Positions 1-64,000 of a stretch of 64,000 bases of DNA are shown one piece after another (within the stretch, counting starts at the first letter, position 1; each line of letters begins with the position of its first letter). The notes below the pieces were generated by a model, which did not search any database, had not been told where the DNA came from, and saw only the letters and a program-made list of their open reading frames with translations. Made by a program: the position numbers and the translations under genes. Source of the DNA: Patescibacteria group bacterium (GTDB lineage Bacteria > Patescibacteriota > Patescibacteriia > 2-12-FULL-60-25); assembly GCA_031082005.1 (NCBI GenBank), contig JAVHLR010000001.1, positions 563,251 to 627,250 on the forward strand, read 5' to 3'.

Positions 1-2
1 TG

Positions 3-1073
3 CCCAATGGCGTTTCCAATGTGTACCAGACCGCCGGCAACAAACTCGGTGCCACGAATCTGGTCTTGCGCCGCGAGATCCAGACTGGCATCGACCGCGC
101 GTTTTCCCTCGGGAAGCGCGTCCTCGTCCTCTTCATCACGCATGAATCGAAGTCAGAACCCGCGCATGATTCATGCGCTGCTTGGGGGCACGATGGTCGT
201 GCGGCTGACGACAACGCCGTACGGCACGTCGCCCGCATCAATCAGGACTATGTCGATCGCGGTGCTCATCTCGAGGTGGTTCAGCGCCATCTCATCGCCG
301 TCCGTCTCAAGTCGTTCACCGACCTCGAGACGCGCGTCTGGTACGGAGAGAGGTCGTGTGTCGATCCTCTTGATTTCATGCCCTCCGACGGGGTGGAGAT
401 CGACAACGATGAGCTGTCGCGTCGTGTGTTCTCTCGGTTCGCCGAGACGTTCCCGCACGACGATTCGCGTTTCAGCAGCGTCAGTGAGGGGGAGTGGGTC
501 AAGACGCTGCGTCAGATGACGGATATGTTCGTGGCCAATGTCCATTACGCTCGGGACGTGGCCACGGGCAAGGTCAAGCCGACAAAAGCGGGGCACAAGG
601 GCCAGCGCATATTCGTCGGCCGCGGTGCATGGGACGAATTCAGCGAGGTGAATGCGTACTTCAAGGTTTCTGACTTCACCCCCGACATGCTGCGCGAATG
701 CAGGATCTCGGGGAAGTACGTCATGAAGAACGCGATCCTCGGATTGAAGGACAGGGGTGACGGCCGGCTGGTCGTTCCGTTCCACATCAACGTCCCGTAT
801 GACCTGACGCGACCTGGTGACCGCTGCGGATCCATCGCTCACGCCATGGATCTGGCACGTTCCATCAAAAATGATTGGGAAGAGCGTTTGTGTGGCGCCG
901 AACGTGTCCGCTACCTCGCCGAGCTCCTTCAGGCCTTGAAACACGACGGCGTGAACCCGCTGGAATGCCCCAGCTTGGACGCCGTCACGCCCGAGATCCT
1001 TCGTTTCTACATCTCCGTCTCCCCCCGCGAGACCCGCCGTCCCGAACTCGTCGCGACCGGCGCGGATCTCTGA
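3..1073 (+). CDS. Hypothetical protein, 5' end outside window
   Basis: The frame is open from the first bases of the window, so the true start is probably upstream; the first internal ATG is at 21. I do not recognise the family. The visible 350+ residues are soluble, without membrane segments or an obvious catalytic motif. The C-terminal part carries charged helices. The gene is clearly richer in GC than the genes after it, and it is followed by a hairpin (1080-1127). Both traits match the other stand-alone GC-rich genes in this window (16.5, 25.8, 47.9, 52.1, 60.9 kb). It is real by length and codon use; the function is unknown. Confidence 0.7.
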   Translation, partial: PNGVSNVYQTAGNKLGATNLVLRREIQTGIDRAFSLGKRVLVLFITHESKSEPAHDSCAAWGHDGRAADDNAVRHVARINQDYVDRGAHLEVVQRHLIAVRLKSFTDLETRVWYGERSCVDPLDFMPSDGVEIDNDELSRRVFSRFAETFPHDDSRFSSVSEGEWVKTLRQMTDMFVANVHYARDVATGKVKPTKAGHKGQRIFVGRGAWDEFSEVNAYFKVSDFTPDMLRECRISGKYVMKNAILGLKDRGDGRLVVPFHINVPYDLTRPGDRCGSIAHAMDLARSIKNDWEERLCGAERVRYLAELLQALKHDGVNPLECPSLDAVTPEILRFYISVSPRETRRPELVATGADL

Positions 1074-1079
1074 ACTCCA

Positions 1080-1127
1080 CAGCCCTGACTTCACTCGTCC
1101 TCCTCGGACGCCACGAAGCCAGGGCTG
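1080..1127 (+). terminator. Hairpin terminator after the first gene
   Basis: Inverted repeat CAGCCCTG / CAGGGCTG (1080-1087 and 1120-1127) with a smaller nested stem CGTCC/GGACG between the arms. It begins 7 nt after the stop codon. There is only a weak T-tract, so intrinsic termination is inferred. A near-identical outer stem follows the gene ending at 48615. Confidence 0.5.
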
Positions 1128-1176
1128 TTCGCTATGGAAATCAATCAACTTGCTGGTCAATAGAAAATTTGGCGAT

Positions 1177-1182
1177 TATAAT
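1177..1182 (+). promoter_or_regulatory. -10 box (TATAAT) directly before the amidotransferase gene
   Basis: A perfect TATAAT ends 7 nt before the ATG at 1190, which would place the transcription start on or beside the A of the start codon. No convincing -35 box and no Shine-Dalgarno site are seen. It overlaps the alternative ATG at 1181, which argues for the start at 1190. Confidence 0.6.
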
Positions 1183-1189
1183 GTTTGAC

Positions 1190-1771
1190 ATGAAAATTCT
1201 CGTTGTAGATAACGGCACGGCATACCTCCGGGCGCTTTTGCACCAGCTGGAACCGAATGACGTCACTGTCACAACCCGGGACGAGCTGTCTGCTCGAGCG
1301 ATCACTTCTGTCGATGTGATTGTCCTTTCTGGAGGGAGCTCCATGTCGGTCATCGGCCATGAAACAGAATACGGATATGAACTGGGTTTGATTCGAGATG
1401 CGCGAACTCCCATAATCGGCATCTGTCTTGGTTTCGAATTGATAGCACGCGCTTATAAAGCAAAACTGGAGCGCCTTGTGGTAAAAGAAAGAGGTCTGAT
1501 CAGCTTGAAATATTTACAGCCGCATCCGATTTTCCTTGGGGTTCCTGAAACGTGTGTTTTTGAGAGCCACAGGTGGAGGGTGAAAGAGATCTTAAAGCCC
1601 TTGGTCGGATTGGCGAAATCAAAAGATGGGTACGAAATAATTTCCCATGAATCAAAACTCATATTCGGCTTTCAGTTTCATCCGGAGATGTTGCCAGAGG
1701 TTGCCGTCGGGGACGAGATAATGCGAAATTGCCTGAACCTGATAGAGCGCCAGCAGAGCGGTGATGAGTGA
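1190..1771 (+). CDS. Class I glutamine amidotransferase-like protein
   Basis: A 193-residue protein with the class I GATase fold: an oxyanion-type stretch (VIVLSGGSS), the nucleophile elbow GICLG with the catalytic Cys, and the C-terminal FQFHPE carrying His and Glu. The triad is therefore complete. It is a stand-alone amidotransferase domain without a fused synthetase, resembling the small GuaA-type/PuuD-like group. The partner enzyme and real substrate cannot be read from the context, since the next gene is a helicase. Start 1190 is preferred over 1181 because the -10 box covers 1181. Confidence 0.75.
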   Translation: MKILVVDNGTAYLRALLHQLEPNDVTVTTRDELSARAITSVDVIVLSGGSSMSVIGHETEYGYELGLIRDARTPIIGICLGFELIARAYKAKLERLVVKERGLISLKYLQPHPIFLGVPETCVFESHRWRVKEILKPLVGLAKSKDGYEIISHESKLIFGFQFHPEMLPEVAVGDEIMRNCLNLIERQQSGDE

Positions 1772-1819
1772 CCTCGGATTCGGTTGCCTTCTGTCCTCCT
1801 GACAGCTAAACTCGGGCGC

Positions 1820-4800
1820 ATGGATTATCTCGAGAATTTGAATCCTGAACAGCTCAAGGCAGTGACCCACAAGACAGGGCCTTTATTGATCGTCGCTGGC
1901 GCCGGCACAGGTAAGACGATGGTTTTGACCAGGCGCTATCTGCACCTCCTTGACGGTACCTCGTATAGCGTACCTCGTACCTCTCAGGTATCGGACAACC
2001 AAGTACCAAATACCGAACACCAAGTACGTCTCACGCCCGAGAACATCCTCGCCCTTACGTTCACCGAGAAGGCAGCAGGGGAGATGGAGGATCGTATCCT
2101 GCAACTTTTGCCGAACGGTACATATGATTTTTGGATTTCGACCTTTCACGGTTTTTGCCAGCGCATTCTCGAGCAGTATGGTCTGGAGATCGGTTTGCCG
2201 ACGAAGTTCAAATTGCTGAACGAGACTGATGCTTGGCTTTTGCTTAAACGTCACATCACCGAACTTCCGTTGGATTACTATCGTCCTCTTGGGAACCCGA
2301 CGAAGTTCCTTTCCGAGCTCATCAAACATTTCTCTCGTGCCAAAGACGAGGGTATTTCACCCGAAAAATATCTCGAGTTCGCGGAAAATGCCGCGTTGGA
2401 TGGCGACGCGGAGTTCATCACTGGAGAACGCAAACGGCTTAAGGAACTGGCTGACTCATATTTCGCATACCGTCGTATTTTGCGCGAAGAAGGTGCTTTG
2501 GATTTCGGCGATCTGATCGTCGAGACTTTGCGCTTGTTGCGCGAAAGGCCGCGTGTGCTCAAAGAACTAAGGCAACAATTCCGCTACGTCTTGGTCGATG
2601 AATTCCAGGATACGAACTGGGCGCAGTACGACCTGATCAAGCTCTTGTCCGGAGAGGAAGCGACAAAAGCCAATATCACGGTCGTAGGCGACGACGACCA
2701 GTCGATCTACAAATTCCGCGGAGCGTCACTCGCTAATATCCTGCAGTTCAAGGACGACTTTCCGACGGCCGAGACGATCATGCTGGCGCATAATTACCGT
2801 TCACGCCAAGAGGTCTTAGACGCCTCATACGAGAGCATCTGCCTCAATAATCCGAATCGTCTTGAGGTGAAGCTTTCCGCCACGGGTCTGTCTAAAAAAC
2901 TCACCAGCGTTCTTGGTGAGGGAGGCGGTATCGAGGTCATGTGGTACAGATCTTTGGAAGACGAGGCAGAAGCCGTGGCACAAAAAATAATAGAGATAAA
3001 AGCCAGCGACGTCAGTCTGACTTGGAACGATTTTGCCGTGCTGTCACGTTCTAACGACGGTACAGAGCCATTTATACTCGCACTCGAAAGGAATAGCGTA
3101 CCGTTCTACTATTTGGCGATGCGCGGTCTGTACAACAAGCCGCTGATCGTCGATCTGATCGCGCTACTTTCTCTCTTGGACGGTTATCACGAGTCCTCTG
3201 CTGTCTGGCGAGCCATGGCTGCCCCGTGCTATGCATTTCCGGCACAGGAGATCTCGACCTACCTGCAGTACGCCCAACGCAAGGGTTCGTCTCTCTGGCT
3301 CGCCTTGCAAGATGCCCAGTTCTTGATGAACGACAACCCTGATGCCGTAAGGCGCGCCCAAAAGCTGGTCAGCCACATGCAGAACTTGGCCGAGACCGCC
3401 AAGCGTGAAAAACCCCTTAAGGTTTTCCAGCTCCTCTTGGATAAGACCAGCCTCTTGTCATCGATCATGGATTTGCCCGAAAGGGAAAAGATGGAAGCGA
3501 TCGATCTGTTGAATCTCTTCGTCAATCGCATCAAACGCTATGAGCAGTCGGTACATGGCCCCAGTATGCGTGGTTTCCTGGAGGAGTTGCGAGCCGAGAT
3601 AGATAGCGGCGAAGAGGGGGCTCTGCACGCGGATCCCGATCAGGGACCAGAGTTGGTCAAAGTCATGACCGTGCATGCCGCCAAAGGCTTGGAGTTCAAA
3701 TACGTCTTTATCGTTTCGATGGTGGACCAGCGCTTCCCGTCGCGTGCCCGTCGAGAGGCGATTCCTTTGCCTGATGGGCTGGCGAACGAGCGCCTGCCCG
3801 AAGGTGACGTTCATCTCGAAGAGGAGCGCAGGTTGTTTTATGTGGCCGTCACTCGTGCGAAAGAGAAAGCCTTCCTGACCGGCGCGGAGGATTACGGCGG
3901 AACGCGAAAAAAGAAGCCGTCCGCTTTCCTCGGCGAAGTCGGCCATGATATCTCGAAACTCGAAGCCAGAGCGAACAGTGACATGCTGACTCTGACGAGC
4001 GCAAAACAGACGATCGATGCCGAAGATTTCAAGGAGCAGGAGATTTATGCCCTGAAACGGCGCTTCTCGTTCACCCAGCTAGCGGCTTTCCGGAGTTGTC
4101 CGCTGCAGTATAAATTCGCGCACATCTATAAGATACCCATCCTCGGATCCCAACAGAAAAGCTTCGGCCAATCTGTTCACCTTACCTTGCACGACGTCCT
4201 GTCTTTGCACCTCGAGCGCTGTAGGGCGGCACAAGGTGATCTGTTCGGTGGAGCCGAAGGTGCAAGAACCGACAGCATATCTGGTTTTCGCGTCACTCAA
4301 GATGAAGCCCTGCGCATCTATGAAGAGCGTTGGATTGACGAATGGTACGAGAGTCGTGATAGGCACGACGAATTCAAGGCAGTCGGCAAGGACGCCATCC
4401 GGACCATGCATGCCAGGTGGTCGGAGAAGCCGCCTGATGTCATCCAGCTTGAGCAGCCCTTCGACTGGAAACTGGGCGAACATTCGCTCAAAGGGGCTAT
4501 CGACCGAATCGATGTTCTGCCTGCCGGCGGTCACGGAATCTTCGACTACAAGACCAGCCAGCCGAAGAAGGCAGAAGATCTGCAGCGCGAGCAGAAAGAA
4601 CAACTTTGGATTTATCAATTGGCTATGGAAGAGAAGGGGATGGACGTGCGTCATTTGGCCTATATATTCGTTCTCGACGGCAGCGAGGCCGAAGTGGAGA
4701 TATTGCAGGGCGAGAAGCGCGATGCTTTTCGCGAGGAGATCCAGAAGCGCATGCAGGAAATATTGTTATCCCGTTTTGAACCAAAACCCTCGCCATTTAC

Positions 4801-4849
4801 TTGCCGCTATTGCGATTTTCGTAACGTTTGCGAATTCAAACAACTATGA
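1820..4849 (+). CDS. UvrD/PcrA-type helicase fused to a RecB/Cas4-type nuclease
   Basis: About 1009 residues. The N-terminal SF1A helicase has Walker A AGAGTGKT (about 26-33), DEFQDTN (about 260), GDDDQSIYKFRGA (about 290) and VMTVHAAKGLEF. The C-terminal ~260 residues are a PD-(D/E)XK nuclease: CPLQYK near 760, GAIDRIDVL, FDYKTS near 907, and a terminal CRYCDFRNVC. The single upstream Cys plus three terminal Cys resemble the 4Fe-4S cluster of AddB/Cas4 nucleases. This is an AddA/RecB-like helicase-nuclease, probably for double-strand break processing; no AddB partner is visible. Residues about 46-70 are an in-frame repeat insertion (see repeat at 1955). ATG 1820 follows TAAACT by 7 nt. The stop overlaps the next ATG. 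Confidence 0.9.
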   Translation: MDYLENLNPEQLKAVTHKTGPLLIVAGAGTGKTMVLTRRYLHLLDGTSYSVPRTSQVSDNQVPNTEHQVRLTPENILALTFTEKAAGEMEDRILQLLPNGTYDFWISTFHGFCQRILEQYGLEIGLPTKFKLLNETDAWLLLKRHITELPLDYYRPLGNPTKFLSELIKHFSRAKDEGISPEKYLEFAENAALDGDAEFITGERKRLKELADSYFAYRRILREEGALDFGDLIVETLRLLRERPRVLKELRQQFRYVLVDEFQDTNWAQYDLIKLLSGEEATKANITVVGDDDQSIYKFRGASLANILQFKDDFPTAETIMLAHNYRSRQEVLDASYESICLNNPNRLEVKLSATGLSKKLTSVLGEGGGIEVMWYRSLEDEAEAVAQKIIEIKASDVSLTWNDFAVLSRSNDGTEPFILALERNSVPFYYLAMRGLYNKPLIVDLIALLSLLDGYHESSAVWRAMAAPCYAFPAQEISTYLQYAQRKGSSLWLALQDAQFLMNDNPDAVRRAQKLVSHMQNLAETAKREKPLKVFQLLLDKTSLLSSIMDLPEREKMEAIDLLNLFVNRIKRYEQSVHGPSMRGFLEELRAEIDSGEEGALHADPDQGPELVKVMTVHAAKGLEFKYVFIVSMVDQRFPSRARREAIPLPDGLANERLPEGDVHLEEERRLFYVAVTRAKEKAFLTGAEDYGGTRKKKPSAFLGEVGHDISKLEARANSDMLTLTSAKQTIDAEDFKEQEIYALKRRFSFTQLAAFRSCPLQYKFAHIYKIPILGSQQKSFGQSVHLTLHDVLSLHLERCRAAQGDLFGGAEGARTDSISGFRVTQDEALRIYEERWIDEWYESRDRHDEFKAVGKDAIRTMHARWSEKPPDVIQLEQPFDWKLGEHSLKGAIDRIDVLPAGGHGIFDYKTSQPKKAEDLQREQKEQLWIYQLAMEEKGMDVRHLAYIFVLDGSEAEVEILQGEKRDAFREEIQKRMQEILLSRFEPKPSPFTCRYCDFRNVCEFKQL
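1955..2029 (+). repeat. GTAC-rich repeat inserted in frame in the helicase gene
   Basis: A 75-bp stretch built from GTAC motifs spaced by CTC/CAA-type linkers. It encodes a low-complexity peptide (DGTSYSVPRTSQV...) exactly where other UvrD proteins pass from motif I to motif Ia (LTPENILALTF) by a short loop. Its core GCGTACCTCGTAC recurs exactly in the dus gene (62355-62392). Its length is a multiple of three, so the frame is kept. Confidence 0.7.
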
Positions 4850-5151
4850 CGTTCCAGTCGATGCGCAATATCCTGTCGCGTTCCTTGGGGACTGCACAGG
4901 TCTCGCAGGATCTGACCATCGCCGGCATCTTTGAGGCGTCGCGGTTGGTGTTAGCTGCATGTTGGGGAGAGGAACGTGGCGCATGTCTGAAGCCCGTCTC
5001 TTTCAGCGAAGGAAGTCTTAAATTCCAGACCGATTCACCTGCCGCGAAGCAACAGATGAAGCTTGATGAAGTCAGGATCAAGAACGAAATAAATCGTAAG
5101 CTCGGAAGGCTTGAGGTAAAAAAAATCATCGTCGAGACAAAGGGATTTTAG
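4846..5151 (+). CDS. DUF721 / DciA-like protein
   Basis: A 101-residue protein whose ATG overlaps the helicase-nuclease stop (ATGA), implying translational coupling. The pattern of a basic N-terminal helix, a beta segment (FSEGSLKFQTDSPAAKQQM) and IKNEINRKLGRLEVKKIIV matches the DUF721 family. In bacteria that lack DnaC, members (DciA) help load the replicative helicase. Here the role in replication or repair is inferred from family and neighbour only. Confidence 0.65.
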   Translation: MTFQSMRNILSRSLGTAQVSQDLTIAGIFEASRLVLAACWGEERGACLKPVSFSEGSLKFQTDSPAAKQQMKLDEVRIKNEINRKLGRLEVKKIIVETKGF

Positions 5152-5165
5152 GCGAGGTCTTGATG

Positions 5166-5174
5166 TGGTATCAT
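5166..5174 (+). promoter_or_regulatory. Extended -10 promoter, leaderless type
   Basis: TGgTATCAT ends 7 nt before the ATG at 5182. The TGn extension replaces a -35 box, and no Shine-Dalgarno is present. Confidence 0.6.
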
Positions 5175-5181
5175 CTTGTCG

Positions 5182-5571
5182 ATGTCGTATCGTTCGTATC
5201 TGTTCATTATGTTGGCCGGCACCATCGTGGCTTGGTCGGGTTGGATATCGGTGTTGATGCGGATTAACCCGAAGGAAGCCGGGCTGTTGGGTCTGACTTC
5301 ATTTTATGTGACCCTGCTCATGGGTATGGTCGGCCTTGTCACGTTGGTCGAGCTTTTGATCAACGTGCACCTCATGAAGAAAAAGGAGCTGTTGATCCGT
5401 GAAGTCAAGATGGCCTTCAGACACGCGGTTCTGCTCGCTCTGATTTGTGTCCTGTCTTTGATTTTTTCTTCGGTCGGTAAGTTCTCATTTTGGATACTTT
5501 TGGTGTTCATAGCGGTCGCTGCAGGCATTGAATATCTTTTTATGGTCGTTAGCCATTCCTGGCGCGACTAA
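5182..5571 (+). CDS. Small integral membrane protein, unknown
   Basis: A 129-residue protein with about four hydrophobic segments: residues 6-24, 37-60, a positively charged loop KKKELLIREVKM, then two more helices near the end. I do not recognise a family with certainty. It precedes the mreB operon on the same strand but has its own extended -10 box. An upstream TTG in frame (5176) would overlap that box and is rejected as the start. Confidence 0.65.
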   Translation: MSYRSYLFIMLAGTIVAWSGWISVLMRINPKEAGLLGLTSFYVTLLMGMVGLVTLVELLINVHLMKKKELLIREVKMAFRHAVLLALICVLSLIFSSVGKFSFWILLVFIAVAAGIEYLFMVVSHSWRD

Positions 5572-5626
5572 GCATCGGTGAACTCTTGCCTAATATCCGC
5601 CAAGCAGCGTAAGATGTGGCCAGCGT

Positions 5627-6673
5627 ATGTTGCCATCATTTTTCAACCGTTTTTCCAATGATTTAGGAATTGATTTGGGTACCGCGAATACTTTGGTTTT
5701 CGCTAAAGGCAAAGGCATAGTCATACGCGAATCTTCGGTCGTCGCCGTCAATACGCGTACGGGCCAGATAATCGCCGTAGGGGAGGATGCAAAGGATATG
5801 ATCGGCAAGACGCCGCCGCATATCCATGTTTCGCGTCCGTTGCAGCGCGGCATCATCGCTGACTTCGAGGTCACCGAAAAAATGTTGAAGTACTTCATCG
5901 ACAAGATCCAGCGCGAGAGCTCAGCCTTCATGCCACGACCCCGCGTCGTCATCGGAGTACCTCTCAACATCACTGAAGTGGAGCGCAAGGCTGTCGGCGA
6001 CGCTGCGATGTCGGCCGGTGCACGCAAGGTTTTTATTGTCGAGGAGCCTGTCGCTTCAGCGGTCGGCATCGGCCTTCCGATCTCCGATCCAGTGGGAAAC
6101 ATGATAGTGGATTTCGGAGGAGGCACCACGGAAATCGCCGTCATCTCGTTGAATGGCGTCGTGACGGCCAAATCCATCCCCATCGCCGGCGACGAATTGA
6201 ATAAGAACATCATCCAATATGCTCGCGATGTATTCAATATGTTGTTGGGCGAACGCGTAGCTGAAGATGTGAAGATAGCTGCCGGTTCAGCCATCGCCCT
6301 GCAAGATAAGATTGAGGTCCCATTGCGTGGTCGCGATCTGCTTTCAGGTTTACCGCGCGAAATAATCGTGAACGACGGTCAAATCCGCGAGGCGCTATCG
6401 CGTTCCATAAAGGCGAACATAGAACACATTAAGTCCATCCTAGAGGTCACTCCGCCTGAACTGGTCGCTGATATCTATCGACGAGGAATCTTTTTGACAG
6501 GTGGAGGCGCATTGTTGCGCGGCATAGATCGTGCTATCGCAGAAGGTACTGGTTTGCCGGTAAAAGTTGCGGATGACGCCATGACCTCGGTCGCTCGGGG
6601 AGCCGGAGCGTTGCTCGAGAATGAGGCATTATTGAACGACGTAGCGCTTCCGGCATCTGATCCGATGTCCTAA
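5627..6673 (+). CDS. mreB: Rod shape-determining protein MreB
   Basis: A 348-residue actin-family ATPase that polymerises under the membrane and directs lateral wall synthesis. Visible motifs are phosphate-1 GIDLGTANT (14-22), phosphate-2 MIVDFGGGTTEIAVIS, the adenosine motif GIFLTGGGALLRGID, and the family signature RPLQRGIIADFEVTEKML. Length is normal. It starts an mreB-mreC-mreD-PBP2 run in the classical order, so this small-genome cell has kept an elongasome. Confidence 0.97.
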   Translation: MLPSFFNRFSNDLGIDLGTANTLVFAKGKGIVIRESSVVAVNTRTGQIIAVGEDAKDMIGKTPPHIHVSRPLQRGIIADFEVTEKMLKYFIDKIQRESSAFMPRPRVVIGVPLNITEVERKAVGDAAMSAGARKVFIVEEPVASAVGIGLPISDPVGNMIVDFGGGTTEIAVISLNGVVTAKSIPIAGDELNKNIIQYARDVFNMLLGERVAEDVKIAAGSAIALQDKIEVPLRGRDLLSGLPREIIVNDGQIREALSRSIKANIEHIKSILEVTPPELVADIYRRGIFLTGGGALLRGIDRAIAEGTGLPVKVADDAMTSVARGAGALLENEALLNDVALPASDPMS

Positions 6674-6748
6674 AGAAGATTCGTCGTTTTTAATCCCGAT
6701 GCCCGTATCCTGACGACGCATCAATTCCTCAACCGATAGAGGATCCAT

Positions 6749-7558
6749 ATGAAACGACGCTTACCGATTTACATATTCATCATCGGAGCCATGGTTGTGG
6801 CTTCCGTCCTTTACGGTACTGGCATACTTGGCTTCCTGAACGATTCGATGAGGTATCTTTCATTACCGTTCGCGAGATTCGCTGCGGCAGTAGGCTTTGA
6901 AGTCTCTGACGCCACGCGACAGGAAAGCGTCGGGGAACTACGGGTTAAGGCGAAGGATCTGGAGGATAGGCTAGCCGCGATGAGCGTAGATTATGTGAAG
7001 TTGCGCGGTCTGGAGGAGGAGAACCGTTTGTTGCGCGAAACCGCAAAGTTCTTATCGACTTCGGGATACGACTACGTCGGAACTCGCGTGATCGGCCGTA
7101 AGATGGATGCCCATACTGCGACCATCCTGATCGATCGCGGCACCAAGGACGGACTCGAGAAAGGTATGGCTGTCATCGCGGGAGATGGCATCATGGTGGG
7201 TAAGATCATCAGCTTGAGCGAACGTGTCTCTACGGTCATGTTGATCACGGATGAACGCAGCCGGATCGCCGTATCTCCAGCCGGGGCGCATAAGCTCTTC
7301 GGTCTTATCCAAGGAGCGGGCAACGGGGTGGCGCAGCTCACTTTGGTACCGCAAGGCGAGAAGCTCGAACGCAACGACATCGTAGTGACCGCGGGAACGG
7401 AGGATAGGGTGCCCGCAAACCTGGCTCTTGCCCTGGTCGATAGCATCGATAGTCGCCCGACCGAAGCATTCAAGAGCGCCGCGATACTTCCTCTGGTGCG
7501 CCCCGACACCCTGAACATGGTGGTTGTCTTGAGGCCGTCTGCACTAAGCCCGGAATGA
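6749..7558 (+). CDS. mreC: Rod shape-determining protein MreC
   Basis: A 269-residue protein. One N-terminal transmembrane helix (5-24) is followed by a coiled coil (about 60-95, RVKAKDLEDRL...LEEENRLLRE) and the MreC beta-barrel region with GTRVIGRK, TILIDRGTKDGLEKGMAV and DERSRIAV. It bridges cytoplasmic MreB to periplasmic or exterior wall enzymes. A Shine-Dalgarno-like GAGG lies 6 nt before the ATG. It sits 75 bp after mreB. Confidence 0.93.
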   Translation: MKRRLPIYIFIIGAMVVASVLYGTGILGFLNDSMRYLSLPFARFAAAVGFEVSDATRQESVGELRVKAKDLEDRLAAMSVDYVKLRGLEEENRLLRETAKFLSTSGYDYVGTRVIGRKMDAHTATILIDRGTKDGLEKGMAVIAGDGIMVGKIISLSERVSTVMLITDERSRIAVSPAGAHKLFGLIQGAGNGVAQLTLVPQGEKLERNDIVVTAGTEDRVPANLALALVDSIDSRPTEAFKSAAILPLVRPDTLNMVVVLRPSALSPE

Positions 7559-7559
7559 T

Positions 7560-8066
7560 ATGGTATTCAAGTGGTCATTCATCGTAATTTTGGGTTTTGC
7601 TATCGGGCTGTATGAAGCGACGATTCGGACTTTTTTGCCTATCCCGCTGCACTATCTGACTTTGCTGATGCCACTGTTGGTGTTGTTCGTGGTCATCGAA
7701 CGTACGCCGTATGCCTATGTTTTGGCGATTTCCTCCGGCTTGGTCATGGATTTGTATTCGATAGAATGTTCAGGACTATATTTTTGGCGCTTGCTTCTGA
7801 TGGTAGCCATCCTGGATGCTACCGCAAAATTCATTTTGACGAATCGTTCGATCTACGCGACATCGGCGCTGATGGTCCTGTCCGGCATGCTGGATTTCGT
7901 CTTTTCTTTTTCTGTCGGCGCATTTTTCAGATGGTATCTTGCATGCCCCCAAACGGCTCTAGTCTGGCGCGATATCGGGTTGACTCTGGCCCTTGAAGTC
8001 GCTGTCTGTGGCGCGTTATTTTTCATCGGGGTCAGGGTGTTCAAGCGCCTGACAGGAGTCAGATGA
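7560..8066 (+). CDS. mreD: Rod shape-determining protein MreD-like
   Basis: A 168-residue, very hydrophobic protein with five or six predicted membrane helices, in the standard position between mreC and the class B PBP. The junctions on both sides are the same TGATATG arrangement, with the stop codon one base before the ATG, so the three genes should be translationally coupled. MreD is poorly conserved in sequence, so the call rests on topology and position. Confidence 0.85.
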   Translation: MVFKWSFIVILGFAIGLYEATIRTFLPIPLHYLTLLMPLLVLFVVIERTPYAYVLAISSGLVMDLYSIECSGLYFWRLLLMVAILDATAKFILTNRSIYATSALMVLSGMLDFVFSFSVGAFFRWYLACPQTALVWRDIGLTLALEVAVCGALFFIGVRVFKRLTGVR

Positions 8067-8067
8067 T

Positions 8068-9999
8068 ATGGACGAGAATAGACGCGGCAGGTTATTCATC
8101 AACGACCATGACGGTGTCGGTTTGAAGATCGATCCGAACAAGAACGGACTTTTTCAACATGAGATCCTGTTCGAGGACGAAGTGACGCACTTGAAGGATG
8201 ACAAGATGTTTTTGGGTCCTGCTATCGCGACGCGGCGTTTTTGGTATGCGATAGCCGTGACTGCCGCGATGGTGCTGTTGCTGTTAGGGCGGGCATTTTG
8301 GATGCAGATATTGAGTCCAAGTGGTTACGTGGAGCTGGCTGACCGCAACCGCATAAGGCATGAGCGACAACCGGCCATGCGCGGCATCATCCGTGACAGC
8401 CGAGGAACGATCCTGGCTGACAATACGCCGTCTTTCGATCTTCAGGTGACGCCCTGGTATTTGCCCCTGAATCCAGAGGAGAGGGATGAGTTACTAGGCC
8501 GTGTTTCGCGCGAGATAGCCTTGCCCTTGAACGATATCCGGAACAAGATCGCCTCATCCACCGATCCCGGAGAGACACTCACATTGGTCCATGACCTGTC
8601 GTATGAAAAAGCAGTCGGTTTGAAGATTTTTCTTGATGACTCTTCTGCTTTTCAGGTGATAAACAGCAGCAAGCGTCGATATCCGTTCTCTGCCGAGTTG
8701 CCCAGCCTTTCGCACGTGCTAGGCTATGTCGGGCCTATTTCCCGTCCTGAATTGGATGCACGGAAAGAGCAGGGTTACCGCCAGACGGATTCCATCGGGA
8801 AGGCTGGGATCGAATATTCCCAGGAGATGCCGCTGCGTGGTCAGGTCGGAGAGAAGACCTATGAAGTGGATGCTTTGGGTGCGGTCACGACCATGGTAGG
8901 CGACAGATCGCCCGTAGACGGCACAGAAGTCACCTTGTCGTTGGATTTGGATCTTCAACGCGCGGCAGAAAAATCATTACGCGAAAATTTAGATAAATTC
9001 GAACTGCAGCGCGGATCGGTTGTCGCGCTCGATCCGCGTGACGGTTCCATCCTGGCGCTGGTCTCTTGGCCCGCATACGACGACAACCATTTTTCGGGCA
9101 CCGTATCCAGTACTTATTACGCAAAACTATTGGCTGATCCCGAGAAGCCGCTTTTACCCCGGGCTTTTGCGGGTACGTATCCATCCGGCTCTACGGTCAA
9201 ACCCGTCGTCGCGACTGCGGCTTTAGCCGAGGGGGTAGTGACGCCGCAGACGACAGTCTTCTCGAGCGGCGGCCTGCGCATGGGCTCGATATTTTTTCCG
9301 GATTGGAAGGCTGGAGGTCACGGTGTCACGAATGTGCGTAAAGCCATCGCTTGGTCGGTCAATACTTATTTTTATACTGTCGGCGGCGGTTATGAATCAT
9401 TCACCGGTCTGGGTGTCGATCGTCTGACCAGCTGGATGCGTCGTTTCGGCTTAGGCGACAAGACCGGGCTGGATTTGCCGGGAGAGAACTCGGGTTTCGT
9501 TCCGTCGACGGAGTGGAAGGAGCGGACAAAAGGCGAACGTTGGTACGTCGGAGATACGTACAACCTTTCGATTGGGCAGGGAGATCTGCTCGTCACCCCG
9601 CTGCAGGTGGCTTTGTTTACCGGTGAAATCGCAAACGGAGGGCATGAACTCACGCCGCATATGGTCAAGACGCCGGAAGATTTCGCTTTACCGCAAGAGA
9701 CGATAGCCGACCCAGTTGTGATCTCGACGGTCAGGCTTGGTATGCGCGACACTGTCGTCTATGGATCCGGGACGGCGCTCAAGTCTTTGCCGTTTGAGGC
9801 GGCCGGAAAGACTGGCACGGCGCAGTGGCGAAAAGACAAGCCTAACCACGCCTGGTTCACTTCTTTCGCGCCATTCGATAAGCCTGAAATTGTCGTTACG
9901 GTCTTGCTCGAAGAGGGAGACGAGGGTTCGCGCACGGCTATTCCTGTCGCGATCGATGTTCTAAGAGCGTGGTACGCGAAGCGCGGTACTGGCGGGTGA
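8068..9999 (+). CDS. mrdA: Class B penicillin-binding protein 2 (transpeptidase)
   Basis: A 643-residue protein that cross-links peptidoglycan during elongation. A 50-residue cytoplasmic N-terminus precedes one membrane helix (about 58-76). The dimerisation region follows (RQPAMRGIIRDSRGTILADN). The transpeptidase domain has the catalytic SxxK as STVK (PSGSTVKP), SxN as SVN (AWSVNTYF), and KTGT (AAGKTGTAQ). All three active-site motifs are intact. The N-terminal extension (LFINDHDGVGLKIDPN...) is longer than in E. coli PBP2. RodA is not in this window. Confidence 0.95.
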   Translation: MDENRRGRLFINDHDGVGLKIDPNKNGLFQHEILFEDEVTHLKDDKMFLGPAIATRRFWYAIAVTAAMVLLLLGRAFWMQILSPSGYVELADRNRIRHERQPAMRGIIRDSRGTILADNTPSFDLQVTPWYLPLNPEERDELLGRVSREIALPLNDIRNKIASSTDPGETLTLVHDLSYEKAVGLKIFLDDSSAFQVINSSKRRYPFSAELPSLSHVLGYVGPISRPELDARKEQGYRQTDSIGKAGIEYSQEMPLRGQVGEKTYEVDALGAVTTMVGDRSPVDGTEVTLSLDLDLQRAAEKSLRENLDKFELQRGSVVALDPRDGSILALVSWPAYDDNHFSGTVSSTYYAKLLADPEKPLLPRAFAGTYPSGSTVKPVVATAALAEGVVTPQTTVFSSGGLRMGSIFFPDWKAGGHGVTNVRKAIAWSVNTYFYTVGGGYESFTGLGVDRLTSWMRRFGLGDKTGLDLPGENSGFVPSTEWKERTKGERWYVGDTYNLSIGQGDLLVTPLQVALFTGEIANGGHELTPHMVKTPEDFALPQETIADPVVISTVRLGMRDTVVYGSGTALKSLPFEAAGKTGTAQWRKDKPNHAWFTSFAPFDKPEIVVTVLLEEGDEGSRTAIPVAIDVLRAWYAKRGTGG

Positions 10000-10016
10000 T
10001 GGATCGTACAGAGCAT

Positions 10017-10045
10017 TTGACATGTCTTAAGGCTTGTTCTAACCT
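10017..10045 (+). promoter_or_regulatory. Promoter for greA
   Basis: TTGACA, a 17-bp spacer, then TAACCT. The predicted start is near 10052, giving a leader of about 50 nt before greA. Confidence 0.55.
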
Positions 10046-10064
10046 ATCGTCAATAGAGAAAAAC

Positions 10065-10091
10065 ATACGCGCTGATTGATTCGGCGCGTAT
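10065..10091 (+). promoter_or_regulatory. Hairpin in the greA leader
   Basis: A perfect 8-bp stem ATACGCGC / GCGCGTAT with an 11-nt loop, followed by TTGATGATTTAT and the greA start at 10104. It lies between the greA promoter and the gene, so it may act as an attenuator. It could instead terminate transcripts from the PBP2 operon. Confidence 0.5.
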
Positions 10092-10103
10092 TTGATGATT
10101 TAT

Positions 10104-10571
10104 ATGGCAGACAAAGTGACCTATATAACCGCCGATGGCTTGGAGAAACTCAAGTCAGAATTGGAGCAGCTCAAGACCGTCAAACTCCGTGAGTTGGCTA
10201 ATCGTGTCGATGCAGCCAAGTCTTTGGGCGACCTGTCTGAAAACGCAGAATATCATGATGCTAAGGATGATTTAGCCATGACGCACGCACGTATCCGTCA
10301 GATCGAGGAGATGCTGAAAAATATCTCCATCATCACCTCCGAAGGGAAGACCGAAACAGTGCGCATCGGTTCGACCGTAGAGCTTGAATATTCTGCCGGA
10401 AAAAAGAAGTCGTATAAGATAGTCGGTTCGAATGAGGCTGACCCTTTAAATGGCCTTATTTCAAACGAATCTCCCTTAGGGAGTGCGTTTTTGGACCGCA
10501 AGAAAGGGGAGTTGGTGAGCGTCGAGACGCCTGGTGGAAGCATAGAGTACAGAATTGTATCAATTTCATAG
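10104..10571 (+). CDS. greA: Transcription elongation factor GreA
   Basis: A 155-residue protein of normal length. The N-terminal coiled coil (YITADGLEKLKSELEQLK...) carries the acidic tip region LSENAEYHDAKDDL. The C-terminal FKBP-like domain has IGSTVELEY and ISNESPLGSAFLDRKKGE. It rescues backtracked RNA polymerase by stimulating transcript cleavage. The start at MADKVTYIT fits the family better than the ATG 9 nt upstream. A second, divergent GreA-like gene is at 41557. Confidence 0.95.
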   Translation: MADKVTYITADGLEKLKSELEQLKTVKLRELANRVDAAKSLGDLSENAEYHDAKDDLAMTHARIRQIEEMLKNISIITSEGKTETVRIGSTVELEYSAGKKKSYKIVGSNEADPLNGLISNESPLGSAFLDRKKGELVSVETPGGSIEYRIVSIS

Positions 10572-10614
10572 TATTGTTGCTCAATAGTCGTCCCGGAAAA
10601 TAACTCGGGATTTT

Positions 10615-10637
10615 CATCCCGGGTCAAGCCCGGGATG
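10615..10637 (+). repeat. CATCCCGGG palindrome downstream of greA
   Basis: A perfect 9-bp inverted repeat CATCCCGGG / CCCGGGATG with a 5-nt loop. It belongs to the family of CATCCCGG-type hairpins found again at 14021, 27939, 48685 and in part near 59610. It may also terminate greA transcription, although the T-tract is short. Confidence 0.6.
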
Positions 10638-10744
10638 GTTGTTTGTCTGCTGGACGCCGGCCCTGGCGTTGGAGACGGTCAAGGTCTGAAGTATTGAAAT
10701 TTCTCATTGCATTCTTTATTACGAACAGTTAATCTTGCCTGCGT

Positions 10745-12247
10745 ATGTTACAGGACGAAATCCAAGTCAGACGTGAGAAGTTGGACAAGCTCAAGGCGCT
10801 CGGCATCGAACCGTATCCGGTGGCCAGTCAACGCGACACGGAAATCGCGGAAGCGCTATCCGAGTTCGACGCCTGGAGCGCATCCTCCAAGACGCTGGTT
10901 TTGGCCGGTCGTCTCATGACGACGCGTTTGCACGGTTCCCTGCTTTTCGCGGATATGACTGACGGGACGGGCAAAATACAGCTCGTGGTCAAACAAGATA
11001 CGGTCGGTGAAGAATCGTTTAAGCAGTTCAGCGATTTAATAGATCCTGGCGACATCGTTGAAGCCAACGGTACGCTATTCCAGACCAAACGTGGCGAGCG
11101 CTCTTTGGAAGTGCAGGGATGGCGCATCCTCTCCAAAGCGCTTTTGCCACTACCAGAAAAATGGCACGGTCTCCAGGACGTCGAAAAACGTTATCGTGAA
11201 CGTGAGATGGATCTTTTGAGCAACCCCGAAGTCAAAGCGCGCTTCCTGACCCGTTCGCGGCTCATCTCGTCTTTGCGTCATTATCTGGATGAGCGGGATT
11301 TCGTCGAAGTGGAAACCCCGATCCTGCAATCTATACCGGGCGGAGCCAATGCACGCCCCTTCATCACGCACCATAACGCATTGGACATCGACCTATATCT
11401 CCGTATCGCACCGGAGCTCTATCTCAAGAGACTCGTCGTCGGCGGCTTCGAGCGAGTCTATGAGATAGGTCGTTGCTTCAGGAACGAGGGGATCGACTAC
11501 GCGCACAATCCGGAATTCACGATGATCGAACTTTACTGGTCGTATGCCTCGAAAGAGAAGTTCATCGGATTCCTTGAAGAGATGTTGGTCTCGATTATCC
11601 AAGCGTCAGTCGGACGGACAGCTATAGCTCAAGAGAGCGGAGAGACTGTGGATTTCGCTACGCCGTATCCGCGCGTGACCTTCCGTGAAGCTATTTTGGA
11701 ATCTTGCGGCATCGACATCGATCTGCTCAAGACCGAGAAAGAGGTCGTAGCAGCTGCTGTCGCCAAAGGCCTGAAACTAGATTTCAGCGAATGTCACGGA
11801 TTGGGCGAGCACTTCGATGAGTTGTACAAAAAGACAGCTCGACCTAAAATATCCCAACCTACGTGGGTCTTCGACTACCCAGCCGAACTTAAGCCTTTGG
11901 CCGGCGTACACCCGATGGATCCGACGAAGAGCTCTTCCTGCCAACTGGTCGTCATGGGCGCCGAAGTCGTCAACGCTTATTATCACGAACTTTCTGATCC
12001 TCTGGTGCAACGCAAACATCTGGAAGAGCAGCAGGGATTGCGCGAGCAGGGCAGCGAAGTCGCTCAATGCATCGACGAAGGATTCCTGCGCGCCTTGGAA
12101 CACGGCTTGCCGCCGACTTCCGGCATGGGTTTCGGCATCGATCGTCTGGTCGCATTCTTGACCGGGGCACCCAACCTGAAAGAAGTGATTCTGTTCCCTA
12201 CGCTGCGTCCGCAACACGAGGGTAAAGACGAAGTTTCGCAAGAATAG
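10745..12247 (+). CDS. lysS: Lysyl-tRNA synthetase, class II
   Basis: A 500-residue enzyme that charges tRNA-Lys. The N-terminal OB-fold anticodon domain contains LVLAGRLMTTRLHGSLLFADM. The class II core has motif 1 (FVEVETPILQSIPGGANARPF), motif 2 (VYEIGRCFRNEGID...HNPEFTMIELYW) and motif 3 (GMGFGIDRLVAFLTG). Length is typical. It heads a tight run with the nucleotidyltransferase and serS genes. TAATCT ends 9 nt before the ATG, suggesting a very short leader. Confidence 0.97.
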   Translation: MLQDEIQVRREKLDKLKALGIEPYPVASQRDTEIAEALSEFDAWSASSKTLVLAGRLMTTRLHGSLLFADMTDGTGKIQLVVKQDTVGEESFKQFSDLIDPGDIVEANGTLFQTKRGERSLEVQGWRILSKALLPLPEKWHGLQDVEKRYREREMDLLSNPEVKARFLTRSRLISSLRHYLDERDFVEVETPILQSIPGGANARPFITHHNALDIDLYLRIAPELYLKRLVVGGFERVYEIGRCFRNEGIDYAHNPEFTMIELYWSYASKEKFIGFLEEMLVSIIQASVGRTAIAQESGETVDFATPYPRVTFREAILESCGIDIDLLKTEKEVVAAAVAKGLKLDFSECHGLGEHFDELYKKTARPKISQPTWVFDYPAELKPLAGVHPMDPTKSSSCQLVVMGAEVVNAYYHELSDPLVQRKHLEEQQGLREQGSEVAQCIDEGFLRALEHGLPPTSGMGFGIDRLVAFLTGAPNLKEVILFPTLRPQHEGKDEVSQE

Positions 12248-12251
12248 GTAT

Positions 12252-12722
12252 ATGAAAAAAATAGCCATGTGCTTCGGTGCATTCGACGGGTTACATGCGG
12301 GGCATGAGGATTTCTTCAGGCAGGCAAAAGACTTCGCCGACGAACTCATTGTAGTCGTCGCCTGTGACACGACGATAGTCGAAATCACCGGTGACCTGCC
12401 GCGCAACAATGAGGGGCATCGCGTTAACTGTGTCGGAGAACACCCGCTGGTTGATGAAGCGCGCCTGGGCTATCTGGACGATAAATATCGGATCATCGAA
12501 GAGGTCAAGCCGGACGTGATCTGTCTAGGTCACGACCAGGAGGTGTTCACCGAGAACCTGGACGCTGAATTGGCCCGCAGAGGCCTTTCGGCCACCGTCG
12601 TACGCTGCGAACCTTTCAGCCCCGAGATATTCAAGATTAATTATGTCGACCGTGACCGTGACCGCGACGAAGAACAGAACTACCAGGACACGGAGTACGA
12701 AGAGAGGGGATTGCCATTATAA
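12252..12722 (+). CDS. Cytidylyltransferase-like nucleotidyltransferase
   Basis: A 156-residue protein of the HxGH nucleotidyltransferase superfamily. The N-terminal FGAFDGLHAGHEDFFRQA holds the HAGH motif, and VVACD and PDVICLGHDQ match the rest of the nucleotide site, although the usual C-terminal ISST motif is replaced by SPEIFKI. Close relatives include archaeal FAD synthase (RibL) and glycerol-3-phosphate cytidylyltransferase; the substrate cannot be decided. The tail is charged (DRDRDRDEEQ). It lies 4 bp after lysS and 3 bp before serS. Confidence 0.75.
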   Translation: MKKIAMCFGAFDGLHAGHEDFFRQAKDFADELIVVVACDTTIVEITGDLPRNNEGHRVNCVGEHPLVDEARLGYLDDKYRIIEEVKPDVICLGHDQEVFTENLDAELARRGLSATVVRCEPFSPEIFKINYVDRDRDRDEEQNYQDTEYEERGLPL

Positions 12723-12725
12723 ATT

Positions 12726-13994
12726 ATGTTGGATCCAAAATACATCCGCGAACACGCGGAGGAAGTAAAAGAGAATTGCCGCTGGCGTAACGTCAAAATC
12801 GATGTGGATGCCTGGCTTAAGTTGGACACTGATCGTTTAGGCCTATTACGCGAAGTCGAAGAACTACGTGCTTCCAGGAATGTGGTGGCGGAAAAGATGA
12901 AGTCAGCCGCTCCGGAAGAGCGCCCAGCTTTAATCGAGCAGGGAAAAACGCTTAAGGAACAGCTAGTCGTAAAGGAGTCGTCTTTGGAACCGATAGATGG
13001 CGCGTGGAAAGCTGGCCTGATGGCTTTCCCAAATCTAACCCATCCGAACTCGCCAAAAACTCTGACCGAAGACGGCAGCCAAGAGGTCAGGATCGTCGGA
13101 GAAATCAAGAAGCTTGAAAAACCCCTGGACCATGTCGCGCTAGCCGAAAAATTCGATCTGATAGATTTCAATCGCGGTGCTAAAGTGGCCGGCGCTAAAT
13201 TCTACTTCCTGAAGAACCAAGCTGCCATCCTTGAACAGGCGTTGACGCGCTATGCCTTCGATTATCTTACCAAAGAGGGATTTATCCCTATCTCCACGCC
13301 AGATGTCGCGCGCGACGAAGTCCTGCTTGGGACAGGATACCAACCGCGCGGACCGGAGACACAGATCTATTCGCTCGAAGGGACTGACTTGTCGCTCGTA
13401 GGCACTGCGGAAATACCGTTAGGCGGTTATCATAAGGATGAGGTGCTGGAAAATGCCTCACTGCCTCTCAAATACGTCGGACTTTCGCACTGCTTCCGCA
13501 CCGAGGCAGGTTCATACGGCAAGGAGTCTTACGGTCTTTATCGCGTACACCAGTTCACGAAGATCGAGATGTTCGTCTTCTGCACGCCGGAGCAGTCGGA
13601 GGCGCTGCATGCGGAACTCATACGCCATGAAGAAAATCTGTTCAAGTCACTGAATATACCGTTTCGCGTCCTGGATATCTGCTCTGGTGATCTTGGGGGA
13701 CCGGCCTACCGCAAATACGATTTGGAGGCTTGGATGTGGGGTCGGAATGACGGAAAAGGGGATTGGGGCGAGGTAACCTCTGCCTCGAACTGCACGGATT
13801 TCCAGGCACGCCGTCTGAATGTCAGATTCAAGAACGAAGAAGGGGATATGGGGTATGTACACACACTGAATGGTACGGCTTTTGCCATCTCACGCGCTCT
13901 TATCGCTCTACTTGAGAACAACCAACAACCTGATGGGACGATCGAAATTCCGACGCCATTAATCCAGTATTGCGGCTTTTCCAAGATTGAATAA
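12726..13994 (+). CDS. serS: Seryl-tRNA synthetase
   Basis: A 422-residue class II enzyme. The N-terminal antiparallel coiled-coil arm (LREVEELRASRNVVAEKM...) binds the long arm of tRNA-Ser. The core has TAEIPL, motif 2 CFRTEAGSYGKESYGLYRVHQF and motif 3 NGTAFAISRALIALLENNQ. Length is typical. The next feature is a strong terminator at 14021, so serS ends the lysS transcription unit. Confidence 0.97.
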   Translation: MLDPKYIREHAEEVKENCRWRNVKIDVDAWLKLDTDRLGLLREVEELRASRNVVAEKMKSAAPEERPALIEQGKTLKEQLVVKESSLEPIDGAWKAGLMAFPNLTHPNSPKTLTEDGSQEVRIVGEIKKLEKPLDHVALAEKFDLIDFNRGAKVAGAKFYFLKNQAAILEQALTRYAFDYLTKEGFIPISTPDVARDEVLLGTGYQPRGPETQIYSLEGTDLSLVGTAEIPLGGYHKDEVLENASLPLKYVGLSHCFRTEAGSYGKESYGLYRVHQFTKIEMFVFCTPEQSEALHAELIRHEENLFKSLNIPFRVLDICSGDLGGPAYRKYDLEAWMWGRNDGKGDWGEVTSASNCTDFQARRLNVRFKNEEGDMGYVHTLNGTAFAISRALIALLENNQQPDGTIEIPTPLIQYCGFSKIE

Positions 13995-14020
13995 AAATTA
14001 TAGTCAATACGGTTTTGTTA

Positions 14021-14047
14021 TCCCGGCTGCCGAGCCGGGATTTTTTT
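14021..14047 (+). terminator. Intrinsic terminator after serS
   Basis: A stem TCCCGGCT / AGCCGGGA with a short loop, followed immediately by a run of seven T. The stem uses the same CCCGG core as the dispersed hairpins in this window. Confidence 0.85.
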
Positions 14048-14125
14048 AGTCGTTGCAGTGGCTTACGATGGGCAAACTTAGTTTTATTTTAGACCGACTG
14101 GACGAAAACCCGTTTTTTAGCGAAA

Positions 14126-15301
14126 ATGTATAGCATGCAAAACCAACATAAGACTCGCGTCGAGCTATCTGCGGATGCTTTGGGCCATAATATCGACGCC
14201 TTCAATTCGATCTTAAGCGGAGCAAAGATGATGGCTGTGGTAAAATCAAACGCTTATGGCCACGGGCTGGTCGAAACAGCTAAAATCGCAGAAAAGAAAG
14301 GTGTGGCTTGGTTTGGCGTAGATAATGTGGACGAGGGCTTGGCGCTACGACGCTCCGGCATCAAAAAACCGATTCTGATTTTGGGCTATACCTTGAATTC
14401 GCGTCTGCGTGATTGTGTGGACAATGGTTTATCTTTCATGGCCTACAACAAAGAAACCGTTAAAGCTTTAGGCGCCTTGAAGCTCAAGCCGTTGGGCGCT
14501 CATCCGTCGAAAGACAAAAAAGCCGCGTACGTCCACCTCAAGATCGAGACTGGAACTACTCGGCAAGGAACGGCGGGAAAGGAGCTTGTGGACTTAGCGA
14601 AAAGCCTGCAAAAGATTTCTGGTGTGATCATCGAGGGTGCCTCTACGCACTACGCGAATATCGAAGACACGACAGACTCCAGCTATGCTGAATTACAGCT
14701 ACAGCGTTTTCAGGAGAACTTGGAGAACCTAAAAAAAATAGGCATCGATCCGCCGTGGAAGCACACCGCCTGTAGCGCGGCTGCCATCCTTTATCCAGAG
14801 ACCTATTTCAATCTTGCACGTGTCGGCATAGCGATGTACGGCTTGTGGCCGTCAAAGGAAACCCAAGCCGTGGCGAAGCGCGAAAAAAGGCTGATTGAGC
14901 TACGGCCGGCGCTGACCTGGAAAACCGTCATCGCGCAAATAAAGTCCGTAAAAAAGAATACACCGGTCAGCTATGGACTGACCGAGAAAGTTACGCGCAA
15001 TGCGAAGCTGGCGGTCTTGCCGGTCGGTTATTGGGATGGCTATGATCGTCGAGGTTTATCCCAAGTCGGGCAGGTCTTGGTGCACGGTCGTCGCTGCAAA
15101 GTCGTGGGCCGCATCTGCATGAATATGTGCGTAATCGACGTGACCGATGTCCCGCGTGTCAAAGTCGAGGACGAAGTAGTCTTGTTGGGAAAACAGGGGA
15201 AAGAATGCATCTCGGCCGAGGACGTAGCGGCAAAAATCGGAACGATAAATTACGAGGTAGTGACTAGAATCAACCCTTTGTTGCCGCGTATTGTCATTTG
15301 A
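14126..15301 (+). CDS. alr: Alanine racemase
   Basis: A 391-residue (388 from the ATG at 14135) PLP enzyme making D-alanine for peptidoglycan. The PLP lysine is in VVKSNAYGHG. The C-terminal catalytic tyrosine region is visible as VSYGLTEKVT followed by LPVGYWDGYDR, and RVGIAMYGLWP is also conserved. The order racemase then FtsQ-like protein groups wall-precursor and division functions. Its stop codon lies one base before the next ATG. Confidence 0.95.
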   Translation: MYSMQNQHKTRVELSADALGHNIDAFNSILSGAKMMAVVKSNAYGHGLVETAKIAEKKGVAWFGVDNVDEGLALRRSGIKKPILILGYTLNSRLRDCVDNGLSFMAYNKETVKALGALKLKPLGAHPSKDKKAAYVHLKIETGTTRQGTAGKELVDLAKSLQKISGVIIEGASTHYANIEDTTDSSYAELQLQRFQENLENLKKIGIDPPWKHTACSAAAILYPETYFNLARVGIAMYGLWPSKETQAVAKREKRLIELRPALTWKTVIAQIKSVKKNTPVSYGLTEKVTRNAKLAVLPVGYWDGYDRRGLSQVGQVLVHGRRCKVVGRICMNMCVIDVTDVPRVKVEDEVVLLGKQGKECISAEDVAAKIGTINYEVVTRINPLLPRIVI

Positions 15302-15302
15302 C

Positions 15303-16139
15303 ATGAAATTCAGGATCATAACCAATAACCCGGAGCTGCGGATGAGAAGGTCTTGGAAACAGGCGAAGTATTTTTCGTTGTTTCTTGTCATGCTTTGTTT
15401 GATTACGGGGGGTGCATGGTTCGTACTGAACTCCGGCTATTATCGGTTAGCTAATGTTGAAATCAACGACCTCACGACCCTCGGGAAGGGGGAAGTGGTA
15501 TCAACGACTTATCAGATACTGGACAGGGGAGGGTGGAGACCTTGGGGCAATGACAACCTAGTTTTTATTGACACAGAAAAGCTATCGTCATCATTAAAGG
15601 ACGAACTTTTTGCCGAAAGCGTGGCTGTGGATAAAGTTTATCCCAATATTTTACGACTCATGATAGAGGAGCGGCAGAGGAGTGTGGTGATGAGCTCCCA
15701 AGGACAGTATCTACAGATCGATACACAAGGTATGGTGGCCGGTTATGCCGAAGGTAAAGCCAAAGAAGACGTTGATGCTCGCTTAGCTGATAAATCTCTC
15801 GCCGACCCAAAAACGCCACCTTTGATAATTTGTGATTTGCCTGAATTGGCAGCAGCCGGATACCAAGTTACGGACTCGGAGTTCGTTAAGAAGTGGCTTG
15901 AGGCCTATAAGGCTTTAAATGACGCTGGGTTAAAATTCAGATACTTCAGACTATCAAGCCCCAGCTCCGATCTGCTGAAAGTCGTCACAGATGGTGGCTA
16001 TGAGGTCTACTATGACCTGAAAACGCCTTTAAACGGGCAAATAGAGGTCTATAAGAAGTTCGTGGCATCCAAGCCCAAAGATCTTAAAATTCACGAGTAC
16101 ATAGATATTAGGATACCAGGAAAGGTTTATTTAAAGTGA
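15303..16139 (+). CDS. FtsQ/DivIB-like division protein
   Basis: A 278-residue protein with a basic cytoplasmic N-terminus, one membrane helix (about 25-46) and an extracytoplasmic POTRA-type domain beginning LANVEINDLTTLGKGEVVSTTYQIL. This is the topology of FtsQ/DivIB, which links the early divisome to FtsL/FtsB and FtsWI. Similarity is structural rather than strong in sequence, as is usual for the family. ATG 15303 is chosen over the TTG at 15291, which lies inside alr. Confidence 0.75.
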   Translation: MKFRIITNNPELRMRRSWKQAKYFSLFLVMLCLITGGAWFVLNSGYYRLANVEINDLTTLGKGEVVSTTYQILDRGGWRPWGNDNLVFIDTEKLSSSLKDELFAESVAVDKVYPNILRLMIEERQRSVVMSSQGQYLQIDTQGMVAGYAEGKAKEDVDARLADKSLADPKTPPLIICDLPELAAAGYQVTDSEFVKKWLEAYKALNDAGLKFRYFRLSSPSSDLLKVVTDGGYEVYYDLKTPLNGQIEVYKKFVASKPKDLKIHEYIDIRIPGKVYLK

Positions 16140-16167
16140 AGTAAGACGGTCAGGATTTGATTAATAA

Positions 16168-16191
16168 CATTAACGGAAGTTAATGATTTTT
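16168..16191 (+). terminator. Terminator after the ftsQ-like gene
   Basis: CATTAAC / GTTAATG around a GGAA tetraloop, then ATTTTTGTT. Confidence 0.75.
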
Positions 16192-16222
16192 GTTGCCGTA
16201 CTAAGTGTCAGAAACTCGAGTT

Positions 16223-16378
16223 AAACATATCTAGTGTCTCATAACATATATTGTGCGACGCTAAGCTAATTCGATATGGACGCGTGCTTGGCCGACCTGC
16301 TCCTCTACCCTCTCGTGAAAAATGAAAAATCTGACCTGCCCCCGATTCTCCTTTAATAAGGGCAGAGAATTTTTTTTA
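16223..16378 (+). other. Long AT-rich intergenic stretch with a second terminator
   Basis: No open frame is supported between 16140 and 16564. A weak promoter-like TTAAAC-17-ACATAT near 16223 is followed about 100 nt later by the hairpin CTGCCC / GGGCAG (16336-16365), which runs into eight T. An alternative stem ATTCTC/GAGAAT overlaps it. This could be a short untranslated RNA, or simply a second terminator insulating the next gene. Beyond 16380 the sequence is A/T-rich with no structure I can name. Confidence 0.3.
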
Positions 16379-16497
16379 AAAAAAAATTATTCATAAAATA
16401 AATAAAAAAATCGTTTCGCTTTGATCAATTATTTATTTTCTTTTAACTTCTGCACCAGGCTCTTCGTTACTCCGTCCCCCATCGCTTAAGTCATGCC

Positions 16498-16526
16498 TTG
16501 ACCCTATCGTCATATCCAGTTATAAC
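16498..16526 (+). promoter_or_regulatory. Sigma70-type promoter for the gene at 16565
   Basis: TTGACC, a 17-bp spacer, then TATAAC. A Shine-Dalgarno GGAG lies at 16553-16556, eight bases before the ATG. Confidence 0.75.
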
Positions 16527-16564
16527 GACTGGGCTCTTTTGGGAATTTATATGGAGATGAAGAA

Positions 16565-16978
16565 ATGGTTGGCAGCATTAGGACGGCCAGCGAGCTGACG
16601 ATTTTCGTCGAAAAAGTCATGCGCGACAAATGTTTCTCGATCTATCGCCGCGATGTCGTTAAGCTCTTGATGCTGCTGTCGAGCACACTACACCAAGTGC
16701 CGTACAGGCCGTGGTATCTGGAACGTTACGACAAACTAGGCATTTTTTGCCACTACCTGGCGGTCAAGATGTCATACGACGCGCACCTAGAGGTATCAGA
16801 AGGCGTACCTGTTTGGTTGAATGTGCTTGCAGGTAGATATGACTGCCCCGGCATGAATAGCGGCAGGAACAAAGTTGAAGCCTTTCTTAGGCTAGCCCCT
16901 GACGTCGCTGGTCTGCTGAAAAAGTATGGGCCGGACAATGTCCAGACCATGCCGCCGCCTCCTCTACTAGCGAGTTGA
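16565..16978 (+). CDS. Hypothetical protein in a stand-alone expression cassette
   Basis: A 137-residue soluble protein that I do not recognise. It is rich in aromatic and basic residues in the first half (YRRDVVKLLMLLSS, PYRPWYLERYDKLG) and ends in a Pro-rich tail. It has its own consensus promoter, its own Shine-Dalgarno site and its own hairpin (16994-17018). Transcription is therefore monocistronic, in contrast to the leaderless genes around it. No function is proposed. Confidence 0.7.
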   Translation: MVGSIRTASELTIFVEKVMRDKCFSIYRRDVVKLLMLLSSTLHQVPYRPWYLERYDKLGIFCHYLAVKMSYDAHLEVSEGVPVWLNVLAGRYDCPGMNSGRNKVEAFLRLAPDVAGLLKKYGPDNVQTMPPPPLLAS

Positions 16979-16993
16979 TTCCTTATCAACTAC

Positions 16994-17018
16994 AGGCCGG
17001 GCTATCTAAGTCCGGTCT
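16994..17018. terminator. Bidirectional hairpin between converging genes
   Basis: Stem AGGCCGG / CCGGTCT (one G-T pair). It lies between the stops of the + gene at 16978 and the - gene at 17031. Confidence 0.55.
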
Positions 17019-17030
17019 TGCCTTATGAGA

Positions 17031-17636
17031 CTATTTCGCAGGGCTTTCTGGTTTGATTATGTACACATCCCACCAGGCTTTATAACTGGCTAACAAGTCT
17101 CTGCCCCAAAAACGGTATATCTTTTCATACGTGCTCAAGTCCGCAGTACGACCATAAGCGTCTGCTCCAAGACGGTTGCACAGGAAGAGTGCACGTCCTA
17201 TATGGAAACGCTGCGTGATGACGAGTATTTTTTTTCCTGGATATTCAGCTTTCACGTTTTTGCAGCTTTCGTAGGTACGATAACCCTTCGGATCGACTAG
17301 GATGTCGTTTTCCGATACTCCCTGTTCTGTCAAAAAATCATGCATGACGCTGATCTCATCCCTGCGGAAATTGCCGTCGTCACCGGTGATGAGTATTTTT
17401 TGGACCTCGCCGTTCTTATAAGCTTTGATACCGACTTCAAGGCGATCTTCGAGAGCGTCAGACGGCTCGTCGCCTTGCACGCTGGCGCCAAGCACCATGG
17501 CGATATCATATTTTACCCCTGGGGTGTTCGTTTCCTCCAGTTTACTAATATTCCCCAGTTGAACATCGGTTAAGACCAAAAACATGCCGACCACGAGCAC
17601 GGCTATGGAGATTTTTTGGCGTTCAGAGATTTTCAT
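17031..17636 (-). CDS. SanA/YdcF-family (DUF218) protein
   Basis: A 201-residue protein with an N-terminal membrane anchor (about 8-28) and the DUF218 fold: IAMVLGASVQGDEPSDALEDRL, KILITGDDG, YESCKNVK and ITQRFHIGRALFLCNRLG. E. coli SanA is linked to envelope barrier function and vancomycin sensitivity; the biochemical role is unsettled. The first 4 bases overlap the end of rmuC (ATGA-type junction), so the two are co-transcribed. Confidence 0.85.
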   Translation of the reverse strand: MKISERQKISIAVLVVGMFLVLTDVQLGNISKLEETNTPGVKYDIAMVLGASVQGDEPSDALEDRLEVGIKAYKNGEVQKILITGDDGNFRRDEISVMHDFLTEQGVSENDILVDPKGYRTYESCKNVKAEYPGKKILVITQRFHIGRALFLCNRLGADAYGRTADLSTYEKIYRFWGRDLLASYKAWWDVYIIKPESPAK

Positions 17637-18694
17637 TCTTCTGTTTCTGGCTTACCCAGCAAATCTGTCTGGAAACCCATTGAATTACCTGACAGCTTAA
17701 GAACGTCCTTATCTATCTTAGCGTATTCTTTGCTGGCTAAATTATATTGATTCACTACTGTACTCAAATTACTTCCGACGCTCTTGAAGTGTTTTTCGTA
17801 CGTACCAAGGTGTCTACCCAGTTCACCTACGCGTGTTACGACCTCTTTAGCTTGTTCTTCGATCTGCATCGCTCTTAAACCCTGCAGGACGGTCTGGAGA
17901 TAGGCCAGGAAGGAGGTAGGAGAGACGATGACTACGTGGTATTTGGCCGCTGCTCTTTGGATTATGCTCTCAGTGTCTTCTGTGATAGCCCCGATCTTGT
18001 TGATCAACAGATCGTAATAAATCGCCTCATGCGGGATAAACATGAACGCGAAGTCCATTGTACCCTCGGCTGGACGGATGTATTTTGCTGTTTCCTGCAC
18101 ACGCATCTTCAGGTCGTTGACGAAAACCTTCTCAAGTTTATCACGTTCCGCCGGGTTCTCTTCGACGGCTAGTCGATTATAGTTTTCGAGGCTGAATTTT
18201 GAGTCGATCGGCACTATCTTATCTTTTATGAAGACGACGGCGTCCACGATCTCCCCATCCGTAAAGCGGTACTGCATCTGGAAATGTTCAGGCGGTAGGA
18301 TGTTCTTGAGCAGAGTTTCCAAGAAATACTCCCCTAGAACACCTCTTTGCTTCGGGTTTTTGAGCATTTGTTGCAGCTTTTGCAGTTCGTTGGTTTCGCT
18401 CAAGACCTGGCGTGATATCTCTTCCACTTTCGTCATGCGTTCTGTCACATCGCGCACTAAACTGGCTGATGTCGCGAAACTTTGGCGCACTGTCTCGTGC
18501 GTCTGCCCCATCCTGTCGCCCAAGTCTTTTTGGAGTTGGGCCATTTGATTCTGGAGCATGGTTATGATTTGGCCATCAGTAGTGCCACTCCCCTTTTTTA
18601 ACTTGGAAATCGCGATGATGATCCAGACGGTACAAATTATCAGTATACCGATAAAAACCAAGAGCAGGAGGAATATCGACAAGCTTTCAGTCAT
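17633..18694 (-). CDS. rmuC: DNA recombination protein RmuC-like
   Basis: A 353-residue protein with an N-terminal membrane helix (about 7-29), a long coiled coil (about 38-115) and the RmuC domain: QRGVLGEYFLETLLKNILPPEHFQ, IVPIDSKFSLENYNRL, FAFMFIPHEAIYYDLL and IVSPTSFLAYLQTVLQGLR. Members limit inversion at short repeats and carry a predicted nuclease core. It is the first gene of a two-gene unit with the SanA-like gene. Confidence 0.9.
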   Translation of the reverse strand: MTESLSIFLLLLVFIGILIICTVWIIIAISKLKKGSGTTDGQIITMLQNQMAQLQKDLGDRMGQTHETVRQSFATSASLVRDVTERMTKVEEISRQVLSETNELQKLQQMLKNPKQRGVLGEYFLETLLKNILPPEHFQMQYRFTDGEIVDAVVFIKDKIVPIDSKFSLENYNRLAVEENPAERDKLEKVFVNDLKMRVQETAKYIRPAEGTMDFAFMFIPHEAIYYDLLINKIGAITEDTESIIQRAAAKYHVVIVSPTSFLAYLQTVLQGLRAMQIEEQAKEVVTRVGELGRHLGTYEKHFKSVGSNLSTVVNQYNLASKEYAKIDKDVLKLSGNSMGFQTDLLGKPETEE

Positions 18695-18834
18695 AATTCA
18701 TCCATACAGACTGCCATGCAGACGCGAAAAACACAACCTCAATAAGTGGTTTTTGAGTCCGTAGGCCACCCTTGACAATTGGGTCTTTTCAGACCCCAAA
18801 CTATCTGCTATCTTCATCCTTACGAAATTCGGAT

Positions 18835-18863
18835 TTACGTCTTAGGCGCATGTCGTTTATACT
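18835..18863 (+). promoter_or_regulatory. Promoter for the acidic protein
   Basis: TTACGT, a 17-bp spacer, then TATACT. The predicted start near 18870 gives a leader of about 20 nt without a Shine-Dalgarno site. Confidence 0.5.
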
Positions 18864-18890
18864 CGTAAAGCCAATAATACTAATAACATT

Positions 18891-19208
18891 ATGAGCGCAC
18901 TAAGCTTTCTCAATATCCCCAATAATGAGTTCGATGTGTTCGAAGACGAGCCTTTAGATGAGATTCAAGCCTCCGGCTTCAGGGTCATAGACGAAGACGA
19001 AAAAGACGAGGACGAAGCAGATGATGACGAGGAGGGCGACGATCTTGACGACGAAGCTGAAGCAGATGATGACGAGGAAGATGAGGATGAAGAAAAGGAT
19101 CCGGACGCTGTGATGGACGAGCCTGTCGATGGTTTGAAGGAGCTGGATGAGTTGGCGGAAAAATTCGAAGACATGCCGCTCAACATTGAGGTCGAATACG
19201 AAGACTAA
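18891..19208 (+). CDS. Small, extremely acidic protein
   Basis: A 105-residue protein. Residues about 33-75 are almost only Asp and Glu with a few Ala and Lys (DDDEEDEDEEKD), flanked by a hydrophobic start (MSALSFLNIPNNEFDVF) and an amphipathic C-terminus (ELDELAEKFEDMPLNIEVEYED). There is no cysteine and no known fold. It is monocistronic with its own promoter and terminator. Such acidic tails often mimic nucleic acid or bind basic proteins or RNA polymerase (compare RpoE/delta); that is only a suggestion. Confidence 0.75.
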   Translation: MSALSFLNIPNNEFDVFEDEPLDEIQASGFRVIDEDEKDEDEADDDEEGDDLDDEAEADDDEEDEDEEKDPDAVMDEPVDGLKELDELAEKFEDMPLNIEVEYED

Positions 19209-19210
19209 AA

Positions 19211-19244
19211 AAATTGCCCTGGAATCCACCGGGGCAATTTTTTT
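19211..19244. terminator. Bidirectional terminator
   Basis: Stem AAATTGCCC / GGGCAATTT, with an A-run before and T7 after. It serves the acidic-protein gene (+) and the DedA gene (-). Confidence 0.85.
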
Positions 19245-19258
19245 ATATGTCGTTTAGT

Positions 19259-19891
19259 TTAATCGGGATTAGATACAGGTTTTTTATCCTTGGTCGCCTC
19301 TTTCCAGTGATACCATCCATAACCCAAAACAGTGCCGACGATGAGTGTTACGATGAAAATATCGAATTTTTGCCAATACGGATGCAGGAAGGCCCAGTTC
19401 TCCCCCATCTTGAAGCCGACGTACACCAGGATGTACGACCAAATCCAAGACCCAAGAAACGTCAGGAAAACGAAAGGCCAGAACGGTGCTCCCCATACTC
19501 CGGCGATGAAAGATATGAACGTCCTGACTACCGGCAACAGACGAGAGAAGAAAGAAGTCGAGTTGCCGTATTTCACCATCCACCTGTCGCCCAGGGCAAT
19601 CTGCTTTGGCGTGATGAAGAACCATTTGCCATAGCGTTCTAAGAACGGTCTGCCGAGCCTCTTACCGATCCAATAAGACGGTATGGATCCAACAAGACAG
19701 CCAAGCCCACCAGCCAACGCCATCAGATGAAAATTAGCTTTGCCCTGCGACGCCAGAAACCCGGCAAACGGTAATGTGACCTCGCTCGGTATAGGGATGT
19801 TTGCTGATTCCAATGCCATCAAGAGCCCGACGGCGCCATAGCTGAAAGCGCTAATGTTTTCTGTGATGAAATTCGTCAAAATTTCGGTCAT
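19259..19891 (-). CDS. DedA-family membrane protein
   Basis: A 210-residue integral membrane protein with the DedA/SNARE-associated signature. Visible parts are ESANIPIPSEVTLPFAGFLA, GSIPSYWIGKRLGR, FFSRLLPVVRTFISFIAG and FLGSWIWSYILVYVGFKMG. DedA proteins are implicated in undecaprenyl-phosphate or phospholipid translocation and membrane energetics. It overlaps the upstream gene by 4 bp. Confidence 0.93.
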   Translation of the reverse strand: MTEILTNFITENISAFSYGAVGLLMALESANIPIPSEVTLPFAGFLASQGKANFHLMALAGGLGCLVGSIPSYWIGKRLGRPFLERYGKWFFITPKQIALGDRWMVKYGNSTSFFSRLLPVVRTFISFIAGVWGAPFWPFVFLTFLGSWIWSYILVYVGFKMGENWAFLHPYWQKFDIFIVTLIVGTVLGYGWYHWKEATKDKKPVSNPD

Positions 19892-20544
19892 ATCGGTCGG
19901 CTGTATGTGATTTGCTGTGATTTATACTGTTCACGCCTCTCCTCGCCGATTGGTGCCAGAAGTTTAGTCACATTACCTGCAATTAGATAGGAGCTCCAAG
20001 CCGCAAAAACCCACCACACAAGGCTAGCGAGAGCCCAGGAGCGACGATACTTGGCACAATACGCCAGCCCCGCCCCAAACCCGAAAAACGGCAAGGCGAT
20101 GGATATGACCCAGTCGTTGCGTGCTTTTGGATCCAGATCGAAATTTTTCCCCAGGTGCAATAACGCTGCGAGTCGTAGCAACAAGGGGAAGATGAGCAGC
20201 ACGGCCGCGAAGACGATGAGTCTATATGTGCCGAGTGCGAACAATGTGTTCGTCCAAAAGGTTTCGTCGGCTTTTGTCATGAGTGACCTGACGATGAGTG
20301 GTAACGACAAGAAGAACCCGAACAAAGGCGTAAACAAAATCCAGAACGTCCATCTCTTCCAGATGTACCAATACCAGACCGCAGCGAGTGGATTGATGAC
20401 CATCGAGACTGACCAGAAGGCGCGCTGTTGTTTACCGGCTTGTGGCGTTGACGCCGCATGGACAATCGCCCAAACCCAAAACACCGCATAAAAAATGGCC
20501 GAGGAGCCAAGTACCGCGTAGGCTAGGATAAGTTTATACGGCAT
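19888..20544 (-). CDS. Polytopic membrane protein, unknown
   Basis: A 218-residue protein with about six hydrophobic segments separated by short charged loops (TPQAGKQQRAF, DLDPKARNDW, CAKYRRSW). I do not recognise a family. It is followed by DedA with a 4-bp overlap, so the two are translationally coupled. TATAGT ends 5 nt before its ATG, again indicating a near-leaderless transcript. Confidence 0.65.
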   Translation of the reverse strand: MPYKLILAYAVLGSSAIFYAVFWVWAIVHAASTPQAGKQQRAFWSVSMVINPLAAVWYWYIWKRWTFWILFTPLFGFFLSLPLIVRSLMTKADETFWTNTLFALGTYRLIVFAAVLLIFPLLLRLAALLHLGKNFDLDPKARNDWVISIALPFFGFGAGLAYCAKYRRSWALASLVWWVFAAWSSYLIAGNVTKLLAPIGEERREQYKSQQITYSRPI

Positions 20545-20589
20545 AACCGACTATAGAATTGCCAAATGATAGCATAAAATAAAGAAAAA

Positions 20590-20616
20590 AAGCCATCTTT
20601 TTGCATGCTATGGCTT
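20590..20616 (-). terminator. Terminator after the cob(I)alamin adenosyltransferase gene
   Basis: On the minus strand AAGCCAT / ATGGCTT is followed by a T-rich run (TTTTTCTTTATTTT). It starts directly after the stop codon at 20617. Confidence 0.8.
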
Positions 20617-21174
20617 CTAATAGTCTAACCCTTCGCGTGCCTTTACGCCACGGTAAAAATAATGTTTTTTCAATCCCATTTCAGTCACAAGATCCGCTAA
20701 GTCCAAGAAACTCTGTGGCGCATTTCGTCCGGTCAGTATCATCTCCAGATTGTCAGGCTTGCTCTTCAATAGATCGAGTATGTTCGCCTCTTCGACGATG
20801 CCGAGGTGGGTCGAGGGGTTAATCTCATCCAAGACGACCAGATCATAACTGGCTGCCGAAAAAATCTCTCTGATTATGTTTATCCCGCGCTCGCCTTCCG
20901 CTCTGTCTTCGTCAGTCACGCCGAAGCGGAATCTGCCTTTTTCGTCGATCCTATCCAGACCGGTCGGGAAAATTTCAATTTCAGGGATGCGCTCGCGTAA
21001 GATCAAGCGTTCAGAATAATGACTCTCGCCTCCTTTGTCGAAATAGACGATAGCACATCTTCTGCCCTGGGCAGCGGCACGCAAGGCCGTACCCAGTGCA
21101 GCTGAAGTCTTGCCCCTACCGTCCCCGGTGAAGACCTGGATCAGACCCCAGCGAATTTCTCTCTCGTCGGACAT
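20617..21174 (-). CDS. cobO: Cob(I)alamin adenosyltransferase, CobA/CobO type
   Basis: A 185-residue P-loop enzyme that makes adenosylcobalamin. Motifs are the Walker-type GDGRGKTSAALG (about 17-28), IVYFDKGG, the Walker B-like LVVLDEIN and the C-terminal MILTGRNAPQSFLDLADLVTEM typical of CobA/BtuR. No corrin biosynthesis genes are present, so it probably activates imported cobalamin. The likely client is the B12-dependent ribonucleotide reductase two genes upstream on the same strand. Its ATG is 1 bp after the preceding stop. Confidence 0.92.
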   Translation of the reverse strand: MSDEREIRWGLIQVFTGDGRGKTSAALGTALRAAAQGRRCAIVYFDKGGESHYSERLILRERIPEIEIFPTGLDRIDEKGRFRFGVTDEDRAEGERGINIIREIFSAASYDLVVLDEINPSTHLGIVEEANILDLLKSKPDNLEMILTGRNAPQSFLDLADLVTEMGLKKHYFYRGVKAREGLDY

Positions 21175-21175
21175 G

Positions 21176-21559
21176 TCAAAAACGTTGTTGGATGTCGATT
21201 ACGTTTATGCCCATAGCCTCCAACTCTTCATCATAGGGCAGATTCTTGTCCCATTTGGCCAAAGCGTAGAGACGCTTGTCTAAAGCCATCGCCATGCCAA
21301 GCTGCAGAAAGGTGTTCGGGCCTATGTAACCCTCCAGACCGCCACGCGGGGTGTCATTCGCCACCAAAACAGCGTCGCAGCTCTTGATCTGCTCGTACAT
21401 GCTCTTCATGAACTCGTTTTTGGTTTTGACCCTATCTGCGAAGTGCGCGCTCGAGGTGTCTATCGGTACAAGCACTTTCTGACCTTTTTGGCGTAATATC
21501 TCCGCGATGTCTTGCAGACGCGCCAAGTTACGTAGTGATCCGATGACGCAAGTGGTCAT
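21176..21559 (-). CDS. Nucleoside 2-deoxyribosyltransferase-like protein
   Basis: A 127-residue Rossmann-type protein. It has VIGSLRNLARLQDIAEIL at the N-terminus, SCDAVLVANDTPRG in the middle and GYIGPNTFLQLGMAMALDK near the end. The last stretch resembles the catalytic Glu/Asn region of the deoxyribosyltransferase superfamily, although the usual Glu position is less clear here (GYIGPNT). It sits with the adenosyltransferase and the reductase, which suggests a nucleotide-metabolism role. Exact activity is uncertain. Confidence 0.6.
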   Translation of the reverse strand: MTTCVIGSLRNLARLQDIAEILRQKGQKVLVPIDTSSAHFADRVKTKNEFMKSMYEQIKSCDAVLVANDTPRGGLEGYIGPNTFLQLGMAMALDKRLYALAKWDKNLPYDEELEAMGINVIDIQQRF

Positions 21560-21619
21560 ATCAGGTAAATGATTAAGTAGTTAGCGTTTACGGAATGATA
21601 ACGCGGTGTGCCTGCTACG

Positions 21620-21647
21620 GCAAAGGGTGCGAAAACGCACCCTTTGC
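21620..21647 (-). terminator. Hairpin after the ribonucleotide reductase gene
   Basis: A perfect 12-bp stem GCAAAGGGTGCG / CGCACCCTTTGC around an AAAA loop (TTTT on the minus strand). There is no T-tract after it, so it may stabilise the 3' end rather than terminate alone. Confidence 0.6.
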
Positions 21648-21674
21648 TGACTTCAGATGATTGGTCTTGCCTAT

Positions 21675-24600
21675 TTAGGAACACCCGCTAGTCGCACCGC
21701 AGTTAAGGCATTTATAGCAAGCGGCGTTCCTGACCATGATCGATCCGCACGTGTCGCACGCTGGAGCATCAGACTGATTATCGATGGTCGAGGTCAGCTT
21801 GCTTGTCTCGGCGGCATGTTCGAGTAGACTCGGTTGATGTTCGCTGGCTTCAAAATTGAGCTTCGCTTCTTCCGCTGCTTTGCCGTCCTCGTTCTCCAGT
21901 GAGACTGCTGCTGTTTCCGGCATAGCGTTGATCCCGAGTGCCGCGCACTCATCCGGCTCCAGGAATTTCATGCCGAGCCAACGGAAAATGTAGTCGATGA
22001 CAGACTTGGCTACGCGGATATTCGCGTTCTGGGTGAATCCAGACGGTTCGAAACGTACGTGCGCGAATTTATTGACCAGGATCTTAAGCGGTACGCCGTA
22101 CTGCAGACCTATCGAGACAGAGGTGGCGAAGGCATCAAGCATGCCGCGCAACGTACTCCCCTCCTTGCTTAAAGTGATGAAGATCTCCCCCGGCGTCCCA
22201 TCATCGTACAGACCGACAGTGATGAAACCGGCGTGCGAACCGACCTTGAATTTATGTGTGATCGATTTACGCTCGTCCGGCAGTCTGCGACGTCGTGCAT
22301 AGGGTACTTCGACCGGAGCTGCTGTTACGGCTGCTGTCACTTTTTCATTCTCCTTTACCTCTTGTTTCGTGGTGGTGAGCGGCTGTGAGCGTTTGCAGCC
22401 ATCGCGATAGACGGCCACGGCTTTTAGACCCAGTCTCCAAGCTTCGACATAAGCTTTTTCGATGTCTTCGACGGTCGCTTCGTTGGGGAGGTTGACGGTC
22501 TTGGAGATCGCGCCGGAGATGAAGGGTTGCACGGCCGACATCATGTGCAGATGGCCGCGGTAATGTATCGAGCGTTTGCCTTTGGCTGGTTTGAAGGCGC
22601 AGTCGAAGACCGATAGGTGTTCATCCTTCAGATGTGGTGCTCCCTCGATGGTGTCGTGCTGATCTACGTATTCCAGTATGGTGCGGATCTCCCCCTCGCT
22701 GTATTTCAGCTTATGCAATGCTTCGGGCACTGTGCGGTTTACAATCTTGATCATGCCGCCGCCGACGAGCCATTTGTAGGAAACTAGCGATATCGCTGGC
22801 TCGACGCCAGTCGTGTCGCAATCCATGAGGAACGAGATAGTCCCTGTCGGTGCAAGCACAGAAATCTGTGCGTTCCTGAACCCGGCACGCGTGCCGCGCT
22901 CTAGCGCTTCGTCCCAGGCCGTCTTGGCGCGTTGGAACAGATCCGTCTGGAGATTAGACTGGTTAAGTTGATCCGCCGCCTCACGATGCATCTTGATGAC
23001 GTTCAGCATGGGTTCGCGGTTCTTCTGGAAGCCGTTGAACGGACCGATCTTTTCCGCGATGCGTGCCGATTGTTCGTATGCTACGCCTGACATGACCGAT
23101 GTGATGGCAGCGGCGACGTTGCGTCCGTCATCTGAATCGTAAGCCAAACCGCTCGACATGAGCAGCGCTCCGAGGTTGGCGTAGCCTAAGCCCAACGGAC
23201 GATAATCATGCGAGTTCTGTTCGATGGCCGGAGTCGGGTAGCTCGATGCTGCGACGATGATTTCCTGCGCGGTGATGATTATGCGGCACACGTGCTCGAA
23301 TGCACCCACGTCGAACGACGCGTCGTCTTTCCGGCACTGCATCAGGTTGACCGACGCCAGGTTGCACGACGAATCATTCAGGAACATATATTCCGAACAG
23401 GGATTCGATCCGTGGATGCGGTCCGTGTTGGGGCAGGTGTGCCATTTATTGATCGTCGAATCGTACTGGAGTCCCGGATCTCCGCACTGCCATGTCGCTT
23501 CCGAAATCTGATTGAGCAGATCTTTGGCGCGGAATTTGTCGCACGGTTCTCCGGAGAGCACGTATTTGGTCCAAAAGTCCCGCTGTTCTTCGGCGGCCGA
23601 CATGAATTCATCCGTGACACGCACCGAGTTGTTGGCGTTCTGGAAGAATACGGAAGAGTACGCTTCGCCGTTGATTCCGCCGTCAAAACCAGAGTCGATG
23701 AGCGCATGGGCCTTCTTCTCTTCCTTGGCTTTGCACCAGATGAACTCCTCGATATCCGGATGGTCGATATTGAGCATGACCATCTTGGCGGCGCGCCGCG
23801 TTTTGCCGCCGCTCTTGATCACGCCGGCGAAGGCATCGAAACCGCGCATGAAAGACACGGGGCCTGATGATTTGCCCGAAGAGTTGCCTAGGTTCTCTTT
23901 CGAGGAACGTAGGTTCGACAGATTGGATCCGGTTCCTGAACCGAACTTGAACAGCATGCCTTCGGTCACGGCGAGGTTCAGGATCGAGCGCATGTCGTCG
24001 CTTACGGAGTTGATGAAGCAAGCCGAGCACTGCGGTTGTTGGATGACGCCGACATTGAACCACACCGGGCTGTTGAAGGCGGCACGTTGGTTAATGAGGA
24101 TGGAGGTCAATTCCATCTCGAAAATCTCCGCGTCCTCGGCAGTCGCAAAATAGCCGCGCTCGCGTCCCCAATCCGAAATCGTCTTAGCCAGCCGGTCGAC
24201 CACTTGGCGCATTGAGGTCTCGCGCGTCGGTGTACCGAGCCTGCCGCGGAAATATTTCGATACTATGATGTTAGTGGCCGTCTGGCTGTACGTTTTTGGC
24301 ATCTCGACGCCCTTTTGTTCGAAGATGACCTTGCCTTTTTCGTTGGTGATCGAGGCATCGCGCAAATCCCATTCGAGCTCGTCGTATGGATGGACGCCCG
24401 CTTTGGTATAAAAACGTTTGACGCTTATCCCCTTGCCGTAACGCGGTTTTCCGTCGAGCGCCTTGCTGTCTAGCCTGTAGCCTAGGTATTTTTTGGCCAC
24501 GTGCAGCAGGTTCGAATCGATCAGCGTGATGCTGATGACCTCCCTGATATCAGCTGCGCCAGGGACCGTGTGTCCGTCGAATTTGCGATGCAGGCGGGAG

Positions 24601-24821
24601 AGCGCATTTTCCGTTATCTTGCCGATGGTCTTTTCCGCCTCTACGCCAGCAGCGCGGCAGGCTAAGCGGATGGAACGTTCGAATTTTTCAGCGCTGAACT
24701 CGACGATGCGTCCGTCTGTCTTGCGGATATTCTTGAGCGAAGTGACTTCGTGCCATAACGAAGAAGCCGCCGATTCCAGTTCGGTCGTCGTGGGAGAGCT
24801 GAAAACATTTGAGTCGGACAT
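21675..24821 (-). CDS. nrdJ: Adenosylcobalamin-dependent ribonucleotide reductase (class II)
   Basis: A 1048-residue enzyme reducing ribonucleotides to deoxyribonucleotides with AdoCbl, without oxygen dependence. An N-terminal ATP-cone-like segment (VEFSAEKFERSIRLACRAAG) is followed by the catalytic barrel with the redox Cys in CSACFINSVSDDM. The active-site loop is NPCSEYMFLNDSSCNLASVNL, and PTGTISFLMDCDTTGVEPA follows. A C-terminal Zn/redox tail ends CDTCGSIMVRNAACYKCLNCG. ATG 24821 (MSDSNVF) is chosen because the 80 codons open upstream lie in a structured leader. Confidence 0.95.
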   Translation of the reverse strand: MSDSNVFSSPTTTELESAASSLWHEVTSLKNIRKTDGRIVEFSAEKFERSIRLACRAAGVEAEKTIGKITENALSRLHRKFDGHTVPGAADIREVISITLIDSNLLHVAKKYLGYRLDSKALDGKPRYGKGISVKRFYTKAGVHPYDELEWDLRDASITNEKGKVIFEQKGVEMPKTYSQTATNIIVSKYFRGRLGTPTRETSMRQVVDRLAKTISDWGRERGYFATAEDAEIFEMELTSILINQRAAFNSPVWFNVGVIQQPQCSACFINSVSDDMRSILNLAVTEGMLFKFGSGTGSNLSNLRSSKENLGNSSGKSSGPVSFMRGFDAFAGVIKSGGKTRRAAKMVMLNIDHPDIEEFIWCKAKEEKKAHALIDSGFDGGINGEAYSSVFFQNANNSVRVTDEFMSAAEEQRDFWTKYVLSGEPCDKFRAKDLLNQISEATWQCGDPGLQYDSTINKWHTCPNTDRIHGSNPCSEYMFLNDSSCNLASVNLMQCRKDDASFDVGAFEHVCRIIITAQEIIVAASSYPTPAIEQNSHDYRPLGLGYANLGALLMSSGLAYDSDDGRNVAAAITSVMSGVAYEQSARIAEKIGPFNGFQKNREPMLNVIKMHREAADQLNQSNLQTDLFQRAKTAWDEALERGTRAGFRNAQISVLAPTGTISFLMDCDTTGVEPAISLVSYKWLVGGGMIKIVNRTVPEALHKLKYSEGEIRTILEYVDQHDTIEGAPHLKDEHLSVFDCAFKPAKGKRSIHYRGHLHMMSAVQPFISGAISKTVNLPNEATVEDIEKAYVEAWRLGLKAVAVYRDGCKRSQPLTTTKQEVKENEKVTAAVTAAPVEVPYARRRRLPDERKSITHKFKVGSHAGFITVGLYDDGTPGEIFITLSKEGSTLRGMLDAFATSVSIGLQYGVPLKILVNKFAHVRFEPSGFTQNANIRVAKSVIDYIFRWLGMKFLEPDECAALGINAMPETAAVSLENEDGKAAEEAKLNFEASEHQPSLLEHAAETSKLTSTIDNQSDAPACDTCGSIMVRNAACYKCLNCGATSGCS

Positions 24822-25097
24822 ACCCTTTGGGATAAGATTTTTGGGATGTATTAAATCGTCCCCGACATCCGTCGAGACAATAATCCGACCAAGCTTGCGC
24901 AAGGATGGATTTATCCGCCTTTGCTGATGCTTGGCGGTTCGTCGGTCAACTGCGGCGCCCCGGTCGAAACCGGAGAGTGCGTGATGCCGCTTGCCGTCCC
25001 CTGACGGGCTATTTTGGCCTCGCTGGAGATTTTTTGGGGTATTTTGTCTCCCCTCTGGCATGGGTTATGACCGCCGACCACTATATCTTGTGGTCGC
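24822..25097 (-). promoter_or_regulatory. Long structured leader of the nrdJ mRNA (candidate cobalamin riboswitch or nrdJ-motif RNA)
   Basis: About 275 nt of non-coding RNA is predicted between the promoter and the ATG. On the transcript several perfect hairpins follow each other: GACCAC/GTGGTC at the very 5' end, CCGTC/GACGG (loop AGGG), CCGGT/ACCGG (UUCG tetraloop) and CCGCC/GGCGG. The stretch CGTCAGGGGACGGC resembles the cobalamin-box core (GYCAGGAGACC) but does not match it fully. A B12-sensing element before a B12-dependent reductase is common; the exact RNA class is not proven. Confidence 0.55.
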
Positions 25098-25103
25098 TTT
25101 CTG

Positions 25104-25112
25104 ATTATACCA
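25104..25112 (-). promoter_or_regulatory. Extended -10 promoter of nrdJ
   Basis: TGgTATAAT on the minus strand, with a TTGACC further upstream at a 21-bp spacing that is too long for a normal -35. Start predicted near 25097. Confidence 0.65.
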
Positions 25113-25153
25113 CAAGATGTAGTAGTCGAGGGTCAAGTTTTTGGTTTACCTGT

Positions 25154-25735
25154 TCATAACCCTAAGGATAAGTTAAGTGGGCTTTTGTTTTGCGATTCGG
25201 CTGGGAGTATCGGCATCGGAACCCTCTGTTTTTGTCCCATCCGGTCGAAATAAAAAACATGCTGGTTCTCGATAGCGAATTCATAAACGTCACGTGTGAT
25301 CCTGACGTCCTGCAGGCAATAATCGCGCAACTTGTCTATCTCCCCTTTTTTCCAGAACTCGACGGCTTGGAGTCCGTGGCCGCTTTTGCCTATGCCCAAA
25401 GTGGCGTGCGCCACGTCGTCCAACTTCACCCTGAAACCTATCCTCTTCTCAATCTCGACCATCACATCGACCGTGGGTATGCGTTTGAAGTCACCCGTGT
25501 AATAAGACTGCATGCACGGGTAGTCGAAGCCAAACAGGTTGTAGCCTATCACCCGATCCGCTCTCTCCAGTCGCGGCCAGAGTTTGGGCAGGTCCTCTTC
25601 CATGAAAGCCTCGAAAGTATCCGTCTCGTAGAAATAGCAGCCGATCAGCGATATCTGCAATAAAGATGGATTGTAAGCTCCGACATCTTGGAATGTATTC
25701 TGCGTTTCGATATCCAATACTACTTCATTGCGCAT
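25154..25735 (-). CDS. Predicted 3'-5' exonuclease, DEDD/RNase H-like
   Basis: A 193-residue protein of the DnaQ-like superfamily. Exo I is VVLDIETQNTF (Asp and Glu metal ligands), Exo II is DRVIGYNLFGFDYPC, and Exo III is LRDYCLQDVRITRDVYEF with Tyr-Asp, all present. It resembles the YprB/PolB-type stand-alone exonucleases. It lies upstream of nrdJ on the same strand, but the nrdJ promoter is between them, so it is a separate unit. The substrate (DNA or RNA) is not determined. Confidence 0.85.
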   Translation of the reverse strand: MRNEVVLDIETQNTFQDVGAYNPSLLQISLIGCYFYETDTFEAFMEEDLPKLWPRLERADRVIGYNLFGFDYPCMQSYYTGDFKRIPTVDVMVEIEKRIGFRVKLDDVAHATLGIGKSGHGLQAVEFWKKGEIDKLRDYCLQDVRITRDVYEFAIENQHVFYFDRMGQKQRVPMPILPAESQNKSPLNLSLGL

Positions 25736-25787
25736 AGGCTGTGTTGCGTCTGCGACTTTATCATATGGAAAAAGAACTGGCGAGAGT

Positions 25788-25816
25788 TTGCCAAAGGCCC
25801 TGATATTTGGTTAAGT
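25788..25816 (+). promoter_or_regulatory. Promoter for the gene at 25841
   Basis: TTGCCA, a 17-bp spacer, then TTAAGT. The same -10 hexamer occurs in the promoter at 47887-47915. A GGGAGG Shine-Dalgarno lies about nine bases before the GTG start. Confidence 0.5.
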
Positions 25817-25840
25817 TGTCGCACTGGGAGGTTACAGGAT

Positions 25841-26488
25841 GTGAATGAAAAACCCATAGTTCTTTTCCCCTACGGCCAACTGCCCAGCCGAAATCGAGCT
25901 GAAGCAGCCGCTCGCGAACAGTGCATGTCGCTGATCTTTTCCGCTGGCGGCGACATCATGCGCGTCTTTGACGGCCCCTGGGGCAGCGACCCAAGTTCTT
26001 TAGAGGCTGAAAACGCCTTTCTGCGCTGCATTTCGCGTCTCAACGAAGTCGTGAACGGTTCGATGCCGCCCTACATCGTGATGACGCGCGTCAGCCCTTT
26101 GCCGTTGATAGTGCTGGCCAAACGCCGCCGGCTTTGTGAAGACTCCCCTAGCCTGAAGAGGGCTTTGTGGATCCTTTACGTAGATCCTGACAGGGAGCCG
26201 TTCTTTTTCAACAACGCCAACTCGCTCGGGTTGTTCGACCTCGACCCAAAAGCGATGGGTTCGCGCCTGTCGTTGATCACTTGGTGTCCTAAAGAGGAGT
26301 GGCGTAGTTCAGAATCCGAAAAGTACGCCGTCATCATGCCGTACACGGTCGCCGATAAACACTTCAAGGAGCAAGTCACCGTGTTGCGCCGAGAACTGTG
26401 TGCTCTTCCGGCCAGAAGTCAAACCAACACGCGAATGCGTGCTGTCTCGGCTGATGCCGACCCTCCCCCGGTGTCGCACCGCCGCTGA
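25841..26488 (+). CDS. Hypothetical protein in a stand-alone expression cassette
   Basis: A 215-residue protein, family not recognised. It starts at GTG 25841 because GGGAGG sits about 9 nt upstream; the frame is open further 5' but would run through the promoter. The sequence is an alternating alpha/beta type (PIVLFPYGQLPSRNRAEAAA, LWILYVDPDREPFFF, RLSLITWCPKEEW, YAVIMPYTVADKHF) with an Arg-rich tail. No catalytic motif is evident. GC is high, and it has its own promoter and terminator. Confidence 0.7.
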   Translation: MNEKPIVLFPYGQLPSRNRAEAAAREQCMSLIFSAGGDIMRVFDGPWGSDPSSLEAENAFLRCISRLNEVVNGSMPPYIVMTRVSPLPLIVLAKRRRLCEDSPSLKRALWILYVDPDREPFFFNNANSLGLFDLDPKAMGSRLSLITWCPKEEWRSSESEKYAVIMPYTVADKHFKEQVTVLRRELCALPARSQTNTRMRAVSADADPPPVSHRR

Positions 26489-26499
26489 TCCCATCTTAA

Positions 26500-26537
26500 A
26501 CACCCTCTACTGCTCGGTAGAGGGTGTACTCGTTTTT
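26500..26537. terminator. Strong bidirectional terminator
   Basis: A perfect 11-bp stem ACACCCTCTAC / GTAGAGGGTGT with a 6-nt loop, followed on the + strand by ACTCGTTTTTAT. Confidence 0.8.
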
Positions 26538-26581
26538 ATCCTTCTTCAACGGTCGAACTTCTTCAAACGTTAGAGAAGTGG

Positions 26582-26607
26582 CGGGAGCGAAGGACTCGTT
26601 CCCGCAC
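26582..26607 (-). terminator. Hairpin at the end of the small-gene operon
   Basis: GCGGGA / TCCCGC inverted repeat just downstream (minus strand) of the stop at 26625. Confidence 0.45.
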
Positions 26608-26624
26608 GGTTGTGATTAGTTGCG

Positions 26625-26837
26625 TCAGCGCTTCTGGTTGGCGGGTGCGGTCAGCGCGACTTTTGCAGGTCCGCAGTTTGTCATGTTCCACATGACACCG
26701 GGCTCGATCTTTGTCTTGCCGACGACGCGAACGACCGTCAGACGAGCGAGCTCGGCATACTCCAACGCACGCACTTCATCTTCAGCCACGATGCCATACA
26801 CGGCACCAGTGGCCAGTTTGAATGAAAACAAGAACAT
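26625..26837 (-). CDS. Small protein (70 aa), fourth gene of the small-gene operon
   Basis: MFLFSFKLATGAVYGIVAEDEVRALEY... through to NQKR. The frame extends upstream, but a textbook GGAGG sits 7 nt before the ATG at 26837, which fixes the start. The content is one short domain with beta-like segments (AVYGIVAEDEV, RLTVVRVVGKTKIEPG) and no membrane helix. No family is recognised. Its neighbours are three other tiny proteins with the same style of ribosome binding site. Confidence 0.6.
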   Translation of the reverse strand: MFLFSFKLATGAVYGIVAEDEVRALEYAELARLTVVRVVGKTKIEPGVMWNMTNCGPAKVALTAPANQKR

Positions 26838-26932
26838 CTCTGTTCCTCCGTCTTCGGATTCCGAACGAGATTGTTCAGGATCCCAAGAGAAGGCGGGAGC
26901 TCCAGAAAGAAGCTCCAGAAAGTTATCGGCGG

Positions 26933-27148
26933 TCAGCGGACGAAAAGGTAGTATCGAACCGGGTGACGTGCTGCGCACCAGGCTCGGAACTCCTTGTCGA
27001 GTTCCGTCTCGCGCTTGCTCCCCAGGTGTTCGTTCAGGAACTTCGTTTGGAGCTTACTGCGCATGCCGGCGAATTGGATTCCGCTGGCAACGCCCGTCAG
27101 GAAGACCGCGATGATCGAAAGAACGAACCAGAATAGTTGATTGTCCAT
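26933..27148 (-). CDS. Small membrane protein (71 aa), third gene of the small-gene operon
   Basis: One N-terminal membrane helix (about 5-28, LFWFVLSIIAVFLTGVASGI) is followed by a basic soluble tail (MRSKLQTKFLNEHLGSKRETELDKEFRAW; cut here for length). GGAG is about six bases before the ATG. No family is recognised. The topology is that of a short bitopic protein with the tail probably cytoplasmic by the positive-inside rule. Confidence 0.6.
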   Translation of the reverse strand: MDNQLFWFVLSIIAVFLTGVASGIQFAGMRSKLQTKFLNEHLGSKRETELDKEFRAWCAARHPVRYYLFVR

Positions 27149-27227
27149 AGCTTCTCCGGCTTAGGTTTCCGAGGCGAACTCGCTTCGGTTTTCCCAAGGA
27201 GAGGTGGGAACGTCAGAATGGCGTTCC

Positions 27228-27497
27228 CTAGAAAGTGACGGTACGGGGACCTGGCTTCTCGAAGAGGTGTAGGATGCCAGCGCCGACAGCTGCCAAGGAA
27301 ACGAACACCGCGAGCATGCCAGCTACAGCCAAGGTCAAGGCAAGGGGCTTCGGCAGAAGCGTCTTCGCCTCTGGCATGTAGCTGTCCACCATCATCTCAA
27401 CTATGAGACAGATGCTCATCGACGTGACGGCACAGATCGCCGTCAAAACGTTTTCCAGGGTGCTGGTGGGAGGGGCTTCTTGTTTTTGATTTTCCAC
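27228..27497 (-). CDS. Small membrane protein (89 aa), second gene of the small-gene operon
   Basis: The start is a GTG at 27497 with GGAG eight bases upstream; the longer open frame runs back through a hairpin and is rejected. Two hydrophobic segments are present (LENVLTAICAVTSMSICLIV and LALTLAVAGMLAVFVSLAAV), joined by a loop with Met/Glu/Pro, and the tail is Pro-rich. A hairpin (GGGAACG/CGTTCCC) follows the stop. No family is recognised. Confidence 0.6.
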   Translation of the reverse strand: MENQKQEAPPTSTLENVLTAICAVTSMSICLIVEMMVDSYMPEAKTLLPKPLALTLAVAGMLAVFVSLAAVGAGILHLFEKPGPRTVTF

Positions 27498-27545
27498 GGT
27501 TAAATCTCCGTTTTTGTTTTGAGCAGTTTCGGGCTTTTTGGGGGA

Positions 27546-27570
27546 GATGAGAACGTTGGACGTTCTCATC
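27546..27570 (-). other. Intercistronic hairpin in the small-gene operon
   Basis: A perfect 11-bp inverted repeat GATGAGAACGT / ACGTTCTCATC with a 3-nt loop, between the first and second genes. Similar hairpins follow the other genes of this operon. There is no T-tract, so it may be a processing or stability element, or a partial terminator. Confidence 0.55.
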
Positions 27571-27588
27571 GAGAGAGGGGTGAGTTCA

Positions 27589-27789
27589 TCAGGACTGCAT
27601 GAACTCAAAGAAGTTGATGATGAGCCACAGGGCGGCGATGCCGACACCGAACAGGGCGGCGACAACGGTGCAGAAAAGGACGATGGCAACCGGAATCGCG
27701 GCCAGAAGACTGACCACGGGGACGGCTGCCTGGGTGACGCCAATGAGAGTGGCGCCACCAGCGGCGTCTGACCAACTGGTTTCTTTCAT
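27589..27789 (-). CDS. Small membrane protein (66 aa), first gene of the small-gene operon
   Basis: MKETSWSDAAGGATLIG, then two adjoining hydrophobic segments rich in Val/Ala (PVVSLLAAIPVAIVLFCTVV and GVGIAALWLIINFFEF). Its ribosome binding site (AGGGGAGG, 5 nt before the ATG) and promoter (27834-27862) are the strongest in the window. High expression is therefore expected. Holin- or toxin-like roles are possible from size and topology, but nothing in the sequence proves them. Confidence 0.65.
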   Translation of the reverse strand: MKETSWSDAAGGATLIGVTQAAVPVVSLLAAIPVAIVLFCTVVAALFGVGIAALWLIINFFEFMQS

Positions 27790-27833
27790 TTAGACCTCCC
27801 CTAAAAAGCCCGGGTTTTCAAGATACAAGAGTA

Positions 27834-27862
27834 AATATAGCACAAAACAAGCATTTTGTCAA
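27834..27862 (-). promoter_or_regulatory. Consensus sigma70 promoter of the small-gene operon
   Basis: Minus strand TTGACA, exactly 17 bp, then TATATT. This is the best promoter match seen in the window. Confidence 0.85.
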
Positions 27863-27938
27863 GCATAAGACTTACAAAAAAATGGCTAGATTAAGCAAAT
27901 CATAAATTGCCTATTTTTAGGCAAAATAGTTGATATTC

Positions 27939-28031
27939 AAATGTCATCCCGGGCATAGACCCGGGATCTAATAAAGTGTTTATCTCAACAAGACTAAACA
28001 AGATCCCGGCTCAAAGGCCGGGATGACATTT
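27939..28031. repeat. Composite CATCCCGG inverted repeat
   Basis: A 14-bp perfect inverted repeat (AAATGTCATCCCGG / CCGGGATGACATTT) bounds about 93 bp. Each end is itself a hairpin (CCCGGG/CCCGGG with GATC; GATCCCGG/CCGGGAT). It sits downstream of typA. The layout of two inward-facing palindromes is that of a small palindromic mobile unit (a REP pair or MITE-like element). Confidence 0.7.
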
Positions 28032-28048
28032 CGTTTCTGTCACTTTTG

Positions 28049-29851
28049 TTATCCGTTTCCTCCGGCGCGCTTGCGTTCGTAGTCTTTAAGGAAAGTTTTG
28101 CGAATGCGGATAGATTTTGGTGTGACTTCAACCAACTCATCGTCGCCGATGTACTCCAGAGCCTCTTCCAAACCCATGTGACGCGGCACATCTAAGGCCA
28201 AGGCAACGCCATCGCCTTTGGAGCGCATGTTAGATAATTTTTTCTCTTTACAAACGTTCACCACCAAGTCTTCTGGCTTTGCGTTCTGACCTATTACTTG
28301 GCCTTCGTAGATCGGCATGCCCGGCCCGATGAACATTTGTCCCCTCTCTTGAGCCATCTTCAGGCCATACGAGTTGCTCTCGCCGCTTTCGTGTGCGATG
28401 AGGGATCCGTGGCTCATGTTGCCGATCTCTCCTATGTAAGGACGGTAGCCGATGAAGAGTGCGTTCAGGATTCCCTGTCCACGCGTGTCCATCACGAACT
28501 CGTTGCGATAGCCGATGAGTCCGCGAGTCGGTATCTCGAATTCCATGTAGGCCGTACCGTTTTCTGCGCGCATGTCCTTCATCTCGCCTTTTCTTTTGCC
28601 GAGTTTTTCGATGACCGTACCGCTCATGTTCTCCGGAACCTCGATTGAGACCTCCTCGAACGGCTCTTGTTTCACTCCGTCGACTGTCTTGAAGATGACT
28701 TGAGGTCTGGAGACTTGCAGCTCATAGCCCTCGCGGCGCATCTTTTCGATCAAAATCGCGAGATGAAGTTCTCCGCGTCCGGACACCTCGAAGCCGTCTG
28801 TGCCTTCGCTGGCATCAACTCGTAACGCGACATCGTTCTGCAGCTCGCGCTCTAACCTTTCCTTGATGTTACGCGAGGTCGTGTACTGCCCTTCTTGTCC
28901 GCCGATCGGCGAGGTGTTGACGCCGAACGTCATTTTCACGGTCGGCTCCTCTATCTTCAGGACGGGCAGGGCTTCTGGGTTATTGATATCCGCAATTGTC
29001 TCGCCGATGTTGACTCCTTCGATACCGGAGAACGCGACGATCTCTCCAGCCGGCGCTTCAGTGACCTCGGTCCTGCCCATGCCGTCGAAAATCATCAGAC
29101 TAGTTACCTTGGCTGGGCTGACAGCTCCTTCGCGATTTATCCAAGCGACCGATCCCGACTTAAAAACGCCACGGCGTACGCGACCGATACCTATCTTACC
29201 TTTATAGTTGTCATAAGAGACGTTCGCCACCGAGACCTGCAACGGACCGTTAGCATCGACCTGTGGTGCGGAAATCTCTTTGATGATGGTTTCGAATAGT
29301 GGTTTGATATCGGTCATGGCCGACAGGTCCGGCTCAAAACCAGCCTTCGCTTGTTTAGCTGAAGCGTAAATAACCGGAAAGTCGGTCTGCTCGTCCGTCG
29401 CGCCAAGAGATACGAAAAGGTCAAAGGTCTGGTCTAAGACCCAGTCCGGTCGAGCTTCCGGCTTGTCTATCTTGTTGATTACCAAAATGATTCTATGCCC
29501 TGCATCCAAAGCTTTTTTGAGTACAAAACGTGTTTGAGGCATTGGACCTTCTTTAGCATCGACTAAAAGCAAACAGCCATCCACCAGGTTCATGATGCGC
29601 TCCACCTCGCCGCCGAAGTCAGCGTGTCCTGGGGTGTCCACGATATTGATCTTCACCCCACCATAAACAACTGCGGCGTTTTTGGAGAAAATCGTGATTC
29701 CCCTCTCGCGCTCAAGTGGGTTTGAATCCATAATCGTATCGCCTTCCAAGCCTTTTCCTTTGAAGGTTTCAGACTGCTTCAATAACGAATCCACCAAGGT
29801 AGTTTTACCGTGATCGACGTGGGCGATAATGGCGATATTGCGGAGTTCCAT
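28049..29851 (-). CDS. typA: Translational GTPase TypA/BipA
   Basis: A 600-residue ribosome-associated GTPase of normal length. G1 is [16 protein letters not shown]2 lies in [12 protein letters not shown]3 is DTPGHADF and G4 is NKIDKP. Domain II and the EF-G-like domains follow, then the BipA-specific C-terminal domain ([23 protein letters not shown]...). It supports 50S subunit assembly and stress adaptation. TATCAT ends 11 nt before the ATG, so the leader should be only a few nucleotides. Confidence 0.97.
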
Positions 29852-29941
29852 ATAGTCGGCAGATGATACCTGATTTTTGGCTTTTCGTCAAAGAATTGAG
29901 GTTAACCGACCGACGAAATCAGATAAAGCGCTGGGATTTCG

Positions 29942-29950
29942 TGTTATAAT
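29942..29950 (+). promoter_or_regulatory. Extended -10 promoter, leaderless type
   Basis: TGtTATAAT ends 6 nt before the ATG at 29957. No -35 and no Shine-Dalgarno site are seen. Confidence 0.7.
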
Positions 29951-29956
29951 CCCTTC

Positions 29957-30793
29957 ATGTTTGGCGTTTTATTGATGCTGGTCGGTACTTTTTTTGAAGA
30001 ACTGTCGACTTCGATCGGCAAAATCGGCATAAGACGTCACCTCGAATCCCCATTCTCTTTTGGTTTCATCAACTCGTCCTTGGTGACGGTCGTTTTTCTT
30101 GCGTTGCTGGTTTTTCGCTGGGACGGTTTGGTTTTCTCCGTCGCTTCCCTACCCTATCTCGGCGTCCGCATATTGCTCGAGATGGTGCTTGCGACCGTGA
30201 CCCTGCAAGCTATCGCAAAAGCCGACCGTTCGACTTTCGGGTTTTTACGCACCCTGACTATCCCCTTGATCCTGGTGATCGATTTGTCGTTGGCTTATGA
30301 ATTCGATTATCCTCAAATAATCGGAATAGTGCTGATTGTATGCGCGCTGCTTTTTCTTTTCTTGAACCACGGTTTGAGCCGCAAGGGCGCCGGTCTCTCG
30401 CTTTTATCCGCCGTTCTAGCCTCGCTAACCATCAGCCTGTATAAATTCAACATCACGCACTTCAACTCACCCGAGATTGATCAGTCGATTTCAAATTTTT
30501 TACTCTTATTTTTCTTTTTCGTAATGGCTAAGTACGTCTACAAGGAAGACGCATTGAAGACACTCTGGCACCGCCGTAGTCTACGTCAATCAGCCGTGGC
30601 AGCCTTTGGGAGCCTGGTTGAGTCTTACGCCTACATTTTTGCCCCCGCCTCCGTGATCGTTGCGGCTAAACGATCTTTAGCCGTCTTCTGGTCTGTCTTG
30701 AGCGGCAAGCTCGCGTTCCACGAGAGGAAGCTGGTAATCAAACTCATCGCACTTCTCTTGTGCGCCATCGGATTATCTCTTTTGGCTTTTTGA
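29957..30793 (+). CDS. EamA/DMT-type transporter-like membrane protein
   Basis: A 278-residue protein with about nine or ten hydrophobic helices in two similar halves, as in the drug/metabolite transporter superfamily. The second half shows the helix-plus-basic-cap pattern ASVIVAAKRSLAVFWSVLSGKLAFHERKL, typical of EamA domains. The substrate is unknown. It converges on the glycosidase-like gene, with only 3 bp between stops. Confidence 0.75.
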   Translation: MFGVLLMLVGTFFEELSTSIGKIGIRRHLESPFSFGFINSSLVTVVFLALLVFRWDGLVFSVASLPYLGVRILLEMVLATVTLQAIAKADRSTFGFLRTLTIPLILVIDLSLAYEFDYPQIIGIVLIVCALLFLFLNHGLSRKGAGLSLLSAVLASLTISLYKFNITHFNSPEIDQSISNFLLLFFFFVMAKYVYKEDALKTLWHRRSLRQSAVAAFGSLVESYAYIFAPASVIVAAKRSLAVFWSVLSGKLAFHERKLVIKLIALLLCAIGLSLLAF

Positions 30794-30796
30794 TGT

Positions 30797-31810
30797 TCAG
30801 CGGTGTTCAGCCCAGAAGCTTTTCGCCTCGTCTATAAACTCCGGATGATCCTTTTTCTCCTTCATCCAAACCCACCACTCTATCCCCCAAAAATCTATTT
30901 CTTTGAACCCCATGCGTTCCGCAAAATGGAAGTTCGCCCGCATCTGTTTGATGTCTATGCTCGACAACTGATCCTCGATCGGAGTCTGGTCCAAGGATTT
31001 ATTGCTCCACGGCTCCATCTGGAATTCACTCACATAAACGTCTGTTACGCCGAACGGTCTGGCCAGTAACGCTTTTCGTTTATAGACGTAAGGAGGCAAG
31101 AACCAGTAGTGGAGGTTCATGTCGCCCAAGATCGGGTTGCGCACGACTCGATAGACGCTGATGCCTAACTTATCCACGAACACGCCAAGTGTAAGCCAGC
31201 TCGAGAGTTCGCCTGAATCCGTGGTCTGGATGGGTCTTGTCGGATCCAAGCTGCGCACGAACTCCGTCTCTTGTCGGATGAAGAGATAGTCCGGTGCAGG
31301 ACAGTCTCCATAACGGAAATGCGGTTCATTCTCTACCTGCCAAGCCGCTACTGTAGGATTATCGCGATATCTCTCCACCACCTTTTCGATGTAACGCAAT
31401 GTCTTCGCTCGCTGATCCTTTCGGGGCAACCCTTTATACCAATCAGGCCCCCAGCATTCTGGCCAGCGCGGAAGTTTTTCTCCCAGGGCTAACACGACTT
31501 TTCCATCCCGTTCACCGATGGCTGCAATGTCTTTATCGAGATCGCTGAAATCCCATTCTCCCTCCTTTGGTTCGAGCAATTTCCAGTATGCTGCGATGCG
31601 GAAACGTCTTATGCCGACATCGTCTAGTGCAGCACTTAGTGTTTTGTCCGGATCCAACCCGAGTTCGAGCGCATAGGGACGACTAAAGGTCATGCCATAA
31701 GTCACGCCAGGGGTCTTGCTCGGCCAACCGACGAGCAAGAACGCAAATATGGCTACGATGATCACCAGGACGATGCCGAGTGATAGTTTTAATAAGGCTG
31801 AATAATTCAT
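30797..31810 (-). CDS. Membrane-anchored glycoside hydrolase-like protein (TIM barrel)
   Basis: A 337-residue protein with an N-terminal signal anchor (about 8-28) and an extracellular clan-A-like barrel. DVGIRRFRIAAYWKLLEPKEG resembles the start of GH42/GH5-like barrels. AAWQVENEPHF holds a likely acid/base Glu, and DVYVSEFQMEPW a likely nucleophile Glu near strand 7. The target polysaccharide is unknown; the carbohydrate could be its own envelope or a host/neighbour glycan. It is last in a three-gene run with an EamA protein and a beta-CASP RNase. Confidence 0.75.
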   Translation of the reverse strand: MNYSALLKLSLGIVLVIIVAIFAFLLVGWPSKTPGVTYGMTFSRPYALELGLDPDKTLSAALDDVGIRRFRIAAYWKLLEPKEGEWDFSDLDKDIAAIGERDGKVVLALGEKLPRWPECWGPDWYKGLPRKDQRAKTLRYIEKVVERYRDNPTVAAWQVENEPHFRYGDCPAPDYLFIRQETEFVRSLDPTRPIQTTDSGELSSWLTLGVFVDKLGISVYRVVRNPILGDMNLHYWFLPPYVYKRKALLARPFGVTDVYVSEFQMEPWSNKSLDQTPIEDQLSSIDIKQMRANFHFAERMGFKEIDFWGIEWWVWMKEKKDHPEFIDEAKSFWAEHR

Positions 31811-31818
31811 AGCGATGA

Positions 31819-32745
31819 TTACACTATCAAGAACAGTCCAAAAGCGGTAATGACCAGCGCCGTGACTTTCAGTAGCAGGGCTTTTTTGGTCAGGTTCTCA
31901 CCCAGTAGTTGAGGAGCCTTGTGCCGCAACAGCAAGGCCAGCAAGACGAGGAAAGCATATTGGACGGCCTGCATGGCATTCACGATCGAAGGGCTGCCGC
32001 GCGAAATTCCGTACTGAACCAAGACGAACCCCAACGCCCCGAGCGACTGACCGACGAGAGCCAAGATGGCCGCGGTCGCGCCTGGTTGTTTGTGTTTCGA
32101 CGTGCCTCCATCTTTTCGCTTGATGAAGATCGAAAGAGCTTCCCTGCCCGCCTCGCGATCCAGCAGTATCAGTACGAAAAGCGCGCTGAAAGCTGCGAAG
32201 AGCCTGGTAGCGACGAAACCGCCGAAGAACCCGGCGTCTCCGTAAACCGCCTTCCCCGCGACTGACGAGATGGCGAATAGCATGGCTGAACCGACCGAAA
32301 GCCAAATCGCCTGGACGCTTGGCTTTCCGGCCTTACCGCTCGAAAGGATGATGGTGGCGACGATCAAGATGCCGAAGCCGAGGAAGTTCTTGTCTGACAA
32401 CCGCTCTGCCAGGAAAGCGAACGATCCAATCAAGGTAAAGATGGGGATCAGCGAACCGACGATCGGCACGATGCGCGTTGCTTCGGCCCTGGCGAGCGCT
32501 CCGAAAAATGCCCAGAGGGCGAAGATGAAGGTCGCGCCCGTGACTAGCGACAAGAGCCAAAAATCAAGACCAGATGGCCAGATTTTGACGAAGGGAACCG
32601 CGACAAGAATCAGGCTTGAGAGCAAGCCTACTAGGCCTGCGTAGGTCGCACTGCGCGTGAAGGCTGAACGCAGGAGCATCTTATCTATCGCAAAAGCCAC
32701 GCCGTTCGAAAGGTGGCCTAATATGGTTATCAAAATCCAATTCAT
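31819..32745 (-). CDS. EamA-family transporter
   Basis: A 308-residue protein with ten predicted membrane helices in two EamA repeats. The second ends each segment with the family pattern (GSLIPIFTLIGSFAFLAERLSDKN; NAMQAVQYAFLVLLALLLRHKAPQ; shown in part). A charged cytoplasmic loop (FIKRKDGGTSKHKQPG) separates the halves. Its ATG overlaps the preceding stop by 4 bp. It is not closely similar to the EamA-like protein at 29957. Confidence 0.85.
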   Translation of the reverse strand: MNWILITILGHLSNGVAFAIDKMLLRSAFTRSATYAGLVGLLSSLILVAVPFVKIWPSGLDFWLLSLVTGATFIFALWAFFGALARAEATRIVPIVGSLIPIFTLIGSFAFLAERLSDKNFLGFGILIVATIILSSGKAGKPSVQAIWLSVGSAMLFAISSVAGKAVYGDAGFFGGFVATRLFAAFSALFVLILLDREAGREALSIFIKRKDGGTSKHKQPGATAAILALVGQSLGALGFVLVQYGISRGSPSIVNAMQAVQYAFLVLLALLLRHKAPQLLGENLTKKALLLKVTALVITAFGLFLIV

Positions 32746-34091
32746 ATGATTATTGTATCACCGATGCGCGGGACGTCCGCTGTTATGCCGAATTCTTCGT
32801 TGATCCTGGTCGCTAGTGACGCCGACGCCTCTTCTTCGCCGTGCGTGCAGTACACATGTTTGGGGAGTTGTTCGGCTTGTTTGATCCAGTTGATGAGTTG
32901 TTTTTGGTCTGCGTGGGCGCTGTAAGCACCGATGGATTTGATTTCAGCTTTGACGTTGATCCTTTCGCTCAAGACCTCAACGTGTTTATCCCCGTTATAC
33001 AAGCGTCTACCTAAAGTGCCTGAAGCTTGATAGCCGATGATCAGGACCATGGACCTTGCATCTCCCAAGTACCTGACCAGGTGGTGTAGTATGCGCCCTC
33101 CGTTCATCATGCCCGAACCAGCGATGATTACCTTAGGGCGCGGAGAATCATTTATTCTTTTTGAGTCATCTCTGGTCAGGGTCTTTTCTAAGCCCGGAAA
33201 AACCATGATGTCGTCTCCAGAGCATACCTGTTGAAGCGCAGTTTGGTTGTAGTACTGTGGGAAATCCTGCATTATCTCCGTGGCTTTTATCGCCATAGGG
33301 CTGTCCAAAAAGATATCGACAGGAGGAATTAAACGATTTTCTACGAGGTGGTTTAACTCAAAGAGTAAAACCTGTGTCCTTTCAATCGCGAACGCAGGGA
33401 TGATGAGTACACCAGCACGTTTTATTGTATTGATGATGTACTGCTTAAGTTGTTTTGACCTATCCTGAACCGTTTCATGCAGCCTATTGCCGTAGGTCGA
33501 CTCTATGAGCAGCACATCCTGTGCCGCTAATTGAGCCGTAGGTTTCAGTATGGGATCGTGGATATTGCCCAAATCACCACTAAAAGCAGCACGCGCTCTA
33601 CCGTTTTCTTCCATCTCCACAAAAGCGCTGCCCAGGATATGCCCGGCGTCGCGGAAACGAAAAGTCAGACCGTCAAGTCGGACTTTTCTTGAATAATCTA
33701 CGGCCTTGAAGAGCTTTTCAGTCTTTTCTACGTCTGCAGATTCGAATAGCTTTGGTCGATACTCGGAACGATACGCATCCTCCATCACCTGTTCGGCGTC
33801 TTTCAGCACCACGCTGGCCAGTTCTACCGTCGGCGGCGTGGCGTAGATCTTGCCCTTAAAACCCTCTTTGACCAGTTTTGGAAGACGCCCCACATGGTCA
33901 AGGTGTGCATGTGTCACGATGACAGCATCTACTGTTTTCGGGTCAAAAGGGAAATCTTTGAAGTTTTCGGCATCAGCTACCGTGGTGCCTTGGTGCATTC
34001 CGCAATCAACCAGGACACGACAGTCGTCATTCTCCACCAGAAAACACGACCCTGTGACTTCTCGCGCTGCACCGTGGAAGGATATTTTCAT
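32742..34091 (-). CDS. Metallo-beta-lactamase/beta-CASP RNase
   Basis: A 449-residue protein of the CPSF73/YSH1-like bacterial group. MBL motif 2 is THAHLDHVGRLPKL. Metal-binding DAGHILGSAF and FSGDLGNIHDPIL follow, then ESTYGNRLHE. The beta-CASP insert has IPAFAIERTQ and GSGMMNGGRILHHL, and the C-terminal motifs are SAHADQ and CTHGEEEA. It is probably an RNA-processing or degrading nuclease in the cytoplasm. The transcript should be leaderless: TGaTAAACT ends 7 nt before the ATG. Confidence 0.92.
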   Translation of the reverse strand: MKISFHGAAREVTGSCFLVENDDCRVLVDCGMHQGTTVADAENFKDFPFDPKTVDAVIVTHAHLDHVGRLPKLVKEGFKGKIYATPPTVELASVVLKDAEQVMEDAYRSEYRPKLFESADVEKTEKLFKAVDYSRKVRLDGLTFRFRDAGHILGSAFVEMEENGRARAAFSGDLGNIHDPILKPTAQLAAQDVLLIESTYGNRLHETVQDRSKQLKQYIINTIKRAGVLIIPAFAIERTQVLLFELNHLVENRLIPPVDIFLDSPMAIKATEIMQDFPQYYNQTALQQVCSGDDIMVFPGLEKTLTRDDSKRINDSPRPKVIIAGSGMMNGGRILHHLVRYLGDARSMVLIIGYQASGTLGRRLYNGDKHVEVLSERINVKAEIKSIGAYSAHADQKQLINWIKQAEQLPKHVYCTHGEEEASASLATRINEEFGITADVPRIGDTIII

Positions 34092-34098
34092 GCTTACA

Positions 34099-34116
34099 AG
34101 TTTATCATGATATAAT
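34099..34116. promoter_or_regulatory. Back-to-back extended -10 promoters
   Basis: Two 9-bp extended -10 elements abut without a gap. Minus strand TGaTAAACT (34099-34107) drives the beta-CASP RNase; plus strand TGaTATAAT (34108-34116) drives the small lipoprotein at 34127. RNA polymerase cannot plausibly occupy both at once. Confidence 0.65.
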
Positions 34117-34126
34117 CTAGTCAGCT

Positions 34127-34312
34127 ATGAATAAGACCGTTATCATTCTGCTGTCTCTCGCGACACTTGCCGCTGGTTGCAGTTCCCGGCAAGCCTCTCC
34201 GGCTCCAACCGTGATTCCGGAGAAAGACCGCATTTATCCTGCGCCTGCCGCTGCCCCTCAACAAGAACCCGTGATTCCTCCTGAAGCCAGTAACATACCT
34301 CGACCGCAATAG
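34127..34312 (+). CDS. Small Pro-rich lipoprotein
   Basis: A 61-residue protein. MNKTVIILLSLATLAAGC is a signal peptide with lipobox LAAGC. The mature part is only about 44 residues and rich in Pro/Ala (YPAPAAAPQQEPVIPPEA). It would be lipid-anchored on the outer face. The function is unknown and it is possibly just a spacer-like surface peptide. It diverges from the RNase gene through overlapping promoters. Confidence 0.65.
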   Translation: MNKTVIILLSLATLAAGCSSRQASPAPTVIPEKDRIYPAPAAAPQQEPVIPPEASNIPRPQ

Positions 34313-34372
34313 CCCGAAAGCTTCCGGTTGGTAAATTATAAAAAACCTAAAGACTAGAAGTAGTTTAGGATA

Positions 34373-34711
34373 TTATTTCGTTATCCAAGTTACGATGTAC
34401 GCTGTTTCCATCAACAGCAGGATGCTGGCACAGAAAATCAAAAGTCTTTTGGCCACGTCCTCCTGCCCCAGGTTTTTTTGGAAGTGCTCCTCAAACGGCC
34501 AGATGCGTCCCCTAAGCGATGCTTCGAGCAATAGAATTGCGAAGAAAGTCGTGCCTGCATAGATGAAAGGCATCACAAGAGGTGCGCCCAAGGACACGGC
34601 TAACACGAAAACCACCACGAAAGCGGTGACGCTTAAACTCGCCCACACATTAGCGCGGTGCTTTTCTGTATGGGTACTTGCGCTCTTTTTCTTGTCCGCT
34701 ACTTTATCCAT
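34373..34711 (-). CDS. Small membrane protein, unknown
   Basis: A 112-residue protein with a Lys/Ser-rich cytoplasmic N-terminus (MDKVADKKKSASTHTEKHR) and three hydrophobic segments (about 25-45, 47-65, 90-110). No family is recognised. The extended -10 TGgTATAAT (34728-34736, minus) lies 16 nt before the ATG. Confidence 0.6.
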   Translation of the reverse strand: MDKVADKKKSASTHTEKHRANVWASLSVTAFVVVFVLAVSLGAPLVMPFIYAGTTFFAILLLEASLRGRIWPFEEHFQKNLGQEDVAKRLLIFCASILLLMETAYIVTWITK

Positions 34712-34750
34712 CTAAGTTATGTCAGATATTATACCACTCGGTCTGATATC

Positions 34751-35278
34751 CTAGCGTATGATGACAGTCCCCTTCATGCCCGTGCTGCCGTCATGATAGG
34801 GGTACGATCCGGCAGCCTTAAATACTCGGCTGTAGCTCGCTCCTGGCTGGATTGTCCCGGAGTCCCATAACAACGCCCCATCTGACGCTGTTGTATGCGG
34901 TTTAGTGTCCTTATTTATCCAACGTATCGTGTCACCTGCTTTGCCGGCTATGACTTGTGGCGAATACGCGTTTGAGGTGATGGTGACCGTATAGATGCTT
35001 GGTTTAGTCTCTTCCTGTGTCGTGCTTGGTTTTGTTTTAGTGGTCGGCGCTGTATTCGGTTTAGTTATGACTTTAGGGACGACGGCTGGCTCGGTAGAAG
35101 TCGTTGTTTCTGCCGGCTCGACCGTCGCAGAAGAAGTAGCTGTTTGAATCTGCTGTTCGGTCTGTTGTTCTTCTGTCGGTGTTGCGACGTTTGGCGCTTC
35201 CGGCTGTTTTGAACAACCCCAACCGAACAAGCTGATGCCTCCAAGCGCTAATACCGTATAAAAGATGTTATTTTTCAT
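34751..35278 (-). CDS. Lipoprotein with a cupredoxin-like domain
   Basis: A 175-residue protein. The signal peptide has lipobox FGWGC; a Thr/Glu/Pro/Ala-rich linker (about 25-90) leads to a plastocyanin-like beta domain: VTITSNAYSPQVIAGKAGDTIRW, NKDTKPHTTAS, and SYPYHDGSTGMKGTVIIR. The His ligands and terminal Met are in place, but the Cys of a type 1 copper site is absent (PYHDGSTGM). It may bind copper differently or serve only as an adhesive or structural domain. It is surface-exposed. Confidence 0.8.
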   Translation of the reverse strand: MKNNIFYTVLALGGISLFGWGCSKQPEAPNVATPTEEQQTEQQIQTATSSATVEPAETTTSTEPAVVPKVITKPNTAPTTKTKPSTTQEETKPSIYTVTITSNAYSPQVIAGKAGDTIRWINKDTKPHTTASDGALLWDSGTIQPGASYSRVFKAAGSYPYHDGSTGMKGTVIIR

Positions 35279-35299
35279 ATCCGTGACGATGGTTTTTCA

Positions 35300-35938
35300 T
35301 TAATATCTTTCGTTAAACAGCCAAACCGTGTTTTTGCTGCGGGCCACATCTGCCGGAGATACTTCTTCCACCTGGTGAAGGAAGTTAGGCGTATCCTGGT
35401 CGTTCCTGAATAGGATCTGCCCTCGTTTTTCCGGCGCCACCGCAAGATAGAATGCACGTTGAGCGAAGGTCGTGCAGATGTAGTTCTGCGTATTTATGAC
35501 TTTGCGCGCCATGGTGAACTGTATGTTCATCCCCACTGTCCACAACACGATCGATTGTACCAAAAATGCGAAAATCCGACCAAGATCATATGGCGTATCG
35601 ACCGCATCAAGGAAAAAACCGCGAAACCTTTCGCGCTCGATATCCGTCAGGTTCTTCAGCCGTTTGAAGCCGAGGACGTATTTTTCCGGGCTCTTCAAGT
35701 ATGAGTTCAGTCTATGCACCTCTATCCCATCGGCATTCGCCTCAACTATGAGGACGTCGTGTTCGGTCCCGCTTATGGGTGGCACATCGAACACCATAGC
35801 TACATGACTCCAGCAGGAATGAGTGACGCTTCGGATAAGGCGAGGGATCAAGATACCTTTCGTATCGACCATGATAATGTCCCCTACCTTGAGGTTACGG
35901 ATGGCTTCTGATTGTGATTTGTAGAGCGTCCTGCCCAT
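35300..35938 (-). CDS. YiiX/YebB-like permuted papain-fold hydrolase (copy 2)
   Basis: A 212-residue protein. The permuted NlpC/P60 (DUF830-like) order is visible: NLKVGDIIMVDTKG near the start, the catalytic His in CWSHVAMVF, and the Cys in YICTTFAQRAF near residue 155. A hydrophobic stretch (FAFLVQSIVLWTVGM) precedes the Cys. It ends with VARSKNTVWLFNERY, matching the end of the upstream paralogue (SCEWIWNERQ). Likely substrates are a lipid or peptide amide; unproven. Confidence 0.75.
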   Translation of the reverse strand: MGRTLYKSQSEAIRNLKVGDIIMVDTKGILIPRLIRSVTHSCWSHVAMVFDVPPISGTEHDVLIVEANADGIEVHRLNSYLKSPEKYVLGFKRLKNLTDIERERFRGFFLDAVDTPYDLGRIFAFLVQSIVLWTVGMNIQFTMARKVINTQNYICTTFAQRAFYLAVAPEKRGQILFRNDQDTPNFLHQVEEVSPADVARSKNTVWLFNERY

Positions 35939-35939
35939 A

Positions 35940-36623
35940 TCACTGTCTTTCGTTCCAGATCCACTCGCACGATGCGCTAGCCGCTACATCCGCCGGATTC
36001 GTTATGTCCTGTAGCTGTATGGGCGTATATCCGACGTTCCTGAAGATCACTTTCGATCTATCGTCCCAATCGACGGCTTCGTAGAAAGCCTTTTGGATGA
36101 AACCGCTGCAAGAGAATCGTTGGCGATTAAGCAGCAATTTACAATAGGACTTAGACAGCCAGGCTAAGAAGAACTTGAAGGTATAAAGCGGGTAGTAAGG
36201 CGTATCTATGTTCATCAGCACGAAAGCGCGGACCCTATTCCTCAATTCTTCGTTCAATAAGCCGAAGCGTTTTATGCCCACGTCGTATTTATCCGGGTTG
36301 GATAAGTATTTTTCCAGCCTGTGGATCTGCACGCCTTGCCTGAAAGATGAGACGAGGCCGTGCTGGATCGCCTCGACGATGATGTTCGCGGCATAGCCTT
36401 TCTCGAAACTTTTCGCGAATATCACCAAAGCCGTGTGATCCCAGTAGGAATCCGTTATGCGCCTCAAAAAGAACCTCATCGGTCCGCCCCTTTTGTGCCT
36501 CACGAGAATTATGTCGCCTATCTTAAGATCCGGCAACGGACCGTTGATTTTCTCTAGGGGAAAATTCTTCAGCGGGTCGTGCTTGAGCTTGTCGGGATGT
36601 ATCTTGAGCGATGTGGATTTCAT
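35940..36623 (-). CDS. YiiX/YebB-like permuted papain-fold hydrolase (copy 1)
   Basis: A 227-residue paralogue of the next gene, 1 bp apart. LKIGDIILVRHKRGG is followed by His in YWDHTALVIF, a shared block (GVQIHRLEKYLSNPDKYDVGIKRF, seen in part in copy 2) and the Cys in RFSCSGFIQKAFYEAV. The aromatic/acidic C-terminal end IWNERQ is shared with copy 2. The pair is clearly a tandem duplication that has diverged greatly. It diverges from the PAS gene at 36655. Confidence 0.75.
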   Translation of the reverse strand: MKSTSLKIHPDKLKHDPLKNFPLEKINGPLPDLKIGDIILVRHKRGGPMRFFLRRITDSYWDHTALVIFAKSFEKGYAANIIVEAIQHGLVSSFRQGVQIHRLEKYLSNPDKYDVGIKRFGLLNEELRNRVRAFVLMNIDTPYYPLYTFKFFLAWLSKSYCKLLLNRQRFSCSGFIQKAFYEAVDWDDRSKVIFRNVGYTPIQLQDITNPADVAASASCEWIWNERQ

Positions 36624-36639
36624 ACGGACAATGAGCAGG

Positions 36640-36648
36640 TGGTATTAT
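36640..36648 (+). promoter_or_regulatory. Extended -10 promoter, leaderless type
   Basis: TGgTATTAT ends 6 nt before the ATG at 36655. Confidence 0.65.
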
Positions 36649-36654
36649 GTCGCT

Positions 36655-36981
36655 ATGTCAAAGGCTAATGTTTATAAATTTTCTCTTGATGCTCACGGCT
36701 TCGTGGTCGAGGCTACTCCGAATTTCTGCGAACTTCTCGGCCTTCACTTCAGCCGTAAATGTGTACCGCGTTTCGATTCGTTCGTGTCGCGCGAGAGTGG
36801 ATCTGCCTTTTTGCAATCTACGCTTGATGCATATCGCGGTTTAGAGACTAGACGCATCCTGATTTCCATTATATCAAAAGATGGCGAAAAAAAGTACGGC
36901 CATTTGAGCTTGGCACCGAGCATTGTCGACGAATCGGATCTGGTCTTGGGGCTAAAAGGAGTTTTTGAACTTAAATTTTGA
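36655..36981 (+). CDS. Single-domain PAS-like protein
   Basis: A 108-residue protein consisting of one PAS fold: YKFSLDAHGFVVEATPNFCELLG, then SFVSRESGSAFLQSTLDAYRG, then the beta meander ILISIISKDGEKKYGHLSLAPS. No kinase, cyclase or DNA-binding domain is attached, so any signalling would act through a separate partner. The stop is one base before the MFS transporter ATG. The longer open frame upstream overlaps the divergent gene and is rejected. Confidence 0.7.
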   Translation: MSKANVYKFSLDAHGFVVEATPNFCELLGLHFSRKCVPRFDSFVSRESGSAFLQSTLDAYRGLETRRILISIISKDGEKKYGHLSLAPSIVDESDLVLGLKGVFELKF

Positions 36982-36982
36982 C

Positions 36983-38194
36983 ATGCGCAAGCGGCACGTA
37001 GCAGCGATAACGCTTTTGACGGCGCTAAATGTGCTGAACTATTTTGATACTACGGTGGTTTCCGCTTTCGGACCTTCGCTCAAACGCGACTTTTCGATCG
37101 GTGATGCGGGTTTGGGTTTGATCGGCTCCGCATTCCTCTTTAGCCTAGTCCTGTCCAGCCCTTTCTTCGGAATCCTTTTGGCGCGCATCAGTCGCGTAAA
37201 GCTCTTGGCTTCATCTGTCGTTATCTGGAGTATCGCCTTGGGTTCTATGGGGTATCTGAAGCTTTTCGCATTAGTTTTAGTCTCTCGTATGCTTGCTGGT
37301 ATCGCCCATTCCGCCTTCACTGCTGTGGCGCCCACGCTCCTCGATGAAATCGTAACCCAGCGCATTAAATCCAAAGTATTCTCCATATATTACGCTGCGA
37401 TTCCGGTCGGCACAGCGGCCTGTTTCATCTATGCCGGTTTCATGGATGTACGTATCGGCTGGCCGGCCGCACTTCTTTTGGCTGGCTTGTCCGGCGTTGT
37501 ATTGGCGCCATTAGTTCTTTGGTTACCCCGAGGTACAGAGAATACAGCGCGTGGTGTATTGGGTACATCCATTATTCAACACATTAAGATACTCGCCTCA
37601 TCCAAAAGGTTTATTTTGACCATATTAGGATACGCCGCCCAGACGTTCGCTCTTGGAGGTTTTGCTTTTTGGGCTCCGACTTACATCAATAATGTTTTAG
37701 GCTATCCTCTAGCTCTCGGTAATGCGATATTCGGCTCGACCCTGATCCTTACCGGTATCGCCGGGACTTTGATCGGTGGAGTCATTGCAGACCACTGGGG
37801 AGGAAAAGATAGGGTCGGAAGTTATTTGAAAGCTTGTGTATTGTTTACTGCTTTAGCCATCCCTTTTGCCTTCCTCTCATTGGCGACACAAAGCGACTAT
37901 GTTTTCTTCTTCTCGATGGGTCTAGTGGAATTGATGATTTTCGCCACCTTCTCCCCGACCAATCTCATCTTCTTGCGCTCCGTACCCTACGCCGTTCGCG
38001 CAACGGCGCTTGGCGTCTCGATATTCGTCGGTAGGCTTTTGGGAGACGCCTCAAGCGTTTGGATGGTCGGTTTCATCTCTGACTACATCGACAGTTTGAA
38101 ATCGGCTTTATTTATCCTGCCCTTAGCTTTTGTCGTCAATCTCCTCTTCTGGTGGCTCGCTGCCCGCTCCCCACGTGAGTACGTGAATCCGTGA
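36983..38194 (+). CDS. MFS transporter
   Basis: A 403-residue protein with twelve hydrophobic helices. The first half has LNVLNYFDTTVVSAFGPSL, a motif-A-like loop between TM2 and TM3 (GILLARISRVKLL) and AGIAHSAFTAVAPTLLDE. The last has SVPYAVRATALGVSIFVGRLLGDASS. It resembles the Spinster/anion-cation symporter group, but the substrate is unknown. It is coupled to the PAS gene and ends at the terminator at 38204. Confidence 0.88.
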   Translation: MRKRHVAAITLLTALNVLNYFDTTVVSAFGPSLKRDFSIGDAGLGLIGSAFLFSLVLSSPFFGILLARISRVKLLASSVVIWSIALGSMGYLKLFALVLVSRMLAGIAHSAFTAVAPTLLDEIVTQRIKSKVFSIYYAAIPVGTAACFIYAGFMDVRIGWPAALLLAGLSGVVLAPLVLWLPRGTENTARGVLGTSIIQHIKILASSKRFILTILGYAAQTFALGGFAFWAPTYINNVLGYPLALGNAIFGSTLILTGIAGTLIGGVIADHWGGKDRVGSYLKACVLFTALAIPFAFLSLATQSDYVFFFSMGLVELMIFATFSPTNLIFLRSVPYAVRATALGVSIFVGRLLGDASSVWMVGFISDYIDSLKSALFILPLAFVVNLLFWWLAARSPREYVNP

Positions 38195-38203
38195 TGATAC
38201 GAG

Positions 38204-38236
38204 AAAAGCCTCTGCAGGAGCGGCAGAGGCTTTTTT
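38204..38236. terminator. Bidirectional terminator between two MFS genes
   Basis: A 12-bp stem AAAAGCCTCTGC / GCAGAGGCTTTT with T6 after it and A4 before it. Confidence 0.88.
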
Positions 38237-38247
38237 GAGAGTTGACT

Positions 38248-39459
38248 TCACGCAGTTTGTCGCGGTCTGATGATCCAGAGCAGGGTGGCGCAAGCGACAA
38301 GACAAAGTCCAGCCACTGGCCAGATAAGACCGTCGCTTGCATTCACATCGTGGCCGCGCAATAGCCACCAACCCACGAAAAGGACGAGGGCAAACCCTGA
38401 ACGAGAGACCATGGATTGCAGGGAGCCGTATGTCGCCTTGTACGAACTTTCTACACGGCTGTAGATGTATCCATCCATAAGCGGTTGGAACATGCCGCGG
38501 CCCAGTTCGTGCAACAAGACGAATGCGATAGGCAAAAGCCATCCGTTCACCAGCCCCAATGCGGCCAAACCGACGCCTGTAAAGAACAAGGCGAGCGGAA
38601 TCGAAACGGTTTGCTTTTCGCTTATGGTGTGTGACTTTTCGACCCACCGGTTGCCGAGCATGAGGCCGCAGTTTATCAGTATCCAGAATGCTGCAGTCAG
38701 TGCGCTGCTTTGCGACGAGGTTTCGACCACGCTGGTGAAATGGGGCACCCAGGTAAGGTTGAACGGTAAGACGAACCCCAACATCATCCCGGCAAGCGCT
38801 GCCCATTGCAGCTGGCGATTAGATGATATGGCGCACCAGCTGTCCTTCAGGGACTTCAACTCCGTAGTTCGCTCTACAGGCTCACCGTCCCCGTTCATGC
38901 GCAACTTGCATAGCGACCAGTTAGCGAACAGGATTGCCGAGCACACGATCCAACCGATACTGAAATATCGGGCAGGAAACAGGAAGCTCACGGAACCCCC
39001 GAGCAGCATGCCGAATGAACCCCACTTGGCTGAACGTGCGAATGCCCGCACCTGATAGTCCTTTGGCCTGCCGTGGCGCTTGAGTGCATCGGATAGCCAA
39101 GCCTGCTGCGCACCGGAGGTGAACGACATGCCGATACCCATCAGGATTTCGGCCACCAAAGCGATGGTGAAAATCTGCCACTTAGCTATGGCTAAAGTAG
39201 CTGTAGCGTACGTCAGCGCGCCGAGTACGGAAATGAGCAGTCCGGTCCGTACAGACCAAGCGCGACTCTTGCCGTCGGCCAACATTCCTGTGACGACTTC
39301 TGAGGACGAAATTGTTAGCCAGAAGATGGCGTTGATGAGGAAGATGTCGGCCTTACTCAAGCCGAGCAGTATCAGATATGGGATATACACGCCCACCGAA
39401 AGGCACATCCCGAAACTCGACATGAAGGAGTAAAGGTTATAGAACTTTTCCGGCTTCAT
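38248..39459 (-). CDS. MFS transporter
   Basis: A 403-residue protein with about twelve helices. The N-terminal half has FMSSFGMCLSVGVYIPYLIL, TGMLADGKSRAWSVRTGLL (motif A) and GIGMSFTSGAQQAWLSDALK, typical of the efflux-type MFS group. The ATG at 39459 is chosen because AGGAG lies 8 nt upstream; GTG 39468 would overlap that site. Its Shine-Dalgarno start sets it apart from the neighbouring leaderless genes. The substrate is unknown. Confidence 0.85.
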   Translation of the reverse strand: MKPEKFYNLYSFMSSFGMCLSVGVYIPYLILLGLSKADIFLINAIFWLTISSSEVVTGMLADGKSRAWSVRTGLLISVLGALTYATATLAIAKWQIFTIALVAEILMGIGMSFTSGAQQAWLSDALKRHGRPKDYQVRAFARSAKWGSFGMLLGGSVSFLFPARYFSIGWIVCSAILFANWSLCKLRMNGDGEPVERTTELKSLKDSWCAISSNRQLQWAALAGMMLGFVLPFNLTWVPHFTSVVETSSQSSALTAAFWILINCGLMLGNRWVEKSHTISEKQTVSIPLALFFTGVGLAALGLVNGWLLPIAFVLLHELGRGMFQPLMDGYIYSRVESSYKATYGSLQSMVSRSGFALVLFVGWWLLRGHDVNASDGLIWPVAGLCLVACATLLWIIRPRQTA

Positions 39460-39553
39460 CGCACGCACTCCTCTCGACCCTGATTATGTCTCACTCTAAG
39501 GTTGTTAAGGTACTCTAAACATACGCTATTCCAAGTTAAGCGCCGTCTAAAAT

Positions 39554-39589
39554 AAACAGCTCGGGATCATCAGTGTTCCCGAGCTGTTT
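39554..39589. terminator. Strong 13-bp hairpin in the 39.5 kb intergenic region
   Basis: A perfect stem AAACAGCTCGGGA / TCCCGAGCTGTTT with a 10-nt loop. It is not adjacent to any gene end. It is followed by ATTTTA on the minus strand and TGGGG on the plus strand. Confidence 0.65.
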
Positions 39590-39606
39590 TGGGGCCTAAA
39601 TACTTA

Positions 39607-39793
39607 TGTTATACAGTATTAAGAAACCTTGCAGCGCGGGAAAACATAATACAAACCGGGTCGATGGCGCGACCAGACTTATACGTCCAGAAATGCTGCA
39701 AGTTGTTCATACCCATCAAGTAAAACATGACAATTTTGATATGTCAAATATATGATTAACAAAAAAGCCTTGGTTTCATGACAAGGCTTTTTT
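39607..39793 (+). ncRNA. Candidate structured small RNA with promoter and terminator
   Basis: No open frame is supported here. An extended -10 box TGtTATACA (39607-39615) predicts a start near 39622. The transcript forms an 8-bp closing stem CTTGCAGC / GCTGCAAG (39628-39635 and 39695-39702) around a hairpin GGTCG/CGACC (39659-39674). A second stem-loop TGACA/TGTCA follows, then the terminator AAAAAAGCCTTG / CAAGGCTTTTTT at 39761-39793. Predicted length is about 170 nt. The class is not recognised. Minus-strand transcription to the 39554 hairpin is the alternative. Confidence 0.45.
39761..39793. terminator. Bidirectional terminator
   Basis: A 12-bp stem with A6 and T6 flanks. It ends the lipoprotein gene on the minus strand and the candidate small RNA on the plus strand. 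Confidence 0.85.
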
Positions 39794-39803
39794 GATGTGC
39801 GGC

Positions 39804-40373
39804 TTATTTGTTTTCGAAAGCCTTCATCATGTCTGAAAGCGATTTGAATTCAACATCGCTGGGCAGATCGAATTTCGAATCCGGAATCGAATCGGGCTTG
39901 CAGCTCTCCTTTTTCTTCTCGAGCTGGTCGATGATATCTTCCGTTGACCTGACCTCTGTCCCTGCTATCGTGGCCGGTTCTGTCGCTTCGCGCAGGTCTA
40001 TCGATAGGCCTTGTTTATTTCCAACTGTCCAAACATACATTGTGTCGTTCGTTGCGATCCCTTTTACAAGCGGCGCCTCTTCGCCATTCTTGTCTAACTT
40101 GGGCTGTGTTTCGAGATAGATCTTCTTATTCTTGATGTAGGTCGTGATTTTTTCGCCATCTTCGTTGGTATATTCGCAGCGAATGGCGACAGAGCGGTCA
40201 AACGCGTCTTTTATGCTCTGGAAAAGGCCAGTCTTCTCTTCTTGTGCGGGCGGAGCCTCTTGTCGTTTGCTGCCTTCTTCAGTCGTAGCTATCGGTTTAT
40301 CGCCGAAACAGCCTCCTCCAAATAAAATAATGCCGCTTAGTGCAGCTACGGTGAATAGATATGTTTTTTTCAT
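39804..40373 (-). CDS. Lipoprotein, unknown
   Basis: A 189-residue protein. MKKTYLFTVAALSGIILFGGGC is a signal peptide with lipobox GGGC. The mature part has a charged linker and a beta-rich domain (AIRCEYTNEDGEKITTYIKNKKIY, APLVKGIATNDTMYVWTVGN; shown in part) with two Cys. The first 10 codons of the open frame lie before MKK and are unlikely to be translated, because TTAATG ends 6 nt before this ATG. Confidence 0.7.
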   Translation of the reverse strand: MKKTYLFTVAALSGIILFGGGCFGDKPIATTEEGSKRQEAPPAQEEKTGLFQSIKDAFDRSVAIRCEYTNEDGEKITTYIKNKKIYLETQPKLDKNGEEAPLVKGIATNDTMYVWTVGNKQGLSIDLREATEPATIAGTEVRSTEDIIDQLEKKKESCKPDSIPDSKFDLPSDVEFKSLSDMMKAFENK

Positions 40374-40419
40374 AATCCGCATTAAGAATGATTCTTGTCC
40401 CACGGATTATAGCATGTGT

Positions 40420-40932
40420 TTACCGCTTGAAGATACTGATGGTTTTCGCCAGTTCATCCTGTATGCCCATGATGCAGGGCAGGTCTCGCGCCTCCTCCTC
40501 ATTGGCCCAAACAAATCCATCAAACGAGCCTTTTTCCAGCACCACTTCGCCACTCATATATTTTGCCGCAAATTTGACCATCACGGTCGGAACGCCGTCA
40601 GGTCTGATGTAGGCCACGCTATTAATGTAACGCAGATCTGTACCGATATCGATCCCCGCCTCTTCGTGCACCTCACGCTGCAGCATTTTTTCGACAGCGT
40701 CCTCAAAATCCAATACCTCGCCGTTTTTCCGTGTCGGATTGTTGATGTCCAAATCACCCCACTCCAGCTTACCGCCCGGAACAGCGTATTTCCCAGGATG
40801 GACTTTTTCGGATTCGCTACGTTTAAGCAGAAGACAGCGTCCGTCGACTTCCCGATAAACGACGACGTTAGCTACGAAGTAGAACAGCTTATCTTGCTTA
40901 GCTTCCTCCAGAGAAATGTTCTCTGCCGACAT
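40420..40932 (-). CDS. Nudix hydrolase
   Basis: A 170-residue protein. The Nudix box is recognisable as GGKLEWGD...REVHEEAGI but is stretched by an insertion (INNPTRKNGEVLDFEDAVEKML) between the GG and REVHEE halves, with catalytic Glu residues retained. It cleaves nucleoside diphosphate-linked compounds; the substrate is unknown. It is preceded on the same strand by a lipoprotein gene with 13 bp between, so the two are probably co-transcribed. Confidence 0.85.
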   Translation of the reverse strand: MSAENISLEEAKQDKLFYFVANVVVYREVDGRCLLLKRSESEKVHPGKYAVPGGKLEWGDLDINNPTRKNGEVLDFEDAVEKMLQREVHEEAGIDIGTDLRYINSVAYIRPDGVPTVMVKFAAKYMSGEVVLEKGSFDGFVWANEEEARDLPCIMGIQDELAKTISIFKR

Positions 40933-40945
40933 AAGTCGAGTCGTC

Positions 40946-41461
40946 TCAAGAATTCTTGAGTACTTCGCGCACGATTTCGATTGCTTTATCTTTATCGAAA
41001 CCGCTCATGAATGCGCTGATAATATACCAATCGTTTCCCTTGTAGACATTGATTTGGTTGAGTTTGCCACCTGCCCAATAAGCTTTATCTCCCAGCCCAT
41101 CAACCATCACCGGATCAACGCCAGATAGACCCTTGGAAGCCTCGATTGCGCCATCTTGTTCGGATTGTGATGAATGTTTGATAAGTAGTGTTATGCCGCC
41201 CTGCGCAGAAGAATAGGTACAATTGGTCACTATCGGTCCAGTGTTTTCTGTCGGTTCTCCGACCTCGCCCAGAAACTTCTTGGCCAACTCCGGCGTGAAC
41301 ACATCGCACGCGCTCACGTTAGAGGTGACGGTCGTCTCCGCCGACGGGACTTGCGCTGGTGTGACCGAACTGACGCTATTGGTGCCCTGTTTTGAACAGC
41401 CTGCACCGAGCAGGGCTAACGTAAGAAATAACGGAAAAGCTATCGTGTGTATTTTTTGCAT
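40946..41461 (-). CDS. Lipoprotein, DUF3558-like
   Basis: A 171-residue protein. The signal peptide has lipobox LGAGC. The mature domain contains two Cys (SACDVFTPELAKKFLG and TNCTYSSAQGG) likely to form a disulfide, then VMVDGLGDKAYWAGGKLNQINVYKGN. The same scheme is seen in the lipoprotein at 43850 (DPCELITAADVAPF, KICFYS, GLGDAAYYGGSG). They look like paralogues, and the pattern recalls DUF3558. Function unknown. The extended -10 TGgTATAAT (41476-41484, minus) precedes it. Confidence 0.7.
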   Translation of the reverse strand: MQKIHTIAFPLFLTLALLGAGCSKQGTNSVSSVTPAQVPSAETTVTSNVSACDVFTPELAKKFLGEVGEPTENTGPIVTNCTYSSAQGGITLLIKHSSQSEQDGAIEASKGLSGVDPVMVDGLGDKAYWAGGKLNQINVYKGNDWYIISAFMSGFDKDKAIEIVREVLKNS

Positions 41462-41556
41462 ATTTTTTCAGCTCGATTATACCACGCATAGGAAAAAGAC
41501 AAAGAAATGCTCATTTGATTGCTTTAAGTGGCGTCGGCGGCTATATTGTCATGCGT

Positions 41557-42063
41557 ATGCAAATCCCCAAGCGTCGTTCGCAGTCCCTCAAGATACTGGA
41601 AGAAAAGGACAATTTCTTGACCGCAGACAAGGTCGAGAGGCTGAAAAAAGATCTCGAAGATCTCGAAAAACGTCAGCATCCACAGGCTGTCGAGGATTTA
41701 AGTGTAGCTTTGCAGAAAGGTGACCTCTCCGAGAATGCGGAATACACGGAATCCAAAGCCCGGCTCGCACGTATCGATGGCCGGATATTCTCGATCAAGG
41801 AGCGTATCAAGAATGCTGTTATCATTGAACAAGATGCGGGTTCATCAACAGAAGTCAGGATAGGCTCTACAGTCCTTCTCTCGGTCAATGGCACTCAACG
41901 TGAATACCAGATTCTCGGCACGCAGGAATCAGACCCGTCCCGTGGCCGTATTTCCTATCGTTCCCCTCTTGGTGCTGCTTTGCTGGGCCACGCCGTCGGC
42001 GAAAGCATTGACGTCCAGACCGAGAACGGAATCATCTCTTACGGTATAATCGAAATCAAATAA
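41557..42063 (+). CDS. GreA/GreB-like protein (second copy)
   Basis: A 168-residue protein. An N-terminal coiled coil carries KGDLSENAEYTESKARLA, and the C-terminal FKBP-like domain has IGSTVLLS and ISYRSPLGAALLGHAVGE. Compared with the greA at 10104, the N-terminal residues (IPKRRSQSLKILEEKDNF) are different and basic. It may be a true cleavage factor or a competitor such as Gfh1/DksA-like proteins. TATATT ends 9 nt before ATG 41557, while the ATG at 41551 is too close to it. Confidence 0.85.
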   Translation: MQIPKRRSQSLKILEEKDNFLTADKVERLKKDLEDLEKRQHPQAVEDLSVALQKGDLSENAEYTESKARLARIDGRIFSIKERIKNAVIIEQDAGSSTEVRIGSTVLLSVNGTQREYQILGTQESDPSRGRISYRSPLGAALLGHAVGESIDVQTENGIISYGIIEIK

Positions 42064-42079
42064 CAATAAAGATAAAATT

Positions 42080-42448
42080 ATGATCAAAGAGCCATTCTCT
42101 CCGTTCATTCCGTCACCCGAAACTCCCGTGCAAGGCCTGCCTTTGCATGAAGGTCTGAAGATTTCAGAGGAAGATAAAAAACTCGAAACAGGGCATGTCG
42201 AGCTCTTCATCCAGCACCACTTAGCGGAGACCGACCTCTTGAATGAGGAGCAGAAGGCTGCCGTCGTCGCGTACGTCAAATCCCATAATGGCACCTGGTT
42301 GCATTACGATGATGATGGGGTTTATGTGCATGATTTTCAGGTGGATGTTGAGGGAAATAAAGTGATTTTCACTTTCTGCGTCGTAGAAGAGTTGCCCGAC
42401 GGTTCTAAATTCGGCAACGCCTGCGATTCAGTGATCGAATTGCCCTGA
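42080..42448 (+). CDS. Hypothetical protein
   Basis: A 122-residue soluble acidic protein; no family recognised. It has GHVELFIQHHLAETDLLNEEQKAAVVAYVKSHNG as helical segments (shown in part elsewhere), then beta-type DGVYVHDFQVDVEGNKVIFT. It lies between the GreA-like gene (16 bp before) and the flavoprotein (stop and ATG share one base), so the three form a likely operon. Confidence 0.65.
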   Translation: MIKEPFSPFIPSPETPVQGLPLHEGLKISEEDKKLETGHVELFIQHHLAETDLLNEEQKAAVVAYVKSHNGTWLHYDDDGVYVHDFQVDVEGNKVIFTFCVVEELPDGSKFGNACDSVIELP

Positions 42449-43743
42449 TGAAAATAGCCATCATCGGAGGCGGCGCAGCTGGAGTGATGGCTGCAGCTGC
42501 CGCATACGAAACCGACCCAAGTGCCGAGATTCTTATCTTAGAACGGAACGATCTTTTGGGTAAAAAAGTCCTCATCTCCGGTGGTGGACGGTGTAATCTG
42601 ACGACTGGTCTACGAGATATCCGTACAGTCCTTTCGAGATATCCTCGTGGCGATAAATTCCTGACCAAGGCCATGCATAAATTTCCGCCAGAAGCAGTTT
42701 ATGCCTGGTTTGAGAGTCATGGCGTGCCACTTAAGATCGAAAAGGACATGCGTGTCTTCCCTATGTCGAATAACGGCGAGGATGTCATGAATGTATTCAA
42801 GAATCTCTTCAAGACAGCCGGTGTCCGCGTCATGCTCAAGAAGCAGGTTACGGAAGTCCGGAAAACCAAGGACGGATTCGCCATATCCCTGAAAAACCAG
42901 GATTCTCCCCTACTCGTCGATAAAATCATCCTGACTACTGGCGGACAAGCCTACCGCCAAACCGGCTCGACCGGCGACGGTTATACCTTTGCGCAATCTC
43001 TCGGCCATGCGATCACCGCGCTTGCTCCGAGCCTAAGTGCGCTCTTTACGCAAGAAAAATGGGTTGCTGATTTGGCTGGGGTTTCAGTGGAAAATGCAGC
43101 GTTACATTGTCATCCTGAGCGTAACGAAGTGAAGTCGAAGGATCTTTATAATCAAAAAGGTCCTTCGGCAAGCTCAGGACGACAGGCGGTTCAAGGCCCC
43201 TTCATCTTCACTCATAAAGGCATCAGCGGTCCCGCCGTCTTTGCCCTTTCTTCCCTAGTGGCATTCGAACAACTTACACCGACGAACCCGCTCACCATCT
43301 CTATCGATTTTTTCCCTGATCGTAAACTCGCCGAGGTCTTAGAAGGTATCTGGTTCCATGTCACGAAATACCCAAAAAAGAGCTTAGGAAAAGTAATTGG
43401 TGCAATGGTTCTCAAGTCTATTGCTCCCCGGCTCTGCCTGGCTGCCGGGCTGAACCCTGACTCCATAGCTGCCGATTGCAGCAAAAAGAATGCCGAGCGC
43501 TTGGCGCAAACAATGAAAGGACTCGTGCTTCACGCCGTCGCGCGTGCTGCTGGCGACGAGTTCGTTACAGCTGGCGGCGTTGACCTGAAAGAAGTCGATC
43601 CTTCCACTATGCAATCAAAAATCTGCCCCGGTCTTTATTTGGCCGGGGAGATATTGGATATCGACGGATTTACCGGAGGTTTCAACCTGCAGTCCGCCTG
43701 GGCGACGGGTAGATTGGCTGGGGAGTCGGCTGTATCGATTTAA
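42448..43743 (+). CDS. HI0933/BaiN-family FAD-dependent flavoprotein
   Basis: A 431-residue protein. The Rossmann dinucleotide site IIGGGAAGVMAAAAAYE at the N-terminus is followed by LISGGGRCNLTTG, TTGGQAYRQTGSTGDGY, FTHKGISGPAVFALS and a C-terminal LYLAGEILDIDGFTGGFNLQSAWATG. These are the family signatures. The enzyme class is often called an NAD(P)/FAD-dependent oxidoreductase of unknown substrate. About 27 residues (CHPERNEVKSKDLYNQKG...) are an in-frame repeat insertion just before the FTHKG motif. Confidence 0.92.
   Translation: MKIAIIGGGAAGVMAAAAAYETDPSAEILILERNDLLGKKVLISGGGRCNLTTGLRDIRTVLSRYPRGDKFLTKAMHKFPPEAVYAWFESHGVPLKIEKDMRVFPMSNNGEDVMNVFKNLFKTAGVRVMLKKQVTEVRKTKDGFAISLKNQDSPLLVDKIILTTGGQAYRQTGSTGDGYTFAQSLGHAITALAPSLSALFTQEKWVADLAGVSVENAALHCHPERNEVKSKDLYNQKGPSASSGRQAVQGPFIFTHKGISGPAVFALSSLVAFEQLTPTNPLTISIDFFPDRKLAEVLEGIWFHVTKYPKKSLGKVIGAMVLKSIAPRLCLAAGLNPDSIAADCSKKNAERLAQTMKGLVLHAVARAAGDEFVTAGGVDLKEVDPSTMQSKICPGLYLAGEILDIDGFTGGFNLQSAWATGRLAGESAVSI
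43107..43184 (+). repeat. Palindromic repeat inserted in frame in the flavoprotein gene
   Basis: 78 bp (26 codons), beginning TTGTCATCCTGAGC and ending GCTCAGGACGACA, i.e. two inward-facing copies of a CCTGAGC...GAAGGA(T/C)C unit. The right half is repeated, inverted, as an exact 28-bp match in the copy at 43762. It is absent from the expected family alignment at this point. Confidence 0.8.
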
Positions 43744-43761
43744 GTAAAAAATTGAACAAAA

Positions 43762-43846
43762 TTGTCGTCCTGAGCTTGCCGAAGGACCTTCAAGTTGAAG
43801 ATCTTTCGACTGCGGCCGTTGGTCGGCCTTCGCTCAAGATGACGTT
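43762..43846 (+). repeat. Second copy of the CCTGAGC-type palindromic repeat
   Basis: It lies in the short space between the converging flavoprotein and lipoprotein genes. It starts TTGTCGTCCTGAGCTTGCCG and ends with GCTCAAGATGACG, so the ends form an imperfect inverted repeat. Confidence 0.75.
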
Positions 43847-43849
43847 CTT

Positions 43850-44443
43850 TTATAGCCTCTCCAAAACCTTCTTAGCCAAGGCATTCTCTATTTCCATGTG
43901 TTTTGCCTTGTCGGTATTCCCAAAACCAAGCCCGATATCAATGGAAAACTTCACGCCTTTCGCATTGACCAATACATGCGTCCCCTTGCCTATGCCCAAT
44001 CCGCTGCCACCATAGTAAGCCGCGTCCCCTAACCCGGTCACATTCGTGATGGCATCCGCCTCCAGCAGCTCTTTTTCTTGGTTAAACAGCGTTTCCGCGT
44101 TCTGGCCCGACGATTTCATCCCAGCCGACATGTCTGCCGAGGAAACAAGCGAAAGCTGCACGAACTTCATGTCGTCACCGATGCTGTAGAAACAGATTTT
44201 CTGTCCGACTGCGTTAGCCTTGATGTCGTGTTTGTCCTGTTTTACTTCTTCTCCAGGATAGAACGGCGCAACGTCAGCTGCCGTTATCAGCTCGCAAGGA
44301 TCATAAGACTTACCGCTGACCGCTTTTTGTTCGGTTCCGTTAGATGTCTGGCTACCGGTGGTAGCCGTACCCCCGCCGCATCCGGCGCCAAAGAGTGAAA
44401 CTGCAAGTCCTATTACTACTAATGAATTGATTTGTTTGCTCAT
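43850..44443 (-). CDS. Lipoprotein, DUF3558-like paralogue
   Basis: A 197-residue protein with a signal peptide and lipobox FGAGC. The mature domain has two Cys (DPCELITAADVAPFYPGEE and QKICFYSIGDD) and ITNVTGLGDAAYYGGSGLGIG, parallel to the protein at 40946. TAAAAT ends 10 nt before its ATG. The 3' end reaches the repeat at 43846. Function unknown; it is exposed on the cell surface. Confidence 0.7.
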   Translation of the reverse strand: MSKQINSLVVIGLAVSLFGAGCGGGTATTGSQTSNGTEQKAVSGKSYDPCELITAADVAPFYPGEEVKQDKHDIKANAVGQKICFYSIGDDMKFVQLSLVSSADMSAGMKSSGQNAETLFNQEKELLEADAITNVTGLGDAAYYGGSGLGIGKGTHVLVNAKGVKFSIDIGLGFGNTDKAKHMEIENALAKKVLERL

Positions 44444-44483
44444 AATATTTCAGATTTTATTGTGTTCGGACCTGGAGGTCAAC

Positions 44484-45953
44484 TCACCCCTTCGTCTTCA
44501 ACGCCCCCAGATCCAACCTTTCATCGAATTTTATCTTATCCACGAAATCCGGGATGTGGCTGACCATGATTAGTGCTCCTTTGTATTCCTGGATTGCCTT
44601 GGCGATTACAGGCAGATGGCGGAAATTGATGTGGTTCGTCGGTTCGTCGAGGATGAGCAAGCCTGGTTTTTGGAGGACGAAACGAGCGTAGCACAAAAGT
44701 CCTTTCTGCCCTTCTGACAACGAGCCGATCTTATTCTTCAGCAGATCCGAAGTCAGTAAGAACTCTGACGCTACGGCGCGCAGTTTCTCGTTCGACTTCA
44801 GCTCCATGACCGCGTCCAGCGCTTCGTAGGGGGTTTGGTCATAATCCAAGCCGGAAAAGTCTTGGGCGTAATAGCCGACATTGACCTCTGGATTGATTGT
44901 CGCATGCGGATCTTTGCCGCCGGCCAAGGTGCGCAGAAGCGTACTTTTGCCGATACCGTTCGGGCCGGAGATCAGAAGTCTGTAGCCGCGACGCAGCGCG
45001 ATATCGACTGTTGCCTGGTGCGGCTCGTGGTTTTTGATGACGCGGACTTCGGTGATCTTGACCATCACGTCCGGGAATTCCTGCGCCGGTATCGTAAAGT
45101 CGCGGATCGTCTTATCGTCGCGGCGTACGTCCACCATCTCGTCTTCGGCTTCCTCGACCTGATCGCGCAGTTTGCTCGCCAGACGGCGCATTTTGCCTCC
45201 TTTGTTCGAGAAGAAGTTTATCTTGTCCTTGCGGTCTTGGATGTCTTTGAGTAAGCGCGCGTTCTTCATCCTCTCGCGTTCCAAACGCGCCGCGATCTCC
45301 TCGACGACGTTAAAATAGTTGCCGACGTATTGCTCGACTTTGCCGGTGAAGACGTCCAGATGCAGCACGCCTTCGGTAAAAGCATTCAGAAAGTCAGCAT
45401 CATGCGAAATCACCAAAACGGTCTTGGGATACATCATCAAGAATCCCGTCAGGTGTTCTATCCCCTGTTGGTCCAGGTTATTCGTCGGCTCGTCGAGGAG
45501 CAGGATGTCCGGATTCTGGATCAAAGCATAAGCCAAGAGCAAACGCGCCTGCTGGCCACCGGAGAAATCGCGGATCTTCTTGTCCAAAGGCGCCGGCAAG
45601 TTGACCGTTTCTAGCACCTCGGCAATTTTCTTGTCGATGTCATACGGTTCTTCGCCCAGCGCATGCGCAAAAAACTCTTTGACCGTATCTTCCATCCTAT
45701 CCCGCGGCACGACTTGGAGCGATGTGGCGATGGTTGCACCAGCTTTGATGTGGATGCCTCCTTCTGACGGTTTGAGGATGCCGGTGATGAGTTTGAGGAT
45801 GGTGCTTTTACCTGCGCCATTCTGTCCCATGAGAGTGATTTTTGCGTTTTCGCGCACCGAAAAATCTGCCTCATCCAAGAGAGGGTTCTCTTCGTCGTAG
45901 CCAAAGGTGACTCCGCTGAAGCGCACGATTACATTTCCGTGATCTAATGCCAT
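44484..45953 (-). CDS. ABC-F family ATPase with unusual second site
   Basis: A 489-residue soluble protein with two ABC domains and no membrane domain. Site 1 is canonical: GQNGAGKST, DFSGGQQARLLLA, DEPTNNLD, ISHDADFL. The linker is a charged coiled coil (RLERERMKNARLLKDIQDRK). Site 2 has GPNGIGKST, but the signature is LSEGQKGLL instead of LSGGQ/E, the D-loop region is NHINFRHL, and the switch is SHIPDF. ABC-F proteins act on the ribosomal E-site. The second-site changes may mark a subfamily. Confidence 0.9.
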   Translation of the reverse strand: MALDHGNVIVRFSGVTFGYDEENPLLDEADFSVRENAKITLMGQNGAGKSTILKLITGILKPSEGGIHIKAGATIATSLQVVPRDRMEDTVKEFFAHALGEEPYDIDKKIAEVLETVNLPAPLDKKIRDFSGGQQARLLLAYALIQNPDILLLDEPTNNLDQQGIEHLTGFLMMYPKTVLVISHDADFLNAFTEGVLHLDVFTGKVEQYVGNYFNVVEEIAARLERERMKNARLLKDIQDRKDKINFFSNKGGKMRRLASKLRDQVEEAEDEMVDVRRDDKTIRDFTIPAQEFPDVMVKITEVRVIKNHEPHQATVDIALRRGYRLLISGPNGIGKSTLLRTLAGGKDPHATINPEVNVGYYAQDFSGLDYDQTPYEALDAVMELKSNEKLRAVASEFLLTSDLLKNKIGSLSEGQKGLLCYARFVLQKPGLLILDEPTNHINFRHLPVIAKAIQEYKGALIMVSHIPDFVDKIKFDERLDLGALKTKG

Positions 45954-46034
45954 AAAGGTGGCTAATTAAACCATAAAAATCTGATTTGTACAAGAGGTGA
46001 CGCTCGGATGTATTTTTGCATTCTGCTGCAGTTC

Positions 46035-46043
46035 TGCCATAAT
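46035..46043 (+). promoter_or_regulatory. Extended -10 promoter, leaderless type
   Basis: TGcCATAAT ends 7 nt before the ATG at 46051. Confidence 0.65.
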
Positions 46044-46050
46044 CCCGCGC

Positions 46051-47853
46051 ATGGCCACGACCGTCTTACAGCTTCAATCGCTCACCAAAACGTTCGGTAC
46101 GCGGCTTTTGCTCGACGGCGCGACTGTTTCGATTACCGAGGGTCAGAAAATCGGCCTCATCGGCGCCAACGGTTCCGGCAAGACAACGCTGCTACGCATG
46201 ATCTTGGGACAGGAAAGGCCGGATAGCGGAGCTATCACAATCTACCCGCACACACGCCTCGGCTATCTCGAACAGCAAGAGACTTTCCCTCCTGGCGAGA
46301 GCGTCATCGACTACCTCGTCCGTGTTTCGGGGCGCGAGTCCTGGGAGTGCGCCAAGATGGCTTCGGTTTTCGAGCTGAAAAATGACAAGCTCGAGATGCC
46401 GTTCCTCGCGCTCTCTGGTGGATATCAGATGCGCGTACGGCTCTCAGGACTGTTGGTCAAAGATCCGAATCTCCTGCTCCTCGATGAGCCGACGAACTAT
46501 CTCGATCTGCAGACCATCCTCTTGCTCGAAGAGGCGCTGCGCCAATACCGCGGAGCGCTATTGCTCGTCTCGCATGACCGCGAATTCCTCAAGAACGTGT
46601 GCACCCATACTTTGGAACTCGAGCACCGAAAGCTGTCTTTGTATCCCGGAGACATTGAGTCATATTTCGAACATAAAGCCGTAAAACTTGAAGAGGTGCG
46701 GCGTCACAATAAGAAAATCCAGGCCCAGCAGCGTCACCTGAAAGACTTTGTGGATCGTTTCCGTGCCAAAGCCTCGAAAGCCACACAGGCGCAGTCCAAA
46801 CTCAAGCAGCTAGAAAAACTAAAGACCATCGAAATCGCACACTCGCTGCGCACGGTGCGCATCCACATCCCGTGCAACGAGCAGCGTAACGCCGTAGCTT
46901 TGGATTGTCGGGATTTGAGCGTCGGATATGCCGAAGGCAAGCCAATCTTGGAGCATGTTGAATTCGAATTGAACCGCGGGGAGCACCTCGCTGTTTTGGG
47001 TGAGAATGGCCAAGGCAAGTCAACGCTGTTGAAGACGCTGGCTGGTGAATTGCCCGTTCTGGACGGTAGATTCAAATGGGGTCACAACCTGCGTGTCGCC
47101 TACTATGCTCAACATGTACCGCAGATGCTGCCGCAAGAAGGTACCGCAGGAGCTTATCTGTCTTTCATTGCGCCGTCTGCCTTGCCCGAGGATTTGTTGC
47201 GTATGGCGAGCAACTTCCTGTTCACGCAGGACGATCTCGATAAGCCGATTTCCGTGCTCTCTGGTGGGGAGAAAGCGCGTCTTTGCCTTGCATCCATCTG
47301 TCTTGGCCGATACGACGTCCTACTGCTGGACGAACCGACCAATCATCTGGACTTCGATACAGTTGAGGCTTTAGGTGAAGCTCTGTCCGAATTCCCCGGC
47401 ACAGTCATCTTCGTCAGTCATAGCCGGACGTTTGCCTCGCAGATTGCGACTAATATTCTCGAGATAAAAGATGGTAGAGCTGTTCGCTATCCGTATCCGT
47501 ACGACATTTACGTCTACGAACTGAAGACGCATGAGAAAGTCGAACTGGATGATGATGCCGCGTTGGTCGAAGGGGTTCTCCCCGACTTCCGCACCAAGGC
47601 CGAGGTCTATCAGGAGCAACAAAAGCAGAAGCGCGCGCAAGAAAGGCTGGAACAAGAAGTCGATAAGCTGACAAAAGAGAAGAACCGTATCCTGAAGTTC
47701 TACGTCGAAAATCCATCGATCATCGACATAGAGAAAGCTAAACGTCTCAAAGATCTAGACGCCGAGCTCATCAGTCGCGAAGCAGCATGGTTCGAGCTGC
47801 AGGACAAGATAGATTCGCTCGGTCAGGAACTGAAGACGGCGAAAGAAGAATGA
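46051..47853 (+). CDS. ABC-F family ATPase (Uup/EttA-like)
   Basis: A 600-residue protein. Domain 1 has GANGSGKTTLLRM, LSGGYQMRVRL, DEPTNYLDL, VSHDREFL; domain 2 has GENGQGKSTLLKT, LSGGEKARLCLA, DEPTNHLDF, VSHSRTF. The interdomain P-site-tRNA-interaction-type helix is KAVKLEEVRRHNKKIQAQQR. A C-terminal coiled coil (about 530-600) is like the Uup DNA-binding tail. It is probably a translation factor or resistance-type ABC-F. It is divergent from the other ABC-F at 45953, with about 100 bp between them. Confidence 0.93.
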   Translation: MATTVLQLQSLTKTFGTRLLLDGATVSITEGQKIGLIGANGSGKTTLLRMILGQERPDSGAITIYPHTRLGYLEQQETFPPGESVIDYLVRVSGRESWECAKMASVFELKNDKLEMPFLALSGGYQMRVRLSGLLVKDPNLLLLDEPTNYLDLQTILLLEEALRQYRGALLLVSHDREFLKNVCTHTLELEHRKLSLYPGDIESYFEHKAVKLEEVRRHNKKIQAQQRHLKDFVDRFRAKASKATQAQSKLKQLEKLKTIEIAHSLRTVRIHIPCNEQRNAVALDCRDLSVGYAEGKPILEHVEFELNRGEHLAVLGENGQGKSTLLKTLAGELPVLDGRFKWGHNLRVAYYAQHVPQMLPQEGTAGAYLSFIAPSALPEDLLRMASNFLFTQDDLDKPISVLSGGEKARLCLASICLGRYDVLLLDEPTNHLDFDTVEALGEALSEFPGTVIFVSHSRTFASQIATNILEIKDGRAVRYPYPYDIYVYELKTHEKVELDDDAALVEGVLPDFRTKAEVYQEQQKQKRAQERLEQEVDKLTKEKNRILKFYVENPSIIDIEKAKRLKDLDAELISREAAWFELQDKIDSLGQELKTAKEE

Positions 47854-47886
47854 ATAATGGATGACAGAGATGAGCAGGAAGCTGGG

Positions 47887-47915
47887 TTGAACATTTTTCT
47901 GTTCTGTGCTTAAGT
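47887..47915 (+). promoter_or_regulatory. Promoter for the beta-helix protein
   Basis: TTGAAC, a 17-bp spacer, then TTAAGT. The same -10 hexamer is used at 25811. An AAAGG Shine-Dalgarno-like site lies about 8 nt before the ATG. Confidence 0.55.
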
Positions 47916-47946
47916 CCCAGCGTCTCTCACCGGAAAGGCATGCGTA

Positions 47947-48615
47947 ATGCTGGAAACGATCTTTGATCTGCAGGGACTCGACATGTATAGCCCGTTGTTT
48001 AAGGGCAAATTCCCTTGGGAATGGATCAAGGTGCTCGAAAAGTACTTGTACGACGGATACAAGACGAGTAGGGTTTGCCACCCGGTCACGGGCGCGACGC
48101 TTGTCGAGGTGTCCGGCCCGATCCACATCGGCCGCGAAGTCACCCTCCGCTCCGGCGCAGTCATCTATGGACCGGCGTACATCGGCGACGGATGTATTAT
48201 CGGGCACAACGCCTTGGTGCGCGAAGGCTGTATGCTCATGGGGAGGAACACAATCGGACATTGTTCCGAAGTCAAACGCTCCATCCTCTTCCCTGGAGCG
48301 CATCTCGCCCACCGTAACTACGTCGGGGATTCGGTCCTCGGCAGCGAGGTGAACTTCGGCAACGGCAGCTGCGTCGCTAATCTTCTCGGCAACGGCAGCA
48401 AGGAAAAGACAGTCCGCGTCATGCTCGAGCAAGATGACTCCGACCTCATGCCGATCGATACGGGTCTACGCAAGTTCGGCGCCCTGGTCGGTGACCGCAC
48501 GCGCATCGGCTGCAACTCCGTGCTGAACCCCGGCACGATCCTCGGCGAGGATTCTCTCGTCCTCTCCTGTGTCAACGTCATCGGCACGCACAAGGCGGGC
48601 TCCAAGCTGCGCTGA
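47947..48615 (+). CDS. Left-handed beta-helix (GlmU C-terminal-like) protein
   Basis: A 222-residue protein with hexapeptide repeats: GPIHIGREVTLRSGAVIYGPAYIGDGCIIGHNALVREG (start shown in part), then VLGSEVNFGNG and a final GDRTRIGCNSVLNPGTILGEDS. The AVIYGPAYIG...GHNALVR and NLLGNG parts resemble the acyltransferase domain of GlmU or related sugar-phosphate nucleotidyltransferases, without the N-terminal nucleotidyltransferase. A trimeric acyltransferase is likely; acceptor unknown. It is GC-rich, with its own promoter and terminator. Confidence 0.8.
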   Translation: MLETIFDLQGLDMYSPLFKGKFPWEWIKVLEKYLYDGYKTSRVCHPVTGATLVEVSGPIHIGREVTLRSGAVIYGPAYIGDGCIIGHNALVREGCMLMGRNTIGHCSEVKRSILFPGAHLAHRNYVGDSVLGSEVNFGNGSCVANLLGNGSKEKTVRVMLEQDDSDLMPIDTGLRKFGALVGDRTRIGCNSVLNPGTILGEDSLVLSCVNVIGTHKAGSKLR

Positions 48616-48644
48616 CCGCATAAAGATACAACGCTGCAAACTCA

Positions 48645-48671
48645 CAGCCCCGACCTTCTTGGCCGGGGCTG
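48645..48671 (+). terminator. Hairpin terminator
   Basis: Stem CAGCCCCG / CGGGGCTG, close in sequence to the hairpin after the first gene (1080-1127). Confidence 0.7.
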
Positions 48672-48684
48672 AACTCTATCCCTC

Positions 48685-48713
48685 TGTCATCCCGGCCAAT
48701 GAGCCGGGATCTG
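48685..48713. repeat. CATCCCGG-type palindrome
   Basis: GTCATCCCGGC and GCCGGGATC, the same unit as in 27939-28031. Confidence 0.6.
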
Positions 48714-48715
48714 CT

Positions 48716-48904
48716 TTATTGCGTAAACAAGTCATCGACCTTTGTCTTCAAAACTTTTGCCACGCTTAAAGCCAACTGAAGCGAAGGGTTGTATTTGCCC
48801 TGCTCCAAGAAAACTATGGTTTCGCGTCGTACGCCGACTTTTTCAGCCAGTTCCTCTTGGGTCAATCCGAGGGCGGTGCGCATTTCTTTTATTCGGTTCT
48901 TCAT
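48716..48904 (-). CDS. XRE-family HTH regulator
   Basis: A 62-residue protein consisting only of a Cro/C1-type helix-turn-helix: [47 protein letters not shown] (shown in parts: [13 protein letters not shown] is helix 2-turn, [12 protein letters not shown] is the recognition helix). This is the short form found beside DUF2178 membrane proteins, and it follows such a gene by 4 bp. It probably regulates this small unit. Confidence 0.88.
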
Positions 48905-48908
48905 GTAT

Positions 48909-49454
48909 TTATTTGCACTCGGTCTGTGGTGCCGGAAAATCCGGATGGCCGTGTTCGACCCATCTTCCGTCCTGACAAATCCAATTATCTTCGCCGCTCA
49001 ATAACCTGATGCCGAACACGAACGCAGCCAATAAGATGATCGACCCGGTCAACAACAGTATTTTTTTCTTAGCCATGAATTTGACGCGTTGATGGTAACG
49101 GAAAATGAAAGCGTAAAGCAACATCAAGAGACACGTCGAATACGCGAGAGTCGTTGCTATGGGCTCGAAAGCCGGATTAACGTTGCGTTGGCTGTAAAGG
49201 ACGAGCATCAGCAAGACGGATAACCAGGCATGGATCTGGATAGACCAACGCGCCGCAGTGCCTCCCAAGGCATAATCCCTTTCGTCAGCCATAACCTCCG
49301 TCAATCGGGATCGCGATACGAGTATGGCTAAGGCTGCTGCTGCAATTGCGATGGCGAGAAGAAGGTAATTATTGGTGATGATTGCGTTGCTTGCCGCGAT
49401 GGCGAGAAGAAAGGCAACAGTCATTTTTACTTGGGTGAACTGCTTGAGAGTCAT
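48909..49454 (-). CDS. DUF2178-like membrane protein
   Basis: A 181-residue protein with about five hydrophobic segments and the DUF2178-type block [27 protein letters not shown] (shown in part). The C-terminus has a small extracytoplasmic tail with two Cys ([17 protein letters not shown]...TECK), which could form a disulfide. The pair DUF2178 plus short XRE regulator recurs widely in bacteria and archaea; its function is not known. Confidence 0.75.
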
Positions 49455-49538
49455 ATGAATGTTAGAAATAATTAACGTATATTCTGATGTTACATATTTC
49501 TAACAAAGGCGTCAAGAGCCCCGTGTTAATAAAACAAG

Positions 49539-49566
49539 ACCGCGCTATCCAGGACGGACGCGCGGT
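49539..49566 (-). terminator. Terminator after the ITPase-like gene
   Basis: ACCGCGC / GCGCGGT stem, followed on the minus strand by CTTGTTTTATT. Confidence 0.7.
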
Positions 49567-49581
49567 TGCGTGTGTGGGTGC

Positions 49582-50091
49582 TCACCACTTGATTTGGGTG
49601 AACACGGCGTAAAGGCCTTGAGCCAAGAGGTCGGCGCGACGCAACCTGCCATTCGTCAGCAAGACATGCGGATCGCAATTATCGCAGCCGTGGATTTCGG
49701 CCAGGATATCGCCGATCGTCGTGTTGTCGAAGCCTCGTTCCTGGGCTTGTTTGACTACGTCTTCCGGTATTTCTATGCCCGGGGTTGAGCTGTAGTGCCA
49801 GCTCCCATCAGGAAGGAGAACTGCAATGCAGGCCACGTCCAAGTGGACGTTCCAGGCACGCACTATCCCGTTCTCGATGCCGATGCACGGCACGTCGGGG
49901 CAAGATTCAGCAGTGAACAGGACGCGATTGCGCGCGCCCGCCAAGATCCATTGGAAATCGACCGGTTGCTTGGCTATGGCGGAATCGACGTGCTTCTCGA
50001 TGATGTCTACGTTGTCCCAGCCCATCATCGAACAGGCTTGGACTAGAGCCTCCATCTTGTGTTTGCTACTGGTGCCGAGTGCGAACTTCAT
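49582..50091 (-). CDS. DUF84 / YjjX-like inosine/xanthosine triphosphatase
   Basis: A 169-residue protein. FALGTSSKHKMEALVQACS at the N-terminus and the GIENGIVRAWN loop match the DUF84/YjjX fold, which hydrolyses ITP/XTP and keeps deaminated purines out of nucleic acids. The C-terminal DPHVLLTNGRLRRADLLAQGLY also fits the family (typically TNGL-R-- followed by an alpha helix). It has its own promoter, strong GGGGAGG Shine-Dalgarno (5 nt spacing) and terminator, in GC-rich cassette style. Confidence 0.82.
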   Translation of the reverse strand: MKFALGTSSKHKMEALVQACSMMGWDNVDIIEKHVDSAIAKQPVDFQWILAGARNRVLFTAESCPDVPCIGIENGIVRAWNVHLDVACIAVLLPDGSWHYSSTPGIEIPEDVVKQAQERGFDNTTIGDILAEIHGCDNCDPHVLLTNGRLRRADLLAQGLYAVFTQIKW

Positions 50092-50120
50092 CCCGACCTC
50101 CCCTCAAAAAGAGCATTCAA

Positions 50121-50149
50121 CATATACCAAGAATCCGCGCATCGGTCAA
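50121..50149 (-). promoter_or_regulatory. Consensus promoter for the ITPase-like gene
   Basis: Minus strand TTGACC, 17 bp, TATATG. Confidence 0.78.
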
Positions 50150-50200
50150 TCACGTGCGCCCTGATGAGTCGGTGAATTTCTCGCGTAGGTTAGGCTTTGG

Positions 50201-50881
50201 TCAGGCGAACGAATCTAACAGATTTTTCGTCAGGATGACGAAGGTGTCCCAGCTATCGAGCGTCAAGAGGAAAAGTGCCGAATAAACGAGTATGTTAGCT
50301 CCGGCGCTGGCTGACTTGAATTTTAATGCACTCCCCAACTCCTTATTCGGTATGAAAATGTTGCCGTTGAAATTTACGGCTGCAAACGCTTCATCTAAAA
50401 CCAGATGCAACAGAAATCCTAAAGACAGCGCAAGACCCAGGAGAAAGGCTTCCCAGTCTTCGATGCCCAGTCTGATTGCCGCAGAAAAGACCACAACTCC
50501 GGCTAAAGCCATGACCGGCAGGGAATGGATTATTCCCCGGTGACGAGTCAGGCGTTTGAATATGCCAGCTAGCACGATCCATATCATGAAGACAGAAGAC
50601 AGCGGAAGTCCGATTATCCAACGGTAGTCGCCCGGAAAGCGCGTGAACGAGAGCCACAAGGCAAGGCCTCCGACAGTGATAGAAAGAGAGCCAAAGGTGA
50701 CATGAAAGGGTAAGCTCGTGTCGCTGTCGATATCCGGTAGGATGGACCCAACCACTGCTGCGACAGCGATTAGGATAAGAAAATCCCACCTTTGTGTTAA
50801 AAGCCCGAAAAACAATGTGAGGATGACGCAGGCCGCACCAAGCGCAACGCCGAAAGAGAGATGTGTCTTGAAGCTGGCCAT
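50201..50881 (-). CDS. YdjM-like membrane-bound metal-dependent hydrolase
   Basis: A 226-residue protein with about six hydrophobic segments. Metal-binding residues are spread as in the family: FKTHLSFGVALGA near the N-terminus, GSILPDIDSDTS, LTRHRGIIHSLP and LGFLLHLVLDEAFA. LexA-regulated YdjM of E. coli is the best known relative; the substrate is unknown. Start 50881 (MASFKTH) is preferred to the ATG two codons upstream. TATAAT lies about 26 nt before it. Confidence 0.85.
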   Translation of the reverse strand: MASFKTHLSFGVALGAACVILTLFFGLLTQRWDFLILIAVAAVVGSILPDIDSDTSLPFHVTFGSLSITVGGLALWLSFTRFPGDYRWIIGLPLSSVFMIWIVLAGIFKRLTRHRGIIHSLPVMALAGVVVFSAAIRLGIEDWEAFLLGLALSLGFLLHLVLDEAFAAVNFNGNIFIPNKELGSALKFKSASAGANILVYSALFLLTLDSWDTFVILTKNLLDSFA

Positions 50882-50916
50882 GAACAATAAATTTTTTGCT
50901 ATGAGGATTATATATG

Positions 50917-50947
50917 AAAAACCACCGTCTTTCGACTGGTGGTTTTT
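50917..50947. terminator. Terminator between the zinc/RGG and YdjM-like genes
   Basis: AAAAACCACC / GGTGGTTTTT with an 11-nt loop. On the minus strand it ends the gene at 50971. Confidence 0.8.
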
Positions 50948-50970
50948 CGATACGTATTGTTTGGTTGGCT

Positions 50971-51528
50971 TCAGGCCTTCTTTTTTGCTGCCTTCTTGGC
51001 TTTGGTTTTCTCTTTCGTCTTCTCCTCCTTGACCGGAGCAGCGACGATGTCGAGCGCGTGCTCGTCCGCTGTAATCTCCTGCTTGGCGACGTTTGAGGTC
51101 AAAGCCTTCAAAATCGCGTCAAGTTTGGCGTTCATCTGGACCATCTGTTCGATGAACTGCTTGTTGATCTTGCCGTCTGAAGATTCGCCGCCGCCAAAAG
51201 CCGGTCGACGTGAATCCATCTCGCCACGATCGCCGCGTCGATCCATGCCTCTGGATTCGCGCGGTTCGTCGTTGCCTCCGCCGCTTTTCTTGAAGCACCA
51301 GCTGCAGAGAACCGGTCTGCTTCCATTCGGCTTGAACGGAACTTCGCAAGGGCTGTCGCATTCTGCGCAGATTGCCTTGAATTTCGGGCTATCCGAAAAG
51401 CCTCGGTCTCCGCCGCGTTCCCAGGGTTTGGACTCGCCGTAGCGGTTTCCCCCTTTAAATCCGCCAGAACTACGGCCTTGGCCGCCTTTCCAGTCGCCTG
51501 AACTATTACCTCTTCGTGGTTTGAACAT
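50971..51528 (-). CDS. CxxC zinc-ribbon protein with Gly/Arg-rich arms
   Basis: A 185-residue protein. The N-terminal Arg/Gly-rich arm (PRRGNSSGDWKGGQGRSSGG) and a middle RGG-like stretch (ESRGMDRRGDRGE) suggest RNA binding. Between them is a zinc-ribbon CAECDSPCEVPFKPNGSRPVLCSWC (four Cys as CxxC...CxxC; shown over 20 residues here only by its ends CAEC and CSWC). The C-terminus is Lys/Ala/Glu-rich. This CxxC domain is frequent in CPR genomes. ATG 51528 gives a leader of about 40 nt after TATGCT. Confidence 0.78.
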   Translation of the reverse strand: MFKPRRGNSSGDWKGGQGRSSGGFKGGNRYGESKPWERGGDRGFSDSPKFKAICAECDSPCEVPFKPNGSRPVLCSWCFKKSGGGNDEPRESRGMDRRGDRGEMDSRRPAFGGGESSDGKINKQFIEQMVQMNAKLDAILKALTSNVAKQEITADEHALDIVAAPVKEEKTKEKTKAKKAAKKKA

Positions 51529-51647
51529 GTTGTTTTGCTTGTATCCCTTAGTTGAGATTTCAGAGCATAGCCTATATCGGTGAAAAAAGCAAGGGTTTGA
51601 GGATGATTTCAAAAAAGCGCACAATTTCATTAACACCCGCCTGCTCA

Positions 51648-52016
51648 CTAAGAGGATAGGTTTTTGACCGCGTCCTCCACGCTATCCAGAAAAAAGAAGC
51701 TTGTTCCCCTATTGCACTCGGTAATGAAGTCGTTAAGGCTTTTGCTCGTGATGTCCTTAAAATCCCCGACTATTGCAAGCTGTACCCCGTAATTCACGAA
51801 TTTCTGTAGAATCTCGCCTGCTAAGCCTGTGCGCAGTTCAAAAAAGTCCGGCGAGATGCTGGGTTGATGCAGGATAATCTTCCTAGTCCCCTGCAGAGCC
51901 TGATTGACCATCAAATCCAGTGCATCCTGGACTTTGGAGATGATTATGTTGTCTGCTACCACCTCGGCGATTTTATCGTCTATATCGCCGTGGAAAACGA
52001 TTTGGGTTATCGGCAT
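51648..52016 (-). CDS. DUF4180 protein
   Basis: A 122-residue protein. IILHQPSISPDFFELRTGLAGEILQKFVNYGVQLAIVGDF (read in part) together with SKSLNDFITECNRG match the DUF4180 family, small soluble proteins of unknown role. Upstream TATTAG-like sequence is weak. No operon partner is obvious. Confidence 0.78.
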   Translation of the reverse strand: MPITQIVFHGDIDDKIAEVVADNIIISKVQDALDLMVNQALQGTRKIILHQPSISPDFFELRTGLAGEILQKFVNYGVQLAIVGDFKDITSKSLNDFITECNRGTSFFFLDSVEDAVKNLSS

Positions 52017-52068
52017 AATGCTAGTTTATAACAGAAGGCTGTGTAACCCAAGATAGCCATGAACGCAA

Positions 52069-52091
52069 AGCACCCGTCTAAGACGGATGCT
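52069..52091 (-). terminator. Terminator after the gene at 52118
   Basis: An 11-bp stem around a single A (AGCACCCGTCT / AGACGGATGCT, one mismatch), with a moderately T-rich run on the minus strand. Confidence 0.65.
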
Positions 52092-52117
52092 GTATGGTGG
52101 GGAAGAAGTGTCTTGGG

Positions 52118-52609
52118 TCAGTTGATGCGGCCTTCGGCCCAGGCGCCGTAGAGGGCGTCGAGCTGGAAGCGCTTCGCGACTATGTCATCAACCTGACCGT
52201 AGTCGATCATGCCGGTGCACTCTGTATGCCTCTCGGCGTCGCGGATGTCGCTCTCGATTTCCCGCTTGAGATCGCGGATGTCGCGCGGACGGTAGGGATA
52301 TCGCGCCAACTCCATCATGTTCATGACGGCGTCTGGGCTCAAGAGCCTGAAGCGCTGACCGCCAATCAGGCAGTCAGCCCAGTCGTGGAGCGTATCGGCA
52401 ACCGTCGATCGGACGCCTTGGAGCGCCAAGATGAAGAGCAACCTGGCCGGGCACGAGTAGAACAGCTCCCAGCCGCAGAGAAGATTGATGACCTGCGCGC
52501 CGTCAGTGCACTGCTTCGACGCACGCCATCCGCGGATGTCCCGCAGGACGACCTCGACCACTTCTGAATCGCCTCTCAACAGAATGGACCACTTCGTCTC
52601 TTGTGGCAT
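52118..52609 (-). CDS. Hypothetical protein in a stand-alone expression cassette
   Basis: A 163-residue protein; family unknown. ATG 52609 is fixed by GGAGG six bases upstream. The sequence is helical and contains many charged residues, with Cys-rich short stretches (KQCTDGAQVINLLCGWELFY) and RYPYRPRDIRDLKREIESDIRD. It has its own TTGACA promoter and a terminator. GC is higher than in the neighbours. It belongs to the cassette group by style only. Confidence 0.7.
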   Translation of the reverse strand: MPQETKWSILLRGDSEVVEVVLRDIRGWRASKQCTDGAQVINLLCGWELFYSCPARLLFILALQGVRSTVADTLHDWADCLIGGQRFRLLSPDAVMNMMELARYPYRPRDIRDLKREIESDIRDAERHTECTGMIDYGQVDDIVAKRFQLDALYGAWAEGRIN

Positions 52610-52648
52610 GACATTCCTCCGTTCTGATACCCAAAAAAGGACGGATAA

Positions 52649-52677
52649 GGAGTACCCCAAAATGGGGAGGATGTCAA
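52649..52677 (-). promoter_or_regulatory. Promoter for the gene at 52118
   Basis: Minus strand TTGACA, 17 bp, TACTCC. Confidence 0.6.
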
Positions 52678-52738
52678 TGGTGGATGCAATATTCTTTAGA
52701 AAAACAAAAACTCCGCCCTTAAGCGAAGAATTTTTGTA

Positions 52739-52813
52739 TGGCTCCGAGGGTGGGGCTCGAACCCACGACCAAAGGATTAACAGTCCTCTGCTCTACCACT
52801 GAGCTACCTCGGA
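52739..52813 (-). tRNA. tRNA-Asn (GTT)
   Basis: A 75-nt tRNA with a 7-bp acceptor stem TCCGAGG / CCTCGGA, D-arm AGCTCAGTGGTAGAGC, anticodon loop CTGTTAA (anticodon GTT), T-arm GTGGGTTCGAGCCCCAC and an encoded 3' GCCA. Confidence 0.97.
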
Positions 52814-52858
52814 ATAGCGGGAAGATATTATCTTCCCACAATGTCGATGTCAAGGTTT

Positions 52859-53272
52859 CTAGCTGATGTCCAAAGAAACCCAAACTTTGTCCATTTCCTC
52901 GTCAGTATAATCCCTACCCTCTTTCTTGACGTGTCTTGCGATCTCCAAAGATTCTTTCTGTGATTCTGTCAGCGTACCGAGCGCCTCCCTCTGGACCAGC
53001 TGTCTTTCGATGTTGTCCGAAAATGGATTTTTGAATTCATTCCAACCGGCCAGCTCCGCCTCCTCTTCTTGCGTAATCGTTCCTGCAAGTTTTTTCTGCT
53101 CAAGGTTGAAGCCAACGGAGTTTCTGCCCCATTTCTTATACAACCCAAAATCTACGGCTTCATCATCCGTCATCTCCCCGTTTCTAGCGGCTCTCTTCTG
53201 TAGCTCTGCATATGTATCTAATCGATACGGTCTGGACGAGCTGGGTGTGGGGGTGGATTCGAATTGAGTCAT
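52859..53272 (-). CDS. Hypothetical soluble protein
   Basis: A 137-residue protein after rpoD on the same strand. It is charged and helical with repeated E/D-x2-A/L patterns (GEMTDDEAVDFGLYKKWG, GTITQEEEAELAGWNEF). Three segments share the spacing 'aaGxhTxxExx(D/E)' (RNGEMTDDEAVDFG, KLAGTITQEEEAELAG, ALGTLTESQKESLEI), so it may be built of degenerate short repeats. No family is recognised. Confidence 0.55.
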   Translation of the reverse strand: MTQFESTPTPSSSRPYRLDTYAELQKRAARNGEMTDDEAVDFGLYKKWGRNSVGFNLEQKKLAGTITQEEEAELAGWNEFKNPFSDNIERQLVQREALGTLTESQKESLEIARHVKKEGRDYTDEEMDKVWVSLDIS

Positions 53273-53300
53273 ACGTTTGGCGATAAAGAGTGCTTTAGGT

Positions 53301-54566
53301 TTAGTAATCGATCAGCTTCTTGATCAACGGATGCTGCTGGATCTTTTCGATCGACTTGGCTTCGATCTGGCGTATACGTTCGCGGGTGACGTCGAATTCC
53401 TTGCCGACCTCTTCGAGCGTGTGGCTGACGCCGTCTGTCAGGCCAAAGCGCATTTCCAATATTTTTTGCTCGCGGGGAGAGAGATCTTTGATGATGTCGC
53501 CGACGTAGTCGCGTAGCAGTTGCAATGCTGCTGCTCGATCCGGGGTGACGTTCTTGACGTCTTCGAGGAAGTCTTCGAGCGTCGAGTCCTCATCGTCTTC
53601 GCCGACCGAGGTCTCGAGCGAAACGGTATCCTGCGAAATCTTGATGATATGCCTGACCTTATCCACGTCCTCGCCCATTTCGGCGGCTATCTCTTCCGGC
53701 AACGGTTCGCGGCCTAGGTCTTGGATGAGCTGGCGTTCGACCTGTTGGAACTTGTTGATCGTCTCGACCATGTGCACCGGGATACGGATGGTGCGGCTTT
53801 GATCAGCCAGAGCGCGCGTGATGGCCTGGCGAATCCACCAAGTGGCGTAAGTCGAGAATTTATAGCCTTTGCGGTATTCGAATTTCTTTACGGCTCGGAA
53901 CAGGCCGATGTTGCCTTCCTGGATCAGATCCAAAAGCGAAAGCGACTTGCCCATGAACTTTTTGGCGATAGAGACCACCAAGCGCAGGTTCGCCTCGATC
54001 AGCCTTTTTTCAGCCTCTTTCTCCCCTCGCTCCTTTCGTTTCGCAAGCGCGATTTCTTCTTCTGCCGTCAAGAGCGGAATCTTGCCGATCTCGCGCAGGT
54101 ACATCTGGATAGAGTCAGCTGTGATATCGAATGGATCAATCTTGATGGCGCGGATGTCGTCAGCGCTATGCAGCGTCTCAAGGACGTCGTGGCGTTCTTT
54201 CTCGCGACCCAATATGCCCTCTTTGACCTCGACGAACGGAATGCCTGCAGCATCCAGACGGTCGATGAATGCCTCAAACGCCCCCAAATAGTCTTCGACC
54301 TCCGGGAAAGCGTAAAGTATTTCGGTCTCTGTGATGAAACTTCTGGTTTTGGCTTTATCGAAAAGTTTGTCCAAAGTCTCCGTCGAAGGAGGCTGGGATT
54401 TTAAATAGGGCTTCTTAGGAAATTGTTTATCCTGCTTTTCTGGTTTCTTCTGCTTAACTACCGGCTGTGGTTTAGCTTTTTGCTTGACCTGCTTTTTTGC
54501 CGGCTGCGGCTTGGGTTTGGACTTCACGAATTTCTTTGGTTTGCTTTTTGGCATAGCGTATGGCAT
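53301..54566 (-). CDS. rpoD: Primary sigma factor RpoD
   Basis: A 421-residue protein (417 if it starts at the ATG at 54554). A Lys/Pro/Gln-rich N-terminus (about 6-50) replaces region 1.1. Region 1.2-2.1 reads [27 protein letters not shown]. Region 2.3-2.4 reads [20 protein letters not shown]. The region 4 helix-turn-helix is [20 protein letters not shown]. It would recognise the TTGACA/TATAAT-type promoters in this window. It follows dnaG as in many bacteria. Confidence 0.97.
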
Positions 54567-54616
54567 TCCAAATCGGCAGGTGTCCCGATCAAGCGGGGCC
54601 GCCGTAACGGAAGGCG

Positions 54617-56317
54617 TTACGTGTTAGTAAGTTTGTTGAATTCCTCAATGAGCGCCGTGATCTTGTCTTGGTCCCCTGCAAGTTCCGCTTCTTTCATCAA
54701 CCTCTGTAGAGACGCTCTTTTTCCCGTCAGTCCAGCTTCTGATAATGTCTTTGCAGCAGCGATGATTTCTTCTTCCAGTGTCTCCTTATCCTGCTCCGTA
54801 AACTCTTTATCTGCCAAAACCGCTAAATAATCAAGCTTTTCTTTTTCCTGTGGAACGGGCAAATAATACCCCTTGAGGCTCTCCTTGGCAAGCGTCTCAA
54901 GTTCCGGTTTGAGGCACAGTATAGCCCAAATCCTCTCTAACAGCTCCTCGTGTCGTGTCTTCGTGGGCTGGGGATTTACTTTTGCTGTATTTTGTTCGTT
55001 TTGGAGCATTGATCTTACTGGAATGACGTTCTTTTTTGGAGCAACGGAATTTGTGCGTAATGCCTCTCTTAACGCACCTTGGGAAATCTCCAGGTCATTG
55101 GCCAAGCGGCTGATCCAAGCATCTCGTTCAACAGCATCGGTGATTCTGGCAAATTCCGTCAAGAGCTCTTTCGCGATTTCTTTTTTCCCTTCTGGCTTAG
55201 CGGAGTCATGTGTCTTGAAAGCCGACATGTACATCCAGTCGATGATCGGTTTAGCGTCTTTGATGGCATTTTTCCAAAGTTCCGGGTTTTTTCTGACTGC
55301 ATCATCTGGGTCTTTTCCGGCTTCCGGCGGCAGAGTAATCACCTTAATGTTGAAATCCAGCTGACGTGCCAAGTCAAAACCGCGGATCGTGGCAGATTTT
55401 CCGGCGTTGTCGGCGTCGAACGCAATGGCTATTTTTTGGGTGAAACGCTTGATGAGATTCAGTTGGTCCAGGGTAAGTGCTGTACCTGAAGACGCGACTA
55501 CGTTCGATACCCCGAATTGGTGCGAGCTGATCACATCCATGTTCCCTTCCACTAGTACGGCAAGATCCTGTCGTTTTATTTCACCTCGCGCTTTATCTAG
55601 GCCGTAAAGAATTGAACTCTTTTTGTATACAAAGGTTTCAGGCGTGTTTACATATTTCGCTTCTTTCTTGTCGTCCGACAGGATACGCCCCGTAAAACCT
55701 ACAACGCGCCCATGTACGTCCCATATTGGGAACATAATCCTTCCGCGAAAGCGGTCGTAGATTCCCCTGTCTCCTTTTTGGGCTAACCCAGCCTTCAATA
55801 GTTCGTCATCTGTCACGCCCTTGGAACTCAACGCTGGGACCAGATTCTCCCAGCCTTCAGGTGCATATCCGAGCATCCAAACGTCTGTGGTCAGATCGTC
55901 TAATCCTCTTTTGTTTACGTACTGTCTGGCTATATCCGCGTTCGGTGCAGTCAGTAATTGTGAGTGAAAATAGCGCATCGCCAAATCATTGACCTCGTGC
56001 AGGCGTTTGCGCTCGGATGATCCACGAGAATCATATTCGGGCAGCGTGACACCGGCCTTTTCGGCCAAAATCTGCAAGGCCTCGGGAAACTCCAGACCCT
56101 CCATCATCTGAACGAACGAAATGATGTCTCCCCCCTGATTGCAACCGAAGCAGTGCCAAGTCTGTCGCGGACGATTGACGTAGAAGCTTGGCGTCTTTTC
56201 CTGATGGAACGGGCAGCATGCCCTAAAACTACCGCTGCCTGCGGGCTTGAGCTGGAGGTATTCGCCGACGACATCCGCCACATCCAGTCGGGCTTTGATC
56301 TCCTGCGGTGCATCCAT
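54617..56317 (-). CDS. dnaG: DNA primase DnaG
   Basis: A 566-residue enzyme making RNA primers. The CHC2 zinc finger is [16 protein letters not shown]...WHCFGC (three Cys and a His). The catalytic core includes [25 protein letters not shown] and the Toprim motifs [10 protein letters not shown] and [11 protein letters not shown]. The C-terminal region (about 430-566) is helical as in DnaB-binding domains. ATG 56317 is preferred to GTG 56323, since TAAGGT ends 6 nt before it. Confidence 0.97.
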
Positions 56318-56345
56318 ACCCACACCTTACATCAGTTATCGGCTA

Positions 56346-57503
56346 TCAACCAGACGTCAGATTATCCATGACGTCCCGCGTCCGCATGATTTCCGGCAGC
56401 TCTTTTTCCGAACTCATGGCAAAAGCCAGGCTGTTTATGCGATTCAGGCCGCCGTGTGTCGATTCGATCTTGGCGAAACGGTTGAGGAAGCGCGAACCGA
56501 AGAAGAAGCCATCTTTCAACCCCGCTATAACGCTGGGCGCAAATTTCACCAAGCCGTGATGTGCCCGCCAAAGCCGTACCGGAGCATCCGGATATTTGTC
56601 GTGCAAAGCGCGGCGCAGCCACTCATCCTGGTTTAGGGTCAGCGAATCCCCATCCGCTAAACCGAGATGCAACACGTCGCCATGGAAGTTTTTGTAGGTA
56701 TAAGAATCTTCATTGCGCCAAATTTCCCCGGTTCCGCCATGGTTGGTGATTTTTACCCTGCCGTCCTGCACGTAGCTGATGATATCGATGCAGTCGATAT
56801 GATTGAGGTCCTCGACCAATTCTCGCGCCCTATCGGTCCAAAAACCTGCACAGTGGACCAGGCCGAGCCCTGGGTAAACAATGTCGTTCGGCTGTTCTAT
56901 ACGGCTCCTGAATTTCCAGCCTTTTTTCCTTAAGGCTGACCTGATGTCGAAAGAGCGACTGGGCGTATAGCCGTGTCCATGGTCGGAGACGAGGCTGATG
57001 TGCAGGCTGGGCATGGTTTTTTTCAACTCTGCACAGAACTCATCCACCCTGCCCAGACACATATTTTGTCCTGCAGCGCCATACTTCGTCCCTATGCCAG
57101 CAGTGCTTACCAGATATGCGACGAACTCCTTACCGCGGAATTTGATGATTTTCCTGCGCAGACGCGACATCTCGAGCTTAAAAGCAAACCAGGGAGCTAC
57201 GTAGCACATCGAATCGATCCAGGGGCGCGGACTATATGCGATGGTATCCCGATACGGTTGGTTTACGTGCAGAAGATAGCCTATTTCGCCTCCGACTATT
57301 TTCTTTTTCTCCGGATGGTAGTATCGAGCTTCCAAGGAGTCGCACTGTTCGCCTTGTATCAGATCCTGGCTGCATAAATCAGTCAGTGAAGGGTACGGTG
57401 CCACGACAGGCGAAGTGTGTTTGAAGTTCTTGAAGCCGCCGGTTGATTGGTACTTCCGCACCACGTCATAGCCGAAGCCATCCAAAATCATCATCAGATG
57501 CAT
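56346..57503 (-). CDS. Alkaline phosphatase-superfamily phosphodiesterase-like protein
   Basis: A 385-residue protein. ILDGFGYDVV at the N-terminus, TSPVVAPYPSLTDLCSQ (catalytic Ser/Thr region), SLVSDHGHGYTPSRSF and ESTHGGLNRINSLAF (metal-binding His) match the type I phosphodiesterase/nucleotide pyrophosphatase group. No signal peptide is present, so it may act in the cytoplasm. It is 13 bp after uvrB, on the same strand. Confidence 0.75.
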   Translation of the reverse strand: MHLMMILDGFGYDVVRKYQSTGGFKNFKHTSPVVAPYPSLTDLCSQDLIQGEQCDSLEARYYHPEKKKIVGGEIGYLLHVNQPYRDTIAYSPRPWIDSMCYVAPWFAFKLEMSRLRRKIIKFRGKEFVAYLVSTAGIGTKYGAAGQNMCLGRVDEFCAELKKTMPSLHISLVSDHGHGYTPSRSFDIRSALRKKGWKFRSRIEQPNDIVYPGLGLVHCAGFWTDRARELVEDLNHIDCIDIISYVQDGRVKITNHGGTGEIWRNEDSYTYKNFHGDVLHLGLADGDSLTLNQDEWLRRALHDKYPDAPVRLWRAHHGLVKFAPSVIAGLKDGFFFGSRFLNRFAKIESTHGGLNRINSLAFAMSSEKELPEIMRTRDVMDNLTSG

Positions 57504-57516
57504 ATCACAAAGATCT

Positions 57517-59580
57517 TTATCTCGTGCGGCCGTGTCTTGGTGCGCGTCTTGGTTTTTTTTCGATTACGGTTTTTTCGCGATTTTTGATCTCTTTGTTCAA
57601 GGTGATCATCTCGTCCCGTAGGATGGCGGCAAGTTCGAACTGCAGGTTTTGCGCCGCCTCCTTCATTTCCGCGTCCTTGGTCTTCAGGATGGTCTTCAGG
57701 TCATGCGTCTCGGCTGTCAGCTCGAGTTTCAGGATATCTTTCACGTCTTTCGGACCGGCCGAAAGCCCCAATACGTCTCGATAATCTTTTATCGCCTTGA
57801 TGATCGTCTTTGGCGTAATGCCATGTTCGACGTTGTACGCGAGTTGTTTCTTGCGGCGGCGATCCGTCTCGGCGATGGCCCGTTTCATCGAACCTGTGAT
57901 GTTGTCCGCGTAGAGAACGACTTGGCCACGCACATTGCGCGCAGCGCGACCTATCGTCTGGATCAAAGCCGTATCTGAACGCAAAAATCCTTCCTTGTCG
58001 GCGTCCAGGATGCAGACCAGTGAGACTTCCGGTAGGTCCAAGCCCTCGCGCAGCAAGTTCACGCCGACGATGACCTCGTATTCCCCTCGCCTGAAATCGG
58101 ACAAGATCTCTAATCGTTCGATCGTATCGATATCCGAATGCAGATAGCGTGCCTTGATCTTCTTATCCGTCAGGAAGCCTGCCAAATCCTCTGCCATTTT
58201 TTTCGTCAGCGTCGTGACGAGTACTCGGTCGCCTCGTTCCGTCGTCGTCGCGATCCTTTCGATGGCATCATCGACTTGGGAAAGGTTTTGTCCAGCCGGT
58301 GTGATCGGTCTGATGATGACCTCTGGGTCGACCAGACCGGTCGGCCTGATTATCTGCTCGACGACCTGCGAAGAGTTCTTGAATTCGAACGGTCCCGGAG
58401 TAGCTGATACGAAAATCGCGTGCTTCATCTTTTCCTCGATCTCATGGAAGCGCATGGGTCGGTTATCTTTGGCGCTAGGGAGCCTGAAGCCGAACTCGAC
58501 CAAGGTTTCTTTGCGTGATCTATCGCCTTCATACATTCCTCCGAGTTGAGGTATGGTCACGTGCGACTCGTCGACGACCAAGAGGAAGTCCTCGGGGAAA
58601 TAGGAGAACAGCGTATCCGGCGCAGCGCCTTCCTCGCGGCCAGACAGATGGCGAGAATAGTTCTCGATGCCGTTGCAGTATCCGAGGTTCTCGATCATCT
58701 CGAGATCGAATTTTGTGCGGCGTTCCAAACGCTCAGCTTCCAACAGCTTGCCGTTCTTCTCGAACCATTTTAGGCGTCCAGAAAGTTCTTTACGGATCGC
58801 TTGAATAGCTTTTTCACGTTCCGGTCCGTGGGTAATGAAATGCTTCGCCGGAAAAATCCAGACATCTTTCAATTCATGTTTGATGCGTCTCGTTACCGGG
58901 TCTTGAGCCAGGATCGCTTCGATCGTCCCGCGGGGTGCCTCGATGCGGTAGATGACCTCCTCATTCGCCGGCATGACCTCCAGGACCCCTCCGATGGCTC
59001 GGAACATGCCACGCGTCAGGTCGGTCGTGTTCGAACGCACGAACTGCATCTCGACCAACCGACCCAAGACGTTTTCGCGTCGCATGTCATCTCCGATTTT
59101 CGCGTGAATCGCCGTCTGCGCATAAGCCTCCGGTGCGCCCAAGCCATAGATGCACGACACTGACGCGCAGATGATGACATCTTTCCTGGTCAGAAGCGAC
59201 TGTGTCGCATTATGGCGTAGACGATCTATCTCTTCGTTAATCATCGCTTCCTTTTCGATATACGTATCAGACTTGGCGATGTAGGCTTCCGGTTGGTAGT
59301 AGTCGTAATATGAGACGAAATACTCGACCGCATTATCAGGGAAGAACTCGCGGAATTCGTTTGTCAGCTGGGCGGCCAGGGTCTTATTGTGCGCTATGAC
59401 CAGAGTCGGTTTTTTCACCTCCTGAATCACGTTGGCTATGGTGAACGTTTTGCCAGTGCCGGTAGCGCCAAGCAGGGTCTGGAACCTGTCGCCTCGCTCC
59501 ACGCCATTTATCAAAGCAGCGACTGCTTCTGGCTGGTCGCCGGCAGCTTCGTACGGTTTTTTGAGGTTGAATTCAGGCAT
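57517..59580 (-). CDS. uvrB: Excinuclease ABC subunit B
   Basis: A 687-residue helicase-like repair protein. Walker A is LLGATGTGKTFTIANV (about 37-52), the beta-hairpin is YVSYYDYYQPEAYIAKSDTYI region (read in part), and DESHVTIPQLGGMYEGDR follows. Motif VI is QTIGRAARNVRGQVVLYADN, and a C-terminal UVR motif is present (about 630-665). Length is typical. Nucleotide excision repair is therefore kept, although UvrA and UvrC are outside this window. Confidence 0.97.
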   Translation of the reverse strand: MPEFNLKKPYEAAGDQPEAVAALINGVERGDRFQTLLGATGTGKTFTIANVIQEVKKPTLVIAHNKTLAAQLTNEFREFFPDNAVEYFVSYYDYYQPEAYIAKSDTYIEKEAMINEEIDRLRHNATQSLLTRKDVIICASVSCIYGLGAPEAYAQTAIHAKIGDDMRRENVLGRLVEMQFVRSNTTDLTRGMFRAIGGVLEVMPANEEVIYRIEAPRGTIEAILAQDPVTRRIKHELKDVWIFPAKHFITHGPEREKAIQAIRKELSGRLKWFEKNGKLLEAERLERRTKFDLEMIENLGYCNGIENYSRHLSGREEGAAPDTLFSYFPEDFLLVVDESHVTIPQLGGMYEGDRSRKETLVEFGFRLPSAKDNRPMRFHEIEEKMKHAIFVSATPGPFEFKNSSQVVEQIIRPTGLVDPEVIIRPITPAGQNLSQVDDAIERIATTTERGDRVLVTTLTKKMAEDLAGFLTDKKIKARYLHSDIDTIERLEILSDFRRGEYEVIVGVNLLREGLDLPEVSLVCILDADKEGFLRSDTALIQTIGRAARNVRGQVVLYADNITGSMKRAIAETDRRRKKQLAYNVEHGITPKTIIKAIKDYRDVLGLSAGPKDVKDILKLELTAETHDLKTILKTKDAEMKEAAQNLQFELAAILRDEMITLNKEIKNREKTVIEKKPRRAPRHGRTR

Positions 59581-59663
59581 GCGGATATTCTTGCATGTTT
59601 CCGACCATTCGTCATCCCGGCCATGGGTTTGTGCTGTAGGGTGATGACAGTTGGATAAGCTCC

Positions 59664-59672
59664 TGTTATGCT
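59664..59672 (+). promoter_or_regulatory. Extended -10 promoter, leaderless type
   Basis: TGtTATGCT ends 8 nt before the ATG at 59681. Confidence 0.6.
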
Positions 59673-59680
59673 TTCTTCAT

Positions 59681-60322
59681 ATGAGCCAACAAATCGACTC
59701 CTTTGTTTACGAGGCTTTAACTAAAGGCGTAAGCCGTCCAGCGATTAAGGCTGCCCTGAAGGACGCTGGCTGGTCAGACGATGAGGTCAAGCAAACTCTC
59801 GATGCTTACCACGAATCTGACTTCCCTATCCCTGTGCCCAGACGTAAGCCCTATCTTTCTGCGCGCGAGGCGTTCATGTATCTGCTGATGTTCCTGACGC
59901 TGTATATCAGCGCGTTCAGCTTCGGCACCATCCTTTTTCAGACCATTAACATCTACCTGCCGGACGTCTTGTCGAACCCGTATGGATATTACTACGATGG
60001 CGCCCGTCAGATGATCCGTTGGAGTACGGCTGCGCTCCTTATAGCTTATCCGTTGTTCCTCTGGATTTCATATATGTTGAGCAAAGCCATGTCTAAGGAC
60101 TCGGCGAAGCGTGCCTCAAAAATCCGCAAATGGCTGACCTACATCACGCTCTTCATCGCTGCTGGCGTCATCATCGGAGACCTGATCGGTCTGGTCTATA
60201 ACTTCCTCGGCGGCGAGCTTACGTTGCGTTTCATTCTAAAAGTCCTGACTGTCGGTTCTATCGCTGGAGCTATCTTCGGTTATTATCTATGGGATTTAAG
60301 GAAAGAGGAAAAAGAAGCTTAA
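59681..60322 (+). CDS. DUF5671-domain membrane protein
   Basis: A 213-residue protein. An N-terminal helical domain of about 50 residues (VYEALTKGVSRPAIKAALKDAGWSDDEVKQTLDAY, a SHOCT-like helix-turn pattern, read in part) precedes four membrane helices with the DUF5671 pattern AREAFMYLLMFLTLYISAFSF. This family is frequent in CPR genomes. The next gene, 4 bp away, encodes a pseudopilin-like protein; the same pairing is expected in relatives. Confidence 0.78.
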   Translation: MSQQIDSFVYEALTKGVSRPAIKAALKDAGWSDDEVKQTLDAYHESDFPIPVPRRKPYLSAREAFMYLLMFLTLYISAFSFGTILFQTINIYLPDVLSNPYGYYYDGARQMIRWSTAALLIAYPLFLWISYMLSKAMSKDSAKRASKIRKWLTYITLFIAAGVIIGDLIGLVYNFLGGELTLRFILKVLTVGSIAGAIFGYYLWDLRKEEKEA

Positions 60323-60326
60323 AAAT

Positions 60327-60794
60327 ATGAAAATCAACGGAGTAAAGATTTTTGCCGCTATCATCACCCTTTCTGTCGTCTCGGCCGTCATCCTTGGCTT
60401 CGTCATGGCCGGGTCTCCTAACACCGCCAGGTCGCGTAATGCCGATCAGAGCCGTGTCGAGAGTCTGCAGCAGATCACGAATGCCCTAGATAACTACTGG
60501 AACGCCAACAAGTCACTGCCGAAAGACCTGGTATCCCTAAGCGCAAGTCCGAACGTTTACCTGCAGAGCGTGAACGATCCGAAAACCGGCGAGCCCTTCG
60601 GCTATACGGTCGTATCTAGTACGGCATACGAGCTGTGTGCCGATTTCGAGACGCTCGGCAACCAACAGGCCGAATACGCGGAACGATTCAAGCCGATGGC
60701 ATCGAATTCTTACGATAGGCTGATCAACCACGACAAGGGTCGCCAATGCTTCCAGTTCAACGTCAACAAGTGGAACGAGCCGATGATGAAATAG
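60327..60794 (+). CDS. Type II/IV pseudopilin-like membrane protein
   Basis: A 155-residue protein with an N-terminal membrane helix (about 6-26), then a helical start RNADQSRVESLQQITNALDNYWNANKSLP and a beta-rich domain with PKTGEPFGYTVVSS and two Cys. The layout resembles pilin-like proteins after the type IV prepilin helix, but no prepilin peptidase site (GFTLIE) is seen. It forms a two-gene unit with the DUF5671 gene and ends at 60814. Confidence 0.65.
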   Translation: MKINGVKIFAAIITLSVVSAVILGFVMAGSPNTARSRNADQSRVESLQQITNALDNYWNANKSLPKDLVSLSASPNVYLQSVNDPKTGEPFGYTVVSSTAYELCADFETLGNQQAEYAERFKPMASNSYDRLINHDKGRQCFQFNVNKWNEPMMK

Positions 60795-60813
60795 TTTATT
60801 TTCATCCCTGTAT

Positions 60814-60842
60814 AAAAGGACAAGCGTTCCGCTTGTCCTTTT
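60814..60842 (+). terminator. Strong intrinsic terminator
   Basis: A perfect 13-bp stem AAAAGGACAAGCG / CGCTTGTCCTTTT with a 3-nt loop. Confidence 0.85.
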
Positions 60843-60846
60843 GGTA

Positions 60847-60875
60847 TTGCATTATTTTTTTATCTGCGTTATTAT
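60847..60875 (+). promoter_or_regulatory. Promoter for the gene at 60910
   Basis: TTGCAT, 17 bp, TATTAT. GGAGGAGG follows about eight bases before the ATG. Confidence 0.75.
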
Positions 60876-60909
60876 CACGCGCGTTCCTTTTTTGGAGGAG
60901 GTCCAGGAA

Positions 60910-61530
60910 ATGCAAGAGTTGGCATACGAGATCCCCCGACCCGCGAATCGCGAAATCAATGCCGCCATCGTGCGCGCCATCCCCTTCGATCAGGTTTGCA
61001 TGAACGGCATCCTGAACGCTCCGCATGAGCTCATCGAAGCCGGAAACGTCGCGTTCAACACCGGGCACGTGTTCGGTCGTGGCCACAGCATCGCTGCCAG
61101 GGCGCCCATCGGAAAGTCTGACCGCTCGAGCGACGTATTCGGACTCATCGTGGAACGTAAGCTGCCGGACTTCGTGGCGTTCCAGGACGTCGGGCTGGTG
61201 AATGAAGGGCTTGTCGGCAATGCCGATTTCCGACGTGCCGTCATCGACTACCTGCTTCGCGGCTACAGCGGCGCGCTGCACATCCGCTTCGGCATCTTCC
61301 CGCGCCTCGAGCGTTGTGACATGTTCTTCGACGTCACCGAAGGACGCAGTCGACTACGGGGTCCCAAGCACACCAACCCGCCGCACATCATGCTCTCCAC
61401 CGACGACCGGAACGGCGGATGGAGCCACCAGCAGCCGATCATCGACGCTTGCATCAATCTGAAGCTCGCGGAGATCGACCCCGACTCGCTGGTCAGGCCC
61501 GACCTCGAGCACCCCTCCTTCATCCGCTAA
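60910..61530 (+). CDS. Hypothetical protein in a stand-alone expression cassette
   Basis: A 206-residue soluble protein, GC-rich, family unknown. Three parts can be seen: an N-terminal EIPRPANREINAAIVRAIPF, a central GHVFGRGHSIAARAPIGKSD, and a C-terminal GIFPRLERCDMFFDVTEGRSRLRGP with many His/Arg/Asp. ATG 60910 is set by GGAGG; the open frame upstream passes through the promoter. Terminator-like hairpins follow (AAAGGC/GCCTTT at 61528 and the stem at 61562). No function is proposed. Confidence 0.7.
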   Translation: MQELAYEIPRPANREINAAIVRAIPFDQVCMNGILNAPHELIEAGNVAFNTGHVFGRGHSIAARAPIGKSDRSSDVFGLIVERKLPDFVAFQDVGLVNEGLVGNADFRRAVIDYLLRGYSGALHIRFGIFPRLERCDMFFDVTEGRSRLRGPKHTNPPHIMLSTDDRNGGWSHQQPIIDACINLKLAEIDPDSLVRPDLEHPSFIR

Positions 61531-61561
61531 AGGCAAAACGCCTTTGATGCACTCTCATCTC

Positions 61562-61584
61562 ACCCCGACGTCTGTTCGGGGTGT
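61562..61584 (+). terminator. Hairpin terminator
   Basis: CACCCCGA / TCGGGGTG stem with a 7-nt loop, followed by TTGCCTTATAT. Confidence 0.7.
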
Positions 61585-61615
61585 TGCCTTATATATCGAC
61601 AATTTTACCGAATCG

Positions 61616-61624
61616 TGTTATTTT
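61616..61624 (+). promoter_or_regulatory. Extended -10 promoter, leaderless type
   Basis: TGtTATTTT ends 7 nt before the ATG at 61632. Confidence 0.6.
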
Positions 61625-61631
61625 CCGCAGC

Positions 61632-62612
61632 ATGCTCGACTGGAAAAAAGCCACAAAACCGATAATCGCCTTGGCACCCATGGCTGACATGACGGATCAG
61701 CCATTTTGCCGTATCTGCAAAGAAATTGGCGTTCCATATATCTGGCGCGAAATGGTATCAGCCGAGGCGATAATCCGCGGCAATCAAAAAACGCGCGCCA
61801 TGACCGGAATCAGCGCTTTTGAACGTCCTGTCATCCAGCAGCTTTTTGGCAATGATCCGGAACGCCTCGCCGAAGCCGCCCGCATCATTGAAGAGATGTT
61901 TCAACCTGACGGAATCGACATAAATATGGGTTGTCCGGTCAGGAAGATCACGGAAAACTTTGATGGCTCTTCGTTGATGCGCGATCCAGAAAGAGCCGCG
62001 GCAATAGTCAAAGCAGTCAAGAACGCCGTCAAGGCACCAGTCAGCGTAAAGACCCGTCTCGGTTGGTCAAAAGACGACGAGATACTGACTTTTGCCAAGA
62101 TCATTGAAGACGCAGGCGCAGATCTGTTGACTGTACACGGGAGGACTAAGGAACAGGGCTACGCAGGCGTCGCCAACTGGACGCGCATTGGACAAGTTAA
62201 GGACTCATTATCCATTCCAGTCATCCTAAACGGTGATGTTACAGATGGGACAAGCGCCAAACACGCGCTCGAGCTGACGGGCGCGGACGGCGTTATGCTT
62301 GGTCGCGGTGCGCTGGGTAATCCGTGGGTATTTAATGAGATAGGCTCTGTGATAGGCGTACCTCGTACTTCGTACTTCGTGCCTTCGCTTGAGGACCGCG
62401 TCACTATCGTCTTGCGTCATGCTCGTTACCAGATTGAGCGTTACGGTGAAGGTGGATTGGTAAAACTGCGTAAGCACTTTCCTTTCTATTTCAAAAAAGA
62501 GCTGCATGACAAGCATCCCCAGGTCGATTTCATCGCGCTTCGGTCAGCTTTAGTGCGCGTATCTAGCTATCAGGAGCTAGAAGAGGCGCTAAAAGCAGTT
62601 TTGGCTCAATAG
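61632..62612 (+). CDS. dus: tRNA-dihydrouridine synthase
   Basis: A 326-residue flavin enzyme reducing uridines in the tRNA D-loop. Motifs are APMADMTDQPFCRI, FGNDPERLAEAARI, DGIDINMGCPVRKI with the catalytic Cys, KTRLGW, VHGRTKEQGY and NGDVTDG, then LGRGALGNPWVF. The start at 61632 is preferred to an in-frame TTG 17 codons upstream, since the extended -10 ends 7 nt before. Near residue 245 a VPRTSYFVPS segment comes from an inserted repeat. It converges on the peptidase gene with a 7-bp overlap. Confidence 0.93.
   Translation: MLDWKKATKPIIALAPMADMTDQPFCRICKEIGVPYIWREMVSAEAIIRGNQKTRAMTGISAFERPVIQQLFGNDPERLAEAARIIEEMFQPDGIDINMGCPVRKITENFDGSSLMRDPERAAAIVKAVKNAVKAPVSVKTRLGWSKDDEILTFAKIIEDAGADLLTVHGRTKEQGYAGVANWTRIGQVKDSLSIPVILNGDVTDGTSAKHALELTGADGVMLGRGALGNPWVFNEIGSVIGVPRTSYFVPSLEDRVTIVLRHARYQIERYGEGGLVKLRKHFPFYFKKELHDKHPQVDFIALRSALVRVSSYQELEEALKAVLAQ
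62355..62392 (+). repeat. GTAC-rich repeat inserted in frame in the dus gene
   Basis: GCGTACCTCGTACTTCGTAC... is made of the same GTAC-CTC units as 1955-2029 and shares an exact 13-mer with it. It encodes GVPRTSYFV between GNPWVF and the PSLEDRV helix, where the family has a variable loop. Confidence 0.65.
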
Positions 62613-63898
62613 TTCTGGAACGCGTCAGCCTCCAGACTCGGAGTGAAATTTTCTGGGTCTACGGGTATCCCGTTTTGTCGTACTTCGAAATGTAGGTGCG
62701 GACCGGTCGATAATCCCGCCCCGGGTTGTCCCGGCATGCCGCCCGAATAACCTATGAGCTGCCCTCTTTGGACATACGTATCCGGTTTGGCGACGAACTT
62801 GGATAAATGGGCGTAAATCGTCGCGATGCTCCCGGGATGTACAAGCATCAGGTAATTGCCATAAGCAGAGCCAAGTTTTGTCCATGCGACATAGCCTCCT
62901 GCCGCTGCATAGATTGGCGTTCCGACGGCAGCACGTAAATCGATGCCCGGATGCGCGAAACGCTTGCGAAAAGGATAATTCGGGTCGTGGAAACGAGCTG
63001 TGACGATTATATCCCGCTTCAACGGCCAATTCAGCAACACGTCTCCCCTGGCCAATGCCTCATCGACGCTGTCTAAAGTATCTTTCAGTCTTGTCTCCAA
63101 GAGGTTGATGTCTTCTGCTGTCATTTGCTGCTGTTGTTGCAGCTCGTAAACGACGCGCTCGTATTCTGATTGTTTGTTCTTCGTTTCCGCTATCAGCGAA
63201 GCTTTGAAATTCCTTTCTGCAGCCAAGGCAATCTCCTCCTCTTTCAACTCTTTTTTCTTGGCTTCAAGGGAAGTTTTCTTGGCGTCTCTGCTGGTTTTTG
63301 TGTTCTCAAGCGTCTCTTTGTCATTTTTTACCTCTTGTAGCGTGTCGTTGAGCTTATCGCCGAGTTTTTTCTGCTCTTCTACGCGATCGAAGAAGGAAGA
63401 TAATGACGGCTTCTTAAGCATCACCTCATACACCGGCACGTCGTCGGCTTTTCTGATGTTGCGCAGGATTTCTGCGGCGTAAGTTTTTTGGCGGTCTATC
63501 CTTTTGCCATGTTCCACGATCTGCTGATCCAACGACTTGATCTCGAGCGTCGTCAGATCCAGTTCGACTCTGGTGCGCTCTATATCCAGTTCTTTCTTGA
63601 TGATGCGGTTGTCCAAAAGAATCAGATCATTGGCTAAAGAAGCTTGCTGCTGCTCCTGGCTGTCGATGTTCAGTTTGTATTTCCCGATCAGCCCCTCTAG
63701 TTCTTTGACGCGCGACTGTTTCTTGTTTATTTCCGAGTTCAGGGTATCGACCTGCTGTTTTGACTCCAGCACGTCGTCAGTAAAACCTTGGCTAAGACCC
63801 TTGTGTGGCGTAAAGACAGACGCAGAAAATACAATCAAAAATACCGTTGCTGTAAAGATGCGTTTTGATTTGTTTTTATTATTTTGATGCATTTTCAA
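62606..63898 (-). CDS. Murein hydrolase activator EnvC-like / M23 peptidase
   Basis: A 430-residue exported protein. A signal peptide (about 12-35, IFTATVFLIVFSASVF) precedes a long coiled coil (about 42-260) and a C-terminal LytM/M23 domain. The M23 region has FAHPGIDLRAAVGTPIYAAA (first His and Asp), AYGNYLMLVHPG, and GPHLHFEVRQNG (HxH). All metal ligands appear kept, so it may cut peptidoglycan itself and not only activate amidases. It may act at division with the FtsQ-like protein. A CATAAT box lies about 35 nt upstream. Confidence 0.9.
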   Translation of the reverse strand: MKMHQNNKNKSKRIFTATVFLIVFSASVFTPHKGLSQGFTDDVLESKQQVDTLNSEINKKQSRVKELEGLIGKYKLNIDSQEQQQASLANDLILLDNRIIKKELDIERTRVELDLTTLEIKSLDQQIVEHGKRIDRQKTYAAEILRNIRKADDVPVYEVMLKKPSLSSFFDRVEEQKKLGDKLNDTLQEVKNDKETLENTKTSRDAKKTSLEAKKKELKEEEIALAAERNFKASLIAETKNKQSEYERVVYELQQQQQMTAEDINLLETRLKDTLDSVDEALARGDVLLNWPLKRDIIVTARFHDPNYPFRKRFAHPGIDLRAAVGTPIYAAAGGYVAWTKLGSAYGNYLMLVHPGSIATIYAHLSKFVAKPDTYVQRGQLIGYSGGMPGQPGAGLSTGPHLHFEVRQNGIPVDPENFTPSLEADAFQNY

Positions 63899-63949
63899 AA
63901 AATACTGATCTCAAATCAATTTGATTATGCCCTTTCCGCAGTTTTTGGT

Positions 63950-64000
63950 CTAGGTGGATAAGTGGCTGATTGCCGCTTCAAGCCTCTTCAGGCTACGCTC
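63950..64000 (-). CDS. C-terminal end of a protein cut by the window edge
   Basis: The last 16 codons before a TAG read ERSLKRLEAAISHLST on the minus strand. The gene lies upstream of the M23 peptidase gene in the same direction, with about 50 bp between. The amphipathic helix is compatible with many proteins, so no family call is made. Confidence 0.35.
   Translation of the reverse strand, partial: ERSLKRLEAAISHLST

Follow-up and report, generated by a model that had tools for sequence, protein, structure and literature searches.

What controls the ribonucleotide reductase (RNR) operon in this Patescibacteria genome, and does the control involve vitamin B12? In the window (the whole stretch of 64,000 nucleotides that we analyzed, which is part of a 1.31-Mb genome), nrdJ encodes a class II, adenosylcobalamin-dependent RNR of 1,048 amino acids (21675-24821, minus strand; PF02867, PF08471, PF03477, and PF12637). 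A Pfam search identified an ATP-cone and a C-terminal TSCPD domain in NrdJ. (The closest named relatives with the same nrdJ are Candidatus Uhrbacteria and other Patescibacteria MAGs.) Downstream of nrdJ are a nucleoside 2-deoxyribosyltransferase-like gene (21176-21559, minus strand; PF05014) and a gene for an ATP:corrinoid adenosyltransferase (CobO/BtuR; 20617-21174, minus strand; PF02572), whose product would supply adenosylcobalamin (AdoCbl) to NrdJ. Directly upstream of the RNR operon is a predicted 3'-5' exonuclease (RNase_H_2 / DNA_pol_B_exo2; 25154-25735, minus strand), and such a gene also lies near the RNR operon in G011 (L189 5373-5954) and G029 (L191 310-912). A sequence-only reading of the window had proposed that the long leader of nrdJ is either a divergent cobalamin or nrdJ riboswitch or a different sensor.

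The outline of the leader proved sound. We set the start codon of nrdJ by comparison with a congener (G003), which places the ATG at 24819-24821 (minus strand), so the lower end of the leader is at 24822, as had been proposed. On the minus strand, we also recovered the extended -10 promoter element (TGGTATAAT) at 25104-25112 and, following it, a leader that measures about 275 nt; we infer that transcription starts near 25097. We looked for a -35 element at a spacing of 16-18 nt from the extended -10 and found none. In the window, the nrdJ reading frame is open through the leader as far as an ATG at 25061. This had been put down to chance, and we agree, because in G003 the frame is closed 12 nt before the ATG and in the remaining orthologs the in-frame stops are scattered at unrelated positions. 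As the frame is not conserved among the orthologs, we ruled out the leader as coding sequence.

The leader is also strongly structured: its predicted folding energy is -99.1 kcal/mol (z = -3.4), which beats all 200 of 200 dinucleotide shuffles. The hairpins that had been described are there, at 25075-25096, 24958-24975 (capped by UUCG), 24915-24937, 24882-24911, and 24856-24880. The last three, all on the minus strand, are common only to the window and G003: hairpin A (24915-24937; CCGCC/GGCGG), hairpin B (24882-24911; AATCC/GGATT in the window and AAACC/GGTTT in G003), and hairpin C (24856-24880), which is 35 nt upstream of the start codon. All three are also predicted in G003, although their loops differ.

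The promoter-proximal hairpin appears to be, first of all, a DNA element: an operator for the repressor NrdR, which the earlier reading had missed. Two palindromic boxes, box 1 (CTACTACATCTTGTGG, 25110-25125) and box 2 (CCACAAGATATAGTGG, 25078-25093; both on the minus strand), are separated by a 16-bp spacer (25094-25109) in the layout CTACTACATCTTGTGG-TATAATCAGAAAGCGA-CCACAAGATATAGTGG. The boxes bracket the extended -10, with box 1 upstream of it and abutting it, and the functional region reaches 25125 rather than ending at the promoter element. In published work, the two boxes of NrdR sites are 15-16 bp apart (PMC12051234) and overlap the RNA polymerase site (PMC9110341); the window's two palindromic boxes fit this spacing rule. 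Furthermore, the genome encodes NrdR, a repressor with a zinc ribbon and ATP cone (TIGR00244, 180.1 bits versus a cut-off of 124.65).

When we searched DNA with the leader as the query, only its first 38 or so bases recurred in most other genomes of the family, and the good matches to these bases were always near RNR genes. The tandem pattern of NrdR boxes occurs once in G000 with no mismatches and, with up to 3 mismatches, in 37 of the 41 family genomes (some of the 3-mismatch sites are probably due to chance). This tandem site is found in front of RNR operons across the Uhrbacteria family. With its two palindromic boxes, its 16-bp spacer, its overlap with the RNR promoter, and nrdR in the genome, the operator is an ordinary member of the NrdR regulon; what is unusual is a structured RNA directly downstream. 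In the transcript, the box-2 palindrome would form a 5'-terminal hairpin (25075-25096, minus strand) that extends past box 2. Both here and at the equivalent sites in other genomes, the palindrome outgrows the 16-bp NrdR box, and its flanking bases vary with pairing kept in several genomes (for example, GCGACCAC/GUGGUCGC and UAGACCAC/GUGGUUUA), which could mean that the 5' hairpin has a role as RNA.

Does the rest of the leader sense B12? A divergent AdoCbl riboswitch, or the known nrdJ RNA motif, might control this B12-dependent enzyme: the leader precedes nrdJ, a corrinoid adenosyltransferase gene is downstream, and cobalamin riboswitches (RF00174 and its Rfam variants) are known from long leaders before RNR genes. 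However, neither RF00174 nor any other Rfam cobalamin family matched the leader or its relatives, and no Rfam family at all did so beyond chance level (E up to 10). RF00174 was found in 0 of the 41 family genomes, and in 8 of 14 control genomes. The nrdJ RNA motif (RF03034; cut-off 40.3 bits) is likewise a structured RNA immediately upstream of nrdJ, but it had no match above its cut-off in the 41 genomes. Its best score, 18.7 bits, was on contig C6 of G020, and the RNR leader of that genome is on C59. Weak matches to microRNAs, RNA-OUT, and Esr41 were all far below the gathering scores and were rejected; most of the weak matches coincide with a palindrome (that of box 2 or of the tandem boxes) on one strand or the other. 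Of the original proposal, the cobalamin and nrdJ branch fails and the branch of a different sensor survives; the leader is real and structured, but it is very probably not a cobalamin switch.

By comparing the leaders of nrdJ orthologs with one another, we discovered by eye a motif that is common to 7 genera. These leaders have the layout P1, an optional and variable P2, P3, an unpaired ACGC(A/G)C, P4, the return strand of P3, and the return strand of P1. The sequences of P3 and P4 vary between leaders and their pairing is preserved. In the window, the fold and the alignment to G003 place the element at 24940-25078 (minus strand), with the 5' strand of P1 at 25068-25078 and its 3' strand at 24940-24948. 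P1 is found in most relatives, and the P2 domain inside the element is genus-specific. The conserved core (24952-24990, minus strand) reads GCGGC-AUCACGCACU-CUCCGGU-UUCG-ACCGGGG-C-GCCGC from 24990 to 24952, with P3 formed by 24986-24990 and 24952-24956 and P4 formed by 24969-24975 and 24958-24964. (P4 is the UUCG-capped stem mentioned above.) Between P3 and P4, AUCACGCACU (24976-24985, minus strand) is single-stranded and contains the ACGC (24979-24982, minus strand) that is common to all motif-bearing leaders in our alignment (A2). Two pairs of P4 differ between the window and G003: the first is C-G in the window and U-A in G003, and the second is U-G in the window and C-G in G003.

MAFFT misaligned the core helices, and in A2 the variable loops were represented by N placeholders. 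In a hand-built seed of 11 sequences, 95.5% of the pairs are standard and 12 of 12 pairs show changes on both sides. The covariation score of the seed was 1.15, as compared to 0.25 in shuffles, a contrast that is partly circular since the helices were picked by eye. We also looked for the best P3 and P4 around an ACGC in each leader and repeated the same search on shuffled sequence: 15 of 18 leaders from the 7 genera had p ≤ 0.013, and the window core had p = 0.007. The strict descriptor was failed or weakly passed by the leaders of G029, G037, and G004. The duplex test for P1 was mostly non-significant by itself, and P1 is supported by its consistent placement.

These comparisons bear on whether the NrdR operator alone matters and the structure downstream of it is just the chance folding of a long leader. 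The NrdR boxes are the strongest conserved feature of the region, and the genera with short leaders manage without the element. But a strong P3/P4 (score of at least 31) surrounds 14 of the 31 leader ACGC sites, versus 24 of 1,936 ACGC sites (1.2%) elsewhere in the same loci. In addition, six leaders (G039, G011, G021, G005, G029, and G004) were outside the definition of the motif and of our covariance model R1, and the first four of these pass; the G029 leader is weak (p = 0.28) and the G004 leader lacks P4. Given this evidence, chance folding beneath a lone operator seems very unlikely to us.

When R1 was run over 96 genomes, its top matches were eight RNR leaders: six from the seed and two from outside it (G039 and G011), one of which sits before a class I operon. 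The lower-scoring matches that we inspected (L149, L151, L157, L195-L199, L201, and L206) are in coding genes, and among the inspected matches the link to RNR operons is exclusive. A second model (R2) did no better, and its high match away from RNR (G026:C17, 28.1 bits) is within a coding sequence and is a chance hit. The window core itself scores 13.9 bits against R1 with filters off, which does not rise above the noise of a whole-genome scan. The window's copy is among the weaker ones, recognized through its congeners, and the case as we read it rests on the relatives. Beyond the family, a search of 381 genomes of the class gave no convincing motif; the only other matches are weak (E = 0.04-0.09), are inside coding genes, and are at chance level for this many genomes. 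Within the family, the element is absent from several genera (g7, g12, and those with short leaders, some of just 17-55 nt) and hence is dispensable. Nevertheless, the homologous leaders do contain a covarying P3/ACGC/P4 core, so the result that would have counted against the original proposal, a lack of covarying helices, was not obtained. Like a riboswitch, the element has a conserved structured aptamer with covarying helices in a 5' leader, and we are confident that it is a conserved structured RNA.

The sequence-only reading had also missed that class I RNR operons stand behind this same leader, which makes B12 sensing unlikely. In five genomes (G011, G029, G021, G005, and G004), tandem NrdR boxes and the ACGC element precede the RNR operon, although in G004 the element is a loop without P4. 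The annotated operons of G011 and G029 encode a TSCPD protein (which in G011 has an ATP-cone), then NrdB (PF00268), and then NrdA (PF02867 and PF00317). Class I RNR (PF00268) is present in 17 of the 41 family genomes and none of these 17 has a full-length match to nrdJ; the two classes are mutually exclusive within the family. RNR in the class I genomes therefore does not use AdoCbl as a cofactor, and a leader that responds to B12 would serve no purpose in them. Nor is the element restricted to genes with a B12-related role or to isozymes selected by B12 availability: it serves class I RNR in genomes that lack class II. Because the same leader precedes nrdBA operons in sister genera without nrdJ, AdoCbl is an unlikely ligand. 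We consider it extremely improbable that the element senses AdoCbl, and equally so that the leader is a divergent AdoCbl riboswitch or a form of the known nrdJ RNA motif.

In the class I operons of G011 (L189 1343-5274) and G029 (L191 1068-4622), the TSCPD part of the first gene shares about 60% identity with the NrdJ C-terminus. It looks as if the catalytic core of NrdJ was exchanged for NrdB and NrdA and the regulatory domains were retained.

Overall, we favor, with moderate confidence, two-layer control of the RNR operon, by a lineage-specific and class-independent cis-regulatory RNA beneath NrdR. In the first layer, as suggested by the published work on NrdR, NrdR with dATP/ATP would block transcription initiation at the boxes that bracket the extended -10. 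In the second layer, the transcript would open with the box-2 hairpin, followed by a rod-like RNA: P1, an internal loop or the P2 insertion, P3, an asymmetric internal loop with ACGC(A/G)C, and P4. The likely recognition site is the ACGC that lies exposed between the covarying helices. The structure is shown by comparison; as to function, the element probably works in cis, affecting RNR expression once initiation has taken place, and on balance we think it likely that it regulates RNR in this way. We searched the leader for an intrinsic terminator on the coding strand and found none, and reading the leader revealed no recognizable sequestration of a ribosome site. By eye, the sequence around the start codons of the nrdJ orthologs is A-rich or reads CCCUAUG, and it has no obvious Shine-Dalgarno sequence. 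Because of these starts and the lack of a terminator-like site on the coding strand, the leader would more plausibly act on translation or on the stability of the mRNA than through attenuation at an intrinsic terminator.

What would the element recognize? Because it is kept before both nrdJ and nrdBA operons, its input is more likely to be common to all RNRs than to be AdoCbl; the candidates are a nucleotide or dNTP, another metabolite, or an RNR-linked protein. That it directly senses a small molecule is plausible, with our expectation leaning slightly against it. A specific form of this idea, a class of riboswitch that senses a (deoxy)nucleotide such as dATP, or the ATP/dATP ratio, and controls RNR irrespective of its class, seems unlikely. 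An RNR-linked protein (perhaps one with a TSCPD domain or ATP-cone) or another RNA-binding protein might instead bind the ACGC loop and autoregulate the operon. TSCPD is the domain that is retained as the first gene when the class of the catalytic subunit differs, and a short conserved loop within a rod is a typical protein site. But the operons of G012 and G033, which lack the element, also have TSCPD genes, and we did not find RNA binding by TSCPD in the literature, so we think that a protein-binding leader is rather unlikely. Similar doubt applies to a leader that senses nothing, with the 5' hairpin and the rod merely protecting the mRNA or keeping the start site open. This would suit the location of the element at the extreme 5' end of the inferred transcript, the freedom of P2 and the flanks to vary, and the fact that we recognized no switch platform. 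In contrast, stability alone would not require an invariant ACGC in a single-stranded loop whose flanking helices vary.

As to known systems, the element differs from the nrdJ RNA motif in its own core (the ACGC between P3 and P4) and in its presence before class I operons as well as in lacking a match above the cut-off of that family. It differs from cobalamin riboswitches in that no covariance model matches it in the leader, the relatives, or the 41 genomes, and in that it also accompanies a B12-independent enzyme class. It resembles orphan riboswitch candidates in general, in which conserved bases stay unpaired amid covarying helices and the 5' leader belongs to a single functional gene set; however, its distribution is very narrow (one family of Patescibacteria). 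We found no description of such an element in the literature that we searched, which was mostly open-access. The folded RNA is apparently not listed in Rfam and would be a family of structured RNA from a poorly explored group, the Patescibacteria.

Feedback on RNR is known to operate via protein ATP-cones and NrdR. The leader RNA stays the same whether the operon encodes a class II or a class I enzyme, which points to a control that is common to all RNRs. If the nucleotide-sensing reading were true, there would be RNA-level feedback beneath the protein-level feedback of NrdR. A defined RNA of roughly 100 nt (from G011 or G001, for example) would be suitable for direct tests of (d)NTP and protein binding.

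Other RNR leaders may hold further structured RNAs. The nrdJ leaders of genus g12 (L011, L012, L016, and L017) lack the ACGC core, are longer, and have a different-looking structure; they seem to have a layout of their own, GGGAAA...AGCAAC - hairpin - GUGG, which is possibly a second, different leader RNA. The nrdJ leaders of L028, L074, and L075, from other lineages, share the stretch ...CCAGGAGA-AAA..GAUCC..GGAUCUUAUUUU..., a candidate for a further structured leader.
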